NCBI GenBank assembly: GCA_017462985.1
Contig: JAFTQB010000002.1
Coordinates: 1 to 53,075 of the forward strand
Reading direction: 5' to 3'
Length of the DNA: 53,075 nt
DNA from: Clostridia bacterium
Lineage (GTDB): Bacteria > Bacillota > Clostridia > Christensenellales > Borkfalkiaceae
Part shown: piece after piece, positions 1-53,075 of the stretch
Layout: every line of letters begins with the position of its first letter
Numbering within the stretch: position 1 is the stretch's first letter
Program-made: the position numbers and the translations under genes
Notes under the pieces: generated by a model
What the model saw: only the letters and a program-made list of their open reading frames with translations
Told to the model about the DNA's origin: nothing
The model's database searches: none

Positions 1-1218
1 AACGGCGTGAAAGTATTATCGGCTATGGAAAATATCCCCGACACGCCCGAAGGCATTATACTTGAAAGTTTACTTGAAGGTATGAACCAATACTATTCCG
101 CAGAGCTTTCCCAAAAGGTTAAACGCGGTATGAAAGAAACCCGATTAAAAGGAAACTATCAAGGCGGTGGCTTGCCTTACGGTTATAAAGTTATCGACCG
201 TAAAGTTACGATAGACGAACCTACCGCGGAAGTGGTACGTTATATGTACGAACAGTATTCCAAAGGCGCGTTTGTACGTGAAATTATATCGGCTTTGACG
301 GCAAAAGGAATCTTATACAAAGGCAGACCGTTTGCAACCAATACGGTGTACGGGATTTTACGCAATGAAAAATATTCGGGCGTTTACTATCTCGGTGATG
401 AGCGCGTAGATAACATTTATCCGCAAATTATCGACGACGAACTTTTCCGTTCGGTACGTTCTAAAATTAAAATCAATACTTGTGGCAAAAAGAGCGTGAA
501 AACGGTGTATCTTTTTAGAAATAAAATCAAATGCGGATATTGCGGAAAACCTATTAGCGCAGATACAGGTACGGCACGAAACGGCGAAATCAAGCGTTAT
601 TACAAATGTCTTGGTCGTAAAAAATACGCTAACCATTGCGAGAAAACGCAAATACCGAAAGCGTACTTGGAAGAATTTATTTTAGACGGCGTTATTAAGA
701 AATTAGAAAGCCCGAAAATTATGGATTCCGTCGTAGAAACTTTGGTAAAATTACAAGATATGCTGATACAGGAAAATTCGTCCTTGAAAGTGCTTACAAG
801 CGAGAAAATCAAAGTCGATAACGCCTTACGGAATCTTGTATCTGCCATAGAGCAGGGCATTATTTCCAACACCACCAACAAACGCTTACACGAGCTTGAA
901 AAACAGCAAGAAGATTTAGAACGGCAAATTTTAATCGAACGCAGTAAAATGAGCGTGAAATTGTCCGCCAAAGATATACGCGAATATTACGAACAGGCGT
1001 TAGCCCTTGAACCGAAAATGCTTATAAACTTTCTTGTAAAAGAAATCGTGTTATATAATGACCGAATCGAAGTATTTTTGAATAACCCCATTAAGATTAG
1101 TCCTGACAATAGTCAGGGCTTTTCTTTATATACAGGCTTTGGCAACCTGCATCATAAGGTACAGTATAAGCCAACGCTTGAAAACATTAAGATGAAGATA
1201 GAAATTTATATCGCATAA
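1..1218 (+). CDS. Large serine recombinase, C-terminal part (5' end outside window)
   Basis: Site-specific DNA recombinase of the large serine family, used by phages, integrative elements and spore-associated elements for integration and excision. The frame is open to the left edge, so the N-terminal catalytic resolvase domain with its serine is outside the window. What is visible: the resolvase/recombinase linker (KRGMKETRLKGN), the recombinase domain (about residues 50-155), a zinc ribbon with Cys pairs near residues 176/179 and 201/211 (KCGYCGK, then KCLG and HCEK), and a charged coiled-coil stretch around 250-320 followed by a short C-terminal tail. Nothing else of a mobile element is visible to the right except a palindromic repeat and a tRNA gene. 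Family assignment is firm; the host element is unknown. Confidence 0.9.
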   Translation, partial: NGVKVLSAMENIPDTPEGIILESLLEGMNQYYSAELSQKVKRGMKETRLKGNYQGGGLPYGYKVIDRKVTIDEPTAEVVRYMYEQYSKGAFVREIISALTAKGILYKGRPFATNTVYGILRNEKYSGVYYLGDERVDNIYPQIIDDELFRSVRSKIKINTCGKKSVKTVYLFRNKIKCGYCGKPISADTGTARNGEIKRYYKCLGRKKYANHCEKTQIPKAYLEEFILDGVIKKLESPKIMDSVVETLVKLQDMLIQENSSLKVLTSEKIKVDNALRNLVSAIEQGIISNTTNKRLHELEKQQEDLERQILIERSKMSVKLSAKDIREYYEQALALEPKMLINFLVKEIVLYNDRIEVFLNNPIKISPDNSQGFSLYTGFGNLHHKVQYKPTLENIKMKIEIYIA

Positions 1219-1249
1219 ATAGAACAAAAACGGCTATTTATTCCACGGT

Positions 1250-1378
1250 ACTCTTGACAAGAGCCTCTGCGGAGTGCGTTGTAAAGGCTTAAAAGAGCCA
1301 ACTACCAACGCCCCCGTAGGGGCTTTTTTGTTGCCTTTGGCAGAACAGCCTAACACACTCCTTTCTCCTGTCAAGAGT
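1250..1378. repeat. Imperfect 129-bp palindromic repeat (MITE-like)
   Basis: Outer arms ACTCTTGACA (from 1250) and TGTCAAGAGT (to 1378) are inverted copies. Inside them GGAGTG (1271) faces CACTCC (1356), and the centre holds a terminator-like hairpin. Together these occupy most of the 336-bp gap between the recombinase and tRNA-Leu. It resembles a small palindromic mobile unit. No gene is supported here. Confidence 0.5.
1310..1329 (+). terminator. Terminator-like hairpin with T6
   Basis: Stem GCCCC/GGGGC with loop CGTA is followed by six T residues on the + strand, about 90 bases after the recombinase stop. It could end recombinase transcription. It is also the centre of the palindromic repeat. 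Confidence 0.6.
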
Positions 1379-1515
1379 CTTTCGCGGCATAAACCGCCGT
1401 TTTTGGGCTTGATTTCATATTTGACGGACACGAACCCGAAACAAAAATTAAACGCGTACACGGGGTATTTTAACGCCCTTATTTTTGATTTTTATTCCGC
1501 GCGGACACAAACAAA

Positions 1516-1550
1516 AAACCTAAACTGAACACGTGGTTCAATTTAGGTTT
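1516..1550 (-). terminator. Intrinsic terminator of tRNA-Leu
   Basis: Read leftward, a 15-bp stem (AAACCTAAATTGAAC arm, one mismatch) with a 5-nt loop is followed by a T-rich run. It starts four bases after the encoded CCA of the tRNA. Confidence 0.85.
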
Positions 1551-1554
1551 AGAG

Positions 1555-1639
1555 TGGTGCGGTCGACAGGAATTGAACCTGCATGGAGTTACCCACAAGA
1601 TCCTTAGTCTTGCGCGTCTGCCAGTTCCGCCACGACCGC
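1555..1639 (-). tRNA. tRNA-Leu (anticodon AAG)
   Basis: An 85-nt class II tRNA on the minus strand. The acceptor stem GCGGTCG (complement of 1633-1639) pairs with CGACCGC, with discriminator A and CCA encoded at 1555-1557. The anticodon stem CAAGA/TCTTG encloses loop CTAAGGA, giving anticodon AAG (codon CUU), with G at position 37. The variable arm is long, as expected for Leu. A34 would need TadA-type deamination to inosine to read other CUN codons. It has its own promoter and terminator. Confidence 0.93.
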
Positions 1640-1652
1640 GTTAACGCATTTT

Positions 1653-1681
1653 ATTATATCTTAACTTCTTCCCTTTGTCAA
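1653..1681 (-). promoter_or_regulatory. Vegetative promoter of tRNA-Leu
   Basis: The minus strand reads TTGACA (1676-1681), 17-nt spacer, TATAAT (1653-1658): a perfect sigma-A consensus 13 bases before the tRNA 5' end. Confidence 0.9.
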
Positions 1682-1740
1682 CTCATTTTTATCCTTACTT
1701 CAAAACTTTTTTCGTTAATCTATTCTTTTTTCCACGCTAC

Positions 1741-1769
1741 GCATATTTTTCCTCTCTTTCCACAAAATA
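1741..1769 (+). promoter_or_regulatory. Candidate sigma-G (forespore) promoter of spoVT
   Basis: GCATA (1741-1745), 17 nt, CAAAATA (1763-1769) matches the forespore consensus GHATR-N17/18-CATNNTA with one mismatch. It lies 21 bases before the spoVT start codon. spoVT of Bacillus subtilis is transcribed by sigma-G, so the site fits the gene. No good sigma-A promoter is seen here. Confidence 0.5.
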
Positions 1770-1790
1770 TCGGTAAATGGAGGAATTATT

Positions 1791-2336
1791 ATGAAAGCAA
1801 CCGGTATTGTCAGACGCATCGACGAACTCGGACGGGTGGTTATCCCCAAAGAAATTCGTCGTACACTTCGCATCAAAGAAGGCGATCCCCTTGAAATTTT
1901 CACCGATCGCGACGAATTGATGCTGAAAAAATATTCACCTATCGCCACTTTGGAACGATTCAGCGACGCCACGGCGCGCTCGCTCCACGATCTCAGCGGC
2001 AGACTCGCAGCCATCACCGATACGGACGAAGTTCTTTTCGCGTTCGGCGAAGGCAAACGCGACCTCGACGGCAAACAACTTTCCGAGGATATGGAAAAAA
2101 TCCTCAAAGACCGCCGAAGCTACACGGCGAGCCTCTCCGAGGGCGGAAAAATTCTCCCCCTCGTGAACGCTCCACACGGCGAAATCACCGCACAAGTCAT
2201 CGTTCCCATCGTTTCAGGCGGCGACTGTTTGGGCTCGATCGTACTCCTTTCCAAAGAAGAAGGTGATAAAATGACGAGCAACGATTTAAACCTCGCCCGT
2301 CTTACCGCTGAAATTTTAGCCAATCAATTCGAATAA
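1791..2336 (+). CDS. spoVT: Stage V sporulation protein T, forespore transcription regulator
   Basis: SpoVT modulates sigma-G-dependent genes in the forespore. The 181-aa protein has the family's two-domain layout. Residues 1-50 form an AbrB-type swapped-hairpin DNA-binding domain (MKATGIVRRIDELGRVVIPK, then IRRTLRIKEGDPLEIF). Residues about 55-181 form a GAF-like domain. Length matches Bacillus SpoVT (178 aa). The start is set by GGAGG eight bases upstream. The upstream region carries a plausible sigma-G promoter, and a stable hairpin lies after the stop. Together with the ger operon it shows that the organism sporulates. Confidence 0.95.
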   Translation: MKATGIVRRIDELGRVVIPKEIRRTLRIKEGDPLEIFTDRDELMLKKYSPIATLERFSDATARSLHDLSGRLAAITDTDEVLFAFGEGKRDLDGKQLSEDMEKILKDRRSYTASLSEGGKILPLVNAPHGEITAQVIVPIVSGGDCLGSIVLLSKEEGDKMTSNDLNLARLTAEILANQFE

Positions 2337-2396
2337 ACTTTGGCTATAACGCAACAAGCGGTTGATTAGCGAAGGTTGCGCCATAGACAACTTAAA

Positions 2397-2427
2397 GGGC
2401 AGGTATGTGTTGAACGCATACCTGCCC
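2397..2427. terminator. Terminator hairpin between spoVT and yugP
   Basis: An 11-bp stem GGGCAGGTATG/CATACCTGCCC with a 9-nt loop sits between the converging genes spoVT and yugP. The rightward tail is CGTTTATTTTA and the leftward tail is TTTAAGTTGT, so it may act in both directions, weakly. Confidence 0.65.
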
Positions 2428-2435
2428 CGTTTATT

Positions 2436-3170
2436 TTATCTTCTTCGTCTGCCGAAGATCGTCAGTACCCAAACGAAAAATCGCAAGAAATATAAAAGCG
2501 AGGTGAGCAACGACGCTACGTAGGTGAGCGCGGCGGCAGATAAAACTTTGTCCGCCCCCACAAGCTCTTCTTCCGTCAAAATTCCTTCCTCTGCGAGCAT
2601 TTGTTTGGCGCGCTTACTAGCGTTAAATTCCACGGGCAAGGTTACGAGCATAAAAATCGTAGAAAGCGAATACGCCACCACGCCCACGAGCGCGAGCGTA
2701 AATCCCAGCGTGTTTTCCGCGTTCGTATACACGAAGCCGTCCAATACGATTCCGATAAGCACCAAAGGCAATGCCAGGTACGAGCCGAAGTTGGCAATCG
2801 GCACCAACAGCGAACGAATGGTATAAGGCAAATAGCCGCGCTTTTTTTGCATTACGTGCCCCACCTCGTGCGCCGCGACGGCAACCGCCGCCACCGAATT
2901 GCTACCGTAGGTGGACTCCGATAAATTCACAAGCCCCTTTTTAGGGTGATAATGATCGGAAAGCGTACCCTTGACGCGGCCGATACGAATTTCCGTTGCG
3001 CCGCCCGCGCGAAGCAAGCGTTGCGCGGCGTCGTAGCCCGTCATATTCGAACGCGTTTGCACCGTGGAAAACGCGTTAAAAGCGGAACGCACCCGCGCGC
3101 TCGCCCAACCCGAAAAAATAGCGCACACCACCAAAGCGAGTAAAAACCAAAGATAATCTCTTAAATACAT
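2436..3170 (-). CDS. yugP: YugP-family membrane zinc metallopeptidase
   Basis: Predicted membrane-bound neutral zinc peptidase of the YugP family (Zn_peptidase_2). The chosen start gives 244 aa. There is an N-terminal hydrophobic helix (residues 5-22), the zinc motif HEVGH at residues 101-105, two more hydrophobic segments around 120-175 and a C-terminal pair near 205-238. A GTG four codons upstream is in frame, but it overlaps the ribosome binding site AGGGGGTG, so ATG at 3170 is preferred. It lies 54 bases downstream of rsmI in the same direction and may be the last gene of that operon. YugP-like genes are common next to translation genes in Clostridia; the substrate is unknown. Confidence 0.85.
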   Translation of the reverse strand: MYLRDYLWFLLALVVCAIFSGWASARVRSAFNAFSTVQTRSNMTGYDAAQRLLRAGGATEIRIGRVKGTLSDHYHPKKGLVNLSESTYGSNSVAAVAVAAHEVGHVMQKKRGYLPYTIRSLLVPIANFGSYLALPLVLIGIVLDGFVYTNAENTLGFTLALVGVVAYSLSTIFMLVTLPVEFNASKRAKQMLAEEGILTEEELVGADKVLSAAALTYVASLLTSLLYFLRFFVWVLTIFGRRRR

Positions 3171-3224
3171 AATCGATAGCACCCCCTATGTAGGTAAATT
3201 GCCTTTGACAATGGCAATCGTGGC

Positions 3225-4031
3225 TCATTCGATATTGATCGCGTAAGGGTACAGCTCCGATTTGGAAACCCCGCGATCTTTCGCGGCGCGTTTCAAGGCT
3301 TCCTTTTTCGGCAAGCCCTGCGCCATATAATAACGGATATGTTCTTCAGGCGAAAGCGCATTTAAGGGATTTTCCTTTTCCTCCGCACCCTGCACTACGA
3401 GCACGTATTCCCCGCGCTTTTCTCCCGCCAAACCCTCGGAAAGCATAAATTGCGTAGCTTCTTCGTGTATCTTCGTGATTTCGCGAACCGCCGCCGCACG
3501 GCGTTCTCCAAACACTTCGTACATCGCCGCAATATCCTTATCCACGTCCTGAGGCGCGCTATGGAATACAAGCGTCAATCTTAAATCCTTGTACGCTTCC
3601 AACACTTTATATTTTTCCCCTTTTTTATCCGGTAAAAACCCGATAAACGCAAATTGATCGGCAGGAAGCGCGGAAAGCACCAACGCCGCCACGAACGCGC
3701 ACGCGCCGGGGATCAGCGTATACGGCTCGCCCGCCTCGCGAAGCGTTTTGCAAACGATATTCCCGGGGTCGGAAATCACAGGCGTGCCCGCGTCGGAAAC
3801 CACCGCTACTTTCTTCCCCTCGCGCGAGGCTTCCAAAATTTTTTGCGCCGCTTCCGTTTCGTTAAACTTATGGCAAGCAAACAGCGGTTTTTTGATCTCG
3901 TACGCGTTCAAAAGCCGTAGGGTATGCCGCGTGTCCTCGCAAAAAATAACGTCCGCTTCCTTAAGCGTTTCCAACGCGCGAAGGGTGATATCTTTTAAAT
4001 TGCCGATCGGCGTCGCTACAAAACTGACCAT
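3225..4031 (-). CDS. rsmI: 16S rRNA (cytidine1402-2'-O)-methyltransferase
   Basis: RsmI uses SAM to methylate the ribose of C1402 in the 16S rRNA decoding centre. The 268-aa protein begins with the family signature (VATPIGNLKDIT), followed by FCEDTRHT and the SDAGTPVISDPG glycine-rich stretch near residues 80-92. The C-terminal region is the usual RsmI helical part (GLPKKEALKRAAKDRGVSKSE). The start has GGGGGAAAGG just upstream. It follows prfA by 13 bases, so release factor, its methylase and this rRNA methylase are in one transcript. Confidence 0.95.
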   Translation of the reverse strand: MVSFVATPIGNLKDITLRALETLKEADVIFCEDTRHTLRLLNAYEIKKPLFACHKFNETEAAQKILEASREGKKVAVVSDAGTPVISDPGNIVCKTLREAGEPYTLIPGACAFVAALVLSALPADQFAFIGFLPDKKGEKYKVLEAYKDLRLTLVFHSAPQDVDKDIAAMYEVFGERRAAAVREITKIHEEATQFMLSEGLAGEKRGEYVLVVQGAEEKENPLNALSPEEHIRYYMAQGLPKKEALKRAAKDRGVSKSELYPYAINIE

Positions 4032-4044
4032 ACCTTTCCCCCGT

Positions 4045-5121
4045 TTATTCGTTTTCGCTCTGCGAAGCGAGCAACGCTTCCCGATCCGCGATCGTAAGCG
4101 CTTCCACCATCGAATCGATATCCCCCATGATAAACGCGTCGAGGTTGTATTGGCTCAACCCGATACGGTGATCGGTTACGCGGCTTTGGGGAAAATTATA
4201 AGTTCTGATCCGCTCGCTTCGATCGCCGCTGCCCACCATACTTCGTCGGTTTTCTTCCCTCGCCCGCGCGTTTTGACCGTTATAAAAATCGTACACGCGC
4301 GACCGCAAAACCTTAAACGCCCGCTCTTTATTTTTCAGCTGTGAACGCTCGTCTTGGCAGGTTACCACGATCCCCGTAGGAAAGTGCGTGATCCGCACGG
4401 CGGAAGCCACTTTATTAACGTTTTGACCGCCCGCGCCGCCCGAATGGAAAATATCGATGCGGATATCCTTATCCAAAATTTCCACTTCCACCTCTTCCGC
4501 TTCGGGCAGCACCGCCACCGTCGCCGCGGAAGTATGGATACGCCCCTGCGTCTCGGTAGCAGGTACGCGTTGAACGCGATGAACGCCGCTTTCGTACTTC
4601 AATAATTTGTAAGCGCCCGCTCCCGACACCGAATAAACGGCTTCCTTCATCCCGCCAAGCTCGGTGGGGCTGATTTCGATCTCTTCCACCTTCAAACGGT
4701 GCGCCGCGCAAAAATTTAAATACATACGGCAAAGTTCGCCCGCGAACAGCGCGGCTTCCTCGCCGCCCGTCCCCGCGCGAACTTCCAAAATACAGTTCTT
4801 TTCGTCGTTTTTATCCTTGGGAAGCAGCAAGATCTTCAGCTCGTCGCGAAGCTTTGCTAGCCGTTCCTTGCAAGCGTAGCCCTCGTCCACGAGCATTTTT
4901 TTCATCTCCGCGTCCGTTTCCTCTTCCGAAAGCGCGAACGCGTCGTTCATTTCCCGCTCGCAAGCGAGGTATTCCTCGTACTTTTCCGCGGTTTCCCGTA
5001 TCTCTGCCTGCTCCTTGGAATATTTTTGCCAAACGCTCATATCGGCGAGGGTATCGAAGTCGGCGAGCTTTTCCGCCAAAAACCGATACCGTTTTAAAAT
5101 TTCTTCCGATTTTCTCAGCAC
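4045..5121 (-). CDS. prfA: Peptide chain release factor 1
   Basis: RF1 terminates translation at UAA and UAG. The 358-aa protein has the standard length and landmarks: N-terminal coiled-coil domain, GTGGEEA (117-123), the stop-codon-reading PAT tripeptide at 187-189 that marks RF1 rather than RF2, and the catalytic GGQ at 231-233 in HSGGAGGQNVNKV. Q233 is the residue methylated by PrmC, encoded immediately upstream. The start codon is GTG with GAGAGGG in front. It lies 13 bases after the DUF1385-PrmC gene and is very likely cotranscribed. Confidence 0.97.
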   Translation of the reverse strand: MLRKSEEILKRYRFLAEKLADFDTLADMSVWQKYSKEQAEIRETAEKYEEYLACEREMNDAFALSEEETDAEMKKMLVDEGYACKERLAKLRDELKILLLPKDKNDEKNCILEVRAGTGGEEAALFAGELCRMYLNFCAAHRLKVEEIEISPTELGGMKEAVYSVSGAGAYKLLKYESGVHRVQRVPATETQGRIHTSAATVAVLPEAEEVEVEILDKDIRIDIFHSGGAGGQNVNKVASAVRITHFPTGIVVTCQDERSQLKNKERAFKVLRSRVYDFYNGQNARAREENRRSMVGSGDRSERIRTYNFPQSRVTDHRIGLSQYNLDAFIMGDIDSMVEALTIADREALLASQSENE

Positions 5122-5134
5122 GCTGCCCTCTCCC

Positions 5135-6976
5135 TTAAATGACGATCTTCACAAATCTCTTTACGCCCGCCATATCCTTGATGATGATGGAATAATCGGC
5201 GTATTTAAACAATTGTACCACCTTTTCCGCTTGTCCTTCCCCCACTTCGAGAATAATCATTCCGCCCCGTGCGAGGTATTTTGGCGCGTCCGCCGCAATA
5301 CGGCGATAATAATCCAATCCGTCCTCGCCGCCGTCGAGCGCCAAGCGCGGCTCGTGGTCTTTCACTTCCCGTTGCAACGTACCGATCTCGGCGGACGGGA
5401 TATAGGGAGGATTGCTGACGATGATATTATACCTACTGCGAATACGCGAAAACAGATCGGATTTAATAAACTTGATATTCGCGCCGTTCGCTTCCGCGTT
5501 TTCCTTGGCAAGCGCCAACGCGCCCTCGGAAATATCGCTCGCCGTTACGGTAACGGGCAGGTTTTTCTTTTCCAATTCCTTCGCCACGGCAATGGCGATC
5601 GCGCCGCTTCCCGTACAAAGATCGAGAATCTGGAACTCCTCTTCCGCGCTCCCGATCACGTGCAACGCAAGCTCTTCCGTTTCCCTGCGAGGGATCAAAA
5701 CGCGTTCGTCCACCTTGATTTTATAGCCGTAAAAATCGGTATCTCCGAAGATATACCAAAGCGGTCTACCCGTCATTCTCTCATCCACCACGGCAAGGAT
5801 CTCTTTCACCTCGGCTTGTTTTAAAATGCGTTCCTCGGAAGCCACCGCGCTCTTGGGGATATCCAATTTCAGCGCAAAAATCCATTCCGCTTCGTCCTCT
5901 TCCACTCCCACGGCGGCAAAACGCGCCTTGGTGCTTTTTAAAAGCTCGCTCATCTTCCCCGCTACGGCAAATACCCGTTCGGGAATCGTTTCATCCTCGT
6001 CCATCGCTTTCACGGTATTAAACGCCGCAATCGCGCATTCGATCATATCGTCCGTCGGCTCGCGCGTGGTGATCCTTTGCAATAAAAGCCCCGGCCACTT
6101 GAAAATAAGAAAGAACGGATGCTCCGTCTTTGCCAATAACCGCAATATCTCGTACGAAATTCCCGCGATCACGGGCAGCATCAAAATTTTAAACGCGATA
6201 CGAATGATCTTGTTTAAAACGTCCTGCCCCGCCACGTAGATCCATTTCCCGATCACAACGTTCGCAAGCGAAAATACCAAAATGGATACGATCATCACGA
6301 TGAACATAAAGGTCGTGCCGCAACGGTCGTGCACGCGCGAACAGGTCTTGACGTTTTCCACCGTCAGCTCCTTGCCCTGTTCGAAGCAGGTAATCGTTTT
6401 ATGCTCCGCGCCGTGGCACATATACACGCGTTTGAGCGAAGGGATCAACCCGATCAAAATCATATACAGCAGGAAGATCACGAGTCGGATCCCGCCCTCT
6501 AAAAGATTGTACCAAAGCATATTCCAGCCCGAACCCGAGGTTTGATAGCCTTTGAGCGGCGTCAAATCAGTGATAAATTGCGGCAACCAAATAAAAATGA
6601 CGAGCGCAAGCGCCACGCCCAAGATCGTGGAAAGCACGTTGAGAATGGAGCTAAGCTCAATCTTATGTTTTTCCGCAAGCCATTTTTCCGCTTTGGACGG
6701 CTGATCGGTATCTTCGATCGCCACGTCTGCGCTACGCATTAATACTTTATTCCCAAGCACGAGCGAAGAAACGAAATTGATCACGCCGCGCACGAACGGC
6801 AGGCGGGAAAACTTGCTTTTTTGTTCCTCGGGCTTGATGCGTTTGGATTCGATCTGAATTTGCCCGTCGGGATCGCGCACGGCGGTGGCGTAAGCCGTTT
6901 TCCCTTTGAGCATTACCCCTTCCATAACGGCTTGACCGCCGATATAAGTTCTGTTTTTTTGCTTTTTTTCTTTCAT
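5135..6976 (-). CDS. prmC: Fusion of DUF1385 membrane protein with PrmC glutamine methyltransferase
   Basis: A single uninterrupted 613-codon frame joins two families usually encoded by neighbouring genes. Residues 1 to about 320 are DUF1385: GGQAVMEGVMLKG near the start, hydrophobic segments around 115-185 and 225-275, and CHGAEHKTITCFE. Residues 342-613 are a complete PrmC (RF1/RF2 GGQ glutamine N5-methyltransferase): helical N-domain, SAM motif DLCTGSGAIA at 451-460, and the glutamine-binding NPPY at 522-525. Met342 sits exactly where a separate PrmC would begin, so internal initiation is possible, but I see no strong ribosome site. The methylase part would be tethered to the membrane. prfA follows 13 bases downstream. 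Confidence 0.9.
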   Translation of the reverse strand: MKEKKQKNRTYIGGQAVMEGVMLKGKTAYATAVRDPDGQIQIESKRIKPEEQKSKFSRLPFVRGVINFVSSLVLGNKVLMRSADVAIEDTDQPSKAEKWLAEKHKIELSSILNVLSTILGVALALVIFIWLPQFITDLTPLKGYQTSGSGWNMLWYNLLEGGIRLVIFLLYMILIGLIPSLKRVYMCHGAEHKTITCFEQGKELTVENVKTCSRVHDRCGTTFMFIVMIVSILVFSLANVVIGKWIYVAGQDVLNKIIRIAFKILMLPVIAGISYEILRLLAKTEHPFFLIFKWPGLLLQRITTREPTDDMIECAIAAFNTVKAMDEDETIPERVFAVAGKMSELLKSTKARFAAVGVEEDEAEWIFALKLDIPKSAVASEERILKQAEVKEILAVVDERMTGRPLWYIFGDTDFYGYKIKVDERVLIPRRETEELALHVIGSAEEEFQILDLCTGSGAIAIAVAKELEKKNLPVTVTASDISEGALALAKENAEANGANIKFIKSDLFSRIRSRYNIIVSNPPYIPSAEIGTLQREVKDHEPRLALDGGEDGLDYYRRIAADAPKYLARGGMIILEVGEGQAEKVVQLFKYADYSIIIKDMAGVKRFVKIVI

Positions 6977-7055
6977 TGTGATATGCCTTTAAACCCTTTA
7001 ATCATATATAACCGCTTTAACGCGCGCCTAAACGCACGCGCGCGTATAAAAACAA

Positions 7056-7083
7056 GGGCTTTAAGGATAAGTCCTTAAAGCCC
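7056..7083 (-). terminator. Intrinsic terminator of rpmE
   Basis: Leftward, a 12-bp stem GGGCTTTAAGGA/TCCTTAAAGCCC with a 4-nt loop is followed by TTGTTTTT, 16 bases after the rpmE stop. The downstream DUF1385-prmC gene therefore probably has its own promoter in 6977-7055, which I could not identify clearly. Confidence 0.9.
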
Positions 7084-7098
7084 GACCAGTTTCTACCA

Positions 7099-7302
7099 TT
7101 ACATACCGTATCTCTTCTTAAACTTATCAATACGTCCACCGGTATCAACTAACTTCTGCTTGCCCGTAAAGAAAGGATGGCAATTACTGCAGATATCCAC
7201 TTTCATAACGTCGCCGTCTTTGGTCGTGCCCGTTTTGAAAGTTGCACCGCAAGCGCAGATCACAGTTACTTCGTGATATTTGGGATGAATGTCAGCTTTC
7301 AT
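7099..7302 (-). CDS. rpmE: Ribosomal protein bL31, zinc-binding type
   Basis: Large-subunit protein L31, 67 aa, starting MKADIHPKY. It is the zinc-binding (C+) form: CACG near residue 16 and CSNCHPF near 36 provide the cysteines. A GTG three codons upstream is in frame but forms part of the GAGGTG ribosome site, so ATG at 7302 is chosen. Consensus promoter upstream, strong terminator downstream, so largely a single-gene unit. Confidence 0.96.
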
Positions 7303-7340
7303 TGTTTTCACCTCGCCGTTTATTTCTCAAATGCTTTTTG

Positions 7341-7369
7341 ATTATACCGCTTTTTTTGCCTTCCGTCAA
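7341..7369 (-). promoter_or_regulatory. Promoter of rpmE
   Basis: The minus strand reads TTGACG, 17 nt, TATAAT (7341-7346), about 40 bases before the rpmE start. No Zur-like palindrome was noticed. Confidence 0.85.
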
Positions 7370-7398
7370 CTGTTTTTGCGTGAATTTATAAAAAATAG

Positions 7399-7427
7399 TT
7401 GCAAATTTCTTTTAAATGCGGTATACT
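7399..7427 (+). promoter_or_regulatory. Promoter of the MDR-HAD-YfcE operon
   Basis: TTGCAA (7399-7404), 17 nt, TATACT (7422-7427), divergent from the rpmE promoter. The start codon at 7505 is about 70 bases further on. Confidence 0.8.
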
Positions 7428-7504
7428 ATGAGTAATTACGGGCAAGCGAATGGTTCAGCCTTTCGCAAAAACTCCCCCGTATGCGCTATTTTAGGTGTTT
7501 TTTT

Positions 7505-8503
7505 ATGAACGTTTGGCAATTGGCTTCTACGAAAAACTTACAAAGGACGACGGCGCCCGATTTGAAAATTTCCCCCACGACGGCGAAAGTAAAAATCACC
7601 AAGGCGCTCCTTTCCGAAGCGGACGTCGCGGCGTACGCCGGCACGCTGAAAGTACGCTTGCCCTTGGTGTTGGGTCGGTTTGCGATCGGTCAGGTTACGG
7701 AAGCAGGCGACGATTCGTTCATGAAAAAGGGCGACAGAGTGTACTTAGCGGGCACGACGGAGGACGAACTTTCCCCCGACGGCTTGCAAACGGCAGGACA
7801 GACGACGGACGGCTTTTACCGCGATTTCACCGTAGTGGACGAATCGCAAGCGTTCGTGTTGCCCGCCTCGGTATCCGACGAAGCGGCGTTTTTGATCGAA
7901 GCGGTGGCGCTTGCGGAACGGGTCGTAGACGAAATGGAAATTTCCGTCGGTCAGCACGTTTTGGTGCTCGGCGGCGGCTTTTACGGCAATATCATGTGCC
8001 AAATCCTCATTTATCATCGCGCCGTGCCCATTTTGATCGACAATAACAGCGAACGGCTTGCGCGGGCGAAAAAGAGCGGGATCTACTATACGTTCCGTTT
8101 TGACGAAACACTCAAAGACAACGTGCTGAAAGTAACGGGCGGAAAATCGGCTGACGGCGCGATCTATTTCGCGTTTAACAACCGTATCGAACCCTCCGCA
8201 GTATTCAACTTCCTCGCACGGGATACCTTCGTAGCGTTTTGCTCATTGATGGAAAAACCGCTTTCCGTCAACCTTGAAAACGCGCTGAAAAACAACGTTA
8301 CCATCAAGGGCTTCACCGAATGCAGAGAATATATCTCGTCCGCGATCAACATTTTGGCGAACAAAGCGGTGAATTTCAAAGAATTCCCCTACTTAACGCA
8401 CGCGGAAGAACAACTTCCTAAAAAAATGGAAGAGCTTGCGGCGTTGAGCGCGAACGGCGGAGCGTTGCCCGAAGAAATGAACGTGTTCAAATTCGTCTTT
8501 TAA
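7505..8503 (+). CDS. MDR-family (alcohol dehydrogenase-like) oxidoreductase lacking the usual zinc ligands
   Basis: A 332-aa medium-chain dehydrogenase/reductase-like protein. The Rossmann half is clear: VLVLGGGFYGNIMC, then a beta strand ending in acidic IDNNSERL, indicating NAD(H) binding. The N-terminal half has the MDR beta fold, but catalytic zinc ligands are absent: where zinc ADHs have GHE it reads LVLGRFAIGQV, and no structural-zinc cysteine cluster is present. The reaction is unknown. ATG at 7505 follows AGGTG by eight bases. It opens a three-gene rightward operon with a HAD phosphatase and a YfcE phosphodiesterase. It may be a sugar or polyol dehydrogenase relative that acts without zinc, or has lost activity. 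Confidence 0.65.
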   Translation: MNVWQLASTKNLQRTTAPDLKISPTTAKVKITKALLSEADVAAYAGTLKVRLPLVLGRFAIGQVTEAGDDSFMKKGDRVYLAGTTEDELSPDGLQTAGQTTDGFYRDFTVVDESQAFVLPASVSDEAAFLIEAVALAERVVDEMEISVGQHVLVLGGGFYGNIMCQILIYHRAVPILIDNNSERLARAKKSGIYYTFRFDETLKDNVLKVTGGKSADGAIYFAFNNRIEPSAVFNFLARDTFVAFCSLMEKPLSVNLENALKNNVTIKGFTECREYISSAINILANKAVNFKEFPYLTHAEEQLPKKMEELAALSANGGALPEEMNVFKFVF

Positions 8504-8512
8504 GGAACGGTT

Positions 8513-9316
8513 ATGATCAAATTGATTGCTTGCGACCTCGACGGAACGCTGCTGAAAAAAGACGGCAGCCTTCCCGAAGGCGTTTTCGACGTCGTTACTC
8601 CCCTTTGCGAGCGCGGCGTTCTTTTTATTCCTGCCAGCGGCAGACAGTACGAAAGCTTGAAAAGGCTGTTTTCGCCCATTGCCGACCGCGCGGTGTTTTT
8701 ATGTGAAAACGGCGCGCTCGTCAAATACCTGGGTCGGTCTATTTATCTAAATCCCCTCGATTTGAAAGAAGCGAAAACGGTGATAGAGATCGCCCGAAAC
8801 ACCGAGGGCGTCTACCCCATTTACTGCGGCGAAACCACGGCATATATCGAAAACGGAGAAGAACCGTTTTTCAGCCGCGTTACCCGCCCCTATCCTTCCT
8901 ATCGGTTGGTGGAAAACCTCGATGCCGTGATCGGAAAAGAGCCGTGCTGTAAAATTTCGCTGTTTTCCACGCAAAGCGCGGAAACGCAAGCCTACGCCGC
9001 CTTGCAAGGCAAGCTGAAAAACGCCTCGATCACCCTTTCGGGCGGGCATTGGTGCGATATTGCCGCGCCGACGGCAAACAAAGGCACGGCGATACAAGAA
9101 ATCCAACGGATTTTTAAAATTAAAAAAGAGGAATGCGCCGCCTTTGGCGACCATATGAACGACGAACAGCTATTAAACGCATGCGGCTACCCGTTCGTTC
9201 CCGAAAACGCATACCCCAAAATGAAAACGCCGCAAAGAACGCTAATCCCTTCCAATGAGGAAAACGGCGTATTGCAAACGCTTTTAAAACTTGAAAAACA
9301 AGGAGTATTATCATGA
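8513..9316 (+). CDS. Cof-type HAD-superfamily phosphatase
   Basis: A 267-aa cytoplasmic HAD hydrolase of the Cof class, acting on small phosphorylated metabolites such as sugar phosphates. Motif I is CDLDGTLL (nucleophile D8, acid D10); motif II is IPASGRQYESL; the C-terminal region has NKGTAI and FGDHMNDEQLL with the metal-binding aspartates. The cap between them is of the C2 type by length. It starts nine bases after the MDR gene and overlaps the next gene by four bases (ATGA), indicating translational coupling. The substrate cannot be read from sequence. Confidence 0.88.
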   Translation: MIKLIACDLDGTLLKKDGSLPEGVFDVVTPLCERGVLFIPASGRQYESLKRLFSPIADRAVFLCENGALVKYLGRSIYLNPLDLKEAKTVIEIARNTEGVYPIYCGETTAYIENGEEPFFSRVTRPYPSYRLVENLDAVIGKEPCCKISLFSTQSAETQAYAALQGKLKNASITLSGGHWCDIAAPTANKGTAIQEIQRIFKIKKEECAAFGDHMNDEQLLNACGYPFVPENAYPKMKTPQRTLIPSNEENGVLQTLLKLEKQGVLS

Positions 9317-9864
9317 AATATTTGATCGCTTCCGATATCCACGGCTCGGCTGCTTGGTGCAGAAAGCTTTTGCGCCTTTTCGAAAAAGAGGGCGCGGACA
9401 AACTCGTTTTACTCGGCGACCTGCTTTACCACGGTCCCCGCAATCCCTTTCCCGACGGCTACGACACGGCGGCGGTATACGAGCTGTTGAACGGCGTAAA
9501 GGAAAATATCCTTTGCGTGCGCGGCAACTGCGACAGCGAAGTGGACCAAATGGTGCTTTCGTTCCCGATCATGGCAGATAGCAAAACGCTTACTTTGGGC
9601 GAAAGAACGCTGTTTTTCACGCACGGGCATTTATTCACGGCGGAAAATCCCCCGAAAGAACTCAAAGAGGGAGATATTTTGTTTAACGGGCATTTCCACG
9701 TCCCCACCTTTAAGCGTTTAGAGGGCGGCGTACTGTTCGCCAACTGCGGCTCGGTGGGCTTACCTAAGGATGGCTCGCCCCATAGCTGCCTCGTTGCAGA
9801 AGAAACCGTCTTGACTTGGAAAGACCTCGATACGGGCAACGCTTTCCATACCCAACGCCTTTAA
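9313..9864 (+). CDS. YfcE/MJ0936-family metallophosphodiesterase
   Basis: A 183-aa calcineurin-like phosphoesterase of the YfcE group. Metal ligands are visible in order: SDIHG (residues 8-12), GDLLYHGP (36-43), RGNCD (near 72), THGH (near 100) and GHFHVP (near 119-124). The length matches E. coli YfcE (184 aa), which hydrolyses phosphodiester bonds; the physiological substrate is unknown. It overlaps the HAD gene by four bases and ends the operon before a bidirectional terminator. Confidence 0.9.
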   Translation: MKYLIASDIHGSAAWCRKLLRLFEKEGADKLVLLGDLLYHGPRNPFPDGYDTAAVYELLNGVKENILCVRGNCDSEVDQMVLSFPIMADSKTLTLGERTLFFTHGHLFTAENPPKELKEGDILFNGHFHVPTFKRLEGGVLFANCGSVGLPKDGSPHSCLVAEETVLTWKDLDTGNAFHTQRL

Positions 9865-9903
9865 AACGCTCATTGGTACAAGAATAAATCAAAAATCCCC
9901 ATA

Positions 9904-9936
9904 AAAAAGCAACCGAAAAAAAATCGGTTGCTTTTT
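9904..9936. terminator. Bidirectional terminator between yfcE-like gene and queH
   Basis: A 13-bp stem AAAAAGCAACCGA/TCGGTTGCTTTTT with a 7-nt loop has A- and T-rich flanks on both sides. It serves both converging genes. Confidence 0.92.
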
Positions 9937-9941
9937 CATTT

Positions 9942-10547
9942 TCATTCCGTACCTGCCCGCCCCTTTTTCGAAAAAGAACAGCCACAGTAGTTTTGCCGAT
10001 ACAAATCGAATTGTTTGGATAATTCGATCGAACGGAGATACCCGCCTTGCTTTTTAAAATCGGAATATAAATACCTCACGCCCGTTTTTTCTTGGGCTGC
10101 CGCGCCGATCCCGTTCAGCCATTCGGCGTTTTTTAAGGGGCTGAGCGTGAGCGTAGTGGCAAACGCTTCAAAGCCGTATTCCTTTGCCGCCCAAGCCGTT
10201 TTATTCAACCGCAACGCATAGCATTGATAGCACCTCGCCCCCCGTTCCGGCTCGTTTTCCAAACCCTGCGCCATCGCATAAAACGCTTCCACTTCGTGAT
10301 CGCAATCCAAAAACGCCGCCCAGCCCGTTGCTTCCAGCAGCTTGATTTGCTCGGCTTTGCGCTTTTCGTATTCCTCTCGGTCGTCGATATTGGGATTATA
10401 ATAAAAAACGGTAACGGCAAAATGCTCTTTCAGCCGTTCCAAACACGCCGTCGAACAGGGCGCGCAACAGCTATGCAGCAGCAACCGCGTACCCTTGGTC
10501 AATTCCCTCATCATTTCTTGCATTTTTTGATCGTAATTGATTTTCAT
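9942..10547 (-). CDS. queH: Epoxyqueuosine reductase QueH
   Basis: QueH (DUF208) reduces epoxyqueuosine to queuosine at tRNA position 34 and is the non-orthologous replacement of QueG in many anaerobes. The 201-aa protein shows the conserved cysteines: HSCCAPCSTAC near residue 26, CYQC near residue 128, and YCGCSF at the end. It would act after QueA, whose gene lies at 22.9-24.0 kb. ATG at 10547 is chosen because MKINYD is the usual N-terminus. No Shine-Dalgarno precedes it, and the -10 box ends only seven bases upstream, so the mRNA may be leaderless. Confidence 0.93.
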   Translation of the reverse strand: MKINYDQKMQEMMRELTKGTRLLLHSCCAPCSTACLERLKEHFAVTVFYYNPNIDDREEYEKRKAEQIKLLEATGWAAFLDCDHEVEAFYAMAQGLENEPERGARCYQCYALRLNKTAWAAKEYGFEAFATTLTLSPLKNAEWLNGIGAAAQEKTGVRYLYSDFKKQGGYLRSIELSKQFDLYRQNYCGCSFSKKGRAGTE

Positions 10548-10554
10548 AGCCACT

Positions 10555-10583
10555 ATTATAACAAAGGAAAGCGGATTTGTCAA
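10555..10583 (-). promoter_or_regulatory. queH promoter placed to give a leaderless mRNA
   Basis: The minus strand reads TTGACA (10578-10583), 17 nt, TATAAT (10555-10560), then AGTGGCT and ATG. With normal start-site spacing (6-8 bases after -10), transcription would begin at or next to the A of the start codon. Confidence 0.85.
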
Positions 10584-10611
10584 TCCCGCGGCGGTTTTTT
10601 CTTCCCACGCC

Positions 10612-10640
10612 TTGACGAACCGCGCGAAAAAGCGTATAAT
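10612..10640 (+). promoter_or_regulatory. Promoter of rlmL-like gene
   Basis: TTGACG (10612-10617), 17 nt, TATAAT (10635-10640), divergent from queH and 26 bases before the ATG at 10667. That ATG is preceded by AGGA. Confidence 0.9.
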
Positions 10641-10666
10641 AAAAGAAAAAACGATAGGAATTTTTT

Positions 10667-11812
10667 ATGCAACTGCTCATTCCCGTCGCCGCAGGCGTAG
10701 AACAAACGGTCAAGCGGCAACTTTTCAAGCTCGGATACGAAAAAGCCCCCGCCGAAAACGGCAGGATCGCCGTCGAGGGCGATTTTCAAGATATCGCGCG
10801 ACTGAATATCTTTTTACGCAGCGGCGAACGCGTGCTTTTACAGCTCGCGCGCTTCCCCGCCGCCACCTTCGACGAGCTTTTCGACGGCTTCTATTCGATC
10901 CCTTGGGAAAACTATTTGACGATGCGTTCTAAAATCGTTATGGACGGCAAAAGCGTCCAAAGCACGCTCGCCGCGATCAAGGTATCGGGCGGCGTGGCGA
11001 AAAAGGCGATCATTCGCCGCTTGGGCGATAAGCTCAGAAGCGGCAGAAAAACCTTCGCCGAGGACGGCGCGCGCACGATCGTCGGCTTTTCCATTTTTAA
11101 AGACGAAGTAACGGTTACGATCGATACTTCGGGCGAGGGATTGCACAAGCGCGGCTACCGAACGCTTTCCGTTGCCGCGCCCATCAAGGAAACGCTCGCC
11201 GCCGCGATCATCGACAGCACCTTTTATAACCCCGACCGCGACAGCGAAAAACCGTTTGCAGATCCCTTTTGCGGCAGCGGAACCTTCCCGATCGAAGCGG
11301 CGTTAAAGGCTTGGAATATCGCGCCGGGGATCAACCGCGGCTTTGATTTCGAGCATTGGGAGTTTATCGATAAAAATTATTTATTGCAAGCGCGCGAGGA
11401 AGCGAAAGACGGCGAAACGCGGGCGCGAAAAGTGAATATTTACGGCGGCGATCTTGACGGGCGCGCGATAGAAATAGCGCGCAAGCACGCCCGCCAAGCA
11501 GGCGTTTTAGAAGCGATCGATTTTCGGCAAGCGGACGCGCGAAACTTCCAAAGCGCAACGCCACACGGCGTACTTGCCTGCAATCCCCCGTACGGGGAAC
11601 GGCTTTTGGACGAACGGGAAGTCCAAGCCTTGATGCGCGAATTTGGGAAAGCCTTTTTCGCCTTGCCCGATTGGAACGCGTATATTTTCACCTCGCTTCC
11701 CGAACTGGAACGCTATTTTGGCAAACGCGCGGACAAAAAGAAAAAATTCTCCAACGCCAACCTGCCTTGCGGACTCTATTCCTATTTTGGCAAACCGCCG
11801 AAATCTCTATGA
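10667..11812 (+). CDS. THUMP-domain 23S rRNA guanine-N2 methyltransferase (RlmL/YpsC type)
   Basis: SAM-dependent RNA methyltransferase of the RlmL N-terminal / YpsC family, which modifies a guanine of 23S rRNA (G2445 in E. coli). The 381-aa protein has an N-terminal ferredoxin-like plus THUMP region (residues 1-160, ending TIDTSGEGLHKRGYR), then a methyltransferase domain with the SAM motif DPFCGSGTFPIEAA, GGDLDGRAIEIA and the catalytic NPPYGERL near residue 308. It lacks the RlmK half found in the E. coli fusion, as usual in Firmicutes. Its stop codon TGA is supplied by the first bases of a dispersed palindromic repeat. Confidence 0.9.
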   Translation: MQLLIPVAAGVEQTVKRQLFKLGYEKAPAENGRIAVEGDFQDIARLNIFLRSGERVLLQLARFPAATFDELFDGFYSIPWENYLTMRSKIVMDGKSVQSTLAAIKVSGGVAKKAIIRRLGDKLRSGRKTFAEDGARTIVGFSIFKDEVTVTIDTSGEGLHKRGYRTLSVAAPIKETLAAAIIDSTFYNPDRDSEKPFADPFCGSGTFPIEAALKAWNIAPGINRGFDFEHWEFIDKNYLLQAREEAKDGETRARKVNIYGGDLDGRAIEIARKHARQAGVLEAIDFRQADARNFQSATPHGVLACNPPYGERLLDEREVQALMREFGKAFFALPDWNAYIFTSLPELERYFGKRADKKKKFSNANLPCGLYSYFGKPPKSL

Positions 11813-11847
11813 GATTGCCACGCTCGTAAACTCGCTCGCAATGACAG
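11811..11847 (+). repeat. Dispersed palindromic repeat family A, copy 1
   Basis: The unit runs GAGATTGCC, variable palindromic middle, CTCGCAATGACAG. The ends ATTGC and GCAAT are complementary. It begins within the stop codon of the preceding methyltransferase gene. The same unit occurs at least eleven more times in this window. Confidence 0.85.
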
Positions 11848-11927
11848 CGCAGAGCCTGCGCCCCCAAGCGGTCGTTTTTAGTTACGGTTTATAGCAGCTT
11901 CCGCATACGTCGAAACGTTCACCCGTA

Positions 11928-11970
11928 CTGTCATTGCGAAGGAGCGATAGCGACTGCGGCAATCTCGTAT
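11928..11970 (-). repeat. Dispersed palindromic repeat family A, copy 2 (inverted)
   Basis: CTGTCATTGCGAAGGAGCG to CGGCAATCTCGTAT, an inverted copy 80 bases from copy 1. Region 11813-12159 carries only repeats and a hairpin; I see no gene in it. Confidence 0.85.
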
Positions 11971-11992
11971 CATTTTTCCGCATAAAAACAAA

Positions 11993-12027
11993 GCGGCGCG
12001 CATTTTATGCGCGCCGCATTCTTTTTA
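11993..12027 (+). terminator. GC-rich hairpin with T tail downstream of rlmL-like gene
   Basis: Stem GCGGCGCGCAT/ATGCGCGCCGC with loop TTT is followed by ATTCTTTTTAT. It is about 180 bases after the rlmL-like stop, with two repeats in between. Confidence 0.75.
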
Positions 12028-12096
12028 TCATTCCTCGCCCTTATACCCCCAAACAACGCGACAATCAGAATAATTCCAATGATTTTTCCAACCTAT

Positions 12097-12136
12097 CGTC
12101 ATTTCGAGGCGGCACAGTCACCATAGCAATTTCGTA
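12097..12136 (-). repeat. Dispersed palindromic repeat family A, copy 3 (inverted, diverged)
   Basis: CGTCATTTCGAGGCGGCAC to GCAATTTCGTAT. Same layout as copies 2 and 4, with several substitutions. Confidence 0.7.
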
Positions 12137-12159
12137 TCAATGATAGTTTCTTACAAATT

Positions 12160-12543
12160 TTAATCATTCCTACCGAGTTTTCTTTGAAGTAATTCCGTCC
12201 TCATTTTTTGAGCAGTCTCTAATGTTTCGGGCGCATCCTCTTCCAACAATTTATAATAACGCGAAAATACACCTATCGCTACCTGCTCATCTTCTTCAAT
12301 GCAAATCACGGAATTGCCATCATCATCAACATCCAGTAAAAATACTATTGCTTCATCCTCTGATACTCCTTGTATTCCCAACGGCTTCAAAATACAGTAC
12401 AATCTTAATTCACTCTCAACTCTATATGGTATAACAGCAATTTGTTCAAAGGCGATTTGCCTACCAGACTCATCCATCAATACGATAGGTTCTTTGTTAT
12501 CAAAATCAAGCAATACGTCCAATAAATCAATTTCTTCATTCAT
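12160..12543 (-). CDS. DUF1292-family protein
   Basis: A 127-aa acidic cytoplasmic protein resembling the DUF1292 family: an N-terminal stretch of the type VLMDESGRQIAFEQIAVIPY followed by EDEAIVFLLDVDDDG. The function of the family is unknown. The start at 12543 is set by GGAGG eight bases upstream; the in-frame TTG further upstream lies in the ribosome site. It follows the lipoprotein gene by 38 bases and is probably cotranscribed with it. Like that gene it is AT-rich compared with the flanking housekeeping genes. Confidence 0.7.
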   Translation of the reverse strand: MNEEIDLLDVLLDFDNKEPIVLMDESGRQIAFEQIAVIPYRVESELRLYCILKPLGIQGVSEDEAIVFLLDVDDDGNSVICIEEDEQVAIGVFSRYYKLLEEDAPETLETAQKMRTELLQRKLGRND

Positions 12544-12581
12544 AATAAAATCCTCCAAATTTAATTTTTTATCGCCAAATT

Positions 12582-13637
12582 TTATATACCGATGCTTATG
12601 GAACCATCTGAATCATCGGAATCATCGCCGATCGACGAACCAGTCCATGACCCACCTCCATTTGCTCGCCTTATTCCGTATCCCGTCAATTCGCCGTTCG
12701 CAAATCGCAACGCAACATATCCCCCGTCGCTTGTATACCACAAATACATTTCGTATTCTTCCACATAAGTAAAGTTTTCATAATCGTAATCAAGCTCGTT
12801 TTCACTTAAAGCAATTTCCCATTCTTCCGCTGTTACCGTCCGTTTTAAGCTTTCATCTTGACCGCATAAAGTGCATACTCCGCTTGCAAAATTGTGCCCT
12901 GTTAAAGGAAGTTCTTCTCTTTTAAAATATTCGCAAGTTTTACATTCATACCTTGCTGTTCCGTTAAAATCGATGCCGTTAGGAATACAATACTCATTCC
13001 GTGAAACCGCTTCTAATTCGTGCGTATGAGCGGGTACGACCGTTGTTCCGTAATTTGATAAGTTCACTATCTCGCTTCTGCTCGACGTAAAAATTCCTAA
13101 TCTTACAATATATCCATCGGCAAATTGTACGGTATAATACTGCGTTTCACTAATTTGATAAATATATTCTTCCTGTTCTTCTTCATACGCATAATTCCCG
13201 TATTCTTCAAATACCGAACGCATATTGGCTACAATATTAACACATCCTTTTTCTACTGCTTCCTCATAAGTCAAATACATTTGAAAATTGTTTTCTTCTG
13301 TTTTTTGCCCAAGGAGCATATTCCCCTCTTTTTCTGCCGTAAATGCGTACTTATAATCTATTTCAGTCCCATAAAAACCTAATCCAGTGAGCGTAACATT
13401 ATAAAATCTACTGTCATCAAACGCAGCAGTCCATTCTTCCGCTGTTACCGTTCTTTTTACAACGATTTCATCCTCACCAGCCGAGCCTGTTTCGTTCTCG
13501 TCATGGTCTCCGCTTTGTTCGGTATTTGTTTCACTTTCGTTCTCGTTACCGCTTGGAACATCGCAAGCGATCAAGCCAAACGCAAGAAAACAACCGACAA
13601 ACATTACAGCTAAAAACTTAAAAATTTTGTTTCTCAT
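12582..13637 (-). CDS. Predicted lipoprotein with duplicated RTVTAEEW modules and a zinc-ribbon-like motif
   Basis: A 351-aa exported protein of unknown function. Residues 1-24 are a lipoprotein signal peptide: MRNK, hydrophobic core, lipobox LIAC with Cys25 as lipidation site. An acidic Glu/Asn/Ser-rich linker follows. The phrase KRTVTAEEW occurs twice, near residues 61-69 and 265-273, suggesting two related beta domains. Between them HTHELEAV and CKTCEYF...LPLTGHNF...CTLCG form the Cys-pair motif common in surface proteins of gut Clostridia. The C-terminus is Asp/Ser-rich. Expression appears controlled by a long structured leader with an intrinsic terminator. GGAGG precedes the start. Base composition is AT-rich. 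Confidence 0.75.
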   Translation of the reverse strand: MRNKIFKFLAVMFVGCFLAFGLIACDVPSGNENESETNTEQSGDHDENETGSAGEDEIVVKRTVTAEEWTAAFDDSRFYNVTLTGLGFYGTEIDYKYAFTAEKEGNMLLGQKTEENNFQMYLTYEEAVEKGCVNIVANMRSVFEEYGNYAYEEEQEEYIYQISETQYYTVQFADGYIVRLGIFTSSRSEIVNLSNYGTTVVPAHTHELEAVSRNEYCIPNGIDFNGTARYECKTCEYFKREELPLTGHNFASGVCTLCGQDESLKRTVTAEEWEIALSENELDYDYENFTYVEEYEMYLWYTSDGGYVALRFANGELTGYGIRRANGGGSWTGSSIGDDSDDSDGSISIGI

Positions 13638-13649
13638 AAAAGAAACCTC

Positions 13650-13686
13650 CCGTAAAAATATTTTTTACGGCACGAAAAAAGTGCCG
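13650..13686 (-). promoter_or_regulatory. Mutually exclusive hairpins between leader terminator and ribosome site
   Basis: Hairpin B pairs CGGCAC (complement of 13681-13686) with GTGCCG (complement of 13668-13673). It uses the 3' arm of the terminator, so the two cannot coexist. Hairpin C pairs CCGTAAAAA with TTTTTACGG (13650-13670), conflicts with B and abuts the GGAGG ribosome site (13646-13650). This chain of alternatives is typical of attenuators. Confidence 0.5.
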
Positions 13687-13707
13687 CCTCGCTCAGCGAA
13701 ACGACAC
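13675..13707 (-). terminator. Intrinsic terminator inside the lipoprotein leader (attenuator)
   Basis: Leftward, an 11-bp stem GTGTCGTTTCG/CGAGGCGGCAC (with G-U pairs) and loop CTGAG is followed directly by TTTTTT. It lies 38 bases upstream of the lipoprotein start, within its leader, so full-length transcription requires read-through. Confidence 0.75.
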
Positions 13708-13734
13708 CTGTAAAAATGCCCCTCTCGCTTTGCT

Positions 13735-13850
13735 GCGACACAATTTCATTAACAATAAGTTTCGAAAAAACTCATTATTGTAACGCGAAAAAGATACACC
13801 TCTACCAAAGAAGTATATGCGTTCTTTCGAAACCTATGAAATTATGTCGC
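13735..13850 (-). ncRNA. Candidate structured leader RNA (riboswitch-like) of the lipoprotein operon
   Basis: Read leftward from 13850. P1 is 15 bp (13836-13850 with 13735-13749, one G-U pair). Inside it, GTTTCGAAA (13825-13833) can pair with TTTCGAAAC (13759-13767). Next is a hairpin, AACGC/GCGTT extended by ATATACTTC/GAGGTGTAT with loop TTTGGTA (13782-13823). Then ACAATAA/TTATTGT (13775-13781 with 13752-13758) has a loop that contains the second TTTCGAAA copy, giving a pseudoknot. The predicted transcription start coincides with the first base of P1, and a terminator follows downstream. I do not recognise a known riboswitch class. The alternative is a palindromic insertion element. Confidence 0.55.
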
Positions 13851-13856
13851 AACCTT

Positions 13857-13885
13857 ATTTTACCACCTTTTCCTCGTTTTGTCAA
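13857..13885 (-). promoter_or_regulatory. Promoter of the lipoprotein-DUF1292 operon
   Basis: The minus strand reads TTGACA (13880-13885), 17 nt, TAAAAT (13857-13862). Six bases separate the -10 box from the first base of helix P1 of the leader. The leader is therefore about 213 bases long. Confidence 0.9.
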
Positions 13886-13906
13886 CAATTTATAAAAAAC
13901 GGCGCA

Positions 13907-13944
13907 AAAAAAACTTCGTCTGCGTGATACAGACGAAGTTTTTT
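13907..13944. terminator. Terminator of the aminotransferase gene
   Basis: Stem AAACTTCGTCTG/CAGACGAAGTTT with a 7-nt loop has A- and T-runs on both flanks, 12 bases after the aminotransferase stop (leftward) and just ahead of the lipoprotein promoter. Confidence 0.9.
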
Positions 13945-13955
13945 ACTTGTTTTCG

Positions 13956-15155
13956 TTATTGTAAATTTTCCACAAAACGCTTGATCCGCTTCAAGCCCTC
14001 GCAAATATCGCTTTCCGAAAGCGAGTAGGAAAGCCGCAAGCAATCGTCCGCGCCAAAGGAAATGCCGGGGATCGTCGCCACCTTTTCCGCTTCCAAAAGC
14101 GCGTCCGCGAACGCAATCGAACCGTCGATCGTCTTTCCTTGGTAGCTCTTGCCGTACAAGCCGCTCACCACCATCATCACGTAGAACGCGCCGTCCGGTT
14201 CTACCGCCTGTACGCCGTCGATCTCTTTCAAAAGCTCCAAGGTCAGCGCGCGGCGCTTATCAAAGGTATCCACCATTTTTTGCACGTCCGCTTCGGGGGA
14301 AGCGAGCGCTTCGATCGTCGCGTATTGCGCGATCGAGCAAGCGTTGGAAGTTGCGTGGCTTTGGAAAGAATCGATCGCCTTTGCGATATCTTTCGGCGCG
14401 GCAAGATACCCGATACGCCAGCCCGTCATTGCATAAGTTTTGGAAACGCCGTTGATCGTGATCGTCAAATCTTTCATCTTCTCGCTCACCGCCGCAATCG
14501 AGAACGGCTTCACGCCGTTATAGCAAAGCTTTTCGTAAATTTCGTCGGAGAGCACGAAAATGCCCGCTTCTTCGCAAACGGCGGCAATCGCGCGCACCTC
14601 TTCTTCCGTATACACCGCGCCCGTGGGATTGGACGGGGAATTAAAAATAAGCATCTTCGTTTTAGGCGTGATCGTCGCTTTTAATTCCTCTGCCGAAAAC
14701 TTGAATTTATTTTCTTTCTTACAATATAAATATTTCGGCACACCCCCGCACACTTTCACCACTTCGGGATAAGTCAGCCAATACGGCGCGGGAATGATCA
14801 CTTCGTCGCCCTCGTCCAAAATCGCGTAGCAAGCGTTGAAAATGGAATGTTTCGCGCCGTCGGAAACGATGATCTGCGACGGCTCGTAGGAAAGCCCATT
14901 GTCTTTGAGGAATTTTTCGCAGATCGCTTTGCGCAAGGAAAGTAACCCCGAAGACGGCGTATATTTGGTATGCCCGTTATCGAGCGCCGTCTTTGCCGCC
15001 GCAATAATATTATCGGGGGTATTAAAGTCGGGTTCACCGACGCCAAAGGAAACGACGTTTTCGCCCGCCGCTTTCATCGCCTTTGCCTTTGCCGAAATCG
15101 CCAAGGTCAAGGAAGGGGAAATGCTCTTCATTCTTTTTGCAATTCTTTCGTTCAT
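13956..15155 (-). CDS. PLP-dependent class I aminotransferase (aspartate aminotransferase type)
   Basis: A 399-aa fold-type I aminotransferase, probably transferring the amino group of aspartate to 2-oxoglutarate. Signatures: GVGEPDFNTP near residue 40, the SDGAKHS cofactor loop near 97-103, NSPSNPTGAVY, SDEIYEKL, the PLP lysine in SKTYAMTGWRIGYL (near 237) and the arginine in DDCLRLSYS near the C-terminus. The start at 15155 follows GGAGC; an in-frame codon ten residues upstream has no ribosome site. It is transcribed alone from a clear promoter and ends at a strong terminator. The exact substrate within the AspB group is inferred. Confidence 0.88.
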   Translation of the reverse strand: MNERIAKRMKSISPSLTLAISAKAKAMKAAGENVVSFGVGEPDFNTPDNIIAAAKTALDNGHTKYTPSSGLLSLRKAICEKFLKDNGLSYEPSQIIVSDGAKHSIFNACYAILDEGDEVIIPAPYWLTYPEVVKVCGGVPKYLYCKKENKFKFSAEELKATITPKTKMLIFNSPSNPTGAVYTEEEVRAIAAVCEEAGIFVLSDEIYEKLCYNGVKPFSIAAVSEKMKDLTITINGVSKTYAMTGWRIGYLAAPKDIAKAIDSFQSHATSNACSIAQYATIEALASPEADVQKMVDTFDKRRALTLELLKEIDGVQAVEPDGAFYVMMVVSGLYGKSYQGKTIDGSIAFADALLEAEKVATIPGISFGADDCLRLSYSLSESDICEGLKRIKRFVENLQ

Positions 15156-15191
15156 AACAAGCTCCGTTTTTGAAAATTTTTTCACTCGTCT

Positions 15192-15220
15192 ATTTTACCT
15201 TTTTTTTGAAATAAAAGCAA
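15192..15220 (-). promoter_or_regulatory. Promoter of the aminotransferase gene
   Basis: The minus strand reads TTGCTT (15215-15220), 17 nt, TAAAAT (15192-15197), about 37 bases before the start codon. Confidence 0.75.
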
Positions 15221-15391
15221 GCGCTCTTCCCCCGTTTTTGCAAAATTTTCCGCTTTATATCGATTTTTTTCGATTTTTTATATTTTTCTATTTGTTTTTT
15301 CGATTGCCTTAATCAACAAAACGAAACGCCCCGTGTTTCCAAAAGGTGGTTTTCGATTGCGGTTGATCGCTGCTTCCGCATATGTTCTTAC

Positions 15392-15538
15392 CTGTCGTTG
15401 CGAGGCGGCACAGCCGCCGCGGCAATCTCGTATAAATAACAACCGCAACGCCGCCCAATGGCGGCAATTCACGCGCCAACGGCGCAATTCACTGAGCGCA
15501 AGCGAAAATTCACGCTTACGTAGCAAGCAATTCACTTT
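15392..15538 (-). repeat. Composite repeat: family A unit plus family B modules
   Basis: Reading leftward from 15538: GTGAATTGCTTGCTACGTA, AAGCGTGAATTTTCGC, then GTGAATTGCCGCC with its own hairpin (about 15450-15475), then a family A unit (15392-15432). The same module order recurs at 36199-36319. The rightmost GTGA supplies the TGA stop of the trmN6-like gene. The 15221-15391 stretch holds only AT-rich sequence; no gene is seen. Confidence 0.75.
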
Positions 15539-16227
15539 TCATTACTGACCGTCGGCAAAATTTCCGTTTGCGGCTTGCCGCCTTTCACCGCTTCCAAAAG
15601 CACCAAATACGGTTTCATTCCGTCCCTGCCCGCCACAAATTGCAATTTTTTCACTTCCAAACCGCATTCTTTTAAGGTATAGCAGATCTCCGCCAACCGA
15701 TCGGCACGATGCACCATGCACAGCCTGCCGCCGTATTTCAAAGCCCTGCTTGCCGCCAAGGCGATCTCGGGCAAAGTCAGCTCGATCTCTTTTCTGCAAA
15801 TCGCCTTTTCGTAAGAAGCGTTTTCCAAGCCGCCGCGCTCGTAAGGCGGGTTGCAAAGTATCAACGAAAACTGCTCGCGATAGCGTTCGGGGATTTCCTG
15901 TAAGCGGCAATTTTCAATCGTAAAACGGGTAAATTCGTTGTATTCCGCCGTCTTTTTCGCCAAAGCGCAAAGCGGCGCTTGCAATTCGAACAGCGTGAAC
16001 GATAAATCCAGCTCGGCTTGCCTGTTCAGCGCGTAAAAATGAAACGCAACGATCCCGCAACCCGCGCAAAAATCGGCTACCTTATCATGTTTTTTCGCCT
16101 TTGCGAATTTGGATAAAAGCACCGAATCGGAAGTGAAACGGTACAGCCGCGTATCCTGCACGATCTTCAAGCCGTCAAAGCCCATATCTTCCAAAACCTC
16201 GTATTCCCCAAGCGCAATTTCTTTCAT
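15532..16227 (-). CDS. tRNA1(Val) A37 N6-methyltransferase-like (TrmN6/YfiC family)
   Basis: A 231-aa SAM-dependent methyltransferase of the TrmN6/YfiC family, which methylates adenine 37 of tRNA-Val in E. coli. The N-terminal phrase YRFTSDSVLLSKFA is typical of the family. The SAM motif is DFCAGCGIVA, and the adenine-methylase motif is NPPYERGG near residue 127. The C-terminal part contains GRLCMVHRADRL. It starts with GGAGGGG close upstream and has its own promoter. The last codons and the stop run into the composite repeat, so the C-terminus (after about LEAVKGGKP) may have been altered by the repeat. The exact target nucleotide is inferred. Confidence 0.85.
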   Translation of the reverse strand: MKEIALGEYEVLEDMGFDGLKIVQDTRLYRFTSDSVLLSKFAKAKKHDKVADFCAGCGIVAFHFYALNRQAELDLSFTLFELQAPLCALAKKTAEYNEFTRFTIENCRLQEIPERYREQFSLILCNPPYERGGLENASYEKAICRKEIELTLPEIALAASRALKYGGRLCMVHRADRLAEICYTLKECGLEVKKLQFVAGRDGMKPYLVLLEAVKGGKPQTEILPTVSNEK

Positions 16228-16246
16228 ACCGCCCCTCCGCCAAAAA

Positions 16247-16276
16247 AGTATATCATATCACCGCGTCGTTTGTCAA
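16247..16276 (-). promoter_or_regulatory. Promoter of the trmN6-like gene
   Basis: The minus strand reads TTGACA (16271-16276), 18 nt, TATACT (16247-16252), 20 bases before the start codon. The -35 box overlaps the first codons of the divergent gerA gene. Confidence 0.85.
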
Positions 16277-17799
16277 TCTTTCGGCGCATAATCCGCGGCA
16301 AAAAAGCGCAAACTGCCCGTGTGAAAAATTTCGTCAATCAATTATCCGAAAACCGAAAATTTTTAGAAAGCGCGCTCCCTGCCGAGGATATTTTGTATTA
16401 TGCCTTTTCCTCCGCCGACGGCGTGGAATGTTTTCTTGCGTACGCCGACGGTATGGTGAACAAACAGCTCCTCGGCGAGCTTGCCGCCGCGCCCTTGCAG
16501 GTAACGGCGTTGAAGCGCGAAAAACCGCAAGAGGACGGCACCGTGTACGAGGTAAATGCGGAACTCATTGCGCAAACGGTGCTTTTCCCCGAAATCAAAG
16601 AAGTAGAAAAAACGCAGGACGCCTTGCGCGAGCTTCTCGATGGGAACACCCTGCTTTTCGTAGACGGTTTAGCTTGCGCGTTCGTCGTGGGGGCGAAGCT
16701 TTTGCCCGTGCGCGCCGTTACCGAACCGCCCACCGACGTGGCGGTGAAAGGTCCGCGCGAGGGATTCATCGAAGACGTGAAAACGAATATGATCTTGGTA
16801 CGCAAGCGCCTGAAAGCCCCCGAACTCAAATTGCAAATGCAACGCGTGGGTAGGCGTTCGGATACGATGGTCTGCGTTTGCTATTTAGAGGGTATTTGCA
16901 ACGATGAGATCCGCAAAGAAGTGGAAAACCGTTTAAAAAAGATCGATATCGACGTCATTCCCGATTCTTCGTATATCGCTACGCTCATTTCCGAACGCCG
17001 ACATTCCATTTTCCGTTCAGTGGGCACGACGGAACGCCCCGACGTATTCGCCGCGAAGCTCGCAGAGGGCAGAGTGGGCTTACTCGTCGACGGCTCGCCC
17101 ATCGCGCTCACGTTGCCTTTCGCCGCCGTCGAAGATTTCCAAAGCAACGAGGATTACTACGTTTCGCCGTTTATGGCTACGATCTTCCGCGCGCTTCGAT
17201 TGATTTCCGTGCTCATCGCGCTCATTTCCCCCGCGCTGTACGTTTGCAGTCAGCTTTTCAAAATCCAGCTTCTCCCCTTGGGGCTGACGCTCACCATCGC
17301 GGAAAGCACCAGCCGATTGCCCCTATCCCCAAGCATGGAAATGTTCGTCGTGCTGTTCGTTTTGGAAGTTTTAAAAGAAGCGAGCATTCGTATGCCCAAG
17401 TACGTGGGAATGTCGCTTTCCGTCGTCGGCGCGCTCGTGTTGGGGGAAGCGGCGGTATCGGCGGGGTTTTTATCCACGCCCACGATCATCGTCGTGGCGT
17501 TTTCGGGGATCTGCTTGTACGCCGTGCCCAATTTCGTGGAAACGGGCAGTATCCTTCGTTGGCTGTTTTTGATCGTCGGCGGTAGCTTCGGCCCGTTCGG
17601 TTTAACGCTTTGTATCGGCTTCGTTCTTTATTATATGCTGTCGGCTGATAATTTCTCGATGCCGCTTCTGGCGCCGTTCGCACCAATGACCCGCTCCGAT
17701 TTAAAGGACGCGCTCGTAAAATACGATATCGCCGCGCTTTCCAAGCGCCCGACGATCTTCGGCAGTAAAAACCGTACGAGAATGAGGGTAAAAAAATGA
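16270..17799 (+). CDS. gerA: Spore germination receptor subunit A
   Basis: GerA-family subunit of a germinant receptor in the inner spore membrane. The 509-aa protein has a long hydrophilic N-terminal half (residues 1-300: NTD with VKGPREGFIEDVKTNMILVRKRL, typical of the family) and a C-terminal membrane domain with about five hydrophobic segments between 305 and 465, including the conserved PLGLTLTIAESTSRLPLSP. The TTG start at 16270 has no clear ribosome site, but gives the family's normal N-terminus; a GTG at 16321 is the alternative. The next gene overlaps by four bases. A forespore promoter is expected, but I could not find one. Confidence 0.92.
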   Translation: MSIFRRIIRGKKAQTARVKNFVNQLSENRKFLESALPAEDILYYAFSSADGVECFLAYADGMVNKQLLGELAAAPLQVTALKREKPQEDGTVYEVNAELIAQTVLFPEIKEVEKTQDALRELLDGNTLLFVDGLACAFVVGAKLLPVRAVTEPPTDVAVKGPREGFIEDVKTNMILVRKRLKAPELKLQMQRVGRRSDTMVCVCYLEGICNDEIRKEVENRLKKIDIDVIPDSSYIATLISERRHSIFRSVGTTERPDVFAAKLAEGRVGLLVDGSPIALTLPFAAVEDFQSNEDYYVSPFMATIFRALRLISVLIALISPALYVCSQLFKIQLLPLGLTLTIAESTSRLPLSPSMEMFVVLFVLEVLKEASIRMPKYVGMSLSVVGALVLGEAAVSAGFLSTPTIIVVAFSGICLYAVPNFVETGSILRWLFLIVGGSFGPFGLTLCIGFVLYYMLSADNFSMPLLAPFAPMTRSDLKDALVKYDIAALSKRPTIFGSKNRTRMRVKK

Positions 17800-18962
17800 A
17801 AAAACAAGCACCCAAGTCTTTAACGAACAAAAATAACGGCACTACGATCAACGCCCGTCAACTATCCCTTTTTCTCGCCTTTTTTCTGCCCGTCGGCAAG
17901 ATTTTGGAGCTTCCCTCTCTCCTTGCCCGCGGCGCGGGCGGCGATCTGCTCCTGCCCGCATTTTTAGGCTCTCTTCTTGAATTTGCCGCGCTTTGCGCCC
18001 TGCTGCTTTTTGCCGCAAGAAGCGAACAAAGCGTTTTCGAACGGTTGGAAAACGCGGTTGGCAAATGGGCGGCGCGCGCCCTTTACGGGCTGTACGCGGC
18101 GTATCTTTTATGTTCTTCTGCGTTGCCGATTTTAGACCTTGAAAAATTTTCCCACGCCGCCTTTTCGGATACCGAACCAACCTTTTTTTCCTTTACGCCT
18201 TTTTTCATTTTAAGCGGCTTTATTTGCACAAAAGCCTTTAAATCGATCGGGCGTTGCAGCGATCTTTCCCCCGCGCTCTTTTTGATCCCCTTTCTCGGCT
18301 TGATCTTATTGAGCGTAAGCGAAGCGGACTTTTCCTCGCTGTTGCCCCTTTTCGAAAAGCCTTTTTCCTCATCGGCAAAAACGCTTCTTCACGCCCTGCC
18401 CCATTTCCCCGCAGGCGGGCTTTTATTGCCGCTGATGAGCGGTTATAAATACGAAAAAGGGGACGCGAAAAAAGTATTGCCCGCATTCGGCGTCGGCAGT
18501 TTGCTTTTTTGGGTTTTTTTAGCCGTCTTTTATTCGGTGTACGGCACGACGGCGGCGCGCGAACATTACGCCCTTGCGAAAATCGCGCAATATTTCCCCG
18601 CCCTTAATTGGATTGGCAGGATCGATTTGCTCCTCGTCTATACGCTCACCATCCAGCTTTTCTTTTTTACGGCGTTGCCCTTACAGCTTTGCACGCATTG
18701 CGTTTGCAAAACGCTTGAAAAGCCATGGCAGGTGCTCGTTTCGGCGGCGCTCAACCTCGCGCTCTTTTTCGCCGTGCTCTTTTTAAACAGGCATTACGAT
18801 AATATATACGAATTTTTTACTCGCTCGCTTTGGTGGGTATTTTTGATCTTTTCCACCGTATTGCCGCTATGCGCTCCGCTGCTTGCGATCAAAAAAGGCG
18901 GAGGCAAGGCTTCGACGAAAGCAAAAAAGGAGGAAACCCAATGCACGCAAAAAACACCGTAA
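17796..18962 (+). CDS. gerB: Spore germination receptor subunit B (permease-like)
   Basis: A 388-aa integral membrane protein of the GerAB endospore germination permease family (APC superfamily), thought to bind the germinant. Roughly ten hydrophobic segments run from residue 20 to 365; the first contains RQLSLFLAFFLPVGKILELP, the usual GerB N-terminal pattern. The C-terminus is a Lys-rich cytoplasmic tail (KKGGGKASTKAKKEE). It overlaps gerA by four bases and gerC by 22 bases, so the three are translationally coupled. The ligand cannot be predicted. Confidence 0.88.
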   Translation: MKKQAPKSLTNKNNGTTINARQLSLFLAFFLPVGKILELPSLLARGAGGDLLLPAFLGSLLEFAALCALLLFAARSEQSVFERLENAVGKWAARALYGLYAAYLLCSSALPILDLEKFSHAAFSDTEPTFFSFTPFFILSGFICTKAFKSIGRCSDLSPALFLIPFLGLILLSVSEADFSSLLPLFEKPFSSSAKTLLHALPHFPAGGLLLPLMSGYKYEKGDAKKVLPAFGVGSLLFWVFLAVFYSVYGTTAAREHYALAKIAQYFPALNWIGRIDLLLVYTLTIQLFFFTALPLQLCTHCVCKTLEKPWQVLVSAALNLALFFAVLFLNRHYDNIYEFFTRSLWWVFLIFSTVLPLCAPLLAIKKGGGKASTKAKKEETQCTQKTP

Positions 18963-20095
18963 GATATTTTCTCGTGATCATCGCCGTGATTCTTTTTTCC
19001 TTTTTTTCCAACGACTTTAACCTTATCAACGTACAAAGCACGGCGATCGTAACGGCGATCGCGATCGATCGCGAAAACGAAGAATTTTCTATCTCGGCGC
19101 AAATCGCAATACCCGCCGCAAAAAGCAGCAGCGGCAAAAGCGATTCGCAGGGTCAAAGCGGCGGGAGCGGCGGCGGGAACGGCTCGTTCGCTTCTATCGA
19201 GGGCAAAGGCGGCACGATCGCGCAAGCAATCGAAGCAATCAACGGAAAAACGGGCTGGTATCCCAAATTGGTGTTTTGCCGATTGCTCATCTTGGGGCAA
19301 AGCCTTTGCGAGAGCAACGTTTTCGACGCACTTGACTATTTTTTACGCGGCGAATACGTCGCGCACGATTGTTTGCTCGCGGCGGCAGAGGGAAAAGCTT
19401 CGGAAATTTTAGCGGCAAAAACGCCGCTTGGAAGCACTTCCTCGCTTGCGATCGAAAAGGTGCTTTCCGATCAAGCCATGCGCGTGGGCGCTTCGCTCCC
19501 GAATACGCTTCGGGAATTTTCGATCAGCTATTTTTCGGCGGCGAAAAGCGGCTATATGCCCATCGTAAAAAAGGAAAAAGAGGGCGAGGACGAAATCGTA
19601 TCCGCCAGCGAAACGGCGCTTTTTATCGCGGGTAAACAAATCGGGAAATTGGATAAACGGGAAACCTTTGCCCTTGCCTGTATCAAAACGCCGCTTCGCC
19701 TCGCGGGCTATTCGGTGGAAAACGAGGGCGCGAGCAACACTCTGACGGTGAAAAATAATCGCAGGAAGCTGAAATTTTTTGTGGACGGCGACCAGCCCAA
19801 AATGGAAATCAAGCTGACCATGTACGCGGGCATTGCAGACGTATCGAAAAGTATGCCCGTCGAGGATATTGCGGATATAGGCGATCTTCCCAAGGGGGTA
19901 TTATCCGTGGCAAGCGAGCAATTAAAAGCCCAACTCAACGGCTTGATCGAAAAATGCCGCGCCCTTTCCTTCGACGCATTCGACGCGATCGGAAAGCTGC
20001 AAAAATACGAACACAAGCATTTTTCAACGCTCAAAGACAGCCTGATCGAGCGTATGCAAGTGAGCTTGACCGTCGATTTTGAAGGAATTAGATAA
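18941..20095 (+). CDS. gerC: Spore germination receptor subunit C, lacking the lipobox
   Basis: Ger(x)C-family protein, third subunit of the receptor, 384 aa. ATG at 18941 follows GGAGG, inside the end of gerB. Family features: the AIVTAIAIDRENEEF opening strand, GRLLILGQSL-like segment (CRLLILGQSL), and a long C-terminal domain ending in SLIERMQVSLTVDFEG. GerC proteins are normally lipoproteins with a Gly-Cys right before the mature start. Here the N-terminal hydrophobic segment (residues 8-22, FLVIIAVILFSFF) runs into SNDFNLINVQS with no cysteine, so this copy should stay anchored by an uncleaved or non-lipid signal. A Ser/Gly-rich insertion sits near residues 62-85. Confidence 0.88.
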   Translation: MHAKNTVRYFLVIIAVILFSFFSNDFNLINVQSTAIVTAIAIDRENEEFSISAQIAIPAAKSSSGKSDSQGQSGGSGGGNGSFASIEGKGGTIAQAIEAINGKTGWYPKLVFCRLLILGQSLCESNVFDALDYFLRGEYVAHDCLLAAAEGKASEILAAKTPLGSTSSLAIEKVLSDQAMRVGASLPNTLREFSISYFSAAKSGYMPIVKKEKEGEDEIVSASETALFIAGKQIGKLDKRETFALACIKTPLRLAGYSVENEGASNTLTVKNNRRKLKFFVDGDQPKMEIKLTMYAGIADVSKSMPVEDIADIGDLPKGVLSVASEQLKAQLNGLIEKCRALSFDAFDAIGKLQKYEHKHFSTLKDSLIERMQVSLTVDFEGIR

Positions 20096-20107
20096 GGAAA
20101 CATTCTA

Positions 20108-20151
20108 AGAAATTGCCGCGGCTTTCCCACGGGATTGCCGCGCAATGACAG
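20108..20151 (+). repeat. Dispersed repeat family A, copy 5 (rearranged)
   Basis: AGAAATTGCCGCGG to CGCGCAATGACAG, with a second internal GATTGCC. A partial unit, CTGCCATTGCGAG, lies at 20197-20225. The region 20096-20303 otherwise holds only a terminator. Confidence 0.7.
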
Positions 20152-20244
20152 TGAAAGTAATAGTGAAAAGTGAAGAAGTGCGGAAACATTAAAAAACTGC
20201 CATTGCGAGTAAGTGAAACGAGCAACAAAACGGCGAAAACGCAT

Positions 20245-20275
20245 AAAACGGCATTAAAAACGCCGTTTTTTCATT
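20245..20275 (+). terminator. Terminator of the ger operon
   Basis: Stem AAAACGGC/GCCGTTTT with a 9-nt loop is followed by a T-rich tail (TTCATTTTTTT), 150 bases after gerC, beyond the repeats. Confidence 0.75.
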
Positions 20276-20303
20276 TTTTTCGTAAAGAAATTTAATTTTT
20301 CTC

Positions 20304-20331
20304 TTGACAATATTCTATTTTATGATATAAT
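20304..20331 (+). promoter_or_regulatory. Promoter of the small unknown gene at 20367
   Basis: TTGACA (20304-20309), 16 nt, TATAAT (20326-20331), 35 bases before the ATG. Confidence 0.88.
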
Positions 20332-20366
20332 AGAGTTAATCTATTTATCCTTGGAGGGAATTTATT

Positions 20367-20807
20367 ATGGCTATTAAACTCAATTTAAGACGTTTGCACA
20401 AGAACCTTTTCCGTTATTTGAATCAGGAAATGGGTTTGGATTTCGAATATACGTTTGAAAACGACAAAATCGTTGCGAAGAACGATTTGACGATCAACGG
20501 CATCGACGACGATATCCTTGCAAAGCTTACCGTATATCAAGACGGTTTGTTCGTTTTGGAACTTGTATTCGATAAGCTCGACTATTCGGAAGAAAGCCTT
20601 CGTTATTTGAACACGTTCAACGAAGACGCGCTTGCCGTAAAAGCTTATATCCGTAACGACGGCTACCTCGTACTCGACTATACGGTTATTACGTTGTCGG
20701 AAGATACGGTAATCGAAAACCTTCGTATCAGCCTCAACCACATCGTCGGCGACAAAATGCGCGATATCCTTCACGCACTCACCGATCTTACCTATTCCAA
20801 CAACTAA
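20367..20807 (+). CDS. Uncharacterised small cytoplasmic protein, possibly YbjN-like
   Basis: A 146-aa soluble acidic protein without signal peptide or membrane segment. The pattern of a short helix, then a beta sheet with paired strands (LTVYQDGLFVLELVF, then AYIRNDGYLVLDYTVI) and a final helix resembles the YbjN/secretion-chaperone-like fold, but I do not recognise it with certainty. It is expressed alone from a strong promoter, has a good ribosome site (GGAGGG) and ends at a strong terminator, so it is probably abundant. No functional context is given by the neighbours. Confidence 0.55.
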   Translation: MAIKLNLRRLHKNLFRYLNQEMGLDFEYTFENDKIVAKNDLTINGIDDDILAKLTVYQDGLFVLELVFDKLDYSEESLRYLNTFNEDALAVKAYIRNDGYLVLDYTVITLSEDTVIENLRISLNHIVGDKMRDILHALTDLTYSNN

Positions 20808-20822
20808 TTTTTGGAAAAACGC

Positions 20823-20858
20823 AAAAAAGAGCAAGCTCGTTTTGAGCCTGCTCTTTTT
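20823..20858. terminator. Bidirectional terminator between the 20367 gene and mntR-like gene
   Basis: Stem AAAAAGAGCA-A-GCTC / GAGC-C-TGCTCTTTTT with loop GTTTT, one internal mismatch, T- and A-runs on both sides. Confidence 0.9.
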
Positions 20859-20870
20859 CTTTTGATGCGT

Positions 20871-21239
20871 TTAAGACAATCTTGATTTCATTGCGGAAAC
20901 GGTTTCTTCGGATAAAAGGTGTTCCATTCGGCAAGCGTCCTCTTCGGCGTTTTGTTCGGATACGCCCAAGGAGCGCAAAAAATCGCGAATGATACAATGT
21001 TTTTCAAAGACGGCGCGCGCATACCGTTCCCCGTTCTCGGTCAAGCGCAAATGCTTGCCCTCTTCAAAGACGTAGCCCTTTTCTATCAGTATTTTGATCG
21101 CCTTGTTCACCGCCGCGCCCGAAACGCCCAAATCGCGCGCCACGTCGATACGGTGCACCACCGATTGCTTTTGCCCGATCAGCAAAATACTTTCCAAATA
21201 GTCCTCTTCCGATTGATGATATTTTGCGTAAGTGTTCAT
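20871..21239 (-). CDS. MntR/DtxR-family metal-dependent transcriptional regulator
   Basis: A 122-aa winged-helix repressor of the DtxR/MntR family, which senses manganese or ferrous iron. The N-terminal segment YHQSEEDYLESILLI is the family signature. The recognition helix region is RIDVARDLGVSGAAVNKAIKIL, followed by the wing (LRLTENGERYA). The C-terminal helices carry the metal ligands (EKHCIIRDFL, DACRMEHLLSEETV). It lacks the SH3-like third domain of DtxR and is therefore of MntR size. ATG at 21239 follows GGAGG; the upstream in-frame ATG precedes that site and is rejected. It lies 48 bases after the LRR gene on the same strand. No transporter gene is nearby, so the regulon is elsewhere. 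Confidence 0.88.
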   Translation of the reverse strand: MNTYAKYHQSEEDYLESILLIGQKQSVVHRIDVARDLGVSGAAVNKAIKILIEKGYVFEEGKHLRLTENGERYARAVFEKHCIIRDFLRSLGVSEQNAEEDACRMEHLLSEETVSAMKSRLS

Positions 21240-21287
21240 CCTTTCCTCCTTGATCATTGCGTGAACGGTTTTAACGCAACACTCTTT

Positions 21288-22688
21288 TTATCGACCGATA
21301 TATTTCACCTTAAACCAACCGCCCGTCCATTTTTTGTCCCAGCCCTTCGTCTGCGATTTGGTGGCAACGGTGATCACCATCTTTTTATTACAGCCCGCAA
21401 ACGCGTTCGCTCCTACGAACGTAACGTTTTCGGGAATATAAATTTCCGTCAAATTCGAGCAGTTTTCAAACGCTCCCGCGCCGAGCGAAGTCAACCCCTT
21501 GGGTAAGCTGATCGCTTGCAAAGAGGTACATCCGCCGAATGCTTTTTCCCCGATCGAAGAAAGATTATCGGACATACTTACTATCCACAGGCTACGGCAC
21601 TCCTCAAACGCGCCGTTGCCTATCGACTTAAGGCTTTTGGGCAAGCGAACCGTTTTTAATTTGGTAAGAAAACGAAACGCTTCCGCCTCAATCGAAGCAA
21701 CGCCTTCGGGAACGTTCGCCTCAACCATTCCGCGCGCAGTACGAACGGATACTATTCTTTTTACTCCTTTGGGGAAATTCACCACGGCAGTATCGGGAGC
21801 GCTCTGAATCCCGTCGTTTTTCACTTGGAAGCCGTCCCGCGTATACCCCCAATGGGTATTGCTGCCGTCGCCGTGCCAACGATCGGCAAAGCGAGCAGGT
21901 CGGCTGTCCCGTTCCATATAAACGTGAATAAAGTACGGAATTGCCTCCGCTTCGATTTCCGTAACGCTTTGCGGAATAAATAATTTTTTAAGATTGCGCA
22001 AATCCAAAAACGCACCCGCTTTGATCTTTTTCACCGTTTCGGGAATTTCTACTGCGCTCAAATCAAAACAATATTCAAACGCGCCGCCCTCGATCGTTTC
22101 TACGCCGTAGGGGATCTTCACCGATTTCAAATGCCAACAGGATGCAAAAATCTTACCAAGCCGAGAAAAATTCTTCGGCAAAACGACCGAACTCAACACG
22201 GAGCTTTCGGGCATACTGAACGCCTTATCCGCAATTTCCGTTACGTTATCGGGAATGATCAGCTCTTTTACGCCCATTCCGTTAAAACAGTCTTTTCCTA
22301 TTTTTTTCAACGACAAAGGAAGCGTTAAAGCAGTTACGCCGCCACAGCCTTGAAACGCGCCGTCTTTCAGTTCCAAAATCCCTTCGGGCAAAGCAATGCT
22401 TTTGATCGCCGTGGTATTGGGAAGCGTAAACGCGTTTTTGCCGATAACGGTAACGCCTTTGGGAACGACCACTCTTCCCCCCTCGCCGCGGTATTCTTTT
22501 AATACGCCTTTCACGATCAAAAAGTTATCGTCGTCTAAATCGAGCGGTTTTTCCGTCGCGCCGACGGCGATATTGCCGCCGATACCCGAAAGCGCCGCGC
22601 CACAAAACGGACAGTTCGTTTTAAAAGCGAATTTTTCTTCGCCCTCCCATTTACAACCGCATTGTCCGCAATTTCTTTGAATGATCAT
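21288..22688 (-). CDS. Zinc-ribbon plus BspA-type leucine-rich-repeat protein
   Basis: A 466-aa protein with two parts. Residues 1-35 form a zinc ribbon (CGQCGCKW, then CPFCGAAL). From about residue 75 to 460 there are repeated LRR_5/BspA units of the form GAFEECRSLWIVSMSDNLSSIG and GAFENCSNLTEIYIPENV. There is no signal peptide, so unlike classical BspA surface proteins it is expected to be cytoplasmic. Two shorter relatives lie at 30.1-32.2 kb. A linker with GGNIAVGATEKPLDLDDD separates the parts. The function is unknown; LRR surfaces usually bind proteins. The start has a weak GGGAG upstream. It may be cotranscribed with the MntR-like gene. Confidence 0.8.
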   Translation of the reverse strand: MIIQRNCGQCGCKWEGEEKFAFKTNCPFCGAALSGIGGNIAVGATEKPLDLDDDNFLIVKGVLKEYRGEGGRVVVPKGVTVIGKNAFTLPNTTAIKSIALPEGILELKDGAFQGCGGVTALTLPLSLKKIGKDCFNGMGVKELIIPDNVTEIADKAFSMPESSVLSSVVLPKNFSRLGKIFASCWHLKSVKIPYGVETIEGGAFEYCFDLSAVEIPETVKKIKAGAFLDLRNLKKLFIPQSVTEIEAEAIPYFIHVYMERDSRPARFADRWHGDGSNTHWGYTRDGFQVKNDGIQSAPDTAVVNFPKGVKRIVSVRTARGMVEANVPEGVASIEAEAFRFLTKLKTVRLPKSLKSIGNGAFEECRSLWIVSMSDNLSSIGEKAFGGCTSLQAISLPKGLTSLGAGAFENCSNLTEIYIPENVTFVGANAFAGCNKKMVITVATKSQTKGWDKKWTGGWFKVKYIGR

Positions 22689-22725
22689 CGTAGTTTCTCC
22701 CGTTGTTTATGATTGATTTGTTTTG

Positions 22726-22794
22726 TGAATTGCCACCTGCGGTGGCGTTAAGGAAATATTCTATGAGATTGCCGCGCTACGCTCGCAATGACAG
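22726..22794 (+). repeat. Composite repeat, short version (family B hairpin plus family A copy)
   Basis: GTGAATTGCCACCTGCGGTG, GCGTTAAGG, then GAGATTGCC to CGCAATGACAG. Same order as the composites at 15392 and 36199, but without the first module. Confidence 0.75.
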
Positions 22795-22976
22795 CGCAGA
22801 GATGCGACGTTTATAAAAGCAAGCACGGCTCCCGAATTTTACGGGAAGCAGGATTGCGTGATACCGTTTGGTTTTAGAACCGAGCAGTTCAAGGCGCGGC
22901 GAAGGCGCATACCGATAGTATGTAACTGAGCCGCAACGCAGAAATGCGACGCGTTATAAAATCAAACAAGCGTCGC
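22795..22976. repeat. Imperfect direct repeat flanking a 110-bp segment at the queA 3' end
   Basis: CGCAGAGATGCGACG followed by TTTATAAAAGCAAGC (22795-22824) recurs as CGCAGAAATGCGACG followed by CGTTATAAAATCAAAC (from 22937). The second copy encodes the last codons and stop of queA, so the first looks like a duplicated queA end. The segment between has a small hairpin (CCCGAATTTTACGGG) and repeat-like GC-rich sequence; no gene. Confidence 0.5.
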
Positions 22977-23988
22977 CGAAGGAAAAGAATCGATACTCCT
23001 TTTCCACCGCGTAGCGGTATACGTCCAAAATTTCCTCTCTGCCCGTCAAACAGGCAACGAGCATGATCAGCGTGCTCTCGGGCAGGTGAAAGTTGGTGAT
23101 CAGCGCGTCCACGCATCTCATTTTGTACGGCGGGTATAAGAAAATTTCCGTATTCCCGCTGCAAGCGCGCAAATACCCGTTTTCGTCCGCAACGCTTTCC
23201 AAGGTTCGCACGGAAGTCGTACCTACGGCGATCACGCGCCGCCTTTCTTTTTTCGCGGCGTTTACGATCTGCGCGGTTTCCTCGCTCACCTCGTAGTATT
23301 CCGAGTGCATTTTATGATCGGTGATGATCTCTTCGCTTACCGGGCGGAACGTTCCCAAGCCCACGTGCAGAAGCACCTTTGCGATCTGCACGCCTTTTTT
23401 TTGCAAGCGTTCCAAAAGTTCGGGCGTGAAATGCAAACCTGCCGTGGGCGCCGCCGCCGAACCGTCGATCTTGCTATACACCGTATTATAACGCTGTTTA
23501 TCCTCTAATTTCGCCTTGATATACGGGGGCAGCGGCATTGCGCCTACGCGATCGAGAATTTCTTCAAATACGCCCTCGTAGGAAAATTCGATAATGCGTT
23601 CGCCGCTGTCGGTAACGCCCGTAACGGTGAAAGAAAGTTCGTCGCTCACCGTCATTTGCACGCCGATCTTGCCTTTTTTTCCCGGGCGCATCAGCACTTC
23701 CCAACGGTCCTTTTCCAGCCGTTTCAAAAGCAGGACTTCCACCTTTCCCCCGTGCGCCGTTTGGGCGTACATACGGGCGGGAATGACCTTGGTATTGTTT
23801 ACGACGAGCACGTCGCCCGCCTGCAAATATTCCTCGATATCCCGAAAAATTTTATCCTCTATGCGTTTTTCTTCGCGGCGGTACACAAGAAGGCGCGACG
23901 AATCGCGGGGCGTGGCGGGCGTTTGCGCAATACGCTCCTCAGGCAATTCGTAATAAAAATCGCTTTTTTTATACTGTACTTTTTCCAT
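22954..23988 (-). CDS. queA: S-adenosylmethionine:tRNA ribosyltransferase-isomerase
   Basis: QueA transfers and isomerises the ribosyl group of SAM to preQ1 at tRNA position 34, giving epoxyqueuosine; QueH (encoded at 9.9 kb) does the next step. The 344-aa protein has full family length and signatures: FYYELPEERIAQ at the N-terminus, DVLVVNNTKVIPARM, HVGLGTFRPVS, HSEYYEVSEETA and NFHLPESTLIMLVACL. It ends with FGDACLIL. It follows ruvB by ten bases, an arrangement (ruvA-ruvB-queA) common to many bacteria. Confidence 0.97.
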   Translation of the reverse strand: MEKVQYKKSDFYYELPEERIAQTPATPRDSSRLLVYRREEKRIEDKIFRDIEEYLQAGDVLVVNNTKVIPARMYAQTAHGGKVEVLLLKRLEKDRWEVLMRPGKKGKIGVQMTVSDELSFTVTGVTDSGERIIEFSYEGVFEEILDRVGAMPLPPYIKAKLEDKQRYNTVYSKIDGSAAAPTAGLHFTPELLERLQKKGVQIAKVLLHVGLGTFRPVSEEIITDHKMHSEYYEVSEETAQIVNAAKKERRRVIAVGTTSVRTLESVADENGYLRACSGNTEIFLYPPYKMRCVDALITNFHLPESTLIMLVACLTGREEILDVYRYAVEKEYRFFSFGDACLIL

Positions 23989-23998
23989 ATCGGTTTTC

Positions 23999-25060
23999 TC
24001 AATCTTCCGTTTCGAAAAGGCTCATTTGCCGCCGCGCTTTTACGCTCGGTTCCAAGCCCATATGCTTATAGCCGTCCTTTAAACAAATTCTGCCGCGCGG
24101 CGTTCTTGCGATAAAGCCAAGCTGCAACAAATACGGTTCGTAAACGTCCTCAATGGTGTTCGCGTCCTCGTTGATCGTCGCCGCGAGCGTTTCCAGCCCC
24201 GCGGGACCGCCGCCGAATTTATCGATGAGCGCAGAAAGCAAATTCCTGTCCGTACCGTCCAAGCCAAGCTCGTCGATTTCCAAACGCTCCAAGGCAAAGC
24301 GCGCGTCCGAACGGGTTACCGCGTCGTTGCCCTTGACGATGGAAAAATCGCGCACGCGCTTTAAAAGCCGATTGGCAATTCTGGGCGTGCCGCGGCTTCT
24401 TCTTGCGATCTCTGCCGCCGCGTCCGCTTGCATTTGTATCCCAAGCGCCGCCGCAGAACGCGTAACGATCTGCGTTAATTCCTCGGGGGAATACATTTCC
24501 AATCGGTTCAAGATACCGAAACGGTCGCGCAACGGAGAAGCAAGCATGCCCGCGCGGGTCGTCGCGCCGATCAAAGTGAATTTTTTCAACGGGAAACGGA
24601 TATTTCGCGCAGACGGACCTTTGCCCACGATGATATCCAGCACGAAATCTTCCATTGCCGAATACAAAATTTCTTCCACCGAACGGTTGAGGCGGTGAAT
24701 TTCGTCGATGAATAAAACGTCGCCCTCGTTTAAATTGGTCAAAATCGCCGCCAGATCGCCCGAACGCTCGATCGCAGGCCCGCTCGTGAGCTTAATGGAA
24801 ACGCCCATTTCCGCGGCAATGATATGCGCCAGTGTGGTTTTCCCAAGCCCAGGAGGGCCGTAAAGCAGCACGTGATCAAGCGCTTCGCCCCTTGCCCGCG
24901 CCGCCGTAATATACACGCTTAAATTATCCTTAACCTTTTGCTGACCGACGTAATCCGCCATGGTCTTGGGGCGCAGGACGTTTTCTTCTATGTCGTATTC
25001 CGTTTTGGTGGAAGCCACGAGGTTTTCCCCCTCGTAGCCCTCAAATTCTTCTTCAAACAT
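23999..25060 (-). CDS. ruvB: Holliday junction branch migration helicase RuvB
   Basis: RuvB is the AAA+ motor that drives branch migration of Holliday junctions with RuvA. 353 aa. Visible: [12 protein letters not shown] near the start, Walker A GPPGLGKT, Walker B FIDEIHRL, sensor GATTRAG, arginine-finger region and the C-terminal winged helix ([15 protein letters not shown], then RTPRGR). AAGGGAG precedes the start. It sits in the order ruvC-ruvA-ruvB-queA under one promoter. Confidence 0.98.
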
Positions 25061-25072
25061 TTTTTCACTCCC

Positions 25073-25681
25073 TTACAGCGCGCCTTGCAACGCTTTGAGT
25101 ATGATTTCTTCTACGCTTTCCGCGCCTAACGAGCGCGCTTTTTTCACAGCCTGTACGCTTTCCGAACGCGTGAATCCAAGCCCCATGAGCGCCGCCACGG
25201 CGTCCTCGTCGGCAGGGGAAAGCTTTTCCTGCGTTTTTGCGTTCGGCGTTCTTTCTTCGCCGCTCGCGCTCATCACTTCCGCCGCGGAAATTTTTCCGTG
25301 CAATTCCAAAACGATTTTTTCCGCCGTCTTTTTGCCCAAGCCCTTCGCCGCGCTCAAACGCTTTACGTCCGCCGAAGCGACGGCAAGCGCAAAATCGTCC
25401 GCGCTCATCGCCGTGAATACGCCGATCGCAGATTTGGGGCCTACGCCCGATACTGAAATGAGCTTTAAAAACAGCTCTTTTTCGCGCGGGCTTTCAAACC
25501 CGAAGAGCGTTACGCCGTCCTCTTTTACCTGCAAATAGGTGTACAGCTCCACCGTTTCGCCTACGATCGCGCGGCGGAACGCGCCCGCCGAACAGTACAG
25601 CTCGTAACCCAATCCGTTCACGTCAACGATCGCGGTTTCTTCCGTAACCGCCAAAACTTTTCCTCTTAAATACGCTATCAT
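25073..25681 (-). CDS. ruvA: Holliday junction DNA-binding protein RuvA
   Basis: RuvA forms the tetramer that clamps four-way junctions. The 202-aa protein has the OB-fold N-domain (MIAYLRGKV, VDVNGLGYEL), two helix-hairpin-helix motifs (LISVSGVGPKSA and LSAAKGLGKKTAEKI) and the C-terminal RuvB-contact domain (DAVAALMGLGFTRSESVQAV). Its start overlaps the ruvC stop by four bases, indicating translational coupling. Confidence 0.97.
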   Translation of the reverse strand: MIAYLRGKVLAVTEETAIVDVNGLGYELYCSAGAFRRAIVGETVELYTYLQVKEDGVTLFGFESPREKELFLKLISVSGVGPKSAIGVFTAMSADDFALAVASADVKRLSAAKGLGKKTAEKIVLELHGKISAAEVMSASGEERTPNAKTQEKLSPADEDAVAALMGLGFTRSESVQAVKKARSLGAESVEEIILKALQGAL

Positions 25682-26406
25682 TTTCTCTCACCGTCCGTTT
25701 GATTTTCTTGCTCCATACCGCTCACGAGCGCCCTGGCGATCTCTGCGGCCGTATTGGGCGCGGATCTCGCCGACTTTTGCGGTTGCGGCGCCGCCGCAGG
25801 TTTTTGCGGTTTTGGCGCGCGCTTTCTCGGCTGTTTTTTGCCGTTTTCTTCCATGAGCTGTTGGAACGCCGTACCCGTTACCGTATTATGCCCCTTGGTG
25901 CGCGTGGTGTTGCCCACCTTGAAAAGCCCGCCAAAACGGCTGACGGAAGCGTGGCACAGCGCAATGGCGAGCGCGTCCGCCGCGTCGTCGGGTTTGGGAA
26001 CGGAATCGAGGCGGAGCATGGAAGCCACCACTTGCTGCATTTGCGCCTTTTCCGCCCTACCGTAGCCCGTAAGCGCCTGTTTGATCTGCATCGGCGTGTA
26101 TTCGTAAAGATAGGGGCAAAATTTTACGCAAGCGAGCATCGCCACGCCGCGCGCATGCGCCACCGCAATCCCCGTCGTGATATTTTTGGAAAAGAACAGC
26201 TCTTCCATCGCGATCTCGTCGGGGTGATATTTTTTTAAAATTTGGTTCACGCCGTCCTCTAACAGCACCAAGCGGGTGGGCAGGCTTTCTTCCTTGGGCG
26301 TTTTCACCACGCCGTAATCCACCACGCGGCAAGCGCCGCGCTCGTCTTTTTCGATCACGCCGTAGCCCAAAGTTGCGATCCCCGGGTCGATTCCCAAAAT
26401 CAGCAT
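25678..26406 (-). CDS. ruvC: Holliday junction resolvase RuvC with long basic C-terminal extension
   Basis: RuvC cuts Holliday junctions symmetrically. The core (residues 1 to about 158) has all acidic catalytic residues: GIDPG (Asp6), EELFF (first Glu near 67), and PDDAADALAIALCH for the two C-terminal aspartates. ATG at 26406 is chosen because the GTG three codons upstream lies against the AAGGAG site. The protein is 242 aa, whereas most RuvC are 160-190. The extra ~80 residues are low-complexity, rich in Lys, Arg, Pro, Ala and Gln (KKQPRKRAPKPQKP, then AAPQPQKSARSAP), ending in a short helix. The extension may add DNA affinity; this is inference. Confidence 0.95.
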   Translation of the reverse strand: MLILGIDPGIATLGYGVIEKDERGACRVVDYGVVKTPKEESLPTRLVLLEDGVNQILKKYHPDEIAMEELFFSKNITTGIAVAHARGVAMLACVKFCPYLYEYTPMQIKQALTGYGRAEKAQMQQVVASMLRLDSVPKPDDAADALAIALCHASVSRFGGLFKVGNTTRTKGHNTVTGTAFQQLMEENGKKQPRKRAPKPQKPAAAPQPQKSARSAPNTAAEIARALVSGMEQENQTDGERK

Positions 26407-26445
26407 TGCCCTCACTCCTTTTCGCCGTATAATCTCTCAGTTTCT

Positions 26446-26474
26446 ATTGTACTAAATTTTGCGGGAAATGTCAA
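26446..26474 (-). promoter_or_regulatory. Promoter of ruvC-ruvA-ruvB-queA
   Basis: The minus strand reads TTGACA (26469-26474), 17 nt, TACAAT (26446-26451), 39 bases before the ruvC start. No clear LexA box was noticed. Confidence 0.88.
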
Positions 26475-26532
26475 GAGAGTTGCCCGCCTCAAAAAAAATT
26501 CGAGAAAAAAGCAAAAAAATGGCAGTAGACGC

Positions 26533-26560
26533 TTGACAAGACGAAAAAGCGTGCTATACT
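26533..26560 (+). promoter_or_regulatory. Promoter of the 48-aa protein gene
   Basis: TTGACA (26533-26538), 16 nt, TATACT (26555-26560). The leader of about 85 bases contains a small hairpin GCAAG-CGACA-CTTGC. Confidence 0.85.
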
Positions 26561-26651
26561 ATCCCCGCAAGCGACACTTGCGCCCCGAAACGATCAAGGC
26601 AATGCGCCGCGTTTTCTCGCCCGAAAAAACGAAAAAGGAGAACGAGAGAAT

Positions 26652-26798
26652 ATGGAAAAATTGCTGAAAGAAAAAACGCTGAAAGAACGGTTTTTCGTCT
26701 TGCTTTTGGGCTTGCTTGAAAAGCTCCTTTTAGGGCTCGTCAAGCGGCTGACGGCTTGGCTGGAAACGGTGAGCGGAAAGCTTAGCTCGATCGCGTAA
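26652..26798 (+). CDS. Small 48-aa basic amphipathic or membrane-associated protein
   Basis: A short frame supported by a consensus promoter, GGAG eleven bases before the ATG, and a strong hairpin right after the stop. The product begins MEKLLKEKTLKERFFVLLLG and continues with a Leu-rich stretch (LLEKLLLGLVKRL) and a weakly charged tail. It has hydrophobic residues 14-29 broken by charged ones, so a membrane-lying amphipathic helix is more likely than a clean transmembrane span. I do not recognise a family. The gene's terminator region is the integration point of the adjacent recombinase island. Confidence 0.6.
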   Translation: MEKLLKEKTLKERFFVLLLGLLEKLLLGLVKRLTAWLETVSGKLSSIA

Positions 26799-26810
26799 GG
26801 ATTTCGGGTT

Positions 26811-26843
26811 TGTCGGCGCGAAAAATTCAGTTTTGCGCCGACA
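26811..26843 (+). terminator. Stable hairpin after the 48-aa gene
   Basis: TGTCGGCGC pairs with GCGCCGACA, extended inside by AAAA/TTTT across a single G bulge. It has no T run of its own, but a second hairpin follows immediately (the 42-bp repeat). Probable transcript end or mRNA-stabilising structure. Confidence 0.55.
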
Positions 26844-26884
26844 AAACAGGCGGCCTTTTGCACGATCGGCAAAAGGTCGCCAAT
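26843..26884 (+). repeat. 42-bp direct repeat, left copy (candidate attL)
   Basis: Identical to 29960-30001. It contains inverted 13-mers GGCGGCCTTTTGC and GCAAAAGGTCGCC (one G-U type mismatch) around the 7-bp spacer ACGATCG. That is the layout of a tyrosine recombinase core site, and also of a terminator hairpin. The integrase starts 20 bases further right. Confidence 0.8.
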
Positions 26885-26903
26885 AATTTTCGGAGGGAAA
26901 AAG

Positions 26904-27830
26904 ATGACTTTTGAAACTTGGCTATTGCAATGGCTTGAAAACTATGTTGCCCCCACGGCAAAACGGCGCACCAAGGAACGGTATGCCCAATTATGCAAAC
27001 TGCATATCATTCCCGCGCTCGGCACTTACCGCTTAGACGAATTATCCGTGATACACTTGCAATCGTTCATCACGCAGCTTCTGACTTACGGAAATAAACG
27101 AACGGGAAAAGCGCTTTCCGCAAACACCGTTAACTGTATCATTTCCGTTATTCAAAACGCGTTAAAAACCGCCTATTTATTGGGGCTTTCGCCATCGTAT
27201 GACGGTAACAAACTCAAACGCCCGAAAATGCAAGAAAAAAGAATAGAATGTTTTTCGTTAACCGAACAAAAGCAAATCGAAGCCGCCGTATTTGGCGCAA
27301 AAAAGGACAAACTGCTAGGGGTGGTTTTATGCCTGTATACGGGGCTTCGAATAGGAGAGCTTTTAGCGCTTTCTTGGGAAGACATCGACTTTGAAAAAGG
27401 CTTGCTGACCGTTACGAAAACCTGCCACGACGGAACAATCGACGGCAAACGCACCCGATTAATCGATCGCCCGAAAACCGATTCTTCGCGCCGCATAATC
27501 CCCCTGCCGAAACAAATTGTTCGGCTTTTAAAAGCACAAAAAAGCCGAGCGAAATGCGACTTTTTGATCGCCGATGGCGAAAAGCCCGTATTCGTGCGCT
27601 CCTATCAACGCAGTTTTGAGCTTTTATTAAAAAAAATACATATTCCGCACAGAGGCTTTCATTCGCTTCGGCATACGTTTGCCACCAGAGCGTTGGAATG
27701 CGGAATAGACGTAAAAACGCTTTCCGAGCTTTTGGGGCATAAAAACGCCACGATCACGCTCAACCGTTACGTTCACTCGCTTTTAGAGCATAAAACGGAA
27801 ATGATGAACCGTTTGGGAAAACTTTTATAA
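26904..27830 (+). CDS. Tyrosine recombinase / integrase
   Basis: A 308-aa phage-type integrase. The N-terminal SAM-like arm/core-binding domain spans residues 1-95 and the catalytic domain 115-308. Catalytic residues: R149 (TGLRIGELL), a lysine in the beta-hairpin region near 191, H253 and R256 (HSLRHTF), H279 (LLGHKN) and the nucleophile Y289 (NRYVH). GGAGGG precedes the start. It lies just inside the left 42-bp repeat, the usual place for an integrase relative to its att site. In the integrated state it may be read from the promoter of the 48-aa gene, since the left repeat lacks a good T run. Confidence 0.95.
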   Translation: MTFETWLLQWLENYVAPTAKRRTKERYAQLCKLHIIPALGTYRLDELSVIHLQSFITQLLTYGNKRTGKALSANTVNCIISVIQNALKTAYLLGLSPSYDGNKLKRPKMQEKRIECFSLTEQKQIEAAVFGAKKDKLLGVVLCLYTGLRIGELLALSWEDIDFEKGLLTVTKTCHDGTIDGKRTRLIDRPKTDSSRRIIPLPKQIVRLLKAQKSRAKCDFLIADGEKPVFVRSYQRSFELLLKKIHIPHRGFHSLRHTFATRALECGIDVKTLSELLGHKNATITLNRYVHSLLEHKTEMMNRLGKLL

Positions 27831-27832
27831 AA

Positions 27833-27870
27833 GAGATTGCCGCAGTCGCTACGCTCCTTCGCAATGACGA
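27833..27870 (+). repeat. Dispersed repeat family A, copy inside the island
   Basis: GAGATTGCCGCAGTCGCTAC to CTTCGCAATGACGA, three bases after the integrase stop. Its presence inside the element means the element either acquired it in this host lineage or came from a related one. Confidence 0.85.
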
Positions 27871-27908
27871 TAAGGGGAAATCCTCGCAAGGACAAAATTG
27901 AAATACAA

Positions 27909-27949
27909 AAAACTGTACACCGATCTTTATAATCGATGCACAGTTTTTA
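27909..27949 (+). terminator. Integrase terminator
   Basis: A 16-bp stem AAAACTGTACACCGAT/ATCGATGCACAGTTTT (two mismatches), loop CTTTATA, followed by a T/A-rich tail. Confidence 0.7.
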
Positions 27950-28075
27950 TTATTATAACAAAGAAACAATAAAAAATCAAGGCAATTTGATAAATTCACA
28001 TAATTTCATTTACCCAAAAATCAAATTTTTATGCACAATTCTTCTTTATGTGTACACAGATTATAAAGATTGGTG
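27918..28075. repeat. Inverted 17-mers flanking the methyltransferase leader
   Basis: CACCGATCTTTATAATC (27918-27934) and GATTATAAAGATTGGTG (28059-28075) are inverted copies with one mismatch, ending 31 bases before the methyltransferase ATG. They could be operator sites for autoregulation or a relic of an insertion. The 27950-28058 stretch is AT-rich without other features. Confidence 0.5.
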
Positions 28076-28106
28076 CTCGTTGTTGAAAGAAAAAGGAGCA
28101 TCAAAA

Positions 28107-29162
28107 ATGAATGTATTAAGTTTATTTGACGGGATCGGTTGCGGACTATTAGCGTTGAATAAATCGGGAATACAAGTTAACTCCTACTTTGCTTCCGAAA
28201 TAGAGCCTAATGCCATAAAAGTTGCCAAAAAAAATCACCCGCAAATTGTCGAAATCGGTGATGTTTCCAAAATTTTTTATAAAGACGGCGTATTATATAC
28301 TCCAACGAAATCATATTTCGTCGGACACATTCATTTACTTTGCGGCGGAAGTCCTTGCACCAATTTTTCGTCGATCGGTTATGCCAACGGAATGATTTCG
28401 GGCGATACGGAAATATTATCCTTGACGCAATATCTGGAGCTAAAAGAAAAAAATGTTGTTTTTGACGGACAATCCTATTTATTTTGGGAATATTGCCGAT
28501 TATTAAAAGAAATCCAACCTGATTATTTTCTTTTGGAAAATGTTGTGATGGCGAAAAAATGGGAAACTATCATTTCGAGCGCGATCGGTGTTGAGCCTAT
28601 CAAAATCAACAGCTCTTTACTATCGGCGCAAAACAGACCAAGATTATATTGGACGAATATTCAAGGCGTTACTCTGCCCGAAGATAAGAACATATCATTA
28701 GATGATATTTTAATCGACAACGCCGACGATAAGGACGTATCGTATTGCCTTACCGTACAAAGAAGCTTTCCAAAATTGATGAAAAAATACGGGTATATTC
28801 CCGAACGCTTCAACGCCTACAACGCTTCCGAAATCACAAACAAAGCCTGCGCTCTTTCCCGTGGAAGTATGATCACTTCTTCTTGCGCCACTCTTTTATT
28901 CGTAAAAACAGAAAACGGTATCCATACGGTAGAAAACGAAATTTTGGACGGAACATATAAAACAAAATTAAAAACGGGAAAATACAATATTCGGAAGTTA
29001 TCGATGACTGAAATCGAACGATTGCAAAATTTACCCGACGGATATACCGACCTGCCGACCGTAAGCGATCAAAAAAGAACGGAAATGATTGGAAACGGCT
29101 GGACGGTTAACATAATCAGTCATATATTTTCCTTTATGAGCGAGGCAAAAGATGGATATTAA
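28107..29162 (+). CDS. DNA (cytosine-5-)-methyltransferase of a type II restriction-modification system
   Basis: A 351-aa C5-cytosine methylase. Motif I LSLFDGIGCGLL (residues 4-15), motif II region YFASEIEP, motif IV with the catalytic cysteine GGSPCTNFS (Cys84), motif VI LLENV, motif VIII QNRPRLYW, and motif X near the end (MIGNGWTVN). The order and wording (IGCGLLALNKSGI, ASEIEPNAIKVAKKNHP) resemble the DNMT3-like phage and plasmid methylases. ATG at 28107 is chosen for its AAGGAG site; in-frame upstream codons read through an AT-rich leader. It overlaps the endonuclease start by 11 bases, so methylase is made first. Sequence specificity is unknown. Confidence 0.93.
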   Translation: MNVLSLFDGIGCGLLALNKSGIQVNSYFASEIEPNAIKVAKKNHPQIVEIGDVSKIFYKDGVLYTPTKSYFVGHIHLLCGGSPCTNFSSIGYANGMISGDTEILSLTQYLELKEKNVVFDGQSYLFWEYCRLLKEIQPDYFLLENVVMAKKWETIISSAIGVEPIKINSSLLSAQNRPRLYWTNIQGVTLPEDKNISLDDILIDNADDKDVSYCLTVQRSFPKLMKKYGYIPERFNAYNASEITNKACALSRGSMITSSCATLLFVKTENGIHTVENEILDGTYKTKLKTGKYNIRKLSMTEIERLQNLPDGYTDLPTVSDQKRTEMIGNGWTVNIISHIFSFMSEAKDGY

Positions 29163-29949
29163 AAAAGTTGATTTGGAAGACAAGGATCTAATAGAAGATT
29201 ATTTAGATATTCCAATCTCTGAAATTCGAGAAGTACATAACAGGCTCGTTTTTTCCTACGACGCATATTTAAAGGATTACGGCGTAAAAAAATTATGGCG
29301 CGATGAATTGCCAGACGATTGTTCCGACGAAGAATTTATTTCGCTATTGGACGCCAAAGAATTACAACTAATTTTTCTTTATAAACATTTAAATTGTCTT
29401 GTTCATAAAGATTTGGTTTCTGCATTTGTTCGCAAATACATCAAAGACGCCGCTCTTGATCAACAAGTACGGCATTTGGGGTCGCAATATTTTTGGTATG
29501 TCCTCAATAAAGGAGCAAAAATACCCAACGCCGATATGATCGTCCCCAGTGGCTATAATTATTTGGTTTCTATCGAAATGCCCAACCCCAAAGCCGTAGC
29601 AGAAGCGCTGAAACGAACGGGGCGACTGGCGGCAAGAAATTTTACCGAATTAAAATTGGCATATGCCAATAAATGCGCTACTTGCGGTATTGAAGAAGGA
29701 AAAAAAGACCCCCGAAACGAATTGATCGTTTCCTTGCAACAAGGACATATGACCCCGCGAAAACCTCTTACTTTGGAAAACACTATTCCGCAATGCCAAT
29801 ATTGCAACCAGACCTACAAAGATTATTTTCAATTCAATGAATTCGGACGGGTAATTGCCGTAAATAATCCCTTAATTTTGCTCAAATCCCCCAAAGACGT
29901 TCAAGACGAAATGATTACGGTATTACTAAAAGAAAGAGAAAATCAATGA
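29152..29949 (+). CDS. HNH-type restriction endonuclease (partner of the adjacent methylase)
   Basis: A 265-aa protein with a C-terminal beta-beta-alpha-metal (HNH) nuclease core. CATCG (first Cys pair), then QQGHMTP with the catalytic histidine, LENTIPQCQYCNQTYKDYF with the asparagine and second Cys pair. The usual DH is replaced by GH. The N-terminal 170 residues are helical and unassigned; they probably hold the DNA-recognition part. The start lies within the end of the methylase gene, a typical type II layout. The call as a restriction enzyme rests on the HNH core plus context. The stop lies ten bases before the right 42-bp repeat, whose hairpin and T tail would end the transcript. Confidence 0.8.
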   Translation: MDIKKVDLEDKDLIEDYLDIPISEIREVHNRLVFSYDAYLKDYGVKKLWRDELPDDCSDEEFISLLDAKELQLIFLYKHLNCLVHKDLVSAFVRKYIKDAALDQQVRHLGSQYFWYVLNKGAKIPNADMIVPSGYNYLVSIEMPNPKAVAEALKRTGRLAARNFTELKLAYANKCATCGIEEGKKDPRNELIVSLQQGHMTPRKPLTLENTIPQCQYCNQTYKDYFQFNEFGRVIAVNNPLILLKSPKDVQDEMITVLLKERENQ

Positions 29950-29959
29950 TTTACATAAT

Positions 29960-30001
29960 AAAACAGGCGGCCTTTTGCACGATCGGCAAAAGGTCGCCAA
30001 T
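29960..30001 (+). repeat. 42-bp direct repeat, right copy (candidate attR) and terminator
   Basis: Identical to 26843-26884. Here the 13-7-13 hairpin is followed by AATTATTTTTTG, a genuine T-rich tail, so it serves as terminator of the endonuclease gene and probably represents the right half of the original chromosomal terminator. Confidence 0.8.
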
Positions 30002-30064
30002 TATTTTTTGTTTTGTGAAAATTACAAGATTTTTTCATAAAAACGATGACTTTTTTATTTTTTA

Positions 30065-30073
30065 TGCTATAAT
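30065..30073 (+). promoter_or_regulatory. Extended -10 promoter of the LRR gene pair
   Basis: TGCTATAAT (30065-30073) is an extended -10 element. The -35 region (GATGAC near 30045) is weak. ATG at 30100 is 26 bases downstream with AGAGGA in between. Confidence 0.7.
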
Positions 30074-30099
30074 AGAAGAAAACTCTTTTAGAGGACAGT

Positions 30100-31155
30100 A
30101 TGATCATTTCCATCGTATGCGAGGCTTGCGAAAACGAAATCGACGTGGACGAAAGCCAATTAAAAAAATTAAAGCTCTGTCCGCATTGCGGCGCGGAGCT
30201 TCCAAAAACGGAATATAAAAAGCCGTCTTTTTTCGCGCGGCTGTTCGGCAAAAAAACACAGCCTGCCCCCGCCCCCAGCGGGATTGCCGTCGTGGAGCAG
30301 ACGGACAAGGATTTTAAGATCGATAAAGGCGTTTTGGAAAAGTACGTTGGAAAAGGCGGCGAGGTAACCGTTCCCGACGGCGTGAAAAAAATTGGCGACG
30401 CTGCGTTTGAAAACTGCGCCGATCTGCGCGCGATTCAATTCCCCGATTCGTTGGAGCGCATTGGAAGCCGCGCCTTTTACGCTTGTAGCAATCTAACCGA
30501 GCTAGTCTTTCCTAATCGCTTGCAAGAAATCGGCGACGCCGCGTTTGAAAACTGCGCCGAACTTCGATTTTTACAATTCCCCGATTCGTTGAAAATCATC
30601 GGCGCGAGCGCCTTTTACTGCTGTGAAAATCTTACCGAGCTAAAGCTTCCCAACGGACTGAAAAGGATTGGCAACAGCGCGTTTGCCTATTGCGATTCGC
30701 TTTCCGAGATCACCGTACCCGACAGCGTTATCCATATCGGTTTCGCGGCGTTTCAAGGGTGCAGAGCGCTTACGGCGATCGTGTTGCCGTTCGTCGCAAA
30801 CGAGAGGGAACGCTACGGTTGCTTCGGAAACATCTTCGGGGCGGATACTTTGGAAGAAAATAAAGCGTACGTGCCCAGAAAACTGGCGAGCGTAACGCTG
30901 ACGAACGCCAAACACGTTGGACGGGAGGCGTTTTATAATTGCAAATCGATCACGAGGATAGATTTACCGAAAAGTTTGGAAGCACTGGAGGTTTTGGCGT
31001 TTTTGGACTGTACGAACTTGAAAACGATACGATACCACGGCACGAAAAAGGAATTTCAAGCGGTACGCTGTGAGGATAGTTGGGCGAGCGGCGTACAAGC
31101 CGACGGCGTTACCTGCAACGACGGAAAACTGCTTTTTAAAAATTATTTGAGGTGA
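30100..31155 (+). CDS. Zinc-ribbon plus leucine-rich-repeat protein (first of a pair)
   Basis: 351 aa without signal peptide. Residues 7-32 form a zinc ribbon (CEACENEI, CPHCGAEL). A short motif KPSFFARLFGKKT (about 44-56) is shared with the next gene. Then BspA-type LRR units follow, e.g. DAAFENCADLRAIQFPDSLERIG, shortened here as AAFENCADL and SAFYCCENLTELKLPNGL. The C-terminal unit has the KEFQAVRCEDSW phrase typical of LRR_5 proteins. Related to the 466-aa protein at 21.3-22.7 kb. Predicted cytoplasmic; function unknown. The stop codon overlaps the ribosome site of the next gene. Confidence 0.8.
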   Translation: MIISIVCEACENEIDVDESQLKKLKLCPHCGAELPKTEYKKPSFFARLFGKKTQPAPAPSGIAVVEQTDKDFKIDKGVLEKYVGKGGEVTVPDGVKKIGDAAFENCADLRAIQFPDSLERIGSRAFYACSNLTELVFPNRLQEIGDAAFENCAELRFLQFPDSLKIIGASAFYCCENLTELKLPNGLKRIGNSAFAYCDSLSEITVPDSVIHIGFAAFQGCRALTAIVLPFVANERERYGCFGNIFGADTLEENKAYVPRKLASVTLTNAKHVGREAFYNCKSITRIDLPKSLEALEVLAFLDCTNLKTIRYHGTKKEFQAVRCEDSWASGVQADGVTCNDGKLLFKNYLR

Positions 31156-31160
31156 AAAAA

Positions 31161-32204
31161 ATGAAAATCATGCTTACTTGCGCAAATTGTAAAAAAACGG
31201 TCTTTAAAGAAAGAACGAACGGAACTTGTTGTTATTGCGGAAAAAATATGGAAAAACGCGCTGAAAAGCCGTCCTTTTTTGCTAAATTATTCGGGGCGAA
31301 AACGGCGGAAGCGACCGTAGCGGTTGCCGATCCCGAAAACGAGTTTAAAATTAAAGGTTCTTTGCTGATCCGCTATATAGGGAAAGGCGGCGACGTGGCG
31401 ATCCCCGATACGGTTACCGAAATTGAGGCGGGTGCGTTTGAAAACACGAACGCCGAGAATATATTCGTACCCGACAGCGTAGAAATCATCAATGATTATG
31501 CGTTTAAAAACTGTACATCTCTGCATTCGATCGAACTTGGCGAAGGACTGGAAACGATCGGTTTCGGGGCGCTGGAAGGTTGTGAAAAATTGCGCTCGAT
31601 CACCCTGCCGTTCGTTGGGGAAGACAGAAGCGAACAGGCAACGAAACGGTTTTGCTATCTTTTCGGCGTGGAGGAAGGCTACACCCCCGAAGAAGAAATC
31701 CCCGAAGGTCTTGAAGTTACGCTCACGAGCGCCCAAGAGCTTGCCGAAGAAGCGTTTGCGTATACCCCGATTCGAAAAATTTTTCTGCCTGCGACTTTGG
31801 AAAAGATTGGAAAAGAGGCGTTCACCTGCTCGGATTTAACGGAATTTTGCGTAGACGAGGCAAACGAGAACTATCGCGCTATCGACGGGCATTTGTACAC
31901 GAAAGACGGAAAAACGCTTATTCAATACGCTTTACGCAATAGCGCGAAAGAATTTTCCGTGCCCGACGGCGTGGAAACGATCGAAGCCGACGCTTTTTCT
32001 TGCACGGAATATTTAGAGAAAGTGTTTATTCCCGAAAGCGTTACTAGCATCGGAAAAGACGCGTTTCAACTTTTGTTGCAAGAATATAATCACAGAAAGC
32101 TTTCCATTTACTGCGCGGCAAAAAGCAAGCCTAGCGGCTGGCATGATGCCTGGAATTCTTCCAAGCTGCCCGTCGAATGGGAACGCGAGGAAGAGGATAT
32201 GTAG
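31161..32204 (+). CDS. Zinc-ribbon plus leucine-rich-repeat protein (second of a pair)
   Basis: 347 aa from ATG at 31161, preceded by GAGGTG; a GTG at 31152 is part of that site. N-terminal zinc ribbon (CANCKKTV, CCYCGKNM), then the shared motif KPSFFAKLFGAKT, then degenerate LRR_5 units (AFKNCTSLHSIELGEGLETIG, written here up to LHSIELGEG) and the last unit ending GKDAFQLLLQEYNHRKL. No signal peptide. Five bases separate it from the stop of the first gene, so the two form an operon, probably by tandem duplication followed by divergence. Function unknown. Confidence 0.8.
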   Translation: MKIMLTCANCKKTVFKERTNGTCCYCGKNMEKRAEKPSFFAKLFGAKTAEATVAVADPENEFKIKGSLLIRYIGKGGDVAIPDTVTEIEAGAFENTNAENIFVPDSVEIINDYAFKNCTSLHSIELGEGLETIGFGALEGCEKLRSITLPFVGEDRSEQATKRFCYLFGVEEGYTPEEEIPEGLEVTLTSAQELAEEAFAYTPIRKIFLPATLEKIGKEAFTCSDLTEFCVDEANENYRAIDGHLYTKDGKTLIQYALRNSAKEFSVPDGVETIEADAFSCTEYLEKVFIPESVTSIGKDAFQLLLQEYNHRKLSIYCAAKSKPSGWHDAWNSSKLPVEWEREEEDM

Positions 32205-32211
32205 CATTTAT

Positions 32212-32283
32212 ATGAGATTGCCGCGCCTACTGCGTAGGCTCGCAATGACAGGGGGAGAGTATTTTCTCGCTCGCAATGACAAT
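32212..32283 (+). repeat. Dispersed repeat family A, copy plus truncated copy
   Basis: GAGATTGCCGCGCC, palindromic middle TACTGCGTAG, GCTCGCAATGACAG (to 32251), then a second partial end CTCGCTCGCAATGACA (to 32282). Confidence 0.85.
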
Positions 32284-32297
32284 ACAAGCGAATAGCA

Positions 32298-32324
32298 AAA
32301 AGGACGGCTTCAAGCCGTCCTTTT
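32298..32324. terminator. Terminator of the ferredoxin gene
   Basis: Stem AAAAGGACGGC/GCCGTCCTTTT with loop TTCAA has A- and T-runs on both sides; it lies 17 bases after the ferredoxin stop and also faces the LRR gene pair. Confidence 0.9.
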
Positions 32325-32341
32325 CGTCGTTTCCGTTCAGA

Positions 32342-32512
32342 TCATTCCACTTTGATCGCGCCGACGGGGCATCCGTCTTCGCAAGCGCCGCAGTCTACGC
32401 ATTCGTCGCTGATCACGTAGATGCCTGCATCCCCCAAAGAGATCGCCCCTACGGGGCAGGTATCCGCGCAAGCGCCGCATGCTACGCATTCATCCGTAAT
32501 TACTCGTGCCAT
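32342..32512 (-). CDS. 2[4Fe-4S] ferredoxin
   Basis: A 56-aa clostridial-type ferredoxin, an electron carrier. It begins [20 protein letters not shown] and has a second half with [14 protein letters not shown], each a CxxCxxCxxxC cluster motif followed by VGAI. The internal twofold repeat is obvious. ATG at 32512 follows GGAGG. It stands between a promoter and a strong terminator as a single-gene unit, directly downstream of the cysteine desulfurase gene, which supplies sulfur for Fe-S clusters. Confidence 0.97.
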
Positions 32513-32545
32513 ATTCTTATACCTCCGATTGCATTCGTTATCGAC

Positions 32546-32574
32546 ATTATATCACAATTTTTTCAATTAGTAAA
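32546..32574 (-). promoter_or_regulatory. Promoter of the ferredoxin gene
   Basis: The minus strand reads TTTACT (32569-32574), 17 nt, TATAAT (32546-32551), 33 bases before the start codon. The -35 box is imperfect. Confidence 0.7.
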
Positions 32575-32609
32575 GGCTTGAAAAGGGGTTTTTGAAAAAA
32601 TTTTTTCTT

Positions 32610-33770
32610 TTACGCCCGTTCGCCGTTCGCGCCGCGGATCGACTGCACGCAAGCGCAGAAAATTTTCGCCGCTTCTTCCGCTTCTTCCACCGTGTTTTGC
32701 GCCCCGAAGCTCACGCGGACGCACTCCTTTGCCGCCCGTTCGCTCAATCCCATCGCCGTCAAAACGTGGCTGGGCTTTACGGAAGCGCTCGCGCAAGCGC
32801 TGCCTGCCGCGATGCAAAGCCCCGCCAAGTCCGCCCGATATAAAAGCGTGGCGTTCTCTACTCCCGCTACCCGCAGGGAAAGCACCGCGTCGATCGCGTT
32901 TTCGCGATTCCCGTTGAGCGTTACGCCCTCTAAAAGAGAAATGCCCGCCAAAAACGCGTTTTTCAGCGCTTTCATCTTCGTTTCCGTTTGTTCGCGGTTT
33001 TGCTCGGTGAGCTTCAACGCTTCTGCAAACCCGACGATCGCGGGCGCGTTGAGCGTGCCGCCGCGAAGTCCGCGTTCCTGTTCGCCGCCGCCCACGAGCT
33101 TTTCCACCCGTACGCCGCTTTTGATATACAGCGCGCCGCAACCTTTCGGCCCGCCCAATTTATGCGAGGATACCGAAAGCAGATCCGCGCCCCATTTTTG
33201 CAATTCGATCTTTTCGTGCGGGGCGGCTTGCACCGCGTCCACAAAAAAGAGCGCGCCGTGCGCTTTTACGATCTTCCCGATTTCCTCGATCGGTTGCACT
33301 ACGCCCGTTTCGTTATTCACGCGCATCACCGCCACCAACGCAACGCGATCGTCCATTTCCCGTTCCACCGCGCTCGGCTCTACCCTGCCCCCCTCGTTCA
33401 CGGGAAGCCAAACCACCTCAAAGCCCTCTTTTTTAAGCGTTTCCGCGGCAAAAATCGCGGCGTGATGTTCGATAGAAGAAACGAGCACGCGCGTTCTGCC
33501 TTGGGCTTTTTGCGCCCTTGCGCCGCCGAGGATCGCCCAATTGTCCGCTTCCGTGCCGCCGCAGGTGAAATAGATCTCGCTCGGTTTTGCGCCCAAGCAA
33601 GCCGCCACGCTGTCCCTTGAAAGATCGACCGCCGTCATCGCCTTTCTGCCCAAAGCGTGCGGGGAATCGGGATTGCCGAAGTTTTCTTTAAAAAGCGGGA
33701 GCATTTTTTCAAGCGCTTTTTCATTCAGCGGCGTGGTTGCCGCATTGTCTAAATAGATGCGTTTTTCCAT
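32610..33770 (-). CDS. Cysteine desulfurase (NifS/IscS family)
   Basis: PLP enzyme that takes sulfur from cysteine for Fe-S clusters and thiolated tRNA. 386 aa. Starts with YLDNAATTPL; FTCGGTEADN near 69-78; SIEHHA near 99; PLP lysine K204 in SSHKLGGPKG; active-site cysteine Cys326 in the GSACAS loop; C-terminal RVSFGAQNT. The short loop around the cysteine suggests the IscS/NifS (type I) class. No scaffold gene is adjacent, so iscS versus nifS cannot be decided. The ribosome site is weak (AGG) and the leader carries a diverged repeat. Confidence 0.92.
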   Translation of the reverse strand: MEKRIYLDNAATTPLNEKALEKMLPLFKENFGNPDSPHALGRKAMTAVDLSRDSVAACLGAKPSEIYFTCGGTEADNWAILGGARAQKAQGRTRVLVSSIEHHAAIFAAETLKKEGFEVVWLPVNEGGRVEPSAVEREMDDRVALVAVMRVNNETGVVQPIEEIGKIVKAHGALFFVDAVQAAPHEKIELQKWGADLLSVSSHKLGGPKGCGALYIKSGVRVEKLVGGGEQERGLRGGTLNAPAIVGFAEALKLTEQNREQTETKMKALKNAFLAGISLLEGVTLNGNRENAIDAVLSLRVAGVENATLLYRADLAGLCIAAGSACASASVKPSHVLTAMGLSERAAKECVRVSFGAQNTVEEAEEAAKIFCACVQSIRGANGERA

Positions 33771-33794
33771 ATTTTTTTAGCCTAATTTATAAAA

Positions 33795-33827
33795 AGAGAT
33801 TCTTCGGCTTCGCCTCGGAATGATAAT
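33795..33827 (+). repeat. Dispersed repeat family A, diverged copy
   Basis: GAGATTCTTCGGCTTCGCCT then CGGAATGATAAT keeps the outline of the family (GAGATT to AATGA) with a different core. It lies within the leader of the cysteine desulfurase gene. Confidence 0.5.
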
Positions 33828-33856
33828 TCGAAAGGCGCGGGAGCCGTTTTTTTTTC

Positions 33857-33885
33857 ATTATACTCCCTTTGCGTTACTTTGTCAA
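33857..33885 (-). promoter_or_regulatory. Promoter of the cysteine desulfurase gene
   Basis: The minus strand reads TTGACA (33880-33885), 17 nt, TATAAT (33857-33862), a perfect consensus; the leader is about 80 bases. Confidence 0.88.
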
Positions 33886-33941
33886 GCGGGCGCAAGCAAG
33901 GAAAAATATTAAAAAAATCGGAAAAATTTTTCAAAACCCCC

Positions 33942-33970
33942 TTGAAATCTTTTCACAAATCGTTTATAAT
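33942..33970 (+). promoter_or_regulatory. Promoter of the EF-G-like gene
   Basis: TTGAAA (33942-33947), 17 nt, TATAAT (33965-33970), followed by a leader of about 68 bases to ATG 34045. Divergent from the desulfurase promoter. Confidence 0.88.
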
Positions 33971-34044
33971 GATTGCAGTTACCGATTTTTGTGAATTTCA
34001 AACGTCGGTAAACTGTCAGACATATCTTAGGGGGATTTACCATT

Positions 34045-36108
34045 ATGAGTATCAAAGGCGAAAACATCAGAAACATTGCCGTCATCGGACACAGCGGCGA
34101 GGGCAAAACCACGCTTTGCGAAGCGATGCTGTTCAACGGCGGCGCGATCGACCGTATGGGGAAGGTTACCGACGGTTCGACGGTTTCCGATTTCGACGAT
34201 CTTGAAAAAGCGAAACAAATGTCGATGTACACTTCCTGTTCGTATCTGATCTGGAAGGGCGTGAAAGTCAATCTTCTCGATTTGCCCGGATTTTACGATT
34301 TCGAAGGCGAACGCAACGAGGGCTTGCGGGCGGCGGGCGGCGCGCTCCTCGTGATCGGCGCGAACGGCGTGATCCCTATCGGCGCGCAAAACGTTGTGGA
34401 ATATTGCTTGAAGCTGAGAAAGCCGCTCATCATCTTTATCAACGGTATGGATAAAGAAAACGCCGACTATTTCGGCACGGTAGCCGCGCTGAACGAAAAA
34501 TATGCGGGTAAGCTCGCACCTATTCAAATTCCCATTATGGAAAACGGGAAGATGCAGGGCTGTATCAACGCTTTGCAGGAACGCGCGTATTTGTTCAAGG
34601 ACGGCGGGCCGCAGGAAATTCCCATTCCCGAAGACATGAAGCAGCAGGTTGTGGATATGCAATACAGCTTGATGGAAACGGGCGCGGAAAACGACGAAGC
34701 TCTTTTGGAAAAATATTTCGAAACGGGATTTTTGGATCGCGATGAAACCATTCACGGGATCCGTATCGGTATCGCCACTTGCAACACCATTCCCGTCCTG
34801 GCCGGCTCGGCGCTCACCAACCGCGGCGTGATCAATCTTTTGAACGAGATCGTAACCTATATGCCGCAAGCAAACGAACGCGATCATATTTTTGCGGACG
34901 ATCTGACGAACGATAATATCGTTGCCGTACGTACGGACGAAAACGCGCCCTTTGCCGCGCAGGTGTTCAAGACGGTGATCGACCCGTATTCGGGCAAGCT
35001 TTCCTATTTGAAGAGCTTCCGCGGCGTTTTAAAAAGCGGCACGACCGTTTGGAACGCGAATACCCAACAGGAAGAACGCATCGGGCAAATTTATCTTTTG
35101 AAAGGCAAGAAGATGGAACCCGTGGAAGAGCTTGCGGCGGGCGATATCGGCGCGGTGAATAAGCTGAACAACACCTCTACGGGCGATACGCTTTGCGATA
35201 TGAACGCAAAGATCCGCTTCCCCGCGATCGTATTCCCTAAGCCTACCCTGTTTATGGCGGTAACGAGCGAAAAGAAAGGCGAGGAAGATAAAGTGTTCGC
35301 AGGGCTTGCGAAGCTCGCGGAAGAGGACTACACCTTTACGATCGAGAAAAATTCGTCTACGGGCGAGTTGTTGCTCGGCGGTCAAGGGGATATGCAGCTG
35401 GAAATGCTTGCGAAAAAGGTCAAGGCGCGCTACGGCGTGGAGATCAAGCTGACCGAACCGAAGGTGGCTTATAAAGAAACCATTCGCGGCAAGGCGGACG
35501 CAGAAGGCAAGCACAAGAAGCAATCGGGCGGGCACGGTCAGTACGGACATTGTAAGATCCGTTTCGAACCGAGCGCGGAAGATTTTGAATTTGCCGAAGA
35601 AGTGGTTGGCGGCGCGGTGCCGAAAAATTACTTCCCCGCCGTGGAAAAGGGTTTGCGCGAATGTATGGAAAGCGGGCCTTTGGCGGGCTATCCCGTAACG
35701 GGCGTGAAAGCCACGCTGTACGACGGAAGCTATCACGACGTGGACTCGAACGAGCTTTCGTTCAAAATGGCGGCGGCGATTGCGTTCAAGGAAGGTCTTA
35801 AAAACGCAAGACCCGTGCTTTTGGAACCCATTTACCGTTTGAAGATCGTCGTTCCCGGGGATTATTTGGGCGACGTGATGGGCGATATCAACAAGCGCCG
35901 CGGCAGGATCATGGGCACGGACACCGAAGGCAATTCCTCGGTGATCACGGCGGAAGTTCCGCAAGCGGAAATCAAGACGTATACGATGGAGCTCCGTTCG
36001 CTCACGCGCGGCAGCGGTAAATTCGTATCCGAGTTCTTGGCGTACGAAGAAGTTCCCCCGATGCTCGCCGATAAAGTGATCGCGGCGGCAAAAGCGGCTA
36101 ATTCGTAA
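34045..36108 (+). CDS. Elongation factor G-like translational GTPase (EF-G paralogue) with degenerate G motifs
   Basis: A 687-aa protein colinear with EF-G (domains I-V), belonging to the EF-G2-like group. The P-loop is intact (GHSGEGKT, 15-22). The catalytic histidine of DTPGH is replaced: DLPGF at 79-83. The G4 motif NKxD is NGMD at 133-136, losing the lysine. The switch I RGIT is not recognisable (KAKQMSM). Domain IV retains GGHGQYGHCKIRF and the tip-loop area is close to normal; domain V ends with GSGKFVSEFLAYEEVPP. The canonical fusA would be in a ribosomal protein operon elsewhere. It may bind ribosomes with weak or no GTP hydrolysis. The gene has its own promoter and terminator. Confidence 0.9.
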   Translation: MSIKGENIRNIAVIGHSGEGKTTLCEAMLFNGGAIDRMGKVTDGSTVSDFDDLEKAKQMSMYTSCSYLIWKGVKVNLLDLPGFYDFEGERNEGLRAAGGALLVIGANGVIPIGAQNVVEYCLKLRKPLIIFINGMDKENADYFGTVAALNEKYAGKLAPIQIPIMENGKMQGCINALQERAYLFKDGGPQEIPIPEDMKQQVVDMQYSLMETGAENDEALLEKYFETGFLDRDETIHGIRIGIATCNTIPVLAGSALTNRGVINLLNEIVTYMPQANERDHIFADDLTNDNIVAVRTDENAPFAAQVFKTVIDPYSGKLSYLKSFRGVLKSGTTVWNANTQQEERIGQIYLLKGKKMEPVEELAAGDIGAVNKLNNTSTGDTLCDMNAKIRFPAIVFPKPTLFMAVTSEKKGEEDKVFAGLAKLAEEDYTFTIEKNSSTGELLLGGQGDMQLEMLAKKVKARYGVEIKLTEPKVAYKETIRGKADAEGKHKKQSGGHGQYGHCKIRFEPSAEDFEFAEEVVGGAVPKNYFPAVEKGLRECMESGPLAGYPVTGVKATLYDGSYHDVDSNELSFKMAAAIAFKEGLKNARPVLLEPIYRLKIVVPGDYLGDVMGDINKRRGRIMGTDTEGNSSVITAEVPQAEIKTYTMELRSLTRGSGKFVSEFLAYEEVPPMLADKVIAAAKAANS

Positions 36109-36125
36109 TATCAATCAAATATTTT

Positions 36126-36196
36126 CGGGCGGTGAAAATTCACCGCCCGAAACACACGGCTCCGTCAAGCATCCCCCGACGGAGCCGTATTTTTTT
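36126..36196 (+). terminator. Tandem terminator hairpins after the EF-G-like gene
   Basis: First stem CGGGCGGTGAA/TTCACCGCCCG (36126-36149). Second stem ACGGCTCCGTC/GACGGAGCCGT with an 11-nt loop (36156-36188), followed by ATTTTTTTT. Confidence 0.92.
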
Positions 36197-36198
36197 AA

Positions 36199-36319
36199 GT
36201 GAATTGCTTGCTATGCAAGCGTGAATTTTCGCATATGCTTCAGTGAATTGCCGCCTTTGGCGGCGTTGCGGAAAGATTATACGAGATTGCCACGCGCGCA
36301 AACGCGCTCGCAATGACAG
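36199..36319 (+). repeat. Composite repeat, full version (family B modules plus family A copy)
   Basis: Module order: GTGAATTGCTTGCTATGCAA, GCGTGAATTTTCGC, then GTGAATTGCCGCC-TTT-GGCGGCG hairpin, GTTGCGGAAAGATTATAC, then GAGATTGCC to CGCAATGACAGG. Same order as the inverted composite at 15392-15538. Confidence 0.8.
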
Positions 36320-36344
36320 GAAGAAAACCTCTTTCATAAAAAGA

Positions 36345-36370
36345 AAAAATTAGGGTTCTCCCTAATTTTT
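36345..36370 (-). terminator. Terminator of the XRE regulator gene
   Basis: Stem AAAAATTAGGG/CCCTAATTTTT, loop TTCT; read leftward it is followed by a T-rich stretch. Eight bases after the stop. Confidence 0.85.
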
Positions 36371-36377
36371 ACAACCG

Positions 36378-36590
36378 TCAAATTTCGTCCGTCAATCCCA
36401 ATAAATAATCCGCCGTTACGTCAAAGTATTTGCACAACGCAATCACGTAACTGATTTTTGGCTCGTTGATCCCTTTTTCCCAATAACTAACGGCAGAATA
36501 AGTTGTCCCAATTTCCAAGCCCAACTGCTTTTGACTTATTCCCCTCGCCGTTCTCAATTCTTTTAATCTTTCACTAAACTTTCCATTCAT
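36378..36590 (-). CDS. XRE-family helix-turn-helix repressor
   Basis: A 70-aa single-domain Cro/CI-type DNA-binding protein: FSERLKELRTARGISQKQLG, recognition helix TTYSAVSYWEKG, then the closing helices ALCKYFDVTADYLLGLTDEI. The start at 36590 (MNGKFS) fits the family; further in-frame codons upstream run through the operator region and are rejected. No Shine-Dalgarno precedes this ATG. A TAAAAT box ends seven bases before it, so a leaderless start is possible. It is divergent from a small gene, and the shared intergenic region holds three CAAG-N4-CTTG palindromes, suggesting autoregulation plus control of the neighbour. Confidence 0.88.
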   Translation of the reverse strand: MNGKFSERLKELRTARGISQKQLGLEIGTTYSAVSYWEKGINEPKISYVIALCKYFDVTADYLLGLTDEI

Positions 36591-36597
36591 ATATATT

Positions 36598-36670
36598 ATT
36601 TTACAAGAAATCTTGATAAATATCTTGACTTTCAAGAAATCTTGATGTATAATTACAACAAGAAAACTTG
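36598..36670. promoter_or_regulatory. Operator array and divergent promoters of the XRE/36686 pair
   Basis: Palindromes CAAGAAATCTTG (36604-36615 and 36633-36644) and CAAGAAAACTTG (36659-36670), plus TCTTGACTTTCAAGA (36623-36637). The rightward promoter is TTGACT (36625-36630), 17 nt, TATAAT (36648-36653): one palindrome lies in its spacer, another at the transcript start. The leftward -10 box TAAAAT (36598-36603) has the first palindrome in its spacer. Confidence 0.85.
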
Positions 36671-36685
36671 AATTAGGAGCAAAAA

Positions 36686-36979
36686 ATGAAGCATTATTCG
36701 GCAATTTTACAAATGTATAACGGTCAAAGAGGAAAATTCGAGGACGTGCCTCTTCACGAGGATTATTTGTCTATATTGGATAGCGTGATCAAAGAAGAAA
36801 AGAACTTACAAACAAAACTGCAAGGCAATCAAGAAGCCCTTGACTTGCACGTAAAGATCACCAATCTTTTAGATGAATTGGATATCGTCGGAAAAGAAGC
36901 GCATTTCCGCGAAGGATTTCGTTTCGGCGTTTTAATGGGCTTGGATATTGCGGGTTTCTTCGACGAAAAGGAAGAATAA
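36686..36979 (+). CDS. Small uncharacterised protein, DUF6809-like
   Basis: A 97-aa soluble protein beginning MKHYSAILQMYNGQRG; predominantly helical (residues 25-75), ending FRFGVLMGLDIAGFFDEKEE. It resembles short clostridial proteins annotated as DUF6809, which I recall only by general pattern. AGGAG stands six bases before the ATG. It is transcribed from the promoter overlapped by the XRE operators, so it is probably repressed by the divergent XRE protein. A toxin-antitoxin or phage-relic role is possible but not shown. Confidence 0.6.
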   Translation: MKHYSAILQMYNGQRGKFEDVPLHEDYLSILDSVIKEEKNLQTKLQGNQEALDLHVKITNLLDELDIVGKEAHFREGFRFGVLMGLDIAGFFDEKEE

Positions 36980-37004
36980 AGGAAAATATACGGCATTATT
37001 ATAC

Positions 37005-37040
37005 GAGATTGCCACGCGCGCAAACGCGCTCGCAATGACG
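37005..37040 (+). repeat. Dispersed repeat family A, copy nearly identical to that at 36283
   Basis: TACGAGATTGCCACGCGCG, CAAACGCGCTCGCAATGACG. It shares the same core as the copy at 36283-36319, 720 bases away, indicating recent duplication or conversion. Confidence 0.85.
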
Positions 37041-37060
37041 GGAAGATACGGTTTTTGCAA

Positions 37061-37086
37061 AAAAAAGCGGCTTTTGCCGCTTTTTT
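37061..37086 (-). terminator. Terminator of the long leftward run ending with lysC
   Basis: Stem AAAAAAGCGGC/GCCGCTTTTTT with loop TTTT; it overlaps the stop codon of lysC at 37085-37087. Confidence 0.9.
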
Positions 37087-38401
37087 AACTATTTTCGATC
37101 AGCGCGCCGTAAAGCGAGCGGATACAATCCTTTAATTGGCTGTTTTCCACGCCGATAATGATATTACATTCACTGATACTTTGATAAACCGTTTTTACGT
37201 TGATATTGCTTTCTTTCAATGCGGCGAATATCTTCGCCAGAATCCCCACTTTTCCCGAAAGGTTGTGCCCGATCACCGCCAAAAGCCCGATCTCCTCGTC
37301 GCCAAGGATCTTATCTACGTCCACGCGCGTTTTCAGTTCTTTTAGAAACGCTTTGAAGGATATTTTCGTATACTCGGAATTTTCCACGAAAAAGCACAGG
37401 TTATCCAAACCCGAATGGGTATGCGAGATATTGATGCCGTATTCTTCGAACACGGAAGTTACCTTTTTAACGAAGCCGAGCTGTTTATCGAGCATCGCTT
37501 TAGAAATCTGAATACAGGTATAATCGTTTTTGCCCGTGATACAGGCAATCACCTGTTTATCCGAAACTTCCGTGCGCTTTTTTAAAATTTCCGTGCCTTT
37601 TTCTTCTGGGGCAAAACTGTTTTTTAAATGAATGGGAATGGGGTGATCGTAAAGAGGCAAAAGCGTTTCCGCGTGGAGCACCGAAGCGCCCATATACGAC
37701 ATTTCGCGAAGCTCTCTGAAAGATACCTGCGATACGCCCCTACTGCCCTTGACAACCTTGGGATCGCAAACGCGGATCCCGTCCACGTCCGTCCAATTTT
37801 CGTATAAATCCGCCTCAAAAACGCGTGCGACGATCGAGCCTGTGATATCGCTGCCGCCGCGGGAAAAAGTTTTGATATGCCCCTTTTCATCCAAGCCGTA
37901 AAAGCCCGGAATTACGTAGCTCTTTTCTTTTTCGATCGCCGTTGCGGCTTTAAGCGTAGCCGTCATATCCAATTCGCCGCCCGAAAAACGGACGAAACGC
38001 GACGCGTCTAAAAATTCGTAGCCGAGATACGCCGCGATGAGCTTCGCGTTCAAATATTCCCCGCGCGAGAGCACGAAATCTTCGTTCGCTTCGGAAAATT
38101 TGATCTGACGATAAACCGTTTCCAGCTCTTCTTCGATCGGGAAGCTCTCGACAAGCGCCGAAATCTCGGTAAAGGTCGCCTTAATTTTCGCGAATAGCCC
38201 GTCAAATGCCGCGCTATCGAAGCGGTTTTGATAGCATTTCAGCAACAAATCGGTGATCTTTTCGGCGTTTTTATCTTTTTTGCCGGGCGCGGAAACCACG
38301 ACGAGCCTTCTGCCCGCGTCCGCTTTAATAATTTGAGCGCAACGCGCGATATTTTCCCGCGTAGCGAGCGACGTGCCTCCAAATTTACAAGTGATAAGCA
38401 T
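37085..38401 (-). CDS. lysC: Aspartate kinase
   Basis: Phosphorylates aspartate as the first step towards lysine, threonine and methionine. The 438-aa protein is monofunctional: amino-acid kinase domain with KFGGTS at 6-11, VVVSAPGKKDK, RGEYLNAKLIAAYL and FSRGGSDITGS, then two C-terminal ACT domains (from about 300; VTSVFEEYGINISHTHSGLD and AVIGHNLSGKVGILAKIF) for allosteric control by end-product amino acids. AAGGA precedes the start. It follows rpe by 46 bases and closes the leftward run; it is not part of the usual version of this cluster. No lysine riboswitch is visible. Confidence 0.95.
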   Translation of the reverse strand: MLITCKFGGTSLATRENIARCAQIIKADAGRRLVVVSAPGKKDKNAEKITDLLLKCYQNRFDSAAFDGLFAKIKATFTEISALVESFPIEEELETVYRQIKFSEANEDFVLSRGEYLNAKLIAAYLGYEFLDASRFVRFSGGELDMTATLKAATAIEKEKSYVIPGFYGLDEKGHIKTFSRGGSDITGSIVARVFEADLYENWTDVDGIRVCDPKVVKGSRGVSQVSFRELREMSYMGASVLHAETLLPLYDHPIPIHLKNSFAPEEKGTEILKKRTEVSDKQVIACITGKNDYTCIQISKAMLDKQLGFVKKVTSVFEEYGINISHTHSGLDNLCFFVENSEYTKISFKAFLKELKTRVDVDKILGDEEIGLLAVIGHNLSGKVGILAKIFAALKESNINVKTVYQSISECNIIIGVENSQLKDCIRSLYGALIENS

Positions 38402-38447
38402 ACTTTTTTCCTTCTTTGGTTGATTTGAGAAAGAATTGAAACGATCG

Positions 38448-39101
38448 TTACGCTTTGAGCTTGGCGATCATTGCCGCGCGATCGGGGGCTTTGAATACCG
38501 CGCTGCCCGCAACGATCACGTTCGCGCCCGCCTCTTTGACTAGCCCGACGTTTTCCGCCGTTACGCCGCCGTCGATCTCGATATCGATCTCTTTGCCCGT
38601 CTTTTCCACGATCGCTTTCACTTCGCGAAGCTTATCCAACGCTTCGGGAATGAATTTTTGACCGCCGAAGCCGGGGAACACGCTCATGACGAGCACCATA
38701 TCGCAAAGCGGGATCACTTCTTCGATCTTTTCAACGGGGGTATCGGGATTGATGACCGCGCCGCATTTTACGCCCGTAGATTTAATGAGTTCCAGCACTT
38801 CTTTTAAATTGTCTTGGCAGGCTTCCCAATGCACGGTGATGATATCCGCGCCCGCTTTTGCAAAGCGTTCCACGTATTTTTCAGGATGCACGATCATCAA
38901 ATGACAGTCGAGGGGGAGCGTAGTGATCTTACGCAGATCCTCCACCATCTTGATACCGAACGTGATATTATTGACGAACACGCCGTCCATCACGTCGCAA
39001 TGCACGACGTCCGCGCCGCTTTCCTGCAAGGAACGGACCTCTTCGCCCATTTTCGAAAAATCCGCCGATAAAATAGACGGTGCGACTTGAATTTTTTTCA
39101 T
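38448..39101 (-). CDS. rpe: Ribulose-phosphate 3-epimerase
   Basis: Interconverts ribulose 5-phosphate and xylulose 5-phosphate in the pentose phosphate pathway. The 217-aa TIM barrel has all signatures: PSILSADFSKMG, HCDVMDGVFVNN, the metal-binding His and Asp residues in DCHLMI, MSVFPGFGGQKF, EIDGGV and GSAVF. In many Firmicutes rpe follows prpC-prkC-rsgA in this cluster; here it follows rlmN directly. Confidence 0.96.
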   Translation of the reverse strand: MKKIQVAPSILSADFSKMGEEVRSLQESGADVVHCDVMDGVFVNNITFGIKMVEDLRKITTLPLDCHLMIVHPEKYVERFAKAGADIITVHWEACQDNLKEVLELIKSTGVKCGAVINPDTPVEKIEEVIPLCDMVLVMSVFPGFGGQKFIPEALDKLREVKAIVEKTGKEIDIEIDGGVTAENVGLVKEAGANVIVAGSAVFKAPDRAAMIAKLKA

Positions 39102-39154
39102 TTGTTTTCTCCTATTTACGGCAATCGCCGTTGTTTTTAATGATAGCGTTGCGT

Positions 39155-40216
39155 TTACTCGTTTTTATCGAGATAGCTCGCCCGAAGCTGTCCGCACGCG
39201 CCGCCGATATCCACGCCGATTTGACGGCGTAACGTCGCCGATAAGCCGCCCTTTTCTAACATTCCGAGAAAGCGGTACGCCGCTTTATCCGAAGTCGATT
39301 TCAGCGTTCGCTCTTTCACCTCGTTCAAGCGAATGAGATTGACGTGGCAAGGCAAGCCCTTCAAAAGCGCAACGAGCGCCTTTGCGTGCTCCTCATCGCA
39401 ATTTTCCCCGTCGATGAGCGTATATTCGAAATAGTATCTTCTGCCCGTTTTTTCGAAATAGTATTTACAGGCTTTTAAGATCTCGGAAATTTTATAAGCC
39501 TTGGCAACGGGCATCACGCGGGCGCGGTCTTCGTCGTTCGTCGAATGGAGCGAAACGGTGAGATTAAGCGGAAGCCCCTCGTTTGCGAGCGCGTACATTT
39601 TCGGCACCAAGCCGCAGGTGGATAAAGAAATATTTCTTGCGCTGATATTCAAGCCGCCCGCCGCCGTTACGTTTTTTAAAAATTTGATCACTTCCGCATA
39701 GTTATCCAACGGCTCGCCGCTGCCCATCAGCACGAGATTGGTAACCGCGCGCGCGCCGTCGCCAAGTCCGCTTTTGACCTCTGAACGGTGAAGCGCGTTC
39801 ACGATCAATACCTGCGATAAAATCTCGCCCGCCGTCAAATTCCGCACCAAGCCGCCGAGGGTGGACGCGCAAAATTTACAACCCATTCTACACCCCACTT
39901 GCGTGGAAACGCATTGCGTATAGCCGTATTTATATTTCATCAAAACGCCTTCCACCAAATTCCCGTCGGCAAATTCGAACAGATATTTTTCCGTGCCGTC
40001 GGCGGAAACGTAGGTTTCTTTGATACGGATCGCCTCGTCCTCGTACTGCTCGCAAAGCGTTTCTTTAAAAGCCTTGGAAAGCGATGAGATCGCGCGGATA
40101 CTCTTCCCCTGCATCAGCCCCTCGTAAAGCTGTTTTGCACGGAATTTTTTTTCTCCAAGCTCTAAAACGAGCGTTTCCAATTCTTCCAAGGAAAGGTCCT
40201 GTATGATCTTTTTCAT
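39155..40216 (-). CDS. rlmN: Dual-specificity rRNA/tRNA adenine-C2 methyltransferase RlmN
   Basis: Radical-SAM enzyme that methylates C2 of A2503 in 23S rRNA and A37 in some tRNAs. The 353-aa protein has the 4Fe-4S motif CRMGCKFC (Cys109, Cys113, Cys116), the MGSGEPLDNY SAM-binding patch, and the catalytic C-terminal cysteine in RQIGVDIGGACGQL. The N-terminal helical domain contains KKFRAKQLYEGLMQG. Two bases separate it from rsmB. Confidence 0.97.
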   Translation of the reverse strand: MKKIIQDLSLEELETLVLELGEKKFRAKQLYEGLMQGKSIRAISSLSKAFKETLCEQYEDEAIRIKETYVSADGTEKYLFEFADGNLVEGVLMKYKYGYTQCVSTQVGCRMGCKFCASTLGGLVRNLTAGEILSQVLIVNALHRSEVKSGLGDGARAVTNLVLMGSGEPLDNYAEVIKFLKNVTAAGGLNISARNISLSTCGLVPKMYALANEGLPLNLTVSLHSTNDEDRARVMPVAKAYKISEILKACKYYFEKTGRRYYFEYTLIDGENCDEEHAKALVALLKGLPCHVNLIRLNEVKERTLKSTSDKAAYRFLGMLEKGGLSATLRRQIGVDIGGACGQLRASYLDKNE

Positions 40217-40218
40217 CG

Positions 40219-41463
40219 TTATTCTTCCCTTTTTATCATTTTACAAATGTAAAAACCTGCGCCGTAGGCGGTATCAGGCAAGAATTGAAGCCCAAATTTC
40301 TTCTTTTCATGCGGCAATTCGCTTTGTAAATTTACAAGTGTAAAATTTTTATGCGTTTGTAAAAAGGCTTCCACTACTTTGTCGTTTTCCGATTCAAACA
40401 GGGAACAGGTGGAATAATACAGCGCGCCGCCCGTTTTAACGTAGCGAGAACAGGTTTCCAAAATCGCCGTTTGCGCGGCGTTTAAAGAGGCAAAATCCTC
40501 CGCTTTTCGGAAAAGCTTGATATCGGGATTTTCGCTCACCGTGCCGTAGCCCGAACAGGGTACGTCGCACAGCACGCCGTCGAAGCGGTTTTCAAACGCG
40601 GGATCGAACACCGAACTATCCTTTTGCATCGGCGTGATATTTTCCCTGCCCATTCTTTTTAAGTAGCTTTCGATGAGCTTTACGCGGTGTTCGTGCAATT
40701 CAAACGAGGTTACGCCGCCGCATTTTTCGCTTAAAAGCACCGATTTTCCACCCGGCGCGGCGCAAGCGTCCAAGAGGCTTTCGCAAGCGGAAACGCAATC
40801 GCAGATCGCGATACTGCCCACCGATTGAAAGGTATATTTTCCCTCGTCGAAGCCCTCGTCGCGGGCGAAATTTTCAAAGATATAATTGCCCGCAAAGGGC
40901 GTGGAGATATGCGGGCGTTTTGCATAAATTTCGGGCAATTCCCCGCCCGTAAACCGCACGCTTACACCCGCGCTTTTCGCGGAAGCGATCGACTTTGCGC
41001 GCGCGCCGTATTCGTTTTTGAGCAGCTCGTACGCAAACGCAGGATAGGAAAGAGAAATGCTTTCGCCCTGCTTTTCCTTTTTTAACGCCTCGTCCACCGC
41101 CGCGCGGTCGAAACGGCGCAAAAACGCGTTGACGAAGCCCGACACGCCCGATTTTCCAAGCTTTTTGCAAAGGGTAACGGCGCAATCGGTTACCATATAT
41201 TTTTGCTTGCCCATAAACAGGAGCATATACAGCGAAATTTTCAACAAGAGCCGCACGGCGGGCTTGGGGGCTTTGGGCGCGTAAAAGCGAATGGCGTAAT
41301 CGAAATATAGGTCGTTTTCCAATACGCCGTAAACGATCTTTACCGTGCGCGCGCGGTTAAGCTCTTCGATATAAGTATCGGCGAGCGCCTGTTTTAAATG
41401 CGCGCCGCCTTGGTAAATTTTCGTTAAAATTTGAAAGGGATCGTACAGGGGATTGCTCAACAT
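40219..41463 (-). CDS. rsmB: 16S rRNA (cytosine967-C5)-methyltransferase
   Basis: RsmB/Sun enzyme, 414 aa. The N-terminal NusB-like domain (residues 1-140) is followed by a Rossmann methyltransferase: SAM motif LLDACAAPGGKS, the two catalytic cysteines in CDVPCSGYGT and YYSTCSLFESEN. The start overlaps the end of fmt by seven bases and is preceded by GGGGGCAGG. Same place in the fmt-rsmB-rlmN order as in Bacillus. Confidence 0.95.
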   Translation of the reverse strand: MLSNPLYDPFQILTKIYQGGAHLKQALADTYIEELNRARTVKIVYGVLENDLYFDYAIRFYAPKAPKPAVRLLLKISLYMLLFMGKQKYMVTDCAVTLCKKLGKSGVSGFVNAFLRRFDRAAVDEALKKEKQGESISLSYPAFAYELLKNEYGARAKSIASAKSAGVSVRFTGGELPEIYAKRPHISTPFAGNYIFENFARDEGFDEGKYTFQSVGSIAICDCVSACESLLDACAAPGGKSVLLSEKCGGVTSFELHEHRVKLIESYLKRMGRENITPMQKDSSVFDPAFENRFDGVLCDVPCSGYGTVSENPDIKLFRKAEDFASLNAAQTAILETCSRYVKTGGALYYSTCSLFESENDKVVEAFLQTHKNFTLVNLQSELPHEKKKFGLQFLPDTAYGAGFYICKMIKREE

Positions 41464-42392
41464 TTCAATACCTGCCCCCTACAAATCTTCTTGCCGTTCA
41501 AAAAATCGCCGCCCTTCATACGCTTGCCGCCCGCCGCCTGCACTTCCGTCAGCTTCACGGCGCCGTCGCCGCAACGAACGATCAAGCCCTTTTTGGGGAT
41601 ATCGCACACCACCTCGCCCTTTTGCGCCGAGGCGTATTCTTCCCGCCATTCGGCGGCTTCCGCGCGATAGATATTCAAAATACCGTTTTCCGTCTGCGCG
41701 AACGCCACGGGCGCGGGATTTGCCGCACGCACGAGGTTGACGATCTCGTTTACCGAGCGCGAAAAATCGATTTTTACCTGTTCTTTGGAAATTTTCCGCA
41801 CCACGCGAACGCCCTCGCTTGCTTGCGGCGTTAAGGTATATTCTCCCTCCAATAATTCGAGCGCGCGGAGTATGAGCGGCGCGGACAGCGCGGACAGACG
41901 ATCGGAAAGCTCGCCGTAGGTTTCGTCGGGCAAAATATCAATCCTTTCCTCGCATAAAATATCGCCGCAATCCAAGCCTAATTCCGTTTTCATCACCGTA
42001 ACGCTCGTTTGCGTTTCGCCCGATAAAATACAGCTTTGAATGGGCGACGCGCCGCGATAATAGGGCAACAGCCCCGCGTGGATATTCCAAACGCCTTTAG
42101 GGAACGCGTCCAACACCTCTTGCGTTAAAATCTGACCGTACGCGCAGGTGATCATTATATCGGCGCGAAGCGCGACAAGCTCCGAGACGAACTCGCGAAT
42201 CTTTTTCGGCTGAAAAACGGGCAAGCCCAAAGAAAGGGCGAGCGTTTTTACGGGCGGAGGGGTTAAAATGCCTTTCCGTCCTTGCGGTTTATCCTCTTGT
42301 GTGATCACACCAACCACCTCGTAGCCGCGCTCCACGATCGCTTTGAGCGGCAGAACGGCAAAGTCGGGCGTACCTGCAAATACGATTTTCAT
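41457..42392 (-). CDS. fmt: Methionyl-tRNA formyltransferase
   Basis: Formylates initiator Met-tRNA using 10-formyl-tetrahydrofolate. The 311-aa protein has MKIVFAGTPDFAV at the start, the QEDKPQGRKG loop, NIHAGLLPYYRGASPIQ with the catalytic Asn and His, and GLDCGDIL. The C-terminal OB domain contains NPAPVAF and VRCGDGAVKL. It lies 89 bases downstream of def, its functional partner. Confidence 0.97.
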   Translation of the reverse strand: MKIVFAGTPDFAVLPLKAIVERGYEVVGVITQEDKPQGRKGILTPPPVKTLALSLGLPVFQPKKIREFVSELVALRADIMITCAYGQILTQEVLDAFPKGVWNIHAGLLPYYRGASPIQSCILSGETQTSVTVMKTELGLDCGDILCEERIDILPDETYGELSDRLSALSAPLILRALELLEGEYTLTPQASEGVRVVRKISKEQVKIDFSRSVNEIVNLVRAANPAPVAFAQTENGILNIYRAEAAEWREEYASAQKGEVVCDIPKKGLIVRCGDGAVKLTEVQAAGGKRMKGGDFLNGKKICRGQVLKC

Positions 42393-42481
42393 AACTGTTT
42401 TTTCCTAATAAGATGATAGCCCGTTATAGCGGGTAAAAAACGGAACAAGACGCAAGCATTGCGCCACGTATTCTCCGTTTT

Positions 42482-42937
42482 TTAATTTTGTTCGATCTGC
42501 GTCGCCTTATCTATATACAACACGCCGTCGAGATGATCAAGCTCGTGGCAGATCGCGCGGGCAAAAAAGCCCTTTGCTTGCAACAAATGCTTTTCCCCGA
42601 AGCGATCGAAATAAGAAAGCTTGACCTTCATCGGACGGGAAACCACGCCGCTTTTTCCGCGCACGGAAAGGCAGCCTTCCCAGCCCGTTTGTTCGCCCTT
42701 TTGCGATAAGATAACGGGGTTGATAAATTCGAAATATCCTTCCTCTTCGATATCCACCACGACGGCGCGGCGCAAGATACCCACCTGCGGCGCAGCCAAC
42801 CCTGCCCCCTGCTCTTTTTTCACAGTGTCTTTCATATCGTCCAAAAGCTGCCACAGCTTTTCATCGAATTTTTCCACGGGGAAGCATTTTTTTCTGAGCA
42901 CTTCGTCGCCCACCTGTACTACGTTTCTGATTGCCAT
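42482..42937 (-). CDS. def: Peptide deformylase
   Basis: Removes the N-formyl group from nascent proteins. The 151-aa metalloenzyme shows the three motifs GAGLAAPQVG (42-51 region), EGCLSV with the metal-binding cysteine, and HELDHLDG with the two histidines. AAGGAG precedes the ATG. Size and motifs fit type 1 deformylase. Confidence 0.96.
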   Translation of the reverse strand: MAIRNVVQVGDEVLRKKCFPVEKFDEKLWQLLDDMKDTVKKEQGAGLAAPQVGILRRAVVVDIEEEGYFEFINPVILSQKGEQTGWEGCLSVRGKSGVVSRPMKVKLSYFDRFGEKHLLQAKGFFARAICHELDHLDGVLYIDKATQIEQN

Positions 42938-42947
42938 ATTCTTCTCC

Positions 42948-45122
42948 TTAGCTTAAATTGGCGGGATTTTCTTCGACGGAAACGAGCGTTTCCCGAGTTC
43001 TTTCCCCCGCGCAAATATCGTAAATTTTCGGCAACAATTCCCCGCCAACGATCCGCATCAGCACTTGATACCGATGCTTGTTTTCGATACGTTTGATGGG
43101 CGCCGCCATTTTATTGAAAAACAGGAATTGTTCCTCGTTTTCCCGATAGAGTTCTTCCAAAGCGAAATACACGCTTTTCAGCGTTTCAAGCGCTTTTTTA
43201 TTATCCTCGCCCGAAATCAGCACGCGCACGATCTTGGAAAAGGGCGGGAACATCGCCGCTTGGCGCAAAGACACCTCGTTTTTATAAAAGCCCTCGTAAT
43301 CGTACTCGCACGCAAAACGCAAAACGTCGTTTTCGGGCGAAAAAGTCTGCAAAACCACTTTGCCCTGTTCTTCCGCTCTTCCGCTTCTGCCCGCCACCTG
43401 CGTGATGAGCTGAAAGGTGCGTTCGCCGCTTCTGTAATCGTTGAAATGCAGGCTCATATCGGCGTCTAAAATGCCCACTAAGGTAACGGACGGGAAATCG
43501 TGCCCCTTGGCGATCATCTGCGTTCCTACGAGGATATCCGCCTTTTTTTCGCCGAATTCTTTTAAGATCTTATAATGTCCTTCTTTGCCGCTCGTCGTAT
43601 CGTTATCCATGCGCAAAATTCGCGCTTGCGGATATAATTTTTTCAGGTCGGAAACGATTCGTTGCGTACCTGTCCCCGCGTAAGAGAGTTTTTTAGAGCC
43701 GCAATCGGGGCAGCCCGAAAGCATATTGTATTTCGCGCCGCAATAATGGCATTTGAGGCAATCTTCTTCGCGGTGATAAGTGAGAGAAACGTCGCACGCT
43801 TCGCATTTTGCCACGTAGCCGCATTCCTTGCAAATCACCGTTTGCGAGTACCCGCGGCGATTCAAAAACAAGATCGCCTGATTGCCGCCCAAAAGCGTTT
43901 GTTCCAATTCCTCTTTGAGCGCAAAGGAGAACGCGGAGTTGTTCCCGCGGCGCACCTCGCGGCGCATATCCACGATACGAATTTCCGGCAACGGGCGTTT
44001 GTTGATCCGCTCGGCGAGCTTGATCAATCCAAATTCCCCTTCAAGCGCGCGTTTATAGGTTTCCACCGACGGCGTTGCGCTGCCGAGCACGAGTTTGCAG
44101 CCGTTGCGCTTTGCCCGAAGCAGAGCGATATCGAAGGTGTTGTAGCGAGGCGCGGTTTCGCTTGCATAGCTGGAATCGTGCTCCTCGTCCATGATGATCA
44201 CGCCGAGCTTTTCAAGGGGCGCAAACACGGCGCTCCTCGCGCCGATGGCGATTTTCGCCTCGCCCGTTCTCAACCGCCACCATTCGTCGAAGCGTTCGCC
44301 CGCGGACAAGCCGCTGTGCAAGATAGCGGCGTTCTTCCCAAACCTCGCGCGAAGCTGTGCGAGCATTTGCGGCGTTAAGGAAATTTCGGGCACTAAAAAG
44401 ATCGAACTTTTGCCCGCCTTTAAGCAATCGGCAATCAAGGTGAGGTAGATCTCCGTTTTGCCGCTCCCCGTTACGCCGTGAATGAGCTGCACCGTTCTTT
44501 CGTCCGTTTTCACGGCTTGTACGGCGTTTTTTTGCGCCGCCGTCAGCGCCTTTACCGCACCCGTTTCTTCAATCGTTTTATACGGGTCGCGCCGTACCTG
44601 CTCTTCCGTGATCGTGATATAGCCTTTCTTTTGAAGCGCCGCAACGCTTCCCGAAAACAGCTTGTTTAAAAGCGCGCAATCGGTTTTTCCGTTTTCTAAA
44701 AGATACTCCGCCGCCGCGATTTGATTTTTTGCCGTTTTGGAAAAATTCCATTGTTCTTTATCCACGGCGAGCGTCGCATACCGACGGGTTAGCTCGCGCA
44801 CCTTTCCCGTACGCATTTCCGCGGGCAAAAACAACCGAAGCGCAAGCGCGCGCGGCACCAAGTAGCGCTTTGCGATCTTGCCCGAAAGCTCCACACACTC
44901 GGGAGTGAGCGCAGGCAATTCGTCGGGCGCGGGCGCAACTTTTTTCAGCTTTTCGATCGGGTACGCGGCGGTATCCTTAAGGCGTATGATAAAGCCCGTA
45001 AGCGTTCTGCCTCCGAAGGGCGCGAGAACGCGTGCGCCGACGGTTAAGCCGTCGTCGCACAAATAATCGAATACCCTATCCGTTTCGCCCGAGGCGATAT
45101 CTACGATCACTTCCGCTATCAT
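42948..45122 (-). CDS. priA: Primosomal replication restart helicase PriA
   Basis: Restarts stalled replication forks. 724 aa. The N-terminal 3'-DNA-binding domain (ALRLFLPAEMRTG near 110) precedes the helicase core: Walker A GVTGSGKTE, DEEH box, SATPSVET, LFLNRRGYS, and the cysteine-rich zinc domain (CKECGYVAKCEACD through CPDCGSKKL), then GTQRI and the motif V/VI region VAGRSGR. Def follows ten bases downstream. Confidence 0.97.
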   Translation of the reverse strand: MIAEVIVDIASGETDRVFDYLCDDGLTVGARVLAPFGGRTLTGFIIRLKDTAAYPIEKLKKVAPAPDELPALTPECVELSGKIAKRYLVPRALALRLFLPAEMRTGKVRELTRRYATLAVDKEQWNFSKTAKNQIAAAEYLLENGKTDCALLNKLFSGSVAALQKKGYITITEEQVRRDPYKTIEETGAVKALTAAQKNAVQAVKTDERTVQLIHGVTGSGKTEIYLTLIADCLKAGKSSIFLVPEISLTPQMLAQLRARFGKNAAILHSGLSAGERFDEWWRLRTGEAKIAIGARSAVFAPLEKLGVIIMDEEHDSSYASETAPRYNTFDIALLRAKRNGCKLVLGSATPSVETYKRALEGEFGLIKLAERINKRPLPEIRIVDMRREVRRGNNSAFSFALKEELEQTLLGGNQAILFLNRRGYSQTVICKECGYVAKCEACDVSLTYHREEDCLKCHYCGAKYNMLSGCPDCGSKKLSYAGTGTQRIVSDLKKLYPQARILRMDNDTTSGKEGHYKILKEFGEKKADILVGTQMIAKGHDFPSVTLVGILDADMSLHFNDYRSGERTFQLITQVAGRSGRAEEQGKVVLQTFSPENDVLRFACEYDYEGFYKNEVSLRQAAMFPPFSKIVRVLISGEDNKKALETLKSVYFALEELYRENEEQFLFFNKMAAPIKRIENKHRYQVLMRIVGGELLPKIYDICAGERTRETLVSVEENPANLS

Positions 45123-45186
45123 ATCCCACCCAAAAAAGCCGAAAACGCCGACTGCCCAAAGCGGACAATCGGCGAAACGTTTCCGT

Positions 45187-45408
45187 TTAGTCTTTCGCGA
45201 TGACTACTTTCCCCGCCGCGATATCTTCACACGCGGTGGAAAGCTCTTTCGGTCTTTCGTTGCCGTCGCGACCGCCGAGGTTTCTTTCCGCTTCCAAAAT
45301 TTGGCGCGCTCTTTTCGCCGCGATCGTGCAAAGCGCGTAGCGGCTGACGGGATCTTCTTCCGTGCCCAACTTTCTGATCAATAAATCTACCGAGGGTTCG
45401 TTTACCAT
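45187..45408 (-). CDS. rpoZ: RNA polymerase omega subunit
   Basis: Assembly subunit of RNA polymerase. The 73-aa protein has the family core YALCTIAAKRARQI and ends with a short charged tail. GGAG precedes the start. It sits between gmk (34 bases upstream) and priA; the coaBC gene often found between rpoZ and priA is missing. Confidence 0.93.
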   Translation of the reverse strand: MVNEPSVDLLIRKLGTEEDPVSRYALCTIAAKRARQILEAERNLGGRDGNERPKELSTACEDIAAGKVVIAKD

Positions 45409-45442
45409 AATATTTTTTCACTCCTTGTCGTTCGTTTTTCTT

Positions 45443-46000
45443 TTATTTTGATTTCTCGTAATCGAGAATTTCTTCCAAGCTTTTCATCGCTTCGTCAAAA
45501 TCGTCGTTGACGACGCGGTAATCGTATTTTTCGCTTTGCGAAAGCTCGTATTCCAGCCTCGAAAGCCTATTTGCAATTTGTTCTTCCGTTTCGGAATTTC
45601 TGCCCGAAAGCCTGCGGCGCAATTCTTCCTTTGAGGGCGGCTCGATAAAGACGAGCACGCATTGCGGGAATACTTTTTTCGCGTTCAGCGCGCCCACGAC
45701 ATCGATTTCCAAAACCACCGATTTTTCTTTCAGCGTTTCTTCGACGAACGTTTTGGGCGTTCCGTAATAGTTTTCGAAATGCTGATCGTATTCCAAAAAC
45801 TCGTTTTCTGCAATCTTTGCTTCGAATTCGGCTTTGGAAAGGAAGAAATATTCTCTGCCGTTCACCTCGCCGCTACGCGGCTCTCTCGTCGTGCAGGAAA
45901 CCGATTCCACTACGTCGTCCCGCTTTTTCACGAGCGTTTTAACGAGCGTACCTTTCCCCACGCCCGACGGGCCTGAAACCGCTATCAATACGTTTCTCAT
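45443..46000 (-). CDS. gmk: Guanylate kinase
   Basis: Phosphorylates GMP to GDP. The 185-aa protein has the P-loop GPSGVGKGT (residues 9-17), the GMP-binding SCTTREPRSGEVNGREY stretch, the lid FIEPPSKEELRRRL and the C-terminal YRVVNDDFDEA. It starts seven bases after yicC; remA (DUF370), which normally lies between them, is absent. Confidence 0.97.
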   Translation of the reverse strand: MRNVLIAVSGPSGVGKGTLVKTLVKKRDDVVESVSCTTREPRSGEVNGREYFFLSKAEFEAKIAENEFLEYDQHFENYYGTPKTFVEETLKEKSVVLEIDVVGALNAKKVFPQCVLVFIEPPSKEELRRRLSGRNSETEEQIANRLSRLEYELSQSEKYDYRVVNDDFDEAMKSLEEILDYEKSK

Positions 46001-46007
46001 AAGCTCC

Positions 46008-46883
46008 TCATTCGATGTTTTGCACCTGCTCGCGCACCTTTTCGATCTCGTTTTTCAAAGCAAGCCCCGCGCGCGTGATCTCTACGTCGTTGCTCTTGGA
46101 ACAGGTGGTGTTCGCCTCGCGGTTAAATTCCTGCACCAAAAAATCCAGTTTTCTGCCTACGATCTTTTCCTTTGCGATCGCGCGGAACTGCTCGATATGC
46201 GAACGAAGCCTTGTTAACTCCTCGTCGATATTGCTCTTATCGGTGAAGATCGCCACTTCCGAAAGCAGCCTCGCCTCGTCGGGATTTACGCCGTCGAGAT
46301 ATTCTTTCACCCGCGCCGTCAGTTTTTCGCGATAGCTTTGCGCAATCAAAGGCGCGCGCACGGAAATGGTTCGCACGATCGATTCGATCGTATCCATTCT
46401 GGAAAGCATATCCGTTTTCAGCTTCTCGCCTTCGATCGCCCGCATTGCGTTCAAGTTCTCCAACGCAAGCGCAAGCGCCGTTTTCAACGCCGAAATCAGT
46501 TCCTCGTCCGCTACGGCGGCGTCGTCTTGCTTCAATACTTCGGGATAGCGAAGCACGGAAGATACCGTTACGTCGTCGGGCAGGGACGGAAACGCCGCTT
46601 TCAGGCTTTCCACTGCCGCCATATAGGAAGCCGCCACCGAAAGATCAACCGAAAGCGCGGCGGGCTTTTCCCGCTTGTCTTTTAAAGATACGAAAATATC
46701 CAAATGACCTCTCGTCATCTTTTCGCGCACCAGATTTCTGATAATATCCTCGTACGCCGTAAAAATGCGCGGCGATTTGATATTGATATCAAGGTAGCGA
46801 TTGTTCACCGACTTAATTTCGCAAGCCAGCTCCACGCCCCCCTCTTTATATTCCCCTTTTCCGTAGCCCGTCATACTCAACAT
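46008..46883 (-). CDS. yicC: YicC-family endoribonuclease-like protein
   Basis: YicC family protein, 291 aa; family members are reported to act as endoribonucleases on structured RNA. The start at 46883 gives the standard MLSMTGYGKGE and has AAGGAAG upstream; codons further upstream overlap the promoter. C-terminal DUF1732 motif: KLDFLVQEFNREANTTCSKSND is visible, shown by its end (NREANTTCSKSND). It is the first gene of the long leftward cluster. Confidence 0.93.
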   Translation of the reverse strand: MLSMTGYGKGEYKEGGVELACEIKSVNNRYLDINIKSPRIFTAYEDIIRNLVREKMTRGHLDIFVSLKDKREKPAALSVDLSVAASYMAAVESLKAAFPSLPDDVTVSSVLRYPEVLKQDDAAVADEELISALKTALALALENLNAMRAIEGEKLKTDMLSRMDTIESIVRTISVRAPLIAQSYREKLTARVKEYLDGVNPDEARLLSEVAIFTDKSNIDEELTRLRSHIEQFRAIAKEKIVGRKLDFLVQEFNREANTTCSKSNDVEITRAGLALKNEIEKVREQVQNIE

Positions 46884-46911
46884 AGCAATTTCTTCCTTAT
46901 ATCTTCCGTCT

Positions 46912-46940
46912 ATTATAGCAAAGATTTTCGTAAATTTCAA
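46912..46940 (-). promoter_or_regulatory. Promoter of the yicC-to-lysC cluster
   Basis: The minus strand reads TTGAAA (46935-46940), 17 nt, TATAAT (46912-46917), 28 bases before the yicC start. Confidence 0.85.
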
Positions 46941-46982
46941 GGGTTTGACCGAAAATTTTCTCTTTTTTTCAAAAAGAGAGGA

Positions 46983-51301
<4,319 letters not shown>

Positions 51302-51308
51302 AGCAAAT

Positions 51309-51337
51309 ATTATACCACACCCGCGCCGATTTTGCAA
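51309..51337 (-). promoter_or_regulatory. pcrA promoter placed to give a leaderless mRNA
   Basis: The minus strand reads TTGCAA (51332-51337), 17 nt, TATAAT (51309-51314), then ATTTGCT and ATG. Same geometry as queH. Confidence 0.85.
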
Positions 51338-51396
51338 CTACCTACCGCCACAAATTTGCGCAACGGGCGAATGAACGGAATTTCTTTCCTTTCGTG

Positions 51397-51417
51397 ATTG
51401 TACCCTTTGGGTACAAT
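51397..51417. other. Hairpin after the unknown 129-aa gene
   Basis: Perfect 9-bp inverted repeat ATTGTACCC/GGGTACAAT with a 3-nt loop, two bases past the stop codon. It has no T run on the minus strand, so it is a weak terminator at best. Confidence 0.5.
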
Positions 51418-51418
51418 A

Positions 51419-51808
51419 TTATTTCTCAAACGCACATTCTCGCTTAAAGCGTTCTAATGCGCGCAGATACCGCTCGCTCAGATCGAGCGTATAGCGCTGT
51501 TTTTCCTCGTAAGAGAGCGCGTCGTACACCGCGTGATCGGTCAATCGACCGATGGCGTCGCTCACTTCGCCCTCTTTTAGCAGCATTTCTTTCACTCGTT
51601 CGTAAAACGCGTCTACCTGTTCGCCCGAAACGCGTTTTTGCATTTCGCGGTGAAAATGCCTGCCCGCCTCTTGAATATTTAAACCCGATTCCTCCGCGTA
51701 AGCGAGCATTTGCTGTTGTTCTTCCTTGCAATCTGCCCAAAACCCGTCCTTTATCCTGCGTTTTGCTTGCCTTGCCACTGCGCGTAGCGTGCGCCCCGTT
51801 TGCGACAT
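51419..51808 (-). CDS. Uncharacterised helical protein
   Basis: A 129-aa soluble, charged protein that I do not recognise. It starts MSQTGRTLRAVARQAKRRIK, a strongly basic first helix, followed by acidic and mixed helices (KEEQQQMLAYAEESG, EQVDAFYERVKEMLL, EEKQRYTLDLSERYLRALERF). There is no signal peptide or membrane span. GAGGTG precedes the ATG. It lies between rpsU (same direction, with a terminator in between) and the pcrA promoter. The conserved-looking helical pattern and good ribosome site support a real gene. Confidence 0.65.
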   Translation of the reverse strand: MSQTGRTLRAVARQAKRRIKDGFWADCKEEQQQMLAYAEESGLNIQEAGRHFHREMQKRVSGEQVDAFYERVKEMLLKEGEVSDAIGRLTDHAVYDALSYEEKQRYTLDLSERYLRALERFKRECAFEK

Positions 51809-51869
51809 AATTCACCTCTTCGTCCGTTTTTTTGCGATTTTTCGACTTCGTTTTTCATTTTTTGCAAAT

Positions 51870-51898
51870 AAAAAAGCTCACGCACTCGTGAGCTTTTT
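51870..51898 (-). terminator. Terminator of rpsU
   Basis: Stem AAAAAGCTCACG/CGTGAGCTTTTT with loop CACT, followed leftward by TTATTTGC; eight bases past the rpsU stop. Confidence 0.9.
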
Positions 51899-51904
51899 CT
51901 TTCG

Positions 51905-52081
51905 TTAGTTTCTGCTTCTCTTTCTTGCGGCTTCCGACTTCTTCTTTCTTCTTACGGAAGGCTTTTCATAAAATTCCTTCTTTCTAAGATCGCCGATGAT
52001 ACCGTCGCGGGAGCATTTTCTCTTAAAACGGCGCAATGCGCTTTCTACGTTTTCGTTTTCACCAACTCTTACCGTGGACAT
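51905..52081 (-). CDS. rpsU: Ribosomal protein bS21
   Basis: Small-subunit protein S21, 58 aa, very basic. It begins [20 protein letters not shown] and continues [23 protein letters not shown], a classic S21 pattern, with a Lys/Arg-rich C-terminus. ATG at 52081 follows GGAGGG; the upstream in-frame codon has no ribosome site. Single-gene unit with its own promoter and terminator. Confidence 0.96.
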
Positions 52082-52125
52082 ACTTTTCAACCCTCCTTCG
52101 CCTACGCATTTATTCGTACTCCGTA

Positions 52126-52154
52126 ATTATAGCAATTTACAACTTTTAAGTCAA
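52126..52154 (-). promoter_or_regulatory. Promoter of rpsU
   Basis: The minus strand reads TTGACT (52149-52154), 17 nt, TATAAT (52126-52131), 45 bases before the start codon. Confidence 0.88.
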
Positions 52155-52195
52155 GCTATTTTATACCGATTTTTGGCATTTTTCGAAGGAATTTT

Positions 52196-52813
52196 TCACG
52201 GCGATACTTTTTCAAAATCGGACGCGGGATGCTTGCACCACGGGCAAATGAAATCGTCGGGCAATTCCCCCTCGTGTTCGTAGCCGCAAACCGTGCAAAC
52301 CCATTTTTCTTTCTTTTCGGGCGTAGGCGCAGCCGTCGCCTTGGGCTTGATATTCGCTTGATAATACGCGTAGGTTACGCTCGGATCGCTCGAAAGCGTC
52401 TTCGCCGAAACGACCTCCGCCACGAACAGCGTATGCGTGCCGTAATCGTACGCGCCCGCTACCTTTGCCGAAATCACGGCGTTCGTGTACTTGGGCAGAT
52501 AGATCAAGCCGTTTGCGCTCCGCTCGTAAGCAAAACCCTCGAATTTATCGGTATCTCTGCCGCTCGCAAACCCGAACCGTTTGAAAATTTCAAACGGCGT
52601 TTGCTCCGTCAGCACCGAAACGTTGAATTCGCCCGTCTTGCGGATTAACTCTTCGGTATAGTTGCTCTTGTTCACGAACACCACGATTCGCGTAGGATTA
52701 TCCGTGAGCATCGAAACCGTATTCACGATACAGCCGTTATCCTTTTCCCCGTCCTTCGTCGTAACCACGAACAGCCCGTAGCTGAGCGTATACATCGCTT
52801 TCTTATCGATCAT
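52196..52813 (-). CDS. Flavin reductase-rubredoxin fusion (high-molecular-weight rubredoxin)
   Basis: A 205-aa two-domain redox protein. Residues 1-155 are an FMN-binding flavin reductase-like domain (MYTLSYGLFVVTT, GCIVNTVSMLTDNPTRI, NKSNYTEELI). A Pro/Ala linker follows, then residues 166-205 are a rubredoxin (CTVCGYEHEGELP, then CPWCKHPASDF) that binds one iron through four cysteines. Such Hrb proteins pass electrons from NAD(P)H oxidoreductases to flavodiiron proteins or superoxide reductase. The start at 52813 is preceded by GGAGG. The adjacent upstream gene is a superoxide reductase, a natural electron acceptor. Confidence 0.93.
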   Translation of the reverse strand: MIDKKAMYTLSYGLFVVTTKDGEKDNGCIVNTVSMLTDNPTRIVVFVNKSNYTEELIRKTGEFNVSVLTEQTPFEIFKRFGFASGRDTDKFEGFAYERSANGLIYLPKYTNAVISAKVAGAYDYGTHTLFVAEVVSAKTLSSDPSVTYAYYQANIKPKATAAPTPEKKEKWVCTVCGYEHEGELPDDFICPWCKHPASDFEKVSP

Positions 52814-52837
52814 CACCGCGCCTCCGATTTTAATTTT

Positions 52838-53075
52838 TTAAGCTTTCCAAAGCCCGTGCAGGTTGCAGTATGCGTACACCGCCACAACCTTTTCGCCGCT
52901 TCTTAAACTGAACGTTACTTCGGGCGCTTCGTCCGCCGCAAAATACTTCATTTGATAGCCGTCCGTCGTTTCCAACGCAACCCATTCGATAAGATGTTCC
53001 GCGCTCATCGGATGCATTACGCTCCCCACCGATACGCGCACCCTGCTGCACTTCTTTTCCACAACGGGAATATGC
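52838..53075 (-). CDS. Superoxide reductase / desulfoferrodoxin, C-terminal part (5' end outside window)
   Basis: Reduces superoxide to hydrogen peroxide in anaerobes without producing oxygen. The frame is open to the right edge (HIPVVEKK at the visible N-terminus), so the start lies outside the window. The catalytic iron site is recognisable: HPMSAEHLIEWV supplies two histidines, and YCNLHGLW near the end supplies the cysteine and another histidine. Whether a desulfoferrodoxin N-terminal iron domain is present cannot be seen. It is 24 bases upstream of the flavin reductase-rubredoxin gene and probably cotranscribed. Confidence 0.93.
   Translation of the reverse strand, partial: HIPVVEKKCSRVRVSVGSVMHPMSAEHLIEWVALETTDGYQMKYFAADEAPEVTFSLRSGEKVVAVYAYCNLHGLWKA

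Follow-up and report, generated by a model that had tools for sequence, protein, structure and literature searches.

The window analysed here, a stretch of 53,075 nucleotides from the genome of Clostridia bacterium (GCA_017462985.1, contig JAFTQB010000002.1), carries on its minus strand, from position 13885 to position 13638, a leader RNA that very probably acts in cis as a transcription attenuator and belongs to a new riboswitch-like family. In its predicted ON state the hairpin P3 coexists with an antiterminator (AT), and in the OFF state a pseudoknotted helix (LH) coexists with an intrinsic terminator (T). The helices and their coevolution, the promoter, the terminator and the position in front of genes were established by sequence comparison of 162 homologous leaders, with the window element among them.

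All coordinates of the leader and of its genes are given here on the minus strand, and the promoter, P1, the terminator, the competing hairpin and the hairpin at the ribosome site can all be read directly from the sequence. The promoter (13885-13857) comprises the -35 box TTGACA (13885-13880), a 17-bp spacer and the -10 box TAAAAT (13862-13857), the last being part of an extended -10 element, TGG-TAAAAT (13865-13857). The closing helix P1 lies at the expected transcription start and consists of 16 pairs, including one U-G, between 13851-13836 and 13749-13734; its 3' strand, UUGUGUCGCA, has each column conserved in at least 90% of 31 genus representatives. It is followed by the variable helix P2, supported by folding and by arm swaps (13835-13819 paired with 13775-13757), and by P3 (13818-13794), a hairpin of -8.9 kcal/mol supported by pair changes, whose GGUA loop is common in the family and not invariant. 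The 3' strand of P3 and the core CUUUUUCGC (13793-13785) together form the 5' strand of LH (13806-13784), and just 3' of P1 lies the switching strand SW (13729-13709), whose partner is either the LH 5' strand (OFF) or the 5' arm of the terminator (ON). The antiterminator (13729-13695; 13729-13717 paired with 13706-13695, -12.9 kcal/mol, supported by folding and swaps) uses the 5' arm of the terminator (13707-13675; 13707-13696 paired with 13692-13681, -17.1 kcal/mol), which ends in U6 (13680-13675). A third hairpin (13670-13650, CCGTAAAAA/TTTTTACGG) touches the ribosome site GGAGG (13650-13646); a similar one is present in locus L047, and it is at most a possible part of the family. The 213-nt leader folds with -79.4 kcal/mol (z = -7.9), and none of 200 shuffled sequences was as stable.

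The earlier note, which was made from the letters of the window alone, had described a consensus promoter, a start on the first base of a closing helix, a terminator with U6, a hairpin competing with it and a third hairpin at the ribosome site, and each of these features was found again, with the extended -10 element in addition. Its general picture of a structured leader with an attenuator holds for the promoter, the conserved domain, the antiterminator and the terminator, and fails for one part, a pseudoknot between the duplicated TTTCGAAA segments: folding places both copies in the nested helix P2, of which they are the two arms, one in the 5' strand and the other in the 3' strand. The leader precedes a gene for a 351-aa lipoprotein (12582-13637), recognized as such by a regular expression for the lipobox and matching no Pfam family, and, after a gap of 23 nt, a 132-aa gene (12160-12558), which is possibly co-transcribed with it. 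Of the lipoprotein and DUF1292 operon proposed earlier, the lipoprotein stands and the DUF1292 label is weak (18.6 bits versus a Pfam cut-off of 24).

In the mechanism that we propose, transcription would start at or beside the first base of P1, and P1 and P2 would serve as a scaffold in both states. Five strands would form a chain of four mutually exclusive helices, namely P3 (strands 1 and 2), LH (2 and 3), AT (3 and 4) and T (4 and 5). As long as P3 holds, SW would be free, AT could form and RNA polymerase would read through (ON). Opening of P3 would let the core, together with the released 3' strand of P3, capture SW as a pseudoknot; this would block AT, and the polymerase would be stopped at the terminator after about 175 nt of leader (OFF). 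A signal that stabilizes the P1-P2-P3 domain would turn the gene ON, and we take OFF to be the probable default state, given the greater strength of LH. It is in this manner that we infer the leader to switch in the cell, in the direction given and under the action of a signal on the RNA.

By plain DNA search, the genome of the window (77% complete) proved to contain two more copies, and other genomes of the host genus have copies too. Two covariance models were used for wider searches: R1, which describes P1 and P3 only, and R2, which comprises 97 members. With R1, the element was detected in 40 of the 57 genomes of the host genus at E <= 0.01 (35/57 if a best E <= 1e-5 is required), with up to five matches at E <= 1e-5 per genome (G061 and G016), at E <= 0.001 in 33 of the 297 order genomes, and at E <= 1e-4 in 34 of the 391 class genomes; with R2, 53 of the 391 class genomes, in 35 of 223 genera, had it at E <= 1e-6. 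In the phylum samples the genome of the window was the sole match (1/398 with R1 and 1/299 with R2). All these genome counts are lower bounds, because the filters were strict. For the collection of leaders, matches of the genus search with E above 1e-4 were left out, several of them being antisense echoes of true copies, and from the order search sense matches were taken up to E 1e-3; a truncated copy (L043) and a match at a contig end (G073:C87) were left out, and L122, which has too little 3' sequence, does not enter the swap, promoter and SW-sharing counts. A strict pattern of the core matched 27 named stretches, each titled as a Clostridia or Clostridiales bacterium, 17 of which name ruminant-gut samples in their titles and 10 of which name no source; the same pattern gave no match in viral contigs. 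A broader P1 pattern found the leader on five IMG/VR contigs (L242, L243, L244, L245 and L246), where in each case an ORF (65-348 aa) with a ribosome site lies 70-96 nt downstream, so that the leader unit may travel on prophages; a search of plasmids for the leader gave no match.

The pairing of P1 and P3 was assessed on 96 distinct sequences, for which 100 of the 162 loci were taken at a tighter search cut-off, with antisense matches of the palindromic element kept out. In this alignment, which was fitted to the R1 structure so that the counts lean towards it, 92.0% of cells were paired, compared with 78.6% after shuffling, both sides had changed in 21 of 23 pairs, and there were 296 double-change cells versus 86 in shuffled alignments. 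No measure was reached in any of 500 shuffles, and pairing fell to 25.5-51.5% when the partner was slid by 1 to 3 columns. Compensatory changes in P1 had been suggested as support for a structured leader, and in P1 both sides had changed in 14 of the 15 modelled pairs (7/8 in P3). The arms of P2 pair better with each other than with arms swapped across genera; this holds for 153/161 members and 30/31 genera, and for 79/79 when the swaps stay within the host genus.

P1 is also conserved in sequence: in UGCGACAYAA / UUGUGUCGCA the columns reach 90-100% among the 31 genus representatives, except for the Y. This strong conservation is not explained by pairing, and the conserved P1 sequence, with the adjacent AUA, offers the best candidates for a sensor site, be it for a ligand or for a protein. 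It is thus also a point in favour of a variant of the explanation in which the attenuator works in the same way and the sensing is done by a protein or by a trans-acting RNA that binds P1/P3, instead of by direct binding of a small molecule to the RNA. The diversity of the target genes, as would befit a global regulator, agrees with such a sensor; however, P1 tolerates compensated base changes, and regulator-like genes downstream are single cases (one ROK and one HTH_3 in 135 proteins, among the matches listed). We regard a protein or RNA sensor as a serious possibility, if on balance a doubtful one, and since the attenuator mechanics would be identical, it is compatible with the switch proposed above.

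The central element of that switch is SW, which is complementary both to the P3 3' strand with the downstream core (LH, 10-22 bp among members) and to the 5' arm and loop of the terminator (AT). In the window the LH pseudoknot candidate pairs 13806-13784 with 13729-13709 (-21.2 kcal/mol). With segments that were not optimised, the loop pairs better with its own SW than with SW swapped across genera in 157 of 161 members and in 31/31 genera (p = 9e-10); in a later LH swap test the segment was picked on its own sequence, and that statistic is to be distrusted. For SW and the terminator, the own combination was better in 149/161 members and 29/31 genera, and with other segments taken for AT in 159/161 members and 31/31 genera. 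A stricter comparison of the SW halves with the whole loop favoured the own sequence in 131 and 144 of the 161 members (24 and 26 of the 31 genera), and swaps within the host genus gave a weaker effect (61/79 for LH and 65/79 for AT). The core and SW differ in sequence between loci and are matched to each other: CTTTTTCGC pairs with GCGAGAGG in the window, TTCTTCCA with TTGGAAGG in L110 and GTATTTTCTCTG with CAGGGAGGATAC in L172. At least five nucleotides of SW are claimed by both LH and AT in every one of the 161 members (mean 11.3), and it is this sharing that makes P3, LH, AT and T a chain of mutually excluding neighbours. Hence, by sequence and coevolution, the leader has the terminator before the start codon and the mutually exclusive antiterminator by which transcription attenuators are recognized, and, as is typical of riboswitches, its structured domain is conserved and covaries.

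The energies suggest that the order of folding is important. In 160 of 161 members LH exceeds P3 in strength, with LH picked on its own sequence and the cost of the pseudoknot ignored. Nested folding of the window leader gives -67.9 for P3 with T versus -64.6 for P3 with AT, so that P3 does not enforce the ON state by energy alone, and since T is favoured over AT even when P3 is present, the outcome must depend on timing while the RNA is being made. Only about 4 nt link P1 to SW, and therefore a complete LH may be strained in three dimensions if P1 and P2 stay intact; a shorter pseudoknot between the core and SW, with P3 intact, is possible. A weak, A+U-rich P3 opposed to a strong LH is also what one would expect of an RNA thermometer or another physical sensor, in which temperature or ions would set the balance between P3 and LH and no ligand would be needed. 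We consider this unlikely, as the conserved P1 sequence and the adjacent AUA suggest a specific binder, and 17 of the 27 named matches come, by their titles, from ruminant-gut samples, where temperature is fairly constant.

The promoter and terminator provide independent tests of the attenuator, because the covariance models contain neither of them. A -10 box stands just before P1 in 160 of 161 members (window included), in its extended form in 138/161, and a TTG -35 is present in 151/161; among 149 scored members the spacer is 17 bp in 126, and exactly 5 nt separate the -10 box from P1 in 125. A terminator-like hairpin with a T-run follows in 156/160 members. In 122 of 151 members a same-strand ORF with a ribosome site begins no more than 260 nt away, at a median distance of 79 nt, whereas on the divergent side, taken as a control, such an ORF was found in 8 of 82; the other 29 of the 151 have no clear same-strand ORF. 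Eight new loci found by the R2 class search, outside the R2 training set, all have the extended -10 element and in all of them LH and AT are better than the swaps (in L261, LH only marginally, by 0.5 kcal/mol), and the same rule detects an ORF with a ribosome site behind just four of the eight. The position of the element and its promoter and terminator pattern fit a leader and not a dispersed repeat. Leader-peptide attenuation was considered and rejected: the longest closed ORFs in the leaders of the 161 members are short (median 17 codons, maximum 51), and a Shine-Dalgarno-like start was found in only 5/161.

That a promoter and a terminator come with every unit, that tandem units exist and that some units lack a near ORF could also mean that the element is an independent small RNA gene, which lies before other genes by chance. 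This is improbable in view of the excess of same-strand over divergent ORFs at so short a distance, and the conserved competition between AT and T would be pointless in a fixed small RNA. Still less probable is an element that modifies RNA polymerase and involves no switch by alternative folding. The put and EAR RNAs act by processive antitermination and cause read-through of distant, unrelated terminators; the start near +1 and the terminator directly after the domain in 156/160 members would suit such an element, but the complementarity of SW to the terminator coevolves, as would be expected of a hairpin antiterminator, and no Rfam match was obtained. Transposition of a MITE-like palindrome, the alternative named in the earlier note, which could account for the several copies in many genomes, the terminal inverted repeats, the tandem copies and the five IMG/VR copies, is extremely improbable, because the copies mostly keep a set orientation to genes and a set distance from them (122/151 same-strand versus 8/82 divergent) instead of showing the orientation-independent insertion of MITEs, the internal arms coevolve and P2 sequences differ among copies.

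In 128 of the 162 members an ORF with a good ribosome site lies no more than 260 nt away, and a lipobox was flagged by regular expression in 64 of these 128, in line with the earlier expectation that such leaders would precede similar lipoproteins; among the 42 members of other orders (L165-L172, L200-L233) it was flagged once, doubtfully. A Pfam scan of 135 downstream proteins cut to 340 aa (27 of the 162 members were left out, eight without an ORF and 19 with ORF calls judged doubtful by eye) found, in the best 25 of 56 families, BspA-type LRR_5 in 45 proteins, LRR_8 in 17, collagen repeats in 8, the List_Bact repeat in 8 and a zinc ribbon in 6. In the genome of the window, the second copy precedes a 1131-aa LRR lipoprotein and the third a 539-aa LRR protein with a zinc-ribbon match below the cut-off. 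The remaining targets are small genes without an assigned role and nuclease-like or HicAB-like genes. One HicB match is among those listed in the Pfam tally, and by eye, leader copies stand before HicA-like and HicB-like genes at L226:536-760 and L230:1888-2229. The targets are thus heterogeneous; in the host order they lean to surface display, and they point to no single metabolic pathway. A tentative extension of the model, to which we give somewhat less than an even chance, is that the leaders form a new riboswitch class, confined to Clostridia as sampled, in which a global small molecule, with a second messenger or an envelope-related metabolite as the candidate ligand, would govern a concerted choice of displayed surface proteins, namely lipoproteins, BspA-type LRR proteins and collagen-like proteins.

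The motif was not found in the literature searched, although it could be among the 3,161 candidates that PMC8040213 describes from the human microbiome, so that it may already be in print. An Rfam match would have removed the novelty claimed earlier, and no credible one was obtained: the Rfam 15 scan of the window detected just a tRNA elsewhere, a permissive scan of the leader gave matches far below the cut-offs, a scan of 18 relatives gave two matches, neither on the leader, and in six relatives scanned at E up to 1 a single match overlapped a leader (MIR5998, 24.9 of 180 bits). T-box leaders are distinguished by the specifier loop of Stem I and by the T-box antiterminator sequence. They share with the present family the competition of terminator and antiterminator in a leader and a GG in a loop. 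Unlike them, neither the leader nor its relatives had a T-box match among all 4227 models of the library, which presumably include that of the T-box, the GGUA is not invariant, and no amino-acid theme is seen downstream in the best 25 of 56 Pfam families.

Also related in kind are riboswitches that act on transcription by strand exchange, such as ZTP, in which, according to PMC10907184, the helix of a pseudoknotted 5' domain competes with the terminator or the antiterminator. The decision by strand exchange during transcription (PMC10907184) would be common to both, whereas the leader has no match to an Rfam class, would use a five-strand relay through P3, LH, AT and T, and has a domain whose first bases lie at about +1, just after a conserved promoter. 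Comparative searches have also yielded orphan riboswitch candidates (PMC2864571 and PMC11109978), which are likewise covarying leader RNAs with an expression platform; the targets of the present leader differ in leaning to surface proteins, and the word 'lipoprotein' does not occur in the main text of either source. The mobile attenuators of transposons (PMC2965389) are similarly repeated within genomes, but no transposase is among the downstream genes here, in the best 25 of 56 Pfam families. On these comparisons we call the leaders a putative new family of the strand-exchange riboswitch-like kind, marked by an unusually fixed promoter and the five-strand relay, and class it as a new family within a known kind because riboswitch membership proper needs ligand binding.

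Should the model hold, bacteria across a class, among them ruminant-gut lineages represented by metagenome assemblies, would have in common an RNA switch that Rfam lacks and that sets the expression of many surface proteins. Since its parts are clear and can be broken, its logic is testable in vitro without culturing the organism, and the identity of the ligand would name a signal for surface remodelling. R2 can already be used to annotate the family.

Several observations concern the surroundings of individual copies. Tandem leaders, with starts about 210-335 bp apart, are present at L109:183-294 and 516-627, L200:2501-2611 and 2726-2837, L209:88-197 and 301-416, and in G697 on contig C33 at 6609 and 6924; in L109 the first of the two leaders is followed by an apparent degraded duplicate of the start of a zinc-ribbon gene. 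A Gut-1 RNA (RF01706), an orphan RNA described from the human gut, lies at L165:1196-1272, and a leader copy follows it on the same strand after about 230 nt. In the window, positions 16270-20095 hold a spore germination operon (Pfam GerA, Spore_permease and Spore_GerAC). Just upstream of the leader, at 13941-13906, a 12-bp inverted repeat runs into a T-run; it is probably the terminator of an aminotransferase gene identified by Pfam (13956-15185) and, if real, would shield the leader from upstream transcription.
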